Of a DNA stretch of 35,983 nucleotides, positions 1 through 35,983 are shown piece after piece (positions within the stretch are counted from its first letter, which is position 1; every line of letters starts with the position of its first letter). The position numbers were made by a program, and so were the translations under genes. The notes beneath the pieces were generated by a model that saw only the letters and a list, made by a program, of their open reading frames with translations, did no database searches and had not been told where the DNA came from. This DNA is from Moorena bouillonii PNG (GTDB lineage: Bacteria > Cyanobacteriota > Cyanobacteriia > Cyanobacteriales > Coleofasciculaceae): contig NZ_MKZS01000001.1 of the NCBI RefSeq assembly GCF_001942495.1, positions 4,822,346 through 4,858,328 of the forward strand. Reading direction: 5' to 3'.

Positions 1-61
1 GATGTAGATGTAGATGTAGATGTAGATGTAGATGTAGATGTAGATGTAGATGTAGATGTAG
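1..61. repeat. GATGTA hexanucleotide tandem array
   Basis: Ten perfect GATGTA units run from the first base of the window, so the array probably continues to the left. It ends directly at the GGTGGGCA mini-element. No reading frame is associated with it. Confidence 0.95.
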
Positions 62-123
62 GGTGGGCAGTGCATCAGCAAGATCAAATCAGCAAGCCAT
101 AGTCTCAGTAAGCACTGCCCACC
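62..123. repeat. Mini inverted-repeat element with GGTGGGCA ends
   Basis: A perfect 12-bp inverted repeat, GGTGGGCAGTGC at 62-73 and GCACTGCCCACC at 112-123, encloses 38 bp. A second element with the same GGTGGGCA/TGCCCACC tips lies at 850-908. The size and lack of coding capacity fit a MITE-like or REP-like repeat. About 180 bp of unassigned sequence follow to 304; the short frames there resemble no family I know. Confidence 0.7.
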
Positions 124-344
124 AGCAACGGATGAATCGGTGAGGTTTGAATCAGGATGGCGATGGCAATGGGTACATATAGCAGTACGCACTAAGGTTA
201 GGACAACTCTTACCTCTAAAACCTTGTTAGAGTCAACTTCTGCCTTCTGCCCTCAGCATAGCTGCCTTGCGGGTAGCGCTATATATCTGACCGAAATTTT
301 GGGTCTCAAGCCCCGTCCTTCTAGGACCGCTTTTGATTAAAATG

Positions 345-353
345 TGATATAAT
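345..353 (+). promoter_or_regulatory. Candidate extended -10 promoter
   Basis: TGATATAAT matches an extended -10 (TGN plus TATAAT at 348-353). No good -35 is visible. It lies at the start of the structured non-coding region and would direct transcription rightwards through it. Confidence 0.35.
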
Positions 354-360
354 AAACATG

Positions 361-836
361 TAGAAAGCGCACAGGTAGGATTCGTCGGTACTGCCAATTT
401 AAAATAACGAGCGTTTTGCGATACTAGTACACGAGGAGCGCGCATACCTCGCCAAAACGCATGGATCTTAACGGATACCGAAACACCAGTAAATAACCTT
501 TTAAGACTAAACGTACCGTGGGGTTAGAAGTTACCGTAAGAAGAGTGGAGCCTTATTCAATAAGTTTTAACCCTTTTACCCATAGCCGACTAACCATAAA
601 GGCTCCACTCTTCTAAGGTTTCGTCTCCGGCACACGGGAACTGGGGAAACCCAACGCTTAGGGAGATAAGCCCACGCTCGTTTAGTTAAATTAGGCTCAA
701 TACTTAGTTTTTAAACGGGTATTTGGTTTAAGTACTGCCTTTGACGGATAACTAATTTAAAGGCGTGTCGTAGAACTAAGAATCCCCGCGCCTTTCGGCA
801 AAGCCGGCGCTACGCGAACAGGCCGGGGAGTGTCAA
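361..836 (+). ncRNA. Candidate structured RNA, guide-RNA (omega/HEARO)-like
   Basis: Successive self-complementary segments are visible. GCGTTTTG 411-418 pairs with CAAAACGC 453-460, with CGAGG 432-436 and CCTCG 447-451 nested inside. A 16-bp stem joins 539-554 and 599-614. TGGG-GAAA-CCCA at 642-653 is a GNRA-type tetraloop hairpin. GCTTA 656-660 pairs with TAAGC 667-671. The right-end hairpin is at 784-828. So many stems without an open frame suggest selection for RNA structure. In IS200/IS605 elements such RNA accompanies TnpB (3' side) or IscB/IsrB (HEARO, 5' side). No nuclease gene remains, so the class cannot be decided and function is inference. Confidence 0.4.
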
Positions 837-849
837 ATCAACCGGTAAT

Positions 850-908
850 GGTGGGCAAAATTCTGTGATCTAGAACTACTCCAGAGCATAATGGTGTTTT
901 TGCCCACC
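850..908. repeat. Mini inverted-repeat element with GGTGGGCA ends, copy 2
   Basis: An 11-bp perfect inverted repeat, GGTGGGCAAAA at 850-860 and TTTTGCCCACC at 898-908, spans 59 bp. The outer eight bases match the element at 62-123 but the interior differs. With that copy it brackets the IS605-type element. Confidence 0.65.
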
Positions 909-991
909 CTACAAGCTCCTATTGATGGGAAGATTCAGCAACCCCATAATTCAACCTTGGCCTTTGGTCACGCTACGCGAACAACCTACTA

Positions 992-2149
992 ATATCATGT
1001 CGGGTTGAATGCCCCTGCAGCGCGCCACTTTCACCTCGGGCCACCAATGATAGAATGTCTTGCCCTCAATCAACTTCTGCTGTTGGAGTAATTGGCGACA
1101 TCGACGTTCGACCAAATCTTCGACCATTTCATAGCGGTCATTGGCAAGGTTAGCTAACGGTTCATTGACGCTTAGGCCATAACCGCTCAGCGGGCTGTAA
1201 CTCCGGAGTTGAGGGTGGCAGGGGTAACAGGTGAATCCCTTCTGGGACGGAGAGCTTTGTGCTCATATGCCAGCCTGCCTGGTCGAGAGGGAGAATCACT
1301 CGTTTATTTGAACCGACTCCGAAATGCTGAGAAAAATCTTCGAGCACCATTGAGAATAGCTTGGTGTTGACTTTGGGTAAAAGCCACGCCTTAGTTTCGA
1401 CCGTTTGGGGTTGGACTTGCGCCATACAACCACAACCATTCTCGCTTCCAGTTAACTTTGCCTATGGGCGGAACCCCTGCTTCGATCCAGATGCGACGGG
1501 TCAGTGTGGCCGCGCCAATACGATGTTCATCCTCGGCCTTTTTCTCGACGGTAGCGTCGGGATACTCCTGTTGCACCCTCAAAACCTCGGCGGCCAGCTT
1601 TTTTTTCCACTCCTCCTGAGTTTTCCAATCTGCCTGTTGATGTTCCGGACGAGGTACTCTCAAGCGGAATTCCATTTGTTTGAGATACACCCACCCTTGT
1701 TGACGACTCACACAGATGCCAAAGGCTTCGTGCAGGTAATCAGTGACGCAAGCGTCCATGACCCAGACCGACCTCCGGAGCAGGTCCGCGTAAGGCTTCG
1801 AGCAATTGGGCAAGTTGATCCATCATTGAGTTTCGGTACACCTCCGAGATTGTGACGGCGTAAATCACGCACACGCTTCTACTCCGAGGCGGTTGTAGCT
1901 GCGCACCAGCTCATAAATCCAGTCCCGACTATAGCCAGTTACTGCTACCACTTCCGAGGTGGGTAGGCCTTGGGCGAGTAACCAGATGATTTGATAGTGT
2001 GAGCGCGTGGGTCCCATCAGTTGTCTGACGGTAACGTTGTTCGTTCTTGATCAATGTAGTAATGCGGGATGATACTGATTCGTTTGGGCATAGTGGCTTT
2101 GAGCGTACGCAACTCTTCTATATTAGGTGCATTTAAGCTGACATGATAT
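992..2149 (-). mobile_element. IS630-family insertion sequence, inactivated
   Basis: Imperfect terminal inverted repeats of 21 bp lie at 992-1012 and 2129-2149 (18 of 21 positions match; the outer ATATCATGTC is identical). TA dinucleotides sit at both ends, as expected for IS630/Tc1-type insertion at TA. The 1.16 kb length is normal for IS630. The enclosed transposase is broken by frameshifts, so the copy cannot move by itself. Palindromic-repeat sequence (951-987) lies just outside the left end. Confidence 0.8.
1023..2092 (-). pseudogene. IS630-family transposase, multiply frameshifted
   Basis: The reading begins with ATG at 2092 (MPKRISIIPHYYI...) and stops at once. It continues in another frame with the helix-turn-helix part (HYQIIWLLAQGLPTSEVVAV, then GYSRDWIYELVRSYNRLG), stops, then resumes at about 1813-1391 (RQQGWVYLKQMEFRLRVPRP, AEDEHRIG). 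It shifts again to 1425-1162 (DQAGWHMSTKL, PEGIHLLPLPPSTPELQPAE) and finally to a C-terminal piece ending near YHWWPEVK. At least four frame changes or stops separate fragments that align in order with intact cyanobacterial IS630 transposases. The stretch between the WLWLYG and VNTKLFS motifs is also damaged. The original stop is not identifiable; the last frame runs on to 951. Confidence 0.85.
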
Positions 2150-2258
2150 AACCTACCAACCTTCAACCTTCAACCTACCAACCTACCAACCTACCAACCT
2201 TCAACCTGCCAACCTTCAACCTTCAACCTTCAACCTTCAACCTCCTAACCTTCAACCA
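2150..2258. repeat. CAACCTACC / CAACCTTCAACC repeat array
   Basis: Degenerate short direct repeats, mixing CAACCTAC and CAACCTTC units, start at the right end of the IS630 copy and run into the last codons of the neighbouring methyltransferase. Related CAACCTTCAAC units recur at 12882-13075, and as the complement (GGTTGAAG) at 14578-14672. Confidence 0.85.
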
Positions 2259-3567
2259 ACACGTATCCATAATTCTCCAATCCCATCAATGCCTCTTTAA
2301 GCGTATCAAATGCTTTCTCATCAGATATTGACTCCAGTGTTACCGGATCCACTGGGCGCAATCTCTGCCATCGCTTTACTAAAGATGGCATCGACTGAGG
2401 GGAATCGAATAGGGGTAATAGACAAGAGGCAACGGCACTGTCTACCAGAGATTGAACTCCACTCACTGGCAGATACCTACTGATTTCAAAAGGCTGTAAT
2501 TCAGTAATAGCTTTGAGCATGTCTTGTTTAACGTCTAGTATATTCAGCTGAGGATGGAGATGTACTTTAGCCTTCTGCCAATCGGACATTGTCCACTCGG
2601 AAATTGGGGTAAAGGATTGGCCTTGGTCCGGGTGTCCACACCAGAAATCCAGGAGCCGATGAACAGGATGTAATAGCTCAAACAAATGCAGTCGGTCTTC
2701 CACAGAAATATCTGGCAAGCTCATCGCTAAAAACACTGGCAAATTATCTGGTTCTTTGAATAGACTCATTAAATCCCATTGTCGCCAATGGACCATACTG
2801 ATAAATTCTAGATTAGCCTCTCTTAAGCCAGCGAATAAATCAGGAATAGTGTAGCCTTTATCCCCTTGGAAAAGATAGTTCATTAACACTCTTTCTTTTC
2901 CGTCTTCTCCCTCATATTTAGTATCCCATGTTTTAGCTTTTAGTTCAACATTATTTTTTAACGCTTTCATGGTATTTAACGCAATGTCAATCTCCATATC
3001 TTCGGGATTTTCATCAAATAATCCCATCACATGGAAGACTTCTTGGGCTCTAAAATACAGGTGACGTTGATGCTTACTGTGTAGATTGCTGCGAATAATA
3101 CCCTGAGGCTTCAAAACCGCTTTCATGGCTTTTAGGGCAATGGCTGGATCAGGAAATAAATAAAGTAGCTCGTCGCAATTAATATAATCAAATTCCCAAC
3201 CAGCGTTAGGTAATTCATAAACGGAGAGCTGATGAAATTCTGCCTCGTCAAACCCATAATGGCTTAAGCGTTTACGAGCTAAATCCAGAGACTGCTCCGA
3301 GATATCAATCCCAATAATTTTGGCTCCAGGATTTGCTTCCGCTAAGGTTAATGTGCCGTATCCCGTGCCACAGCCAGCATCTAATATAACTTTCTGGTCT
3401 GGATTAATGACTTGGTGATTTCTTAAATAATAGGGGGTGACTAAATTATGAAAATAAAGTAAGCTTAGCTGCTTTTTTGGGGAGCGGTCGATGGGAATTC
3501 TGGGATAAGGCCCAAAATCAAATTGTTGACGAATTTTTTCTTGTAATTCAGCGGCGTTTACGTCCAT
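2245..3567 (-). CDS. Class I SAM-dependent methyltransferase with a long C-terminal region
   Basis: The protein has 440 residues. The N-terminal half is a class I methyltransferase: motif I is LDAGCGTGY at about 62-70, the acidic end of strand 2 is in GIDIS (86-90), and a CDELLY segment at about 131-136 sits at the motif IV position. S-adenosylmethionine binding is therefore well supported; the substrate is unknown. Residues from about 200 onward are not part of the Rossmann domain and resemble no family I can name; they may position a bulky acceptor. The stop lies inside the CAACCTTCAACC array, so the last residues may derive from repeat sequence. The ATG at 3567 is immediately preceded on the coding strand by a CTCCCTA heptamer array and has no Shine-Dalgarno sequence. 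Small-molecule or tetrapyrrole/quinone-type methylation is possible but not shown. Confidence 0.8.
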   Translation of the reverse strand: MDVNAAELQEKIRQQFDFGPYPRIPIDRSPKKQLSLLYFHNLVTPYYLRNHQVINPDQKVILDAGCGTGYGTLTLAEANPGAKIIGIDISEQSLDLARKRLSHYGFDEAEFHQLSVYELPNAGWEFDYINCDELLYLFPDPAIALKAMKAVLKPQGIIRSNLHSKHQRHLYFRAQEVFHVMGLFDENPEDMEIDIALNTMKALKNNVELKAKTWDTKYEGEDGKERVLMNYLFQGDKGYTIPDLFAGLREANLEFISMVHWRQWDLMSLFKEPDNLPVFLAMSLPDISVEDRLHLFELLHPVHRLLDFWCGHPDQGQSFTPISEWTMSDWQKAKVHLHPQLNILDVKQDMLKAITELQPFEISRYLPVSGVQSLVDSAVASCLLPLFDSPQSMPSLVKRWQRLRPVDPVTLESISDEKAFDTLKEALMGLENYGYVLVEG

Positions 3568-3569
3568 AA

Positions 3570-3665
3570 GTAGGGAGTAGGGAGTAGGGAGTAGGGAGTA
3601 GGGAGTAGGGAGTAGGGAGTAGGGATTAGGGAATCGGGAGTCGGGAGTCGGGAGTCGGGAGTCGG
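3570..3665. repeat. STRR heptanucleotide array (GGGAGTA, drifting to GGGAGTC)
   Basis: Roughly thirteen 7-bp units, mostly GGGAGTA and then GGGAGTC, touch the start codon of the methyltransferase. The same unit reappears at 4378-4411 on the other side of the small PEP-CTERM gene. About 160 bp of AT-rich sequence without a clear promoter lie between this array and that gene. Confidence 0.95.
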
Positions 3666-3828
3666 GGCGAGATAAATGCGAACGCTTCTGAGCTGAATTC
3701 CTACAAGCTCAATTATTAAAAGCCTTCACAATCTTGAAGATAAGCTTCATGATAAGTTTATCAAAAATTTATAAAAAATGTCCAGATTGTTTGGTAGTAT
3801 GACCTAGGAAAATTAATCAGGGATTTAG

Positions 3829-4392
3829 ATGGCTGAATTATCATCATCATTAGCTGTCACCAAAGGGATGGCTCAAAAATTAGCTATGACTACAGCATCA
3901 GCAGCATTGATGACTGTGGCAATGTCTAGTGCAGCCCAGGCAATTACACTAGTTAAAAATGTAGTTGTTAAGCCCCCCGTTGGTGAGGAACCTACTGCCC
4001 AACTTTGTCTTCCTTTTTGTGAAACTGGGGATTCCATTACCACAGATGTTGGGCGTAGAGTCGTAATTGAAAATAACATCGACAAGACCTTAACCAGTAT
4101 CCTCTACACAATTCCTGCTGAAGAAGATGCAGCTTGGAGTAAGGAAAGTATTTCTGATATTTTCAGCGAACTTATCTTCTCTAAGGATATGAAAAAGCTA
4201 TTGCTAACTTCAGGAAGTGTTGCTCCTGGTGAGGCAGTTCTGGCTTTTCGAGAAGCTGAACAAAATGTGACCTTTGACATTACCGTGTTTTATGACGGAG
4301 CCTCGGCTACCGTTCCTGAACCAACAACTGTATTAGGTCTATTAGCTGTAGGTGCCTTAACTGCTACGTCAGCTCTAGGGAGTAAGGAGTAG
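3829..4392 (+). CDS. PEP-CTERM sorting domain protein with a repeat-derived C-terminus
   Basis: The protein has 187 residues. A signal peptide covers about 1-38 (hydrophobic stretch, then AAQA). The mature part is short, with a Cys pair in LCLPFC (60 and 64) and no recognised catalytic domain. The C-terminus has VPEP at 162-165 followed by one hydrophobic segment (about 167-182), the hallmark of proteins sorted and cleaved by exosortase. A PEP-CTERM signal should end in a basic cluster; here it ends SALGSKE. Those final codons and the TAG stop are the first units of the GGGAGTA array, so the original tail seems to have been overwritten. An extracellular or envelope location is expected. Sorting efficiency is uncertain because of the altered tail. 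Confidence 0.85.
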   Translation: MAELSSSLAVTKGMAQKLAMTTASAALMTVAMSSAAQAITLVKNVVVKPPVGEEPTAQLCLPFCETGDSITTDVGRRVVIENNIDKTLTSILYTIPAEEDAAWSKESISDIFSELIFSKDMKKLLLTSGSVAPGEAVLAFREAEQNVTFDITVFYDGASATVPEPTTVLGLLAVGALTATSALGSKE

Positions 4393-4411
4393 GGAGTAGG
4401 GAGTAGGGAAG
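4378..4411. repeat. STRR heptanucleotide array (GGGAGTA) overlapping a stop codon
   Basis: About four to five GGGAGTA-like units begin inside the last codons of the PEP-CTERM gene and continue past its TAG. Same unit and orientation as 3570-3665. Confidence 0.9.
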
Positions 4412-4927
4412 AGTGTGGGAAGTGTGGGGAGATGGGGAGAGTGAGGAGGATAAATGCGATTGACCTTGGCCTTTAGGCCACGCTACGCGATCGCTGGGTT
4501 TATATAATAGACCTCTTGCAAAAGTATTTTTTTGATACTGTTTCCCTGGCCGTAGGCCACGCTACGCGAACGATTCTTCTTCACTATTCCCCATTCCCTA
4601 TTCCCTATTCCCGACAACTGCCGCGAAGTCTAATCTTTGGTGTTTGACCCAGTGGGTGGAATGGGCATCTTGCCGGTGGAATGGGCATCTTGCCCGTTAT
4701 CCATATTTTCGGAGCGGCTGTCTCAACCCTGGCAAAGAGGCGAAAAATCAGGGCGAGCCCAAAGGTGGTGCGTTACGGGACCGGCTATCTATACCCTGGC
4801 GACCGATAAAATCAGGTCGAGCCGATCCCTAACGCACCCTACGCACTACGACTCCCGATTCCCGATTCCCGATTCCCGATTCCCGACTCCCGACTCCCGA
4901 CTCCCTGTTCCCTGTTCCCTTTTAAAA
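4412..4927. other. Repeat-filled spacer without genes
   Basis: No convincing gene. Contents: palindromic-repeat copies at 4463-4492 (with a HIP1 site at 4487-4494) and 4546-4571; CCCTATT heptamers at 4587-4612; a 20-bp perfect direct repeat at 4655-4674 and 4675-4694; an inverted-repeat mini-element at 4767-4838; and CCCGATT/CCCGACT/CCCTGTT heptamers at about 4851-4919, which touch the end of the haemagglutinin-CHAT gene. The plus-strand frames here are made of repeat sequence. Confidence 0.8.
4767..4838. repeat. Inverted-repeat mini-element, GGTGCGTTA ends
   Basis: GGTGCGTTA at 4767-4775 is the perfect complement of TAACGCACC at 4830-4838; the match continues inward for about four more bases with a single-base bulge. 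At 72 bp and non-coding it looks like a MITE or other dispersed cyanobacterial repeat. Confidence 0.6.
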
Positions 4928-7900
4928 CTACCAAGGATTCCCCACAATAGTAAACCATGCCCAATAGTAAGGATGAGATAACTTCTTATTACTATTATCC
5001 TGAAGCATCTCGACTTGGGCTAGCCTTAAGGCTTCTGCTTTTCTAGGAACGAGTTTTAAATGGTCATAAAAGGATGTCAGGAGTTTAAAGGTTCCATTTT
5101 GAGGCACTGCTAACAAACTAGCTAAGACTGATTGCACTTTGGCTTGATAGGCAAATCCAGCAAATCCTAATTCATACTGTTCATTGCCAAGGGCTGTATC
5201 ACAAGCACTTAAAACCAATAAGTTTACCGGTGGTTGCTCTAATCCCAGGGTTTCAAATTTTCCTAATCCTAATCGTTTGTTTCCGAACTGAATGTAGGAA
5301 TCATTAGCATTAGACCGAAATTTACCATGGGTTCCTAAATGAAGGATATTAAAAGATTTCTGATTAATTTCATCCTGGAGATTAGCTAAGGTAAAGTTTT
5401 CGTTTTCTAGGGCTTTAGCTGACCAGGTATTAACTAAATGCTGAATTAGTTTGGGAACATAGGGTAGGTCTCGATGGTGGTCAAATTTTTCTGTACCCAT
5501 TGCCAGCACTGGGGCTTTTCTGACATCGGTATAGTGGGTATCGGTCAAGCTCAAACTAGGCACTAAACCAACACTGTATTTTTCCACAATAAAGCTTTCG
5601 CCATCATGGAGTGCTGCTAAGGGGAGAGACTGCAAGCTTTTATCCATCACAAACACCAAGTTATTGATGTTTTGTTCATCTAATGTCTTCTGGAGCGGTT
5701 TAATCAATAATTGATAGAGTTGTTTAGATTTAGCTAAGTCTTGTGGTCGAAACACCCCTGCTCTCGGAGATGCTACACTATCCCGGAATTCTTCAGCTAA
5801 AGCTAACACTTGCTCCCGACTGGTATTAGCAATCCGTTTGTAGATCATTTTGCCTTGGCTAGTTACCAATACTAGTTCCAACGGAGCATTAGGCTTGGGC
5901 TCTACAATTACATTAGGATTAATGTTGAGGAATTCGGTTTTCAAGACAACGTCTCGTCCTGGTAAATTTCCAGAATTCCGAAAAAAGACATAGATCAGTG
6001 CTGGTCTAGCATCGGTAACGTTTTCAATTTCCTTGAGTTCTGTTTGAATGTCTTTTGCTGTTTTAATTTCAGGAACAGATGACTCCCCTTGACCGGTGGC
6101 TTGACCGGTGGCTTGACTGGTGACTTGACCGGTGACTTGACTGGTAAAATAATCCTCTAGTTGATAGACTAGCATTTCTTTGGACAATGCTTCAGTTTCT
6201 TCTATCATCACTGGTGGGAGTATTTCCTGTGGTAACTCAGGTAAATCTGGCTCAATATTGGTTACTTCAGTATTACTAGTATTATTACTAGTATTAGGAG
6301 ATGACTGAGTAATTAGCTGAGTAATCAGTTGAATCTGACTGGGAAAATTCCCCTGAGTATAGGACTCCAGAAACCGTTGCGTTGGCAAAATAGCATTGTC
6401 GATGCCAGTGGTAATGGCTCCAGCAGTACCATTGAGGGTAGCATCCCCGACAGTAAAGGGTATGAAACTAGCTCCGCCATTATGTCGGATGATGACCGAC
6501 CCTCCTGCCACTCCGCCGCTAGTGGAAATACTAGCTGTGGTCTGATTGCGATCGCTAAAAGTATCGGTAGCTCGGAAAAATCGACCAGCGGTAATATCCA
6601 CATCACCACCACTACCGTTTTCTCCCCCTTGAGCATTAATCGCACTAACTTCCACATCCCCAATCGGGTCGATTAGCACATTTCCGCCATCCCCAACACT
6701 ACCGCTAGTATTAATTACGCCAGTCTTGATGGTAGTGGAGGCATCGATAAGAAGATTACCACCACTAATACCAGAGGTGTGGAGGTTGTCTGTGAATACC
6801 TCTCCATTGCTAGCGGTAAGCTTAATATCGGAGCCATTGGTGATAATGTTCCCAACTGCAATGCTTTGATTGGCCTCTAGAGTAATCGAAGCATCGTCTA
6901 TGCCTTGAATTGTGCCATTGCCAATGATGGCACCTGACCCGGCTGGGGATTGAATGGTTACTGGGTCTTGGAAAGTGACCCCAGTTTCAGCAATGGTGAT
7001 GTTAGCGCTACTGTTAGGATTACCGATAGTGATAGCAGTAAAGCCATCCTGCAAGAGGTTGATTTCTTGGGAAGTTAGTGCTAAGGTTGATAAATTGCCG
7101 GTATCACTGCCACCAATTGCGATCGCTTGATCAGCGCTGAACGGTTGTAATGTAATGGTGGCATTCCCTTGCACTATCTCGTTAAAGTTAATTTCATCAG
7201 CAGTTAGGGTAATATCTCCTAGGGGAATGGTGCTGCCCACTGCCTGATTCAACTCAATGGTGCCAGTGCCAGCATTAACACTCAGGTCTTGATTACCGTC
7301 AACAGTGCCATCAAAAGTGATGTTACCGGTAGTGCTGCTGATGATAGCGCTAATATTAGCACTAGTATTACCAAGATTAAGGGGTTTGAGGAAGCTAATG
7401 TTACCACTGTCAGAGGTAACTATGCTGTTGAGATTGATTTGAGTAGTGTTGAATTCCCCAATGGAGATATTGCCTGAACCCTGAGCACGGATGAGTTGAT
7501 CAATAGTGATAGCACCAGGTATATCTTGTCCGAGACTAATGTTGCCATTATTAGCAGCGCTAATCCCATTCACACCAGCCACGGTAGTAATCACAGCATT
7601 GGGGTGTTGGAGGTTAAGGATAATATCGCCACTGTTGCGGGTAATAGCAGCAATATTTTTGACTTGAACATCTATACCATTAGCATCGGCGTAGCTAAAT
7701 CCATTTTCAGCATCGAATAAAACTGCCCCTTGTTCCCCATCAATGGTTACTTCAGTCCCCAGATTATCAAAGATGGTACCAGCAGAGATAAATTGAGCTG
7801 TCTGATTATTAGCGAGTTGGACAGCAGGATTGGTGTCACTGCTGAGAAAGTGAATATCCCCGCCTCTGACAATAACATTGAGATTGGCCTGACTCAGGTC

Positions 7901-10303
7901 AAAGTTGCGGATTCTTACATCACCGGTAAATTCAGGATTGCCAATGGTTAAGGTACCGGAAGTGCCTAGAGCGAGATTATTGAGCAAATTCGCTGTGGTG
8001 ATTTGGAAGGTGCCACCAGCATCTTTCCCTATGCCCAAAGTAGTATGAGGGTCTTTTGGTTGGATAGTGATGCTTTCAGCCATCAACTGGGAAATCACTT
8101 CAATCCCGCCAGCGGTAATCAAAACATCTTTAATTTTACTGACTTGTAAGGGTTGGTCGGGATTGCCGAGACTGACTTGACCATCGGTATCAATAACTAG
8201 AGTGCTGGGGCTGTTGATGGGATTTTTGATAGTAATGTTACCGTTAGTAGCTGTGATTGCGATCGCTCCCCCATTGCCCGATGCGGAATCAGCATTGATA
8301 CCGCTACCCCCACTATTGATGAAGGTATCACCACCTCTGGTAATTAAAGTAACATTACCAGCACTCTCCCCACCCAATGAATCGATGCTAGGAATTTGAA
8401 TAGTAGGTTGATTTGTAGGTAATTTACTATTGCCATCAGCAATTAGGGTAATATCCCCTCCGCTACCAGTATTATTGCTGGAAGTATCTAAGCGATTATT
8501 GTTAGTGACTTCGATAGTGCTGCGAGAGTCAATCAGGATTTGTGGGGAATTAGGATTATGATTACTATTACTTAAACCACCGGTCTTAATGGTGTCAACT
8601 TGAATTGCACCAGTGGTTAATGCAGTATTAGGCAGATACTGATTGGTTAACCTGACCAATCCATCCCGAGCTACGGTAATATCGCTAACTTTGATATCAG
8701 CACTGGTGAAATTACTGATAACAGTATTACTAAAATCAGGAACAAGATTACCTGAGGTGTTTCCTGGAATGCCTCCTAGTTGTGTCCAATCAATCCCAGC
8801 TCTAATATCTAAGGTGGGCTGATTAGCACCATCAATCACCAAATTGCTTTGGTCAGAGACAGGGACATTGGCGAGATTAGCCAGAAAAGGATCGGAGTTG
8901 GTGGGACTAATCTTAGGATTAGGGTCATCACTAGGATTAATCGCAATCTCGCCTAAGGTAACACTACCCCCTGCTAAAATATGTAAGGAAGCGCCTTGGT
9001 AGTTGCCTAGACTGACATCACCATTTGCTAGAATGATGGAATCATCAGGACTAATCCAATTCCCTGGACTACCATCTAATTGCTCGATCCGAAAACTAGC
9101 CCCTGTTTGATAGCGAGTACTTCCTTGTATGGGATTAGCGGAACGCAGTACCATGTTTCCACCAGAGAAGAAACCGCTAGCCTGATTATTGAAGGTTGAA
9201 ATCTCGATGGCTTGATTCCCCTGGATGGATAAATTGCCGAGGGCTTCAGCAATAAAGGGGCGCGCTAGAGTATCATGCGATCGCACTGTATTGCCAGCCA
9301 ACAGATTCAAATCCCCAGTAGTAAATAGCTGGCTTTCGACTAAAGTCAGATTATTAGCAGCTGAGAGTGTAGCAGTCTTAGCGTTTACCTCCCGAGCCAC
9401 CACATCACCCCTTTCTATTGGTAAACCAGAATCCGCAAGCTCTACTTTCCCATCTGGCTTCACCACAATCGGTGTCTGTAACCCTTCAACTCCCCCGGTC
9501 AACAAGGTTGGTAAATCCTGAGGTGTAAATGGTAGCTGCTCCCCATCAGCATCGGTTGGTAATTCAATTTCTATACTTAATAGGTGTCCTGGTTGGCTAA
9601 TCCTAACTAAATTAGCACCATCTACAGCAACCAGATTAACCGTTCCGTTGGCAGCACTTACCTTTCCAGTACTAATCACACTACCGCCAATTAAGCTTAA
9701 ATTATTTCCCTCTAGTACTTCCAGATTTCCAGCATTAATAATACTCCCTGGTTGATTCGAGTCAAAGGCCAAAGTATTGGGATTACCGATTAAAGTTTGA
9801 TAGTCATTTGACCCAAAGCTAGTCAACCAATTGTCTTGACCAAACCCAATCCGATTGGCTGTTGTTACCGTTAAATCAGCTGGGATATTCAACCGAGCAT
9901 TAGCCCCAAACACCCATCCTGCTGGATTCATTAAAAATAAATTTGAGTTACCTCCAACTACTCGAATTAATCCGTCAACAATTGACGCTTCACCCCCAAT
10001 TACCCGAGCCAAAATATTACTAATTTTGGGATTAGACAGAAACGTAACTGTCTGTTCTGGCGTCAGACCAAATTTTTCAAAACTATGGAATAAATTGGCT
10101 CTATCTCCGGAAACTGTACCCCCGTCAATCGTCAAATCATTACCATCAATTGTAAGACTAGTGCCCGTCCCATCTGCGGCTGGTATAATAGATTCAGCCT
10201 TAGCGACATGGACGGGATTTAGTATGGCTATACCTAAATAAATTTCTCCAACTAGAGAAAAAATTTTCCACAACCAGTTACTATGCCACCCAACAGCTTT
10301 CAC
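4928..10303 (-). CDS. Secreted-type haemagglutinin (TPS domain) fused to a CHAT protease
   Basis: The protein has 1791 residues. A signal peptide covers about 1-36. A filamentous-haemagglutinin/two-partner-secretion domain covers about 40-165, with the NPAG segment at 126-129 and RIGF near 151-154. Next comes a very long beta-helix-like region rich in Asn, Gly, Ile and Thr (about 170-1420), then a short degenerate TGQ(V/A)TSQ-type repeat encoded near 6090-6155. The C-terminal CHAT (caspase-like) domain covers about 1480-1791, with catalytic His1659 in LGTHGKF and Cys1701 in LSACDTALG, plus the usual late WAWFTIVGNPW end. TPS proteins cross the outer membrane through a TpsB pore; none is encoded here. 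The start is GTG at 10303 with GGGAG about 9 bp upstream. The fusion suggests a surface-displayed or released cysteine protease; the substrate is unknown. Confidence 0.88.
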   Translation of the reverse strand: MKAVGWHSNWLWKIFSLVGEIYLGIAILNPVHVAKAESIIPAADGTGTSLTIDGNDLTIDGGTVSGDRANLFHSFEKFGLTPEQTVTFLSNPKISNILARVIGGEASIVDGLIRVVGGNSNLFLMNPAGWVFGANARLNIPADLTVTTANRIGFGQDNWLTSFGSNDYQTLIGNPNTLAFDSNQPGSIINAGNLEVLEGNNLSLIGGSVISTGKVSAANGTVNLVAVDGANLVRISQPGHLLSIEIELPTDADGEQLPFTPQDLPTLLTGGVEGLQTPIVVKPDGKVELADSGLPIERGDVVAREVNAKTATLSAANNLTLVESQLFTTGDLNLLAGNTVRSHDTLARPFIAEALGNLSIQGNQAIEISTFNNQASGFFSGGNMVLRSANPIQGSTRYQTGASFRIEQLDGSPGNWISPDDSIILANGDVSLGNYQGASLHILAGGSVTLGEIAINPSDDPNPKISPTNSDPFLANLANVPVSDQSNLVIDGANQPTLDIRAGIDWTQLGGIPGNTSGNLVPDFSNTVISNFTSADIKVSDITVARDGLVRLTNQYLPNTALTTGAIQVDTIKTGGLSNSNHNPNSPQILIDSRSTIEVTNNNRLDTSSNNTGSGGDITLIADGNSKLPTNQPTIQIPSIDSLGGESAGNVTLITRGGDTFINSGGSGINADSASGNGGAIAITATNGNITIKNPINSPSTLVIDTDGQVSLGNPDQPLQVSKIKDVLITAGGIEVISQLMAESITIQPKDPHTTLGIGKDAGGTFQITTANLLNNLALGTSGTLTIGNPEFTGDVRIRNFDLSQANLNVIVRGGDIHFLSSDTNPAVQLANNQTAQFISAGTIFDNLGTEVTIDGEQGAVLFDAENGFSYADANGIDVQVKNIAAITRNSGDIILNLQHPNAVITTVAGVNGISAANNGNISLGQDIPGAITIDQLIRAQGSGNISIGEFNTTQINLNSIVTSDSGNISFLKPLNLGNTSANISAIISSTTGNITFDGTVDGNQDLSVNAGTGTIELNQAVGSTIPLGDITLTADEINFNEIVQGNATITLQPFSADQAIAIGGSDTGNLSTLALTSQEINLLQDGFTAITIGNPNSSANITIAETGVTFQDPVTIQSPAGSGAIIGNGTIQGIDDASITLEANQSIAVGNIITNGSDIKLTASNGEVFTDNLHTSGISGGNLLIDASTTIKTGVINTSGSVGDGGNVLIDPIGDVEVSAINAQGGENGSGGDVDITAGRFFRATDTFSDRNQTTASISTSGGVAGGSVIIRHNGGASFIPFTVGDATLNGTAGAITTGIDNAILPTQRFLESYTQGNFPSQIQLITQLITQSSPNTSNNTSNTEVTNIEPDLPELPQEILPPVMIEETEALSKEMLVYQLEDYFTSQVTGQVTSQATGQATGQGESSVPEIKTAKDIQTELKEIENVTDARPALIYVFFRNSGNLPGRDVVLKTEFLNINPNVIVEPKPNAPLELVLVTSQGKMIYKRIANTSREQVLALAEEFRDSVASPRAGVFRPQDLAKSKQLYQLLIKPLQKTLDEQNINNLVFVMDKSLQSLPLAALHDGESFIVEKYSVGLVPSLSLTDTHYTDVRKAPVLAMGTEKFDHHRDLPYVPKLIQHLVNTWSAKALENENFTLANLQDEINQKSFNILHLGTHGKFRSNANDSYIQFGNKRLGLGKFETLGLEQPPVNLLVLSACDTALGNEQYELGFAGFAYQAKVQSVLASLLAVPQNGTFKLLTSFYDHLKLVPRKAEALRLAQVEMLQDNSNKKLSHPYYWAWFTIVGNPW

Positions 10304-10700
10304 GATTAGATGCTCCCACTAAACCAATAACCTACACCAATCACCTCAATTAATCATAACTTATTTAATCCCTACTTAATCGCTATTTAATTGCTAATTA
10401 ATCCCACCACCTTAGGACAGTTAACTTGATCAATTTGAAGTTATCAAGCAAGATAGTCACAGGTCATAATTATTAGTCAGTTACTAAATTTAGCGAAGTG
10501 CCGAAATTATCATATTACTTACTTGTAATATTAATTGGTTAAAACAATCCGCCTCCCTTGTTTACTTCCTTTATTGGCGTGCTTGGCATTTTCGCGATTG
10601 ATCAAACACCCCCCTTGATCAAATCTTACCATCATCAGACTGCTGGGAATACTATCCACCCTATCACTACACCAACCAAACTCGTAATCAGGGAAGGGAT

Positions 10701-10733
10701 GTAACTTATGGGTAACTTATGGGTAACTTATGG
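10701..10733. repeat. Three perfect 11-bp direct repeats
   Basis: GTAACTTATGG occurs three times head to tail (10701-10711, 10712-10722, 10723-10733). The 11-bp period is close to one helical turn, so a protein could bind the same DNA face repeatedly; an unselected tandem repeat is equally possible. Confidence 0.9.
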
Positions 10734-10861
10734 GTTGATCAGGGGAGGGATTGGGTTAATACAATCAATAGGTAATTGACATCTGCATCATTATAATTAA
10801 ATACCAACAATAAACTTTGTATAGTTAATTGTTATTAAGCCTAGACATAAGGATTCAGCCG

Positions 10862-11009
10862 TCAGCTATCAGCCAAGGGCTGATAGCTGATAGCTGATAG
10901 CTGATAGCTGATAGCTGATAGCTGATAGCTGATAGCTGATAGCTGATAGCTGATAGCTGATAGCTGATAGCTGATAGCTGATAGCTGACGGCTGATAGCT
11001 GATAGCTGA
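10862..11009. repeat. STRR heptanucleotide array (GATAGCT), about eighteen units
   Basis: The unit is nearly perfect throughout. TCAGCTATCAGCC at the left is the reverse complement of the array, and a GACGGCT variant lies near the right end, so the transcript could form alternative long hairpins. The array begins about 20 bp beyond the stop codon of the RND pump gene and so would lie in its 3' untranslated region. Confidence 0.95.
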
Positions 11010-11029
11010 CCTAGACATTAGTCGAGATA

Positions 11030-14000
11030 CTAGAACTTGCCATTACTAGCAGCAACAGAAGTACCATTGCTCAAATACTGCTCAGGCTCTACCTCAACCT
11101 CTACCAGGTCTTGGTAATCTTGAGTTTTACTTCCAAAAAGGGTCTTTCTTGTCCAACGAACTAAGTTATCGACATAGGTAAATAATACTGGCACCACCAC
11201 CAAGGTTAGCAGAGTAGAAGTGGTAAATCCTCCAATCACGGCAATAGCCATCGGACTACGAACTTCACCGGCTGCTCCCCATTCCAAGGCAATGGGAATC
11301 ATCCCAGCAACGGTGGAGACGGAGGTCATCAAAATCGGTCGCAAGCGACTGACTCCAGCTTGAATAACGGCTTTAAACTGGGATGTCCCTTCTTTATGAT
11401 TGGCTAAGGCAAAGTCTACCAACAGAATGGCATTTTTGGTCACCAATCCCATGAGTAATACTATTCCAATTAGGGCATACAGTCCCAATTCCTTCTGGGC
11501 TACCAACAGTCCCATTAAGGCACCACCGATGGATAGGGGTAAAGCCACCAAAATCCCAAAGGGATAGAGAAAACTGTTGTACAACAGTACTAGAATGGCA
11601 TAAATGCACAACACTGCTAGCCCTAAGGCGCTCACAAACCGACTGAATATGTCTTGCTGAATCTTGGCATCCCCAGCGGGTTCCTCGGAAACTCCAGGGG
11701 GTAGGGGATTCATGGCAGGTAGGGATTTAACTTTTGCGATCGCATCTCCTAGAGAAATCCCTTGCAAGTTGCCTCCCAAAGACACCTGACGAGCACGATT
11801 AAAGCGGTCAATCTGGGCAGGTCCACTCCCTAAACGGATATCAGCTACGGCAGTGATCGGTACTAAAGTACCATTTCGACTGGGAACCCGCAGATTTTTG
11901 AGGGTTTCGATGTCATCCCTCGATGCTGGGTCGAGTTGGACACGAATTGGAATTTGTCGGTCAGGTAGGTCAAATTTAGCCAGATTTGACTCAAGATCTC
12001 CAATTAACGCTAAAGAGGCCGTGCGTGCGATCGCTTGAACAGACACTCCTAAATCTGCAGCACGGGCAGGGTTAGGTACAATCACAATTTCTGGTTTAAC
12101 TAGACTTTCACTAGAGGTAACTTCCACTAAACCAGGAATTTGACGCATCTGTTTTTCTAGGGCTTGGGCGGTTTGGGCAAGCAGTTCACCATTCTCACTC
12201 TTGAGAACAATTGATAAATCCTTGGTAGAGCCTCCACGACTTTGACTACGGAAACTAACCCTCGCGCCAGCTATTTTCTGAAAAGCCTGACGCATTTGCT
12301 GAGCAAATTCTTTTTGAGAGATTTCCCGTTCCTCTTTGGGTAAGAGTTTGGCGTATACAATACCAGAATTTATACCATCATCTCCAGCGCTGGCCAGAAC
12401 ATTTTCCACAGCTGGGTTTGACTGCAACAACCGATTGGTTTGTTGAATGACGTCTATGGTTTCATTGAGTTGAGACCCCGGTGGCAGATCAATCAATATC
12501 GTACTAATGCCAGTATCCCCATCATTAAACAAACCCTTGGGAATAAACTGTACAAGCTGCAAGCTACCGATGAAAAAAGCTACAGCTATCAACATCGTGG
12601 TAATCCGGTGCTTCAACGCCCAGGTTAATAGACTTCGATAAGGTTGTATAGGTCGCCTCTGGTGGGTTCCTGGTTGTTCGCGTAGCGTGGCCTTTTGGCC
12701 AAGGTTAGCAGGTTTAAGGTTAGCAGGTTGAAGGTTAGCAGGTTTTTTGCCTTTGCCGTTCGAGTAGGGTAGGTTATTGGGTTGTTCGCGTAGCGTGGCC
12801 TTTTGGCCAAGGTTATTGGGTTGTTCGCGTAGCGTGGCCTTTTGGCCAAGGTTATTGGGTTGATGGTTATTTTGCCAACTTTCAACCTTCAACTTGTCAA
12901 CCTTCAACGGGTCAACCTTCAACGGGTCAACCTTCAACTTGTCAACCTTCAACGGGTCAACCTTCAACTTGTCAACCTTCAACTTGTCAACCTTGGCCAA
13001 TTGGCCACGCTTCGCGAACAACGGGTCAACCTTGGCCAATTGGCCACGCTTCGCGAACAACGGGTCAACCTTCAATGCTTTTGATTTTGGCTTGAGCAAA
13101 TAAGCACTGAGCATCGGTGTCATTGTGGTAGCTACTAGGGTGGAAAACATAGTAGATACCGCAACGGTTACTCCAAAGGGTTGGAAGAATTGACCAGGGA
13201 TACCCCCCATGAAGGCTACAGGAAGAAATACCGCAACAATAGTTGCTGTGGTCGCTACTACAGCTAAACCGATTTCTCGCGCCCCATCCCACGCTGCTTT
13301 AAAGGGTTTCTTACCCATATCCAAGTGCTGGTCGATATTTTCAATCATGCAAATGGCATCATCGACCAAGTTTCCCACTGCTAGGGCTAAACCCAGTAGG
13401 CTCAGATTGTTTAGGGTATAGTTTAGGGCTTTCATCACCAAAAAGGTGGGAATAATTGATAAAGGTAGGGCTATTGCTGTAATTAGAGTTACCCGCCAAT
13501 TTCTCAGAAATATCCCCACGGTGAGTACGGTGAGTAGTGAACCGATAACCAGGGAATCGATGGTTGCTTGGTAAGACTCACGGATGGAATCAGCACGAGT
13601 GAAGATCAAGCGCAGTTCGATATCGTCTGGCAGGGTAGTTTTTAGTTGTTCAACAGCCTTGCGAACCCCTTCTTCCACCGAGACTAAACTGCTACCAGTG
13701 CTGCGCAGCACAGAAAAGGCCACCACTGACTCCCCATTGAGATAGGCGGCTTTCCTAAGATCACCAAAGCCGTCTGTAACCTCTCCCAAACTGGAAAGGG
13801 TAACATTTGCGCCATCTGGGAGTACAATACGGTAGTTTTTCAACTCTTCGACTGTCTTAGCACTTCCCAGAGTCCGGACATTCTGTTCAGCGCCGCCGAT
13901 GTTACCGCGACCACCGGGTAAGTTAACATTAAAACTCCGAATTTGGTCATTAACTTGGGTAGCAGTGATACCAAAGGCTTGTAATCTAGCGGGGTCAAGG

Positions 14001-14566
14001 TCAACTCGAATTTCCCGGTCAACTCCTCCGAGTCGATCAATTTGGGCAACTCCCGGTACATTAACTAGATCACGGCTAATTTTCCGGTCAACTAGATCAC
14101 TCAACTCCTCCACTGAGCGTTTGTCAGAAGCTACCGCATAGGTCATCACTGAACCCCCGGCAAATTCTAACCGTTTGACAATAGGTTCGTTAATATCTAG
14201 GGGCAAACTTTGACGAATTTGAGCTACCGCATTGCGTACATCATTAGTTGCCTGATTGCTATCAGTTCCCAGGACAAAATTGATAACGGTGCTGGATCTG
14301 CCATCAGTAACGGTGGAGCGGATTTGGTCAATGTCTCCAAGGCTAGCAACAGCATCTTCAACTTTTTTGGTTACCTGGAATTCCAGTTCTGCCGGTCCTG
14401 CCCCTGGCTGGGTAACAGTAACCATCACCGCTGGAAGATCAATATTAGGAAGCTGATCAATTCCCAACTGCTTAAAGGAGAATAGACCGACTATTCCTAA
14501 AACCAGAAACATGACCAGAGTAGCAACCGGATTTTTAATTGACCAAGAGGAGACGTGGAAGGACAT
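11030..14566 (-). CDS. RND multidrug-efflux-type pump (AcrB/HAE1) with a repeat-coded insert
   Basis: The protein has 1178 residues against about 1040 usual. It is an inner-membrane proton-driven pump working with the adaptor encoded just upstream and an outer-membrane TolC not found here. The N-terminus starts SSWSIKNPVATLVMFLVLG (TM1). TM4 carries the proton-relay pair in LVDDAICMIEN (Asp402, Asp403). The second half repeats the architecture and ends with the TM10-12 region (LLMGLVTKNAILLVDFALAN, then MIPIALEWGAAGEVRSPMA). Residues about 496-636, at the cytoplasmic junction between the two halves after TM6, are extra and encoded by palindromic and CAACCTT-type repeats; removing them restores normal length. 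The frame stays open across the insert and all core motifs are intact, so the pump is probably functional. ATG start at 14566, no Shine-Dalgarno. Confidence 0.93.
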   Translation of the reverse strand: MSFHVSSWSIKNPVATLVMFLVLGIVGLFSFKQLGIDQLPNIDLPAVMVTVTQPGAGPAELEFQVTKKVEDAVASLGDIDQIRSTVTDGRSSTVINFVLGTDSNQATNDVRNAVAQIRQSLPLDINEPIVKRLEFAGGSVMTYAVASDKRSVEELSDLVDRKISRDLVNVPGVAQIDRLGGVDREIRVDLDPARLQAFGITATQVNDQIRSFNVNLPGGRGNIGGAEQNVRTLGSAKTVEELKNYRIVLPDGANVTLSSLGEVTDGFGDLRKAAYLNGESVVAFSVLRSTGSSLVSVEEGVRKAVEQLKTTLPDDIELRLIFTRADSIRESYQATIDSLVIGSLLTVLTVGIFLRNWRVTLITAIALPLSIIPTFLVMKALNYTLNNLSLLGLALAVGNLVDDAICMIENIDQHLDMGKKPFKAAWDGAREIGLAVVATTATIVAVFLPVAFMGGIPGQFFQPFGVTVAVSTMFSTLVATTMTPMLSAYLLKPKSKALKVDPLFAKRGQLAKVDPLFAKRGQLAKVDKLKVDKLKVDPLKVDKLKVDPLKVDPLKVDKLKVESWQNNHQPNNLGQKATLREQPNNLGQKATLREQPNNLPYSNGKGKKPANLQPANLKPANLGQKATLREQPGTHQRRPIQPYRSLLTWALKHRITTMLIAVAFFIGSLQLVQFIPKGLFNDGDTGISTILIDLPPGSQLNETIDVIQQTNRLLQSNPAVENVLASAGDDGINSGIVYAKLLPKEEREISQKEFAQQMRQAFQKIAGARVSFRSQSRGGSTKDLSIVLKSENGELLAQTAQALEKQMRQIPGLVEVTSSESLVKPEIVIVPNPARAADLGVSVQAIARTASLALIGDLESNLAKFDLPDRQIPIRVQLDPASRDDIETLKNLRVPSRNGTLVPITAVADIRLGSGPAQIDRFNRARQVSLGGNLQGISLGDAIAKVKSLPAMNPLPPGVSEEPAGDAKIQQDIFSRFVSALGLAVLCIYAILVLLYNSFLYPFGILVALPLSIGGALMGLLVAQKELGLYALIGIVLLMGLVTKNAILLVDFALANHKEGTSQFKAVIQAGVSRLRPILMTSVSTVAGMIPIALEWGAAGEVRSPMAIAVIGGFTTSTLLTLVVVPVLFTYVDNLVRWTRKTLFGSKTQDYQDLVEVEVEPEQYLSNGTSVAASNGKF
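12660..13080 (-). repeat. In-frame repeat insertion within the RND pump gene
   Basis: Three palindromic-repeat copies (about 12672-12710, 12779-12815, 12820-12857) lie in one orientation and encode LGQKATLREQ. Two (about 12988-13024 and 13026-13061) lie in the opposite orientation and encode DPLFAKRGQLAKVD. Between them, CAACCTTCAACGGGT-type repeats encode alternating KVD(K/P)L units. About 140 codons are added without breaking the frame. Confidence 0.93.
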
Positions 14567-14949
14567 CTGATAAATAGTTGAAGGTTAATCGGTTGAAGGT
14601 TGAAGGTTAATTGGTTGAAGGTTGAAGGTTAATTGGTTGAAGGTTGAAGGTTGAAGGTTGAAGGTTGAAGGTTAGTTGGTTGTTCGCGAAGCGTGGCCGA
14701 AAGGCCAAGGTTATTTGGTTGTTCGCGAAGCGTGGCCGAAAGGCCAAGGTTAGTTGGTTGAACGCGATTGCGTGGCCAATAGGCCAAGGTTAGTTGGTTG
14801 AACGCGATCGCGTGGCCAATAGGCCAAGGTTATTGGCTCAAGATGCCACTTGTAACCGCCTCACTTTCAACGGTTAATCAACATCGAACCTGTAACCTGC
14901 GTTCCTTTCAACCCTTAATGAATCTGTAACTTGTTAACTTTCAAGGCTT
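14567..14949. repeat. Repeat-filled spacer between adaptor and pump genes
   Basis: GGTTGAAG-type short repeats occupy about 14578-14672. Four tandem 39-40-bp palindromic-repeat units follow (14676-14714, 14715-14753, 14754-14793, 14794-14833). The first two have the GTTCGCGAAGCGTGGCC core and the last two GAACGCGATNGCGTGGCC, the fourth creating a HIP1 site. Each GGCC...GGCC arm can fold. No gene is seen. The array lies within the presumed adaptor-pump transcript. Confidence 0.92.
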
Positions 14950-16641
14950 TTATTGAGTTTCTAAAACTTGGACGCGATCGCCGTCTTTGAGGAAAGCAGC
15001 ACCTTTGAGTACAATGCGATCGCTTGGGGATAAACCACTATTGATTTCCACTTGCCCACTAGGGAGCAGTTCTCCCATGACCACTGGCTGTGCTTTAACG
15101 GTGTTATCTGCTTCGAGTCGGTAAACGATGGCGCTAGTGTCGGGTTGGGGCAATACTGCTTTGGATGGTATGGTTAAACCAGTAGTTGATGAGATGGTGA
15201 TGGAGCCTCGTAAAAACATCCCTGGTAGCAAGCTCCCAGAATTGGGTAAATCTACTTTTACCAGAGCTTGACGAGACTGCTGATCGACTATCGGGTCAAT
15301 TTCTCGTACTGTTCCAGAAAGCTTCAGGCTGCTATCTCCTTTAGAAGATATTTCTACTGGTTGTCCAATCTGGATTTGGGACAGTTGGGTTTCGGGTACC
15401 CTTAATAACAGTTCCAAACGCCCCTTTTCGATAATGGTAAAGAGTGTTTCTGAGGAAGAGGTAATATCACCGACACGGGCATTTCTAGTGGCTACTTTGC
15501 CACTGACTGGTGCCACCACTTGGGTATCGTTCAGTCGCGCCATCACTAACTGGACTTGTGCCTTTTCTCTAGCCAGTTGAGCTTGGGCTTGAGCAATTAC
15601 TTCTGGACGGGAACCAGCCAATCTTTGCTGGAGCTGCTGTTGCGCTTCTACTACAGCGGCTTCTAACTGGGCAATTTCTGGGGAGTTGGTGTTTCGTGCT
15701 TGCTCAAGGCGTTGTTGGGCTTCAGATAAATTCGCTTGAGCACTGAAATATTGACTTTCCACCTCATTATAGCGGTCTTGGGAAATGGCTCCTTCGGCAA
15801 TCAATTTTTTCTGGCTCTCGAAGCGACGTTTAGCAAGACTCAACTGTGCTTCAGCAGATGCCACTTGGGCTTTAGCTTGGTCAATTTGTCTAGGAATACT
15901 AGCTTGAGCCTGTCTTAGACGAGCTTGGGCTTGGTCGAGACGAGCTCTAGCTTGGGCTTTTTCTTCTGAGCGTGTCCCTGCTTTGAGTTCTGCTAAACGG
16001 GCTTCAGCTTGGGCAACTGCTGCCTGAGCTTGAGCTAACTGTGCCTGAAGCACAGCATTATCTAGCCTGACCATTACTTGTCCTGCCTTGACAAATTCCC
16101 CTTCTCTAACCAGTACCTGTTTAATCTGTAAACCCGTTGCTTGGGACTTGACCCTAATCTCCTCAAAAGCAGCAACACTACCAATAGCTTCTAGAGTACG
16201 GTTAACTGTGGTGGTTTTTACCTCTGCCACCGTAACAGTTTGAGCAGGTACAGCAGAGGGGACAGCCGCAGGGGTTTCAGCAGAAGCTACAGCCGCAGGG
16301 GTTTCAGCAGTTTCAGCAGGGGAATCGGTTTTTTGAACCTTTGGAGCTGTCCCGATCAATCGCATTCCTAGGAAGGTCAGCATAATTCCCATACTCATGG
16401 CCATCACTAAACTACCTGCTCCTGATGTCAAGGAGTTTTGGGATTCACTAGTCCCGGAGCTGGGTAATGATGAGGCTGAATCCTCCTGTTGGTGATTAGC
16501 TTGGTGTAATGGTTGTTGATCTGGCTGAGTGATAGTAGTGCCAGAGCCATTCAGCTGAGATTTCTGTTGGTGATCTGGCTGAGTGATAGTGCCAGAGCCA
16601 TTTAGCTGAGATCTCCGTTCATCTAAAGTGTTTCGGGTCAT
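14950..16641 (-). CDS. RND efflux periplasmic adaptor (HlyD/AcrA-type membrane fusion protein)
   Basis: The protein has 563 residues. A Gln/Asn-rich cytoplasmic head contains a direct duplication (SQLNGSGT...ITQPD at about 11-23 and 28-41). A membrane segment lies at about 76-96, followed by an Ala/Pro-rich linker. The first lipoyl half (about 130-185, with LEAIGSVAAFEEIRVKSQ) is followed by a long coiled-coil hairpin (about 190-375, very rich in Ala, Gln and Glu). Then come the second lipoyl half (VVAPVSGKVATRNARVGD), a beta-barrel and a membrane-proximal domain. It bridges the pump and a TolC-type channel. AGGGG lies about 7 bp before the ATG. It precedes the pump gene on the same strand by 383 bp of repeats, so co-transcription is likely but the long spacer may alter relative expression. 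Confidence 0.93.
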   Translation of the reverse strand: MTRNTLDERRSQLNGSGTITQPDHQQKSQLNGSGTTITQPDQQPLHQANHQQEDSASSLPSSGTSESQNSLTSGAGSLVMAMSMGIMLTFLGMRLIGTAPKVQKTDSPAETAETPAAVASAETPAAVPSAVPAQTVTVAEVKTTTVNRTLEAIGSVAAFEEIRVKSQATGLQIKQVLVREGEFVKAGQVMVRLDNAVLQAQLAQAQAAVAQAEARLAELKAGTRSEEKAQARARLDQAQARLRQAQASIPRQIDQAKAQVASAEAQLSLAKRRFESQKKLIAEGAISQDRYNEVESQYFSAQANLSEAQQRLEQARNTNSPEIAQLEAAVVEAQQQLQQRLAGSRPEVIAQAQAQLAREKAQVQLVMARLNDTQVVAPVSGKVATRNARVGDITSSSETLFTIIEKGRLELLLRVPETQLSQIQIGQPVEISSKGDSSLKLSGTVREIDPIVDQQSRQALVKVDLPNSGSLLPGMFLRGSITISSTTGLTIPSKAVLPQPDTSAIVYRLEADNTVKAQPVVMGELLPSGQVEINSGLSPSDRIVLKGAAFLKDGDRVQVLETQ

Positions 16642-17146
16642 GGTTATTCCCCTGTTACTGGTAGTGCTGAGTAATTTTGTTAAAAAAATATGATTTTAAA
16701 GGTTATTTCTTAATATAACTTAAAAATTATTAACTTAAAAGTTATTAGGACCTGAGCTAAAACTGTCTATCTATGTTTTTTCTTGATGAAATAAGATGTA
16801 TAATTATTAGTCGTCTGGTAATTAGTCACAAATTTAGCACTCCCCAACATCCATATCAATCAAGCATCGCTTTACGGATGCAGCGATGTCTTGGGGGAAA
16901 GCACAGGGAAAACAGCGGTGCGGACACAGGTTTCACAAACAGAACTGGGCGCCACTGGCACTTGATCAGGGCAGGGCACAGAAAAAAGCAGACAGAAAGA
17001 AAGCCTATAGAATGGGATGGTCCTAACGACTAGCTAAGCGATGGGCGAGCATTGAGCCGCTACTGGAACGCAAAACCTCCAAGTCCCTTAAGTCAACCTA
17101 CCGGTAGTAGAGTAAACCTACTAAGAGATTGATACCGCATGGTTTA

Positions 17147-17270
17147 TATAGCATTTGTATCTGGGTAAACACACGAATTGCCGAAAAAGGCAAGAGCCAA
17201 GAGATCCTCAGTTTTATTGGACAGTAAAAAAAAGACCATACAGGTTTACATCTCAAATACAAACGCTATA
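17147..17270. repeat. MITE-like element with TATAGC ends
   Basis: TATAGCATTTGTAT at the left matches the reverse complement of the right end (TATAGCGTTTGTAT) with one difference, and the similarity extends into a TAAAC block on each side. About 124 bp, non-coding. Two other elements with TAGC-type tips lie at 23598-23708 and 28940-29046. Confidence 0.65.
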
Positions 17271-17332
17271 TTTTCAGGCTAATCGGCAGATCAGACTAGA
17301 TTGTCTCAGTTTTTGTTTCTTAGGTGTAAGCT

Positions 17333-17372
17333 ATCAGCTATCAGCTATCAGCTATCAGCTATCAGCGATTAG
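17333..17372. repeat. STRR heptanucleotide array (AGCTATC)
   Basis: Five to six units, the reverse complement of the GATAGCT array at 10862-11009. A degenerate tail with CGGCTGA/CCGCTGA variants follows to about 17400. Confidence 0.9.
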
Positions 17373-17464
17373 CTCACGGCTGACCGCTGACTGCTGAATG
17401 CTTACTCTTAGGTGCGCTTTCCGCTCTTTGTGCCCTTGACCGATTAAGAATTTAATTCGCGCTT

Positions 17465-17492
17465 AGGTGCGACCCGAAGGCGCGCACCTTTT
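17465..17492. terminator. Hairpin near the uvrC 3' end, terminator-like
   Basis: AGGTGCG 17465-17471 pairs with CGCACCT 17483-17489 across an 11-nt loop; TTTT follows on the plus strand only. It may stop plus-strand transcription or may be one more dispersed GGTGCG repeat; a related GGTGCG copy lies nearby at 17411. Confidence 0.35.
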
Positions 17493-17584
17493 GTTGCCTC
17501 AGTTTTTGTGTGACATTTTCCTCTGTTTGCTGACTTTTCAAAGTCTAGTAGTATTTAGAATATATACTTTTTAAAAAGGTCTAG

Positions 17585-19570
17585 TCATGGGTGGAAGTAG
17601 TGATAAATTTCCTTAGATAAATGCAAACCAATGCCTGGTACTTCAGCAAGCTGTTTAACCGATGCGTTGCGAATATAATCAATGGAGTTAAAGTGAGCCA
17701 ATAGCTGTTTTTGCCGCTGAAATCCTAATCCAGGAATCTCATCTAAACGGGAACGATGTAACTGACTACTTCTTTGTTTCCGATGAAAATTCACCGCAAA
17801 GCGATGAGCCTCATCTCTAACCCTGCGCAAAAGTTGCACCCCTGGTTGCTCGGGATCAGTGGCTAGGGGCAATGGCTCTCCTGGTAAAAATAGTTCTTCG
17901 TACTGTTTTGCTAAGCTTACCACAGGCACTTCTTCTTGTAAATTTAGCTCTTGCAATACTGCTACAACTGCTGACAGCTGTCCTTTTCCGCCATCAATCA
18001 TTACCAAATCAGGCCAATCTTTTCTGAGTGTTGATTGTTGATTGTTGAGTTTGGGTTGTTGAGTTTGGGTTGTTGAGTTTGGGTTGTTTAGTGTTGAGTG
18101 TTTAGTGTTGCTTGTTGAGTTTTGATTATCTGCTAGTTCTGGTTCGAGTTGACTTTTTTTGAAGCGACGGCGAATCACCTCAGCAAGGCTAGCAAAATCA
18201 TCGGAATGACCGACAGTGATATTATGATTTTTGATCTTGTAGTGACGGTAGTGCTGCTTGGCTGGTGTGCCATCTAGAAATACTACCTGAGAAGCCACTG
18301 CATTGCTGCCCTGGATGTGGGAAATGTCATACCCTTCTATGCGCCGTGGTAAATCCGGTAAGTCAAGAATGTTAGCTAAATCCTCCATGGCTTTGGTGTT
18401 GCGGTCAACCAATCGCTGGGTGCGTTCCAGTTCATAGTTAGCATTGCGCTTGACCATTTCAATCAGTTCAGCTTTGGTTTGCCGTTGGGGGGTGAGTATA
18501 GTCACATTTCGACCTTTGCGCACGCTCAAATAGTCAGCCAACATCTCCCCATCGGGTAACGGGTGTTGCACCAAAATTTCTGTAGGGATTTCTACAGCAT
18601 CAGCAGTTTGGTAATGCTCTTCTAAAACCCGTTGTAAAATGGCTCCGAGTTCTATTGGCCCATTCCCTTGAGGGGCTACATCGGCAAAAAATCCCAAGCG
18701 CCCGACTAAGTGACCAGCACGGATCTGAAATAGTTGGATGCAAGCATGTTTGGGATCAGCCGCTAGTGCGATCGCATCTCGTGATACAGTATCGTCAGGT
18801 AAGGCTACTTTTTGGTCTGTACTCAGGGACTTAAGTCCAGTAATCTGATCCCTAATCCGCGCTGCTAGCTCAAAGTTAAGGGATTCTGCTGCTTGTTCCA
18901 TATTGGCCGTCAGCATCTCAATTAGTTCCCCAGTACGCCCTTGAAAAACCATCGCGATTTTCTGGATGGTTTGACGGTACTCTTCCGGTGTGATTAGTTT
19001 TTGACACACACCAGGACAACGACCTAAATCATAGTTAAGGCAAGGACGGTCTTTAAACAGAGGTTTAGGGCGTTGCCGGATGGGGAAAAGCTGTTTGACC
19101 AGAGCTAAAGTATTGCGCAATAACTTGACATCGACGTAGGGACCATAGTATTTATCCTGTTTATTCCCCATGCGCCGCTTACGGGTAATGAAGATACGGG
19201 GATAATCCTCTGACCAAGTAATGACAACATAGGGATACTTCTTATCATCCTTGAGCAGTACGTTGTAGTAAGGTTGGTGCTGCTTAATCAGATTCGCTTC
19301 CAGCGCTAGGGCTTCCGCTTCCGTATCGGTTACGATGAATTCAATATCTGTAACCTGTGCCACCATCATTGCAATGCGAGGACTCAAGGGTTGGGAGTCA
19401 CGGAAATAGGAACGGACTCGCGTACGCAATTTTCGGGCTTTGCCGATGTAAATAATACTAGCGCTATGGTCACGCATTAAATAAATCCCTGGTTCTAGGG
19501 GAATTTCTTTTAATCGACTTTCCAAGGGTTCTGAATCTTGGATTAATGGCTTAGAACTCATCAGATACAT
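17585..19570 (-). CDS. uvrC: UvrABC system protein C (excinuclease subunit), with a low-complexity insert
   Basis: The protein has 661 residues, against about 610-625 usual. It makes the 3' and 5' incisions in nucleotide excision repair after UvrAB loads on damaged DNA. An N-terminal GIY-YIG nuclease domain has GIY at 28-30 and YIG at 41-43. A cysteine cluster ([13 protein letters not shown]) and a UVR segment near 220-250 follow. The RNase-H-like nuclease has Asp415 in GYDISH and Asp526 in MIDGGKGQL. Tandem helix-hairpin-helix motifs (IPGLG, VPGIGLH) close the protein. Residues about 478-516 are an Asn/Ser/Thr/Gln-rich insert encoded by degenerate repeats, inside the RNase-H domain between the two aspartates. 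The frame and catalytic residues are intact, so it is probably functional. ATG at 19570 or, as likely, 19561 (MSSKPLI). Confidence 0.96.
18020..18138 (-). repeat. In-frame degenerate repeat inside uvrC
   Basis: The plus strand reads GAGTTTGGGTTGTT about three times, then related GTTTAGTG/GTTGAG units. Translated on the minus strand it gives [18 protein letters not shown]-type sequence. The insert of about 39 codons accounts for most of UvrC's excess length. Confidence 0.85.
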
Positions 19571-19926
19571 TTAACCCAGTATTTCCGCCCCATAGCGGTC
19601 AGCCGTGTATGGCACGCCAATTGTTAATTGATGAGGAGGTATCTCTCTTTGCTTTGACGGAAAATCCTAAAAGCGCTTTTACTTAACAACCAAGGCATTT
19701 ACTACAGAACAACTTAACCGTTGTTTGATACTTCAATGCATCAAAGCTAAATTATTGTTTCTGGAGTCTTGATCACAGACTCCCAATCAATAGCTTGAAT
19801 GGCTGTTAGGGCAATTATACCAGATACTTCCAAGACTTTCCGGAAACTTTCTACAGAATTATTGATTAGAACGTGCTAGTCAATGGTCTGTGGTCAACTG
19901 TTTGTTGTTACTTGCCATGATTACCA
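19571..19926. other. Spacer upstream of uvrC and downstream of the response regulator
   Basis: No gene seen. A small hairpin (GGAGTC 19763-19768, GACTCC 19778-19783) has no T-run on either strand. The region should contain the uvrC promoter, but no box is clear. Confidence 0.6.
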
Positions 19927-20304
19927 CTAGGTTTGCTTGTTTTCCGCTAGCCGATTTGAGATCACATCCAGGAATTTATCCACATTAAATGGCTTCAGAA
20001 TATAGTCATGAATGCCTAGTTCTCTGATCTTCTGAATATTGCTGCGATCTGCACTAGCTGTAAGAAACATAAAAGGAATTTTGGCTGTGGCTGGATCTTG
20101 CCGTAGTGCCTCCAATACCCCATATCCATCTAGTTCAGGCATCATTACATCGCACAGAATCAAATCTGGCGGTTCTTTTTGAACCAACTGTACACCTTCA
20201 ACACCATTTTCAGCACCCAAAGCTTCAAACCCTTCAATTTCAAGGAGTTCGATCAGATTTTCTCGAATAAAAATCTCGTCCTCAATTACCAAGATTTTAT
20301 TCAT
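19927..20304 (-). CDS. Single-domain response regulator (CheY-like)
   Basis: The protein has 125 residues, just one receiver domain. The acidic pair is Glu8-Asp9 (plus Glu10), the phosphorylated aspartate is Asp52 in LCDVMMPELDG, the switch Thr82 is in FLTASAD, and Lys104 is in LKPF. It should be phosphorylated by a histidine kinase and act by protein contact, since it has no output domain; it may relay to a hybrid kinase or a phosphotransfer protein. AGGA lies about 6 bp before the ATG. No kinase gene is adjacent, so the partner is unknown. Confidence 0.93.
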   Translation of the reverse strand: MNKILVIEDEIFIRENLIELLEIEGFEALGAENGVEGVQLVQKEPPDLILCDVMMPELDGYGVLEALRQDPATAKIPFMFLTASADRSNIQKIRELGIHDYILKPFNVDKFLDVISNRLAENKQT

Positions 20305-20445
20305 TATTATCCTGTTGAACCTAACTGTTAAAACTTATATCTTATCAGAACCTTATAATAAAATCCAATTATACGGCATAGTTGGTACATTAGCCCCATG
20401 GGATACTATTGGGTGTAGCCCAAGTTTGATCGACAGCCCAACCAA

Positions 20446-21228
20446 ATGAAACGATATATGAGTGTACTCCAGTTGTTCTGGAGTACGGCCCTCACTGCTG
20501 AACTGGAATATCGGCTAAATTTTGCGATCGCTACCTTGAGCAGCCTAGGAAACCTGGCTGGTAGCCTATTTGGTCTATTCTTGTTTTACCGCACTGGCTA
20601 CACCTTTTCTGGCTGGAATTGGGAAGAAGCGCTGGTCATACTAGGCATATTCACATTACTGCAGGGATTTTCTGGCACATTCCTGATTCCCAATCTCAAC
20701 CGGATTGTGGATCACGTCGAGCAAGGAACCCTCGATTTTATCCTACTCAAGCCCATTAATTCTCAGTTCTGGCTGTCTTGGCGAAGTGTCAGCCCTTGGG
20801 GGTTACCAGACTTAATCTTCTCAATTATAGTAATAGGCTACGCTGGTACACGCCTAGACTTAGATATCAGCAACTATCTGTTAAGTGTAGTGCCATTGTG
20901 TTTTGGGTTGACTAGCCTCTACAGCATCTGGTTTATGCTAGGAGCAACGAGCATTTGGTTTGTCAAAATCTACAATGTCACCGCTGTTCTGCGCAGTATG
21001 CTAGAAGCTGGTCGATATCCCATTGTAGCTTATCCGGCTAGCTATCGGTTCTTCTTTACCTTTGTAGTGCCAGTGGCGTTCCTGACTACAGTCCCAGCAG
21101 AAGTGATGTTGAATCGCAGTGATACCTTTTGGGTAGTAGGTTCCGGTATTCTAGCCCTAGGATTGCTGTTTGCTTCTGGGATCTTTTGGCAGTTTGCCCT
21201 GCGTTTTTATACCAGTGCTTCTAGTTAG
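20446..21228 (+). CDS. ABC-2-type transporter permease (DUF990-like family)
   Basis: The protein has 260 residues with about six membrane segments (around 25-48, 62-80, 115-135, 143-168, 200-220, 230-252). It resembles the ABC2 membrane family found in pairs with a similar permease and an ATPase; segments such as LNRIVDHVEQGTLDFILLKP and ELEYRLNFAIATLSSLGNLA are typical. It would form the membrane channel of an exporter of unknown substrate. No ATPase or second permease is in this window. It converges on the asparagine-synthetase-like gene. Confidence 0.85.
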   Translation: MKRYMSVLQLFWSTALTAELEYRLNFAIATLSSLGNLAGSLFGLFLFYRTGYTFSGWNWEEALVILGIFTLLQGFSGTFLIPNLNRIVDHVEQGTLDFILLKPINSQFWLSWRSVSPWGLPDLIFSIIVIGYAGTRLDLDISNYLLSVVPLCFGLTSLYSIWFMLGATSIWFVKIYNVTAVLRSMLEAGRYPIVAYPASYRFFFTFVVPVAFLTTVPAEVMLNRSDTFWVVGSGILALGLLFASGIFWQFALRFYTSASS

Positions 21229-21252
21229 CTTGATTCTTGCGAATCAAGCTAA
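21225..21252. terminator. Hairpin between convergent genes, probable bidirectional terminator
   Basis: TTAGCTTGATTC 21225-21236 and GAATCAAGCTAA 21241-21252 form a perfect 12-bp stem with a 4-nt loop. The stem includes the TAG stop of the ABC-2 permease and lies just beyond the stop of the convergent gene. Neither side has a strong T-run, so efficiency is uncertain. Confidence 0.6.
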
Positions 21253-21258
21253 GATGGG

Positions 21259-23184
21259 TCATTCCATAACTTCTTGGTGCCAGATAGCAAAAGTTAGCAG
21301 TGACCAAATTTGGCGGCTATTACCAGGTTGGTAGTCTTTTATCAAGTTACAAACTTCCGGTTTAAAAATACCTGTTTCTGGCAATGTTTTAATTAACGCG
21401 CCAACATCTTCCCAGAGATAATCTTTGAGCCAAGAACCAAAAGGCGATCGCCAACCATACTTTTTCCGCTTTTGTACTACTTTTGGCAATAAATCTGAGA
21501 AAGTCGCTCTCAGCAGTTGCTTATCTTTTTGCCAGCCCACTTTCCTGGCAAAGGGAATAGACATAGCATATTCAACAAATTGGTAATCTAAAAAAGGAGT
21601 CAGGGATTCCAAACCTGCTGGCGTACTTGTTTTATATGCCCTCATGCGATTTGATTCTTTAATATCCAACTTCAAATCCATGTAGAGCAGGGCATCTTGG
21701 TTGCTATTAATGTGATTTTTGGAGAGCAAACTTTTTAATAGTTCCTGATATATCGAGTCTATAACTCCCGTATCTGTAGCGTATTCTCCCTGTAAGAGCT
21801 GATTAAATTCTCCCTTGCCGTAGGTAAACCAAGTACTTAATCTTTCTACAGTTAAGGGTGCTAAGTCCACTCTTCTAAAAGCTGTAGGATTAAAGTTATC
21901 TTTTACTGGCCATTTGTTTCTGTTGGCATAGGCTAAGTTGCGCAACCAGCTAGGTAATTTTTGCAAGAGGCTAATCTGCATATCTAATTGATGGCGCGGC
22001 TCACCTCCAAAGATGGCATCACTGCCATCCCCAGTCATTACTACTGCAATTCCTTGCTCCTTAAGCCATTCAGCCAGCAAGAGCATGGTGACGTTAATTT
22101 GATTACTATGAGGCTCACCAAAACTTCTTACACAACGTCGCAGTGTACCGATTAAATCTTGTCTGCCAGAGATAATCAGCTGACTATGTTTGGTACCAAA
22201 ATGGGCACTCACTGCTTTAGCAACATCAGCATCAGAGTTACACTGATTCGGATTTGTGTTCCAGATTTCAGCATCAAGGGAACCAATTTCAAAGGCTGTA
22301 GAAAAGGTGTGAACTGGTTCTTTTGAGAGTTTGCTCATCATCCCCACAACCAGGGTAGAGTCTAAACCACCACTCAGAAGTGCTGCGGGAGAAAAATCAC
22401 TGTTGCGATCTAAGCGACGCTTTACCGCCAACTCAAACCGCGAGCGAAGATTGTCTCTGATTTCTGCTTCTGGCGTACTCTGCAATGTTGCGACTTGCTG
22501 GAGTTGCCAGTAGTGATGTAGCTGCGGTGTTTTTCCGGCTTCAATGATTAAACTATGAGCAGGTTGTAGCTTTTTTACCCCCTTAACTAGGCTCAAGGGA
22601 GAAGGAACGTATCCAAAAACCAGGTAGGATTGCAACCCTTGAGGGTCCACAGCTTTGGAAACCACAGGGTGTTCTAGGATTGCCTTGAGTTCTGAAGCAA
22701 AAATGAAAGTAGAGTGTAGCTCATCGAAGAAGTAATATAGTGGTTGCTCCCCAAATCTGTCTCTCGCTAACCACAGCCTTCCAACAGAGCGGTCCCAAAT
22801 GGCAAAAGCAAATGTGCCATTGAGCTTATGAACAACCTCTGTTCCCCAAGCTTCGTATCCCTTCAGTAATACTTCAGTGTCACTATTAGATTGGACATGA
22901 AACCCCAATGTTTCCAACTCCTCTCTGATTTCCAGGCAGTTGAAAATATTACCACTGAAGACAACGACACTTGTATGGTTAGAGTTCCACATTGGCTGAT
23001 AGCTATCAGCGCTTAAGTCTCTCCTGATCAGGGGAACATGGGCTAGAGCCACTCCATCCTCTGGTGTAATGTCTAAATAACTGTCATCAGAACCACTATA
23101 GGTAATTGCATTACCCATGCGCAGAAGCAAGTTCCGAGTAAGATGCTTATCTGTAGCTGTGAAAATGCCAACTATACTACCCAT
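21259..23184 (-). CDS. Asparagine-synthetase-family amidotransferase lacking the glutaminase cysteine
   Basis: The protein has 641 residues from ATG at 23184. A longer frame uses TTG at 23211, but the ATG aligns exactly with the family start. AsnB-type enzymes begin MCG, the Cys being the glutamine-hydrolysing nucleophile; this one begins MGSIVGIF. Other glutaminase-site signatures are also changed: RGPDD reads SGSDD (about 31-34), NGEIYN reads SGNIFN (about 77-82), and the RLSI arginine region reads HVPLIR. The C-terminal synthetase domain looks intact, with the ATP-pyrophosphatase loop SGGLDS at 271-276, TPFLD, and KKYGWRSPF near the end. It should adenylate a carboxylate and form an amide, using ammonia or an amine rather than glutamine. 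Cys-less relatives include beta-lactam synthetases and lasso-peptide cyclases. The substrate is unknown. Confidence 0.85.
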   Translation of the reverse strand: MGSIVGIFTATDKHLTRNLLLRMGNAITYSGSDDSYLDITPEDGVALAHVPLIRRDLSADSYQPMWNSNHTSVVVFSGNIFNCLEIREELETLGFHVQSNSDTEVLLKGYEAWGTEVVHKLNGTFAFAIWDRSVGRLWLARDRFGEQPLYYFFDELHSTFIFASELKAILEHPVVSKAVDPQGLQSYLVFGYVPSPLSLVKGVKKLQPAHSLIIEAGKTPQLHHYWQLQQVATLQSTPEAEIRDNLRSRFELAVKRRLDRNSDFSPAALLSGGLDSTLVVGMMSKLSKEPVHTFSTAFEIGSLDAEIWNTNPNQCNSDADVAKAVSAHFGTKHSQLIISGRQDLIGTLRRCVRSFGEPHSNQINVTMLLLAEWLKEQGIAVVMTGDGSDAIFGGEPRHQLDMQISLLQKLPSWLRNLAYANRNKWPVKDNFNPTAFRRVDLAPLTVERLSTWFTYGKGEFNQLLQGEYATDTGVIDSIYQELLKSLLSKNHINSNQDALLYMDLKLDIKESNRMRAYKTSTPAGLESLTPFLDYQFVEYAMSIPFARKVGWQKDKQLLRATFSDLLPKVVQKRKKYGWRSPFGSWLKDYLWEDVGALIKTLPETGIFKPEVCNLIKDYQPGNSRQIWSLLTFAIWHQEVME

Positions 23185-23216
23185 TAATGCTGGATACCTC
23201 GAACAAAACAAATTGC

Positions 23217-23243
23217 GTTCGCGAAGCGTGGCCGTAGGCCAAT
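23217..23243. repeat. Palindromic repeat copy upstream of the AsnB-like gene
   Basis: GTTCGCGAAGCGTGGCC followed by GTAGGCC, the same family as 4546-4571, 14676-14833 and the pump insert. It lies within 60 bp of the AsnB-like start codon, in its presumed leader. Confidence 0.85.
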
Positions 23244-23508
23244 CGCCCTCTAGTAGCTTAACAACTAACTCAACAACTAATTAGAGGACTTATGGCTATA
23301 ATTCCCATAAGTCTTGACAAAATTACTATTTTGGTATCTAAGCGCAAAATTGGGTTTTTTAACGGTGATTAGACAGTCGCCCTATAAATACTGCTCTATT
23401 GAACTATTTTTTGATTAGAGAAATTTCTGTAGGAATTGTGATAATTTTTGTTCCCTGTTCCGATGATCCGCTGTTCCCTGCTCCCTGTTATCTTTCCTCT
23501 AGTTGCAA

Positions 23509-23575
23509 GGGCAAAGCATCGGGTCTATGACCTGATCAAATCAAAAGAAATCATGGTCGCCCAAATGCTTTGCCC
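23509..23575. repeat. Inverted-repeat mini-element, GGGCAAAGCAT ends
   Basis: GGGCAAAGCAT 23509-23519 and ATGCTTTGCCC 23565-23575 are perfect complements around 45 bp. A dispersed cyanobacterial mini-element is the simplest reading. It lies in the 3' region of gnd, between two heptamer-rich stretches (CCCTGTT-type, about 23450-23490 and 23635-23668). Confidence 0.65.
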
Positions 23576-23597
23576 CTCAATCAGTAATAAGTTTTTC

Positions 23598-23708
23598 TAG
23601 CGGTTTTTAACCTAATGAGGTACACAGTTTTTTTTCCCTGTTCCCTGTTCCCTGTTCCCTGTTCCCTAAAACCAGGAAATCTGTACCTCACAAAACTTAA
23701 AACCGCTA
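23598..23708. repeat. MITE-like inverted repeat enclosing a CCCTGTT array, abutting gnd
   Basis: The left arm TAGCGGTTTTTAA...GAGGTACACAG and the right arm CTGTACCTC...TTAAAACCGCTA are imperfect complements about 28 bp long. Between them is a poly-T tract and four to five CCCTGTT heptamers. The right arm ends two bases before the gnd stop codon, so the transcript's 3' end would carry this hairpin, which may act as terminator or stabiliser. Confidence 0.65.
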
Positions 23709-23710
23709 TA

Positions 23711-25144
23711 CTAACCTTGTGAACTCAATCCCATCCAATCGGTGTGGAAAAACTCACCCCTGGGTTTATCCAGGCGCTCGTAGGTATGAGCACCAAAGTA
23801 GTCGCGCTGGGCTTGGGTCAGGTTTTGGGGTAAGCGATCGCGTCGGTAACTGTCGAAGTAATCTAGGGATGCACTAAAAGCAGGGACTGGAATCCCTAAT
23901 TTGTTTGATACCGCTAGCACTTCTCGCCAACCATCCTGACGATCCAAAATTGTTTGCTTAAACTCAGGAGCTAACAAGAGATTGGGGAGTTGGGGATTTT
24001 GGTTGAAGGCATTCTTAATCTTATCCAAGAAGCCAGCTCGAATGATACAACCTCCTTTCCAAATCCGGGCAACTTCACTCAAGTTCAGATTGTAGTTAAA
24101 CTCTTCCGATGCCCGACTCAACAGTGCCATTCCCTGAGCATAGGAACACATCTTAGAGCAATAGAGAGCATCCCGGACTTTGGTAATAAATGCTTTGACA
24201 TCGCCATCATACTTACCCACAGGACCAGTGATTTCCTTAGCTGCTGCTACCCGCTGATCCTTGAAAGAGGACATGACACGAGCATTGACTGCAGCGTAGA
24301 TGGTAGGAATTGACACCCCTAGTTCTAGGGAACTGACCACAGTCCACCGTCCAGTTCCCTTTTGTCCAGCAGCATCAAGAATCATCTCCACTAAGGGCAG
24401 ATTCGTTTCTGGATCAATGTATTTGAAGATATCCGCTGTAATTTCAATCAAAAAGGAATTTAGCTCATCAGTGGTGTTCCATTCAGCAAATACCTCATGT
24501 AGCTGCTTGTGATCTAGTCCCAAGGCATTTTTCAGTACATCGTAGGCTTCAGCAATTAGTTGCATGTCGCCATACTCAATGCCATTGTGTGCCATCTTAA
24601 CGTAGTGACCAGCACCACCGGGACCAATGTAGGTCACACAGGGACCATCATCAACCTGAGCGGCAATTTTGACCAAAATTGGTTCTAAATCCTGGTATGC
24701 TGATTCAGTACCACCAGGCATTAAACTCGGACCATTGAGCGCTCCTTCTTCACCACCACTGACGCCCATGCCAACAAATCCCAATCCTGTGGCTTCTAAA
24801 TCCTTGGTCCGCCGCTCGGTATCTTGGTACAGAGAATTGCCACCATCAATGATCATATCTCCTGGCTCTAGGAGAGGTTTGAGTTGCTCAATAACTGCAT
24901 CAACTGGCTTCCCTGCTTTCACCATCACTAGGATTTTGCGGGGTCGCTCTAGAGCTTGAACAAACTCTTCCAAGGAATAAGCGGCTTTCACATCCTTGCC
25001 CTGAGCTCGCTCAGCCATAAATTTCTCGGTTTTGGCAGCAGTCCGATTGTATACTGCGATTGGGAAACCACGACTTTCTACATTAAGCGCGAGGTTTTCC
25101 CCCATTACAGCCAAACCAATTACCCCAAAGGTCCGTTGTGTCAT
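23711..25144 (-). CDS. gnd: 6-phosphogluconate dehydrogenase, decarboxylating
   Basis: The protein has 477 residues, full length. It converts 6-phosphogluconate to ribulose 5-phosphate with NADPH formation in the oxidative pentose phosphate pathway, central to dark metabolism in cyanobacteria. The N-terminal nucleotide-binding fold has GVIGLAVMG at 7-15 and NRT at 33-35 (NADP choice). The signature VGMGVSGGEEGA lies at about 124-135 and catalytic Lys183 in VKMAHNGIEYGDMQ. The C-terminal helical domain carries GTGRWT and the YFGAHTYER tail segment. GGAG lies about 7 bp before the ATG. Its 3' end touches a MITE-like repeat. Confidence 0.98.
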   Translation of the reverse strand: MTQRTFGVIGLAVMGENLALNVESRGFPIAVYNRTAAKTEKFMAERAQGKDVKAAYSLEEFVQALERPRKILVMVKAGKPVDAVIEQLKPLLEPGDMIIDGGNSLYQDTERRTKDLEATGLGFVGMGVSGGEEGALNGPSLMPGGTESAYQDLEPILVKIAAQVDDGPCVTYIGPGGAGHYVKMAHNGIEYGDMQLIAEAYDVLKNALGLDHKQLHEVFAEWNTTDELNSFLIEITADIFKYIDPETNLPLVEMILDAAGQKGTGRWTVVSSLELGVSIPTIYAAVNARVMSSFKDQRVAAAKEITGPVGKYDGDVKAFITKVRDALYCSKMCSYAQGMALLSRASEEFNYNLNLSEVARIWKGGCIIRAGFLDKIKNAFNQNPQLPNLLLAPEFKQTILDRQDGWREVLAVSNKLGIPVPAFSASLDYFDSYRRDRLPQNLTQAQRDYFGAHTYERLDKPRGEFFHTDWMGLSSQG

Positions 25145-25267
25145 AAAAATCTCCGCCAGTTTTGCTGTAGTAGTTGTCTAGGGTGGATTCACTCCCAGGT
25201 TAGCCCGATATTTTGGGTTGTTGCCTAAAGAAGACATTAAGAGTTCTGGTAGTAATACCATTGAGAA

Positions 25268-26209
25268 ATGCTAGATTCAGATATGCGGAAATTCCTGATT
25301 GACACGGATACGGCTTCCGATGATGCGGTTGCACTCCTGATGGCACATAGTTGGCCGGATGTCCAGGTTGAAGCGATCACTATAGTTAGTGGAAATGTAC
25401 CTGTGGAACAGGGAGCAAAAAACGCCCTGTATACCCTCCAGATGTGCGGCGCATCTACCCCTGTCTACCTTGGCTGCCCTAAACCGATGCTCCGCCCATG
25501 CAAATATGCTTACCGATTCCATGGTGAAGATGGTATGGGTAACATGCACTACCCTGATCCCCAGGCTAAACCCCAGCTAGCTCATGGTGTGGATGTCATC
25601 ATTGATACTATTAAGAGCAATCCCGGGCAAATCACCTTAGTTACTCTAGCACCACTGACTAATATTGCGATCGCATTACTTCGTGCCCCAGAAATAGCCT
25701 ACCTAGTAAAGCGTTGCGTAATCATGGGTGGAGCCGCTAATGTGGTGGGCAACGTCACCCCAGCTGCGGAATATAACATTTGGGTAGACCCAGATGCCGC
25801 TAAAATTGTCTTTCACAGTGGCATGCCCATGGAAATGGTCGGTTGGGAATTAAGCCGTGCTCAAGCAGCATTGCTCCCCGATGAGATCGCACAAATCAAA
25901 AGCTTAGGCACAGGCTTAGCAAATTTTTTTGTAGACTGCAATGCTAGCGCCTTAGAAGCTAGTATTAAGATTCAACATTCCCCTGGCTTAACCCTTGCTG
26001 ATCCTGTAGCGATGGCAGTGGCTCTCGACCCAACCATCATAACCAGGCAAGGTAAATACTACGTGGAGGTAGAAACAGTAAGCGAACTCACCCGTGGTCA
26101 AACTGTAGTGGATGAGCTGGGAGTACTCAACCAAACACCAAACATGAATGTAATCTGGTCTATCGATGCACCCCGATGGAAAGAACATTTATACCGTTGC
26201 TTGGGATAA
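25268..26209 (+). CDS. Nucleoside hydrolase (inosine/uridine-preferring type)
   Basis: The protein has 313 residues. It cleaves the N-glycosidic bond of ribonucleosides for base salvage. The calcium-binding signature DTDTASDD lies at 12-19, followed by VALLMAHSWP, ITIVSGNVPVEQGAKNAL, the TLAPLTNIAIAL segment and the MGGAANVVGNVTPAAEYN active-site loop, and a second metal/ribose-contact Asp in LADPVAMAVAL. Base specificity cannot be read. ATG at 25268 or 25283 (MRKFLIDTD); the latter matches the usual family start more closely. It is divergent from gnd with a 123-bp shared promoter region. Confidence 0.93.
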   Translation: MLDSDMRKFLIDTDTASDDAVALLMAHSWPDVQVEAITIVSGNVPVEQGAKNALYTLQMCGASTPVYLGCPKPMLRPCKYAYRFHGEDGMGNMHYPDPQAKPQLAHGVDVIIDTIKSNPGQITLVTLAPLTNIAIALLRAPEIAYLVKRCVIMGGAANVVGNVTPAAEYNIWVDPDAAKIVFHSGMPMEMVGWELSRAQAALLPDEIAQIKSLGTGLANFFVDCNASALEASIKIQHSPGLTLADPVAMAVALDPTIITRQGKYYVEVETVSELTRGQTVVDELGVLNQTPNMNVIWSIDAPRWKEHLYRCLG

Positions 26210-26542
26210 TTGTTAATTAGCTCTGTTTCAAGAGTGGTCAATTTTGATCAAAAAAGGAATTTAGAATTTAGAATTTAGAATTTAGAATTGATTTAAAAAA
26301 TAATTATATACCCTATAATTTTCGATATTTTATCATAATAAATTAATTATATGTAAAAGCTTTGAAATAAAGGATTATCAATAGTTTAAAAAGCAACTTA
26401 AACTTTTATAAAATTAGCTTTTCATTAAGCAACAATGTCTTTCAAGATACCAAGTTAATCAAAAACTACTTGATCAAAAGTTCCCGATTCCCGATTCCCG
26501 ATTCCCGATTCCCGATTCCCGATTCCCGATTCCCGATTCCTT
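26210..26542. other. AT-rich spacer with two heptamer arrays
   Basis: No gene. GAATTTA is repeated four times at 26257-26284, then about 190 bp of very AT-rich sequence, then a CCCGATT array at 26481-26540 that ends two bases before the ATG of the ABC permease. No Shine-Dalgarno remains upstream of that start. Confidence 0.85.
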
Positions 26543-27568
26543 ATGTCCCGTGCTAAAGCCCTAAAATACTACATAATAATCCGTCTTCTCCTAGCGCCCC
26601 TGATGCTATGGACCATTACCACCCTAGTATTTCTTCTGCTCAGAGCTACCCCAGGAGATCCGGTAGATGCTGTGTTAGGGAATCGTGCTCCAGATAGCGT
26701 TAAGGAAGACTACCGACAACAATTAGGATTAGCTGACCCGTTGTGGTTGCAGTATATTCGCTACCTAGGATCCTTGCTACGTTTAGACCTAGGTACCTCA
26801 ATTACCAGCCAAGGTCAAAAAGTCTGGGAGATTATTCAACAACATTTCCCCGCCACTGTTGAACTATCAGTATGCGGCATGGCCATAGCATTCTTAGTTG
26901 GTATAGGAGTAGGTACTTTAGCGGCATCCCGCAGCGGAACAGTTTGGGATGTAGGGGGTAGATTATTTGGCATTATTACTTACTCCATCCCTCTGTTTTG
27001 GATGGGGATGGTGGTGCAGTTAATTTTCTCTGTTCAGCTGGGTTGGTTTCCCATCGGTACTCGCTATCCCATTAGCTTAGCAACACCAGAAGGGTTTACT
27101 GGTCTATATACAATAGATAGTCTCTTCAGTGGTAATTTGGTTCAGTTTTTCACTGCTATCTATTATTTAGCCTTACCCAGTATTACCTTAGGGCTGCTGT
27201 TGAGTGGCATCTTTGAACGGATTGTGCGGGTAAACTTGAAGCAAACTCTCAAGGCTGATTATGTAGAAGCGGCCAGAGCTAGAGGTATTCACGAAAGGCG
27301 CATTGTTTTTGCCCATGCTCTGAAAAATGCCATGATTCCTGTGATTACAGTGCTAGGGTTGACCTTAGCTGCTTTGTTAGGTGGAGCAGTGTTGACAGAG
27401 GTGACGTTCTCTTGGCCAGGGTTAGGGAATCGGTTGTATGAAGCAATTTCTGGCCGGGATTACCCCACGGTGCAAGGGATTATGGTATTCTTCGCCACTA
27501 TTGTGGTAATCGCAAGTATTGCCATTGATATTGTTAATGCTTTGATTGACCCCCGTATTCGGTACTAA
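26543..27568 (+). CDS. ABC transporter permease, DppB/OppB (peptide/nickel) family
   Basis: The protein has 341 residues and six membrane segments. It begins in the family style (IIIRLLLAPLMLW, then TTLVFLLLRATPGDP) and has the binding-protein-dependent permease domain with the EAA loop EAARARGIHERRI, where the ATPase docks. The C-terminus is DYPTVQGIMVFFA, then ALIDPRIRY. It would import peptides, nickel or similar ligands with a DppC-type partner, ATPase and binding protein, none of which is in this window; in many cyanobacteria these genes are scattered. The start codon is directly preceded by a heptamer array. Substrate unknown. Confidence 0.92.
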   Translation: MSRAKALKYYIIIRLLLAPLMLWTITTLVFLLLRATPGDPVDAVLGNRAPDSVKEDYRQQLGLADPLWLQYIRYLGSLLRLDLGTSITSQGQKVWEIIQQHFPATVELSVCGMAIAFLVGIGVGTLAASRSGTVWDVGGRLFGIITYSIPLFWMGMVVQLIFSVQLGWFPIGTRYPISLATPEGFTGLYTIDSLFSGNLVQFFTAIYYLALPSITLGLLLSGIFERIVRVNLKQTLKADYVEAARARGIHERRIVFAHALKNAMIPVITVLGLTLAALLGGAVLTEVTFSWPGLGNRLYEAISGRDYPTVQGIMVFFATIVVIASIAIDIVNALIDPRIRY

Positions 27569-28036
27569 TCGCAATTGTTTAACGTAGAACGACAGATGCA
27601 GATCGGGAGATGAGGAGATGGGGGATGGGGAAATGGGGTAATCAGAAAGATTGGTATTAAGGGTCATTATCCGGACATGATATGATCTAATAAATAGTTT
27701 AATAAAAATTAAACAACTATTTTTGATAAATAAAAAATATCTCCAGAACTCAAAAAATTTGGTTCTTCAGTACCTAGTATGCTAAATTCACATTTAAAAA
27801 AAACCAAAAGCTTACTCTAGAAGGATTCTGAGGCTATTTAATTAACAAAAATTTATAAATACTGCCTCTTTCCACTGCTCCGTTCGCGTAGCGTGGCCAA
27901 CGGCCTCAGTCCCTGCTCCGAGGCTCCCTTCGCTAAACTGTTAATTTAGCATAACAAGTACGGAAGAGCCAAAAATTTGTCACAAAATAACCTTCCCAAA
28001 CGTTCTAAAATATAGAAACCAATTTAGGATAAGGTT
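27569..28036. other. Spacer upstream of the lectin-like gene
   Basis: No gene. A purine-rich degenerate repeat (GGGAGATGAGG type) lies at about 27604-27640, an AT-rich stretch at 27660-27870, and a palindromic-repeat copy at 27882-27906. The last 70 bp before the lectin gene are AT-rich with TTGTCA at 27977-27982 and TAAAAT at 28006-28011, but their 23-bp spacing is too long for a confident promoter. Confidence 0.7.
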
Positions 28037-28411
28037 ATGAATCTCAAGAAAATCGTTATTGCCCTGGTCATGTGTGTGACTTTAGCGTTTAGTCTTGCAG
28101 CTAACGCTTTCGCTTACGACCTCGAAGCCGGTCCAATCTGGAATCAGGGTGATGCTGAAGCTAAGTGTCCTGCCGTCTGTGAGAAATCAGGTACTAAGTG
28201 GAATGGTAACTGGGTTACTACCGTACCAGGTGAAATGTCTGTCTGTGGCTGCGATCAAACCTTAGCTCTTGAAGCTGGTCCGATTTGGAATAATGATGAT
28301 GCTAAAGGTAAGTGTCCTGCCGTCTGTGAGAACAAAGCTGGTGCCTGGGATGGTAACTGGTGGACAACTGTATGGGGTGCAATGTCTGTTTGTTCCTGCA
28401 AATTTTCCTAG
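28037..28411 (+). CDS. Secreted two-repeat mannan-binding-lectin-like (MVL-type) protein
   Basis: The protein has 124 residues. A signal peptide ends at about 26 (ANAFA). The mature protein is two similar repeats of about 44 residues (29-72 and 78-121), each reading LEAGPIWN..DA...CPAVCE...W.GNW.TTV.G.MSVC.C. The AGP(I/L)W...GNW.T...MSV pattern matches Microcystis viridis lectin (MVL), which binds oligomannose. Unlike MVL as I recall it, each repeat here has four cysteines (44, 48, 70, 72; 93, 97, 119, 121), consistent with disulfides in an exported protein. AAGG lies about 5 bp before the ATG, and a strong terminator follows, so it is probably transcribed alone. Carbohydrate binding is inferred from the repeat pattern. 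Confidence 0.85.
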   Translation: MNLKKIVIALVMCVTLAFSLAANAFAYDLEAGPIWNQGDAEAKCPAVCEKSGTKWNGNWVTTVPGEMSVCGCDQTLALEAGPIWNNDDAKGKCPAVCENKAGAWDGNWWTTVWGAMSVCSCKFS

Positions 28412-28464
28412 TTTGTGGAAGTCTAAGCAATTACTAAGTATTTAGAAAAAGTTAGTAATTAGTA

Positions 28465-28507
28465 ATCAAAAAGTAATGATCCCACCTGAGGATGATTACT
28501 TTTTGAT
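28465..28507 (+). terminator. Rho-independent-type terminator after the lectin gene
   Basis: ATCAAAAAGTAAT 28465-28477 pairs with ATTACTTTTTGAT 28495-28507, with an inner ATCC/GGAT stem and a 7-nt loop. The 3' arm carries TTTTT. It lies 54 bp after the stop codon. Confidence 0.75.
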
Positions 28508-29115
28508 AGCTAGCGCTTAATACTCCATCCTGCTGTGAAGTGGGGATGAAAGGCGCGTCAACGAGGGTATTGCTTTACCATCGTTTGGAATTTTTGGTGA
28601 GAGTGAACCAATCAACTCTCTACCTGAAACAAAATTTTTATCAGAATTTTTCTCAATACCCCAGATAACTATTTACCTATATACAAACGAAGGAAGACAC
28701 AGAATCGAGAAGTGTAATCCAAGTAATCCACTAGGCAACTAAACCTACTCTTGCCAGCAAATATAGCGCTACGCGCAAGTCCGCAAGTCAGAAGTTAGAA
28801 GTCAGAAGTAAGCTATGACTAAGTTTCATGCGTAGTGCTATAACATCCCTTGTAGGTGCGTAGCGGATGAGGGCTACTGAAAGCCCACACTATACTGGAT
28901 AGAGTTAGTGTGGTGAAGGTTATGTGAGTGATTAAGTGATATAGCAGTCGCCAGGGCAGGCGCGGACATGACAAAAGTCTCAAACCTAAGTAAGCGCAAG
29001 AGTTTGACTTCTGACTTCTGACTTCTGACTTCTGACTTCTGCTATAGATAATTTGTATATGAGGCAACATTTTGCTTCATGATGAGTAAAGAAGCACGTA
29101 AGGAGTACTCCGAAA
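28508..29115. other. Spacer between the lectin and Ycf66-family genes
   Basis: No gene I can defend; the minus-strand frame at 28819-29070 is partly repeat sequence. AGAAGTCAG-type units lie at about 28785-28811 and their complement (GACTTCT heptamers) at about 29005-29040, so the two can pair. A TATAGCAG...CTGCTATA element lies at 28940-29046. 28510-28740 shows nothing I recognise. Confidence 0.65.
28940..29046. repeat. Mini-element with TATAGCAG ends enclosing a GACTTCT array
   Basis: TATAGCAG 28940-28947 and CTGCTATA 29039-29046 are perfect complements. About five GACTTCT heptamers occupy the right third, the same plan as the element at 23598-23708, which also has TAGC-type tips and an internal heptamer array. 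Confidence 0.5.
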
Positions 29116-29838
29116 ATGCTGGCATACCTCTTGGCGTTGGTTATTGCTCTTGGTAGCTTAGTCTTTTACCTAGCTGCCTTCTTTTTACCAGAGGTCCATC
29201 GTAAATATGACTTTATCTGGAGTGGAGTTGGATTATTCTACGCTCTAGTGTTATGGATTTGTGCTGGACGCATTACTGGCGGCGTCTTAATCGGTCAAAT
29301 AGCGGGTGTATCGTTGGTAGGCTGGTTGGGTTGGCAAACCTTGACCTTGCGACGAGCCTTGATACCGACCGACCAACAAACCCCTATCCCAAGTCAAGCT
29401 GAATTTATCACCAAGATTCAAGAAATACTGCCACTTGAGTCATTAAAAGGGCTACTAGCTAAAATAACTGGCTTTTTTGGCAATCTTTTGGGCAAACGCC
29501 AAGACTCAGGCCGAACTCCTGCTGTACCGGCAGATACCACCATGGCGTCGCCCACCCAGGAAACTAATCCTAAAACTGCCCAACCAAGCCCTGCAGCGGA
29601 TCAAGCAACTACGGTACCATCCACTACCCAAGAAGCGGTTTTAGAAACAGATGACACTAAAACCTCAGATTCCGCTGAAACGACTCCCCCTAAGACAGAA
29701 ACCCCCCAACCAGTAGCAGTGGCTAAGGAAGACTCACCCCCCCCACAGCCAGAGTCAAGTCAGGAGCCAGACCAGAAACCAGAAGCGATCGCACCAGAAG
29801 CAAAAGCCCCACTACCTAATAATCCCAAGGTGGAATAA
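29116..29838 (+). CDS. Ycf66 family membrane protein
   Basis: The protein has 240 residues. The N-terminal 90 residues hold three to four hydrophobic segments (about 3-24, 33-49, 55-73) with the PEVHRKYDFIWSGVGLFYALVL segment resembling Ycf66 proteins of cyanobacteria and plastids, whose role is not established. Residues about 130-240 form a disordered, Pro/Glu/Thr/Ala-rich acidic tail, probably cytoplasmic. AGGAG at 29101-29105 lies 10 bp before the ATG, supporting this start. It is on the same strand as ileS but separated by 275 bp with a hairpin, so joint transcription is doubtful. Confidence 0.75.
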   Translation: MLAYLLALVIALGSLVFYLAAFFLPEVHRKYDFIWSGVGLFYALVLWICAGRITGGVLIGQIAGVSLVGWLGWQTLTLRRALIPTDQQTPIPSQAEFITKIQEILPLESLKGLLAKITGFFGNLLGKRQDSGRTPAVPADTTMASPTQETNPKTAQPSPAADQATTVPSTTQEAVLETDDTKTSDSAETTPPKTETPQPVAVAKEDSPPPQPESSQEPDQKPEAIAPEAKAPLPNNPKVE

Positions 29839-29991
29839 AAATCGAGCGCAACATAAAAGCTACCACCAGCTTCAACCCCGAAACAACCGATTTCTAAAAA
29901 ATCCCACCATTCTTCCTTGGGAAACTTGAAGGTTGGCAAGATTGCTGCCAATAAAAAGAAGAGAGATATATTATATAGATATATATCCTTT

Positions 29992-30053
29992 GTTGACCGT
30001 TGATTGTGTAATGTTGCCTGTAACGACTCAGCATTACACACTCAGCGGTTAAC
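29992..30053 (+). other. Long hairpin in the ileS leader
   Basis: GTTGACCG 29992-29999 pairs with CGGTTAAC 30046-30053 (one G-T wobble) and TGTGTAATG 30005-30013 with CATTACACA 30032-30040. No T-run follows. It may be a mini-element, a 3' structure of the upstream transcript, or a leader structure of ileS. No T-box signature is visible. Confidence 0.5.
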
Positions 30054-30113
30054 ACGTTAAATTGGGTTATAGCAATCTAATCAACTGATCTACTAGAATT
30101 TCGCCTTGAAACT

Positions 30114-32993
30114 GTGACAGCATCCAAAAGCTATAAAGATACGGTCAATCTGCCCAAAACCGAGTTTAATATGCGGGCAAACGCTATCAAGCGAGAACCA
30201 GAACTCCAACAGTTTTGGGCAGAGCAAACTATTTATGAGCGCCTGTCACAAACTAATCCTGGCGAGATTTTCGTGTTGCATGATGGCCCCCCCTACGCCA
30301 ACGGCTCTCTGCACATGGGTCACGCCATGAATAAAGTCCTCAAGGACATCATTAATAAATACCAACTGCTGCAAGGTCGCAAAGTTCGCTATGTCCCTGG
30401 TTGGGACTGTCATGGCTTGCCTATTGAGCTGAAAGTCTTGCAAGCCATGAAGCTAGAGGAGCGTCAACAGCTGACTCCGATAAAACTGCGCCGGAAAGCC
30501 AAGAAATTTGCCCTGAAAACAGTAGAGCAGCAAAGCAAAGGTTTCCAGCGCTATGGAGTATGGGGAGACTGGGAAAATCCTTACCTGACTTTAAACCCAC
30601 AGTACGAAGCGGCTCAAATTGGGGTATTTGGTCAGATGGTATTGAAGGGCTACATCTACAGAGGTCTCAAGCCAGTTCACTGGAGTCCCAGTTCTAAAAC
30701 AGCCCTAGCGGAAGCGGAGTTAGAATATCCGGAAGGTCATACCTCCCCAAGTATCTATGCTGCTTTCCCAATGACTAAGGCAGCGCCAGGGATAAAGGAG
30801 ATCTTAGACCCATTTTTGCAAAATCTGGGTGTTGCGATCTGGACGACGACTCCGTGGACAATCCCTGGAAATTTGGCAGTAGCGGTTAATCCAGAACTGA
30901 CCTATGCGGTAGTGGAAGGTGGTTGCGAGACTAACCAATCCCAATTCTTATTAGTAGCAGCGGATTTGGTAGAAAAACTATCAGCTACTCTGGAAACTCC
31001 ACTTACGGTCAAAACGACTGTTAAGGGTGAGGCGTTGGAAAATTGTACTTACCAGCATCCCCTATTTGAGCGGGAAAGCAACATTGTGATTGGTGGGGAT
31101 TACATCACCACTGAATCGGGTACAGGTTTAGTCCACACGGCTCCTGGTCATGGTCAAGAAGACTATGGTGTGGGTCAGCGTTATGGCTTACCTATCCTTT
31201 CGCCAGTAGATGCAGATGGGAAGTTTACGGCAGAAGCGGGACAGTTTGCTGGGTTGAATGTGCTCAAGGATGGCAATCCAGCCATCATTGAGGCACTGAA
31301 CACAGCTAGATCATTGCTCAAAGAGGTACCCTATGTTCATAAATATCCTTACGATTGGCGTACTAAAAAACCAACTATCTTTAGAGCCACAGAACAATGG
31401 TTTGCTTCAGTAGAGGGATTCCGGGATGAAGCAATAAATGCGATCGCATCCGTAAAATGGATCCCTGCCCAAGGACAAAACCGGATTACCCCGATGGTGG
31501 CGGATCGTTCCGATTGGTGCATTTCCCGCCAACGGAGCTGGGGTGTACCAATTCCGGTATTCTATGACGAAGAAACTAACGAACCCTTGCTCAATGAAGA
31601 AACCATTGCTTATGTCCAAGGCATTATTGCTGAGAAAGGTTCCGATGCCTGGTGGGAACTATCAGTAGAGGAATTGTTACCAGAATCCTATCGCAATAAT
31701 GGTAAGACCTACCGCAAGGGTAACGATACCATGGATGTCTGGTTTGACTCCGGTTCCTCTTGGGCAGCTGTGGCCGAGCAACGGGAAGAATTACGCTATC
31801 CCGTGGATATTTACTTGGAAGGCTCAGACCAACACCGGGGTTGGTTCCAGTCCAGCTTACTCACCAGTGTAGCCAGCAATGGCTATGCCCCCTACAAAAC
31901 TGTTTTAACCCACGGCTTTGTTCTAGATGACCAAGGGCGCAAGATGAGTAAGTCTTTGGGGAATATCTTGGAACCAGCTATCATCATCGAGGGTGGTAAA
32001 AACCAGAAAAAAGAACCCCCCTACGGAGCTGATGTGCTGCGATTGTGGGTATCTTCTGTAGACTATTCCTCAGATGTTCCAATATCTCAGAGTATTCTCA
32101 AGCAGCTAGCCGATGTCTATCGCAAAATTCGCAATACATCCCGTTTCCTGCTAGGCAACCTTCATGACTTTGACCCAGCTGAGCATAGGGTGCCTGTTCA
32201 GGAATTACCGGAATTAGACCGCTACATGCTGCACCGGATCACAGAGGTATTTGAAGATGTAACTGATGCCTTTGAGAGTTATCAATTCTTCCGCTTCTTC
32301 CAGAGCGTGCAGAACTTCTGTGTAGTAGACCTGTCTAACTTCTATCTGGATATTGCTAAGGATCGACTCTATATCAGTGCTCCCAACTCACCACGGCGGC
32401 GCAGTTGTCAGACAGTGCTACAAATAGCACTAGAAAATTTAGCTAAAGCGATCGCACCTGTACTCTGTCACATGGCAGAAGATATCTGGCAATACCTCCC
32501 TTACCAGACATCCCATGAATCCGTATTTGAGTCAGGTTGGGTCAAATTAGACGAGCAATGGAAAAACCCTGAACTAGCGCTGTCTTGGTCAACCTTGCGC
32601 ACCATCCGCACAGAAGTCAATAAAGTACTTGAACAAGCCAGAGCCGAAAAGATGATTGGCTCATCTCTAGATGCTAAGGTCTTGCTTTATGTTAAAGATC
32701 AACAATTAAAGCAGCGCCTGGAAGCTATGAATCCTTCCGATAGCCTGAGTGGAAATCAAGTGGATGAATTGCGCTATCTGCTCTTAGCCTCTCAAGTAGA
32801 ATTAGTAGATTCCCTAGAAGCCATACAAACAGCCGCCTATAGCGCTGAGTCGGAAACTATAGCCCTAGGGGTAGTCAATGCAGAAGGCTTAAAATGCGAT
32901 CGCTGTTGGAACTACGGATCTAAAGTAGGTACAATTGCTGAGCATCCTACCATCTGCGAACGCTGTAATGCTGCCTTAGCTGGTAACTTCTGA
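30114..32993 (+). CDS. ileS: Isoleucyl-tRNA synthetase
   Basis: The protein has 959 residues, full length. It charges tRNA-Ile with isoleucine and edits mischarged valine. The class I signature HMGH lies at 67-70 (GPPYANGSLHMGH), the editing domain is in the first half (TTPWTIPGNLAVAVNPELTY, then TAPGHGQEDYGVG), and the KMSKS loop is at 610-614. An anticodon-binding helical domain and a C-terminal zinc finger (CDRCWNYG, then CERC) close the protein. The start is GTG at 30114; the sequence from there (TASKSYKDTVNLPKTEF) matches cyanobacterial IleRS N-termini and no ATG lies suitably near. No Shine-Dalgarno is clear. A terminator-like hairpin follows. Confidence 0.98.
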   Translation: MTASKSYKDTVNLPKTEFNMRANAIKREPELQQFWAEQTIYERLSQTNPGEIFVLHDGPPYANGSLHMGHAMNKVLKDIINKYQLLQGRKVRYVPGWDCHGLPIELKVLQAMKLEERQQLTPIKLRRKAKKFALKTVEQQSKGFQRYGVWGDWENPYLTLNPQYEAAQIGVFGQMVLKGYIYRGLKPVHWSPSSKTALAEAELEYPEGHTSPSIYAAFPMTKAAPGIKEILDPFLQNLGVAIWTTTPWTIPGNLAVAVNPELTYAVVEGGCETNQSQFLLVAADLVEKLSATLETPLTVKTTVKGEALENCTYQHPLFERESNIVIGGDYITTESGTGLVHTAPGHGQEDYGVGQRYGLPILSPVDADGKFTAEAGQFAGLNVLKDGNPAIIEALNTARSLLKEVPYVHKYPYDWRTKKPTIFRATEQWFASVEGFRDEAINAIASVKWIPAQGQNRITPMVADRSDWCISRQRSWGVPIPVFYDEETNEPLLNEETIAYVQGIIAEKGSDAWWELSVEELLPESYRNNGKTYRKGNDTMDVWFDSGSSWAAVAEQREELRYPVDIYLEGSDQHRGWFQSSLLTSVASNGYAPYKTVLTHGFVLDDQGRKMSKSLGNILEPAIIIEGGKNQKKEPPYGADVLRLWVSSVDYSSDVPISQSILKQLADVYRKIRNTSRFLLGNLHDFDPAEHRVPVQELPELDRYMLHRITEVFEDVTDAFESYQFFRFFQSVQNFCVVDLSNFYLDIAKDRLYISAPNSPRRRSCQTVLQIALENLAKAIAPVLCHMAEDIWQYLPYQTSHESVFESGWVKLDEQWKNPELALSWSTLRTIRTEVNKVLEQARAEKMIGSSLDAKVLLYVKDQQLKQRLEAMNPSDSLSGNQVDELRYLLLASQVELVDSLEAIQTAAYSAESETIALGVVNAEGLKCDRCWNYGSKVGTIAEHPTICERCNAALAGNF

Positions 32994-33066
32994 GGTGACT
33001 TGTGAACTAACTTGTAAGTTATTGGTGATTTAAAGATTGCTAAGGACGGTTAGCACTATTAGCCAG

Positions 33067-33105
33067 ATCAGGGATTGGAGATTCAACACTAATCCCTGAT
33101 TTATT
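33067..33105. terminator. Terminator hairpin between convergent ileS and parA-like gene
   Basis: ATCAGGGATT 33067-33076 and AATCCCTGAT 33091-33100 form a perfect 10-bp stem followed by TTATT on the plus strand. The TAA of the convergent ParA gene is in that T-rich tail, so one hairpin may serve both genes. Confidence 0.65.
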
Positions 33106-34018
33106 CATCCCTGATTTGTTCGGTAGTTTTAATGCCCTCAAGCTTAAGCAAAAATTCTTCTGTCAACTTGAAGAACGCTTTAGAGCCAGCAGAATTAGGA
33201 TGAGCGATAACGACAGGACTAAAACTATCCACAGCTTTAGCAACATTAACATCCATGGGAATGCGAATTTTAAAAATTTGGTTGCTATCGAAATCGTTAT
33301 CAACTCGCCTCATCACTTGCTTATAGTACCTACCCATTAGTCCTCCGCCTGACAAAATAAAGATAATCCCCAACAGCTGCAAGTTAAGAGGACTATCCTG
33401 CTGATGACTTTCTTTGAGCCTGGCAATCCGTCTTTCTAGGAGTTGAATCCCTACAATAGATAAAGGTTCTGGTCTAGCTGGTAGCAGATAGAAATCACTA
33501 GCCACAATGCCACTGCGAGTCAAAAGATTGTAGCCAGGAGCGCAATCTAAAATAATAAAGTCATAGTTAGGGATAATCGGCTCTAATATCCCTTTGATTA
33601 ATAGACTTTCAAAGCGGCTCCAAACCTTACTAAATTCCACCTCCCCTTCCTGAACAGATTGCTTATGGAGTAGATCAGAAACTACATATTCATCATAAAG
33701 CTCAATATCTCCTGGCAATAAATCCAATCCTTTGATATCACAATTATCAGTTTGAATAATATCCTCAATTGTTAAGCGACTGCGATAGCTAGGTTTAGTG
33801 ACTTTGTCGATTAATCGACTTAATGTCCGCCTTCCTTTTCTAGCTTTAGCAAATGCTTGGGGCTGCATTAAGCTCAAGGTTCCACTAATTTGGCTATCTA
33901 AATCGACCACCAAAACCCGCTTATTATGATTTTTGGCTAAGCAAGTGGCCAAGTTGACGGTGAGGGTGGTCTTGCCCACACCACCTTTCATATTGACTGT
34001 ACTAATGACTAATCCCAT
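33101..34018 (-). CDS. ParA/MinD-type ATPase, orphan
   Basis: The protein has 305 residues. The deviant Walker A motif KGGVGKTT lies at 11-18, followed by the VVDLDSQ switch near 36-42 and the IILDCAPG Walker B-like strand near 155-162. It belongs to the AAA_31 group that positions plasmids, chromosomes or large protein complexes by ATP-dependent dimerisation on DNA. No ParB, centromere-like iterons or replication gene is adjacent, so plasmid partition is not supported here; positioning of another cargo is possible. It has a longer segment than minimal ParA between about 60 and 145. ATG at 34018 without a clear Shine-Dalgarno. Confidence 0.9.
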   Translation of the reverse strand: MGLVISTVNMKGGVGKTTLTVNLATCLAKNHNKRVLVVDLDSQISGTLSLMQPQAFAKARKGRRTLSRLIDKVTKPSYRSRLTIEDIIQTDNCDIKGLDLLPGDIELYDEYVVSDLLHKQSVQEGEVEFSKVWSRFESLLIKGILEPIIPNYDFIILDCAPGYNLLTRSGIVASDFYLLPARPEPLSIVGIQLLERRIARLKESHQQDSPLNLQLLGIIFILSGGGLMGRYYKQVMRRVDNDFDSNQIFKIRIPMDVNVAKAVDSFSPVVIAHPNSAGSKAFFKLTEEFLLKLEGIKTTEQIRDE

Positions 34019-34426
34019 TTATGAACGTGATCTTGCCATGACACTATTTATCATCATTCAGTATTATTGGTTACTAGGCAAGAATTCTGATGGATTACGA
34101 TAATTTACCCTTGGGCAGTCCGCAATCATCGGGTAAGTTGTCGAGAGTTACACCTGAATCCTCCGTTAAATCCTCGTCTGATGTCATCGTTGTGTATCGT
34201 GGTGATTGTATTAGAGAATTCAGTTGCCAGAGCCAGATTTGTTTTGTATCCTAACTAAATACCCCCCAAAATTGGGGGGATTTCAGCTAGGGAAAAGGTA
34301 TTTGGCGAAACCTGAACTGTTATGAAACCTTTTCCCTTTTCTTTTTTTAGGTTAATCGGAAACCAAGGCTTCCTAAACTTCCCTTGGGAAGATTTTTAGA
34401 TAATGTTAGTGAGATTGATGGTGAGA
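34019..34426. other. Spacer with two hairpins between haloperoxidase-type and ParA genes
   Basis: No protein gene. CCCCCC 34262-34267 and GGGGGG 34274-34279 form a short hairpin. GGGAAAAGGT 34290-34299 and ACCTTTTCCC 34327-34336 form a longer one followed by a T-run (34337-34348) on the plus strand. Both neighbouring genes are on the minus strand. Confidence 0.75.
34290..34348 (+). terminator. Rho-independent-type terminator with no upstream plus-strand gene
   Basis: A perfect 10-bp stem (34290-34299 with 34327-34336), a 27-nt loop, then TTTTCTTTTTTT. Its polarity is plus, yet the nearest plus-strand gene (ileS) ended 1.3 kb earlier at its own hairpin. It may end a small RNA started between 34019 and 34290. 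Confidence 0.5.
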
Positions 34427-35920
34427 TTAATTTCCCCGTTTTCCTTTGAGCATGGAAGCAGCACCAAAGGCACCAAATACTAACATACCCAATACAGAAG
34501 TAGGCTCGGGAACTTTCACACCACCATTGATGAAGAATAAGGTCCGGTCATAGACCTTGCCACCAACGTCTCGGCCTAACTGTCTGCCGAGTAAATCTCC
34601 ATCATCGAAGTGAATGCCACCGTAGATGCGAGAAATACCAGCTTCATCAGAAGCATCGGAAAATGTCTCCCAAAATAGGGTGACTTCATCCGTAGGAGTC
34701 AAACCAGGTTCAAAACGAGAGGCACCAGGGGCAAAGGTTACTGAATTGCCGAACTCATCACTACCGGTAAATAGCTTGAAAATTTCAGCCGCAGAAGCAC
34801 TGAAAGCACTATGTCCTGAGGTGAATTCCGCAAAGGGAGGGGATGGATCGGCACCAGGAGTTTGGTAGGTAATAAAATCACTGGCTAATAGCCTTACGGT
34901 TCCTACTCCTGGTCCACCATAGGATTCGATGGCAAAGCCTCCCAAATCCTCATCGAATTCACCAATTAAGCCCAGCTCACCGAGTTCGCGAATGGCTCGG
35001 ACGGGACGAGTATAGTCGTAGAAAACTTTTGCTTCCCAAGTAGCAATACCCGCATCCAAAACCGCATTCCCCAGACCAAAGTAAAGTTGGATATCTTCAT
35101 CTAGGGTTTGGTCATCCCGTTCCGAGATGAATGAACCAAAACCCATCCAAGTTCCAGGAGGGTAGGGAGTGCCAGAGGGGTCTTCCCAAAACTCAGCTAC
35201 TAGTTTTTGCTCATCGGTGAGATTAGCGCTAACCTCAATGAGCCGTTCAGCTTGCTCGATAAATCCAGGGTTAACAACGTCAGTATTAACCTCCCCGTCT
35301 TCGTTAACCAGACTAACCTCTGTACCATCTTCAAGAGTGACAGTACGTTCCTCCCGATTCAGAGTACCCTCTACAAGCAGAAAAGGTTCTGGTGCTGGTG
35401 GTCTAAATTCAGACCCAGAGCTCAAGGCAAAGGGAGTAACGTTGCCCCACTGGGGAGTAAGAAACCGTTGCAGTCTGGCATCCGGGCTGTCAATTGGTAC
35501 CCGCTCTGGTGTCCAGCGAGTGATATCGACGATGTTATCGGGACCGTTGACGGGCTGATAGCCAGTGGTATCGGAGTAAGGAACACCAAGTGTACCCCTC
35601 GGGTCATCCCCTAACTGGTTGGAACCATCCTGACGTCGGAACTGCAATAAGCTGTTGGCTACTGTGTTACCAACTTCGGTAGCAGTAGGGATAGAAGCAG
35701 AGTTGCTAGCAAGCGATCGCAGATCAGTCAGAAGGGCATCGAAGGAAGCAACTTCAGAAGGAAAAAGATCCGAGAGGACACTATGAGCCGCATAGCTAAT
35801 CGCTAGGGACTTATTTTCCAGGGTGTTTTCAATATCAGGACGTTGCAGAGTATCCCCAAGAGTGGTACTAATCGGCGTTCCTTCATAAGCCGACCAGGCA
35901 TCGTACATAGCAGTACCCAA
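34427..35920 (-). CDS. Vanadium haloperoxidase-type PEP-CTERM protein, 5' end broken or incomplete
   Basis: The open frame has 497 residues if counted from TTG at 35920. The C-terminal half has the vanadate-site pattern of the haloperoxidase/PAP2 superfamily: Lys298 and Arg305 (EAKVFYDYTRP), SGHS at 368-371 with His370, and Arg431/His437 (RIYGGIHFDDGD). The C-terminus has VPEP at 470-473, a hydrophobic segment and a KGKRGN basic tail, an intact exosortase sorting signal. It would be exported and could oxidise halides or remove phosphate; residues for one or the other cannot be separated by eye. The frame begins in the conserved AMYDAWSAY block. Upstream in frame are DGIL and then TAA, with another TAG eight codons further. 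No signal peptide is in frame, so the start is lost by mutation or lies outside the window in another frame. Confidence 0.82.
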   Translation of the reverse strand: MGTAMYDAWSAYEGTPISTTLGDTLQRPDIENTLENKSLAISYAAHSVLSDLFPSEVASFDALLTDLRSLASNSASIPTATEVGNTVANSLLQFRRQDGSNQLGDDPRGTLGVPYSDTTGYQPVNGPDNIVDITRWTPERVPIDSPDARLQRFLTPQWGNVTPFALSSGSEFRPPAPEPFLLVEGTLNREERTVTLEDGTEVSLVNEDGEVNTDVVNPGFIEQAERLIEVSANLTDEQKLVAEFWEDPSGTPYPPGTWMGFGSFISERDDQTLDEDIQLYFGLGNAVLDAGIATWEAKVFYDYTRPVRAIRELGELGLIGEFDEDLGGFAIESYGGPGVGTVRLLASDFITYQTPGADPSPPFAEFTSGHSAFSASAAEIFKLFTGSDEFGNSVTFAPGASRFEPGLTPTDEVTLFWETFSDASDEAGISRIYGGIHFDDGDLLGRQLGRDVGGKVYDRTLFFINGGVKVPEPTSVLGMLVFGAFGAASMLKGKRGN

Positions 35921-35983
35921 GATGCCATCTTAACGGATGACAAGACAACTCTAGGCTATACATGACCAGGCTTTGGGAAAATG
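35921..35983 (-). other. Possible disrupted N-terminal coding sequence at the window edge
   Basis: In the frame of the haloperoxidase-type gene the coding strand gives stop, SCLVIR, stop, DGIL. The other frames give no signal peptide within the 63 bases available. This could be the decayed N-terminus of the same gene. Confidence 0.35.

What the first reader, a model, noticed from the sequence alone, without database searches (positions are those of the whole stretch)
12660..13080. Palindromic repeats inserted in frame in both orientations in an RND pump gene
The pump is about 140 residues longer than the family. The excess is exactly repeat sequence that encodes LGQKATLREQ in one orientation and FAKRGQLAKVD in the other, placed at the cytoplasmic junction between the two halves. 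This parallels the protein-coding palindromic elements described in Rickettsia. It suggests the repeat is tolerated, or selected, to stay open in several frames and can create new protein segments.
Basis: partly seen in the sequence, partly recalled or inferred. Interest (0 to 1): 0.75.

Follow-up and report, generated by a model that had tools for sequence, protein, structure and literature searches.

The report
In-frame repeat insert in Moorena pump
A tiny 24-base palindromic repeat and a 15-base tandem repeat, seen as a family only in the marine cyanobacterium Moorena, lengthen loops of an efflux pump and of several housekeeping enzymes without closing their reading frames, a small-scale parallel to the protein-coding repeats of Rickettsia.

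Summary
The RND pump (11030-14566, minus strand, 1178 aa) has residues 497-637 made mostly of repeats, predicted disordered, between two folded halves. Two repeats are nested: 15-nt tandem units (KVDKL/KVDPL; QPNNL/QPANL) and five 24-nt palindromic modules (FAKRGQLA, or read backwards GQKATLRE) exactly between units. Both orientations arise because the 15-nt array runs forward, then backward. Four other Moorena genomes hold different in-frame arrays there, none with this module.

The module is a Moorena family: 101-368 exact copies in each of 4 genomes, none in 33 relatives, one stray match among 387 other genomes of the class. In the sample of the window's genome, 16 of 97 sites lie in frame inside long ORFs, among them MutS2, MetH and magnesium chelatase H. 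MutS2 differs from a congener by exactly 24 nt there; the chelatase has a congener with a fully empty site. AGGTT-type tandem arrays have periods divisible by three in 23 of 23 cases inside ORFs, 32 of 77 outside.

It works like Rickettsia RPEs and intragenic REPs, but is tied to tandem repeats and no transposase was found linked. Selection for openness in many frames is not supported. Translation is inferred, not shown.

The parts
11030..14566 (-). RND (ACR_tran-type) efflux permease ORF, 1178 aa, open through the insert
   Evidence: NCBIfam RND models match below their cut-offs and in two stretches
12656..13078 (-). Repeat-derived insert, residues 497-637, predicted disordered, between the two halves
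   Evidence: AlphaFold pLDDT below 50 over 497-637, no helix or strand there; variable loop among orthologues
13034..13057 (-). 24-nt palindromic module, coding sense, FAKRGQLA
12995..13018 (-). 24-nt palindromic module, coding sense, FAKRGQLA
12876..13072 (-). 15-nt tandem array AAGGTTGAC(AAG/CCG)TTG = KVD(K/P)L, including 39-nt (15+24) composite units
   Evidence: Tandem Repeats Finder rows 12876-12994 (period 15) and 12986-13072 (period 39)
12824..12847 (+). 24-nt palindromic module, antisense to the gene, read as GQKATLRE
12785..12808 (+). 24-nt palindromic module, antisense to the gene, read as GQKATLRE
12677..12700 (+). 24-nt palindromic module, antisense to the gene, read as GQKATLRE
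12771..12862 (+). reversed 15-nt array (coding CAACCCAATAACCTT = QPNNL) carrying two modules, 39-nt period
12746..12769 (-). second 24-nt module type, PYSNGKGK (elsewhere often PYGNAKGE), at the same kind of junction
   Evidence: 11 loose matches in the sample; AACCTA before 9 of 11 and CAACC after 8 of 11
12701..12745 (+). three reversed 15-nt units (KPANL, QPANL, KPANL)
12781..12868 (.). arm 1 of the large inverted repeat formed by the two opposed arrays (partner 12974-13061)
   Evidence: 81% complementary; RNA fold -181.5 kcal/mol, z -11.8
12974..13061 (.). arm 2 of the large inverted repeat
14577..14836 (+). intergenic array of the same kind of repeats upstream of the pump gene, with four copies of the module core (14691, 14730, 14770, 14810)
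4468..4483 (-). single intergenic copy of the module core

Best explanation
This is a Moorena-specific family of very short repeats whose in-gene copies are read as protein. A 24-nt palindromic module sits at unit junctions (typically GTTG^AAGG) of AAGGTT-type tandem repeats with 7-nt and 15-nt units, which occur between genes and also in protein loops. Inside genes the arrays vary in whole-codon amounts and the module adds eight codons, so the frame survives and the product gains a disordered, polar segment. Selection removes versions that shift the frame or put a stop in frame. Shown: an exact 24-nt presence/absence in MutS2 and a fully empty site for the whole array in magnesium chelatase H; frame-compatible periods of arrays in ORFs; one open frame across different arrays in five Moorena genomes; restriction of the family to Moorena in the genomes searched. 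Inferred: that the insert is translated and tolerated rather than useful, that arrays change by slippage or unequal recombination, and that the module is spread by some unidentified copying process; no enzyme was found.
For: Same pump site in five Moorena genomes holds different in-frame arrays; G001 has 16 forward 15-nt units joined directly where G000 has unit-module-unit. MutS2: between the same flanking words G000 has 31 nt and G003 has 7, a difference of exactly the 24-nt module; chelatase H: the array is 183 nt in G000, 144 in G003, 159 in G001 and 0 in G002. Family models above cut-off name mutS2, BchH and metH, and a P-type ATPase at subfamily level. AGGTT-type arrays: period divisible by 3 in 23 of 23 inside ORFs against 32 of 77 outside (Fisher p 8e-8). 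Sense-oriented genic copies in G000 are AA-type 8 of 8, against 6 of the other 150 copies (the 8 lie in 5 ORFs, so are not fully independent). Junction: AAGG on the right in 147 of 158 copies, GTTG on the left in 90 of 158; the right flank is favoured by how stretches were chosen. 271, 357, 101 and 368 exact copies in G000-G003, 0 in 33 relatives, one match among 387 other genomes of the class. MetH hits G000 once, so the copy with the insert is the only one found.
Against: No RNA or protein data: translation is inferred. 81 of 97 sites are not inside long ORFs by my rule. The 15-nt spacing is also common between genes (117 of 626 spacings, against 39 of 138 in ORFs), so 15 nt is not itself a mark of coding selection, and spacings taken singly are not mostly multiples of three in ORFs (65 of 138). 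MetH is not a clean case: the stretch is 48 nt in G000, 51 in G003 and 36 in G001 and G002, so other changes accompany the module. In G001, AA-type is 2 of 3 sense copies, and one antisense copy is AA-type. In G000 the sense-frame-1 copies are AA-type although TA would also be open, so stop avoidance alone does not explain the bias. 42 of 60 sampled stretches of G000 were chosen because they held pattern hits, and long ORFs stand in for gene calls. Which state is ancestral was not tested with a tree.
Confidence: 0.75

Rival explanations
1. A REP-type transposable palindrome: the 24-nt module is a GTAG-tagged REP moved by a RAYT (REP-associated tyrosine transposase), and the tandem repeats are secondary.
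For: Column frequencies show GTAG just before CGTGGCC in most copies (G 0.77, T 0.81, A 0.80, G 0.98), followed by a GGCCNNNNGGCC stem. Cyanobacterial GTAG REPs and in-gene REPs are described (PMC3733652, section 15 and passages).
Against: None of 18 Y1_Tnp (PF01797) loci in G000, with about 1.5 kb on each side, holds the module core; about two would be expected by chance at the genome's density, so this shows no association rather than depletion. The five strongest matches read like IS200-type transposases (my reading). GTAG is internal to the 24-nt unit, and 126 of 158 copies have two or more AGGTT within 60 nt.
Confidence: 0.12
2. The insert is kept for function: as an RNA hairpin that paces translation between the two halves of the pump, or as a protein linker with a binding role.
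For: In G000 the insert RNA folds into one large stem (-181.5 kcal/mol, z -11.8 against dinucleotide shuffles). All five Moorena inserts fold better than mononucleotide shuffles (z -11.5, -4.1, -4.0, -3.5, -4.5). Forward-then-reverse layout is commoner in ORFs (6 of 12 clusters) than between genes (3 of 55; 9 straddling clusters set aside).
Against: The long stem is not conserved: pairs spanning more than 100 nt number 90 in G000, 53 in G001, 10 in SIO3H5, 4 in G003 and 0 in G002. Loop length runs from 19 to 146 residues in these five.
Confidence: 0.08
3. Not a single protein: the pump gene is split at this site, or the repeats are assembly artefacts.
For: Repeats are hard to assemble and no protein data exist here.
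Against: Five Moorena genomes, three of them titled MAG, each show one uninterrupted ORF across different arrays; periods of arrays in ORFs keep the frame.
Confidence: 0.05

Closest known systems
Rickettsia palindromic elements (RPE)
   Same: Palindromic repeats in frame inside unrelated conserved genes, giving extra peptide segments (PMC10969869, passages).
   Different: RPEs are given there as about 150 bp, although PMC3733652 equates RPE-4 and RPE-6 with short CGTC-type REPs, so size alone does not separate them. This module is 24 nt, in a cyanobacterium, and bound to tandem repeats. Sequence relation was not tested.
Intragenic REPs (GTAG- and CGTC-tagged)
   Same: Palindromes of 20-40 bp, mostly intergenic, some inside ORFs of known proteins including repair genes; clusters encoding 43 to 82 residues; loops and linkers suggested as tolerant sites (PMC3733652, section 15 and passages).
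   Different: No RAYT linkage found here; GTAG is internal; the module lies among 7/15-nt tandem arrays; the in-gene segment here is about 140 residues.
Cyanobacterial small dispersed repeats (SDR; Elhai et al. 2008)
   Same: Very small repeat modules in cyanobacteria with precise insertion; SDR5 is said to sit between bases 3 and 4 of HIP1 (PMC4390886, passage). Size range and link to heptamer repeats are recalled, not read.
   Different: Here the usual junction is GTTG^AAGG; 9 of 158 copies have GCGATC directly before the core, which makes a HIP1 site. The 2008 paper is not held, so identity with a named SDR was not tested.
Heptanucleotide tandem repeats and in-gene short tandem repeats
   Same: Units divisible by three favoured in coding sequence (Mrazek et al. 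2007 as cited in PMC4679880, passage). That paper also reports TAACTGA repeats read as LSVISYQ, mostly in hypothetical proteins, 25 of them from Moorea producens.
   Different: Here the arrays sit inside conserved enzymes and carry the 24-nt module.

Membership tests
Rickettsia palindromic elements | In-frame insertion into ORFs of unrelated proteins | tested here: met
   16 of 97 sites in G000, 8 of 35 in G001; families
Rickettsia palindromic elements | Element of about 150 bp (size from PMC10969869) | tested here: not met
   Element is 24 nt; shorter RPE-4 and RPE-6 exist according to PMC3733652 and were not compared
GTAG-tagged REP | GTAG tag at one end of a palindromic stem | tested here: inconclusive
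   GTAG frequent but internal to the 24-nt unit; AAG form in sense genic copies
GTAG-tagged REP | Family flanks a tyrosine transposase gene in the genome | tested here: not met
   0 of 18 Y1_Tnp loci in G000; other Moorena genomes not tested
Cyanobacterial SDR | Very small (about 20-30 bp, recalled) dispersed element in a cyanobacterium with precise insertion | tested here: met
   24 nt; exact presence/absence in MutS2; 271 copies
Cyanobacterial SDR | Sequence match to a named SDR family | not testable with these tools
   Paper not held
MITE | Terminal inverted repeats and target-site duplication | tested here: inconclusive
   A duplication cannot be told apart from the tandem units at most junctions; none is evident at the MutS2 site

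The most novel reading that the evidence does not exclude
Moorena carries an active protein-lengthening system: 24-nt palindromic modules of two kinds that home to junctions of AAGGTT-type tandem repeats and, with whole-codon expansion of those repeats, keep giving each species its own disordered segments in loops of many proteins, including housekeeping enzymes. Opposed arrays may grow outward from a short seed palindrome (AAGGTTGACAACCTT, the state seen in G002).
Probability: 0.4. Interest if true: 0.65.

Novelty: new variant of a known kind. Interest (0 to 1): 0.5.

Why it matters
It shows that repeats as small as eight codons can lie inside conserved enzymes (MetH, found once in G000; MutS2, one full-length match) and change their loops between related species with the frame kept. 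With several Moorena genomes holding empty, near-empty and filled sites, it gives a natural series for asking how selfish repeats become protein sequence, an idea raised for Rickettsia. Gene length and domain annotation in Moorena will be distorted by these inserts. The listings I saw from searches of the held papers name no description of it; that library lacks most subscription papers, and the 2008 SDR paper could not be read.

Tried and rejected
Selection for six-frame openness: rejected, shuffles are as open. RAYT/REP origin: no linkage found. Conserved long RNA hairpin: rejected, long-range pairing is lost in G002 and nearly so in G003. Breakage of genes as the usual outcome: not seen, but 46 of 95 sites reach an ORF on one side only and were not followed, and the 17 two-sided cases were judged by reading alone. 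A repeat origin of this pump loop in other genera: 110 loci were scanned, 25 distinct loops could be parsed, and 10 of these had repeat cover above 98% of control windows; 4 of the 10 are Moorena, one Moorena loop (G002) had none, and the median loop cover was 0, so this is suggestive only. Forward-then-reverse layout: found with one counting rule; with a looser rule it is weaker, in ORFs 8 against 3 reverse-forward in G000 (one of the 8 unrelated) and 5 against 0 in G001 (one of the 5 unrelated), between genes 9 against 5 and 1 against 1. LpxB-like protein (L182): no Pfam or NCBIfam match at the thresholds used, so its name is my reading. The MAFFT gaps do not place the module cleanly; one search measures the stretches between fixed words instead.

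Full report
What is there. The window lies in genome G000. It shares a genus with G002 and G003, whose pump contigs match in length the records named Moorena sp. SS36440bin_2 and SIO3I8, so I call it Moorena. The gene at 11030-14566 on the minus strand is an RND permease of 1178 aa. Residues 497-637 (window 12656-13078) form the insert. The AlphaFold model from 27 sequences has mean pLDDT 64.6 and pTM 0.56; 624 of 1178 residues reach 70 or more. The insert scores about 25-36 per block of ten (42 in its last) and has no secondary structure. Shorter stretches elsewhere, such as 854-885 and the C-terminus, are also below 50. The insert lies between a helix ending at 490 and one starting at 642, which by the known AcrB topology is the cytoplasmic joint between halves (inference).

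Anatomy. On the coding strand the insert reads: 15-nt units AAGGTTGAC(AAG/CCG)TTG (KVDKL, KVDPL), then a turn (KVESWQNNH), then reversed units CAACCCAATAACCTT (QPNNL) and QPANL/KPANL. Between units sit 24-nt modules: TTCGCGAAGCGTGGCCAATTGGCC twice in the first array (FAKRGQLA) and GGCCAAAAGGCCACGCTACGCGAA three times in the second (GQKATLRE). A second 24-nt module, PYSNGKGK, lies at 12746-12769. The module core is found 10 times in the window, 0.09 expected.

Orthologues. In the same place G001 has 16 forward units and no module, G003 one forward unit and nine QPNNL units, SIO3H5 a short version that holds a PFKNAKGE segment like the second module, and G002 only KVDNLQPATD, whose DNA AAGGTTGACAACCTT is a 15-nt palindrome. 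Loop lengths are 146 (G000), 128, 93, 41 and 19 residues. Each is one open frame. So the insert is a fast-changing array. Polarity (gain or loss) was not tested with a tree.

Genome-wide. The exact pattern GCGTGGCCNNNNGGCCAAGG occurs 271, 357, 101 and 368 times in four Moorena genomes and 0 times in 33 relatives. In a class-wide draw of 388 genomes only G000 and a single match in one other genome (G077) were found. Ten of the 33 relatives recur in that draw, so 410 distinct non-Moorena genomes were examined. In 1.22 Mb of G000 there are 158 loose copies at 97 sites; 27 copies at 16 sites lie in frame in ORFs of at least 250 aa. In 0.40 Mb of G001 it is 11 copies at 8 sites, out of 56 and 35; two of these sites are in a doubtful 344-aa ORF. 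With about 60% of each sample in such ORFs, modules are depleted from genes (binomial p 9e-19 and 1e-5). Most stretches were picked for hits: 42 of 60 in G000 and all 20 in G001.

Which genes. Models above their cut-offs name endonuclease MutS2, magnesium chelatase subunit H and methionine synthase MetH; a P-type ATPase is named at subfamily level, its Ca-type equivalogs scoring below cut-off; CheA models match two kinases below cut-off. Pfam shows a GH38 mannosidase, a PAS/HATPase kinase, and a polyketide synthase whose module lies between a sulfotransferase and a hydrolase domain; in MetH the insert lies between the B12-binding and activation domains, and in MutS2 between two stretches of the MutS_V domain. 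Orthologues in other Moorena carry other arrays of the same kind in these loops, and relatives outside carry unrelated sequence (for the loci where both edges were found).

Presence and absence. In MutS2 the stretch between the same flanking words is 31 nt in G000 and 7 in G003, differing by exactly the module. In the chelatase the array is 183 nt in G000, 159 in G001, 144 in G003 and 0 in G002, where the flanks meet directly; all are multiples of three. In MetH the stretch is 48, 51, 36 and 36 nt, so there the module is not the only change. The chelatase's first module is shared with G003 and G001, so some insertions predate species splits (or were lost in G002).

Frame logic. Tandem arrays of AGGTT type have periods divisible by three in 23 of 23 cases inside ORFs and 32 of 77 outside; for all arrays it is 69 of 80 against 102 of 424. 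Single AAGGTT spacings do not show this so plainly (65 of 138 in ORFs, 199 of 626 between), because longer units are built of unequal steps such as 7+17 (the last point is my reading). The module is read in four frames in G000: 16 copies as GQKATLRE, 4 as FAKRG-type, 4 as REAWPKG-type, 3 as WPKGHAT-type. Frame is set by the array it sits in. Openness in many frames needs no special explanation, since shuffled 24-mers are as open. Sense copies in genes of G000 are AAG-type 8 of 8, while the sample as a whole has 14 AA of 158. In G001 it is 2 of 3, the exception lying in a frame where TAG is not a stop. In one sense frame TAG would be a stop, in the other not, so the bias is only partly explained.

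Mechanism. Best supported is tolerance plus filtering: repeats enter or arise in length-variable loops, change by whole units, and survive when the frame stays open. The agent that spreads the 24-nt module is unknown. None of 18 Y1 transposase loci carries it. The strong RNA hairpin in G000 looks like a by-product of the opposed arrays, since its long-range pairing fades in the other species, although all five inserts fold somewhat better than shuffles.

Relation to the known. In-frame palindromes in genes are known from Rickettsia (PMC10969869, passages) and for REPs in several bacteria (PMC3733652, section 15 and passages). The preference for multiples of three in coding repeats is known too (PMC4679880, passage). 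What I did not find described is the coupling of a 24-nt module to tandem repeats, the restriction to Moorena and the set of conserved enzymes affected. I therefore call it a new variant of a known kind. Papers by Ogata, Claverie and Elhai were not read; they are known from citing passages and memory.

Noticed in passing
L178:9585-10148 (+): A 188-aa open frame that reads like part of a glycogen-debranching-type enzyme ends at a repeat copy; by reading only, a possible truncated gene.
   Followed up: no
L158:10318-10610 and L156:10099-10131: Module copies lie in the spacers of what read like atp and ndh operons (names from reading the translations).
   Followed up: no
L207, L212, L219, L253: Genomes G005 and G020, outside Moorena, carry a different repeat (SQFPIPNSQFPIPNS-like) in the same loops of MutS2, magnesium chelatase H and the LpxB-like protein, hinting that other lineages fill the same loops with their own repeats.
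   Followed up: partly
L181:9020-15712 (-): Polyketide synthase with a sulfotransferase domain followed by a hydrolase domain, with a module in the linker between them.
   Followed up: no
window 1-61, 2150-2257, 3569-3666, 10879-11009, 26481-26540: Many 6-nt and 7-nt tandem arrays, mostly between ORFs.
   Followed up: no
L150, from 10103: Twelve module copies in head-to-tail 39-nt composite units lie in a 209-residue open frame (LAYGPRYANNLRT repeats); probably not a gene.
   Followed up: no
L203 (MutS2 loop): The fragment GGTTGTTCGCGAACAACC, with a variant in L202, looks like the left end of the module fused to its own mirror image.
   Followed up: no
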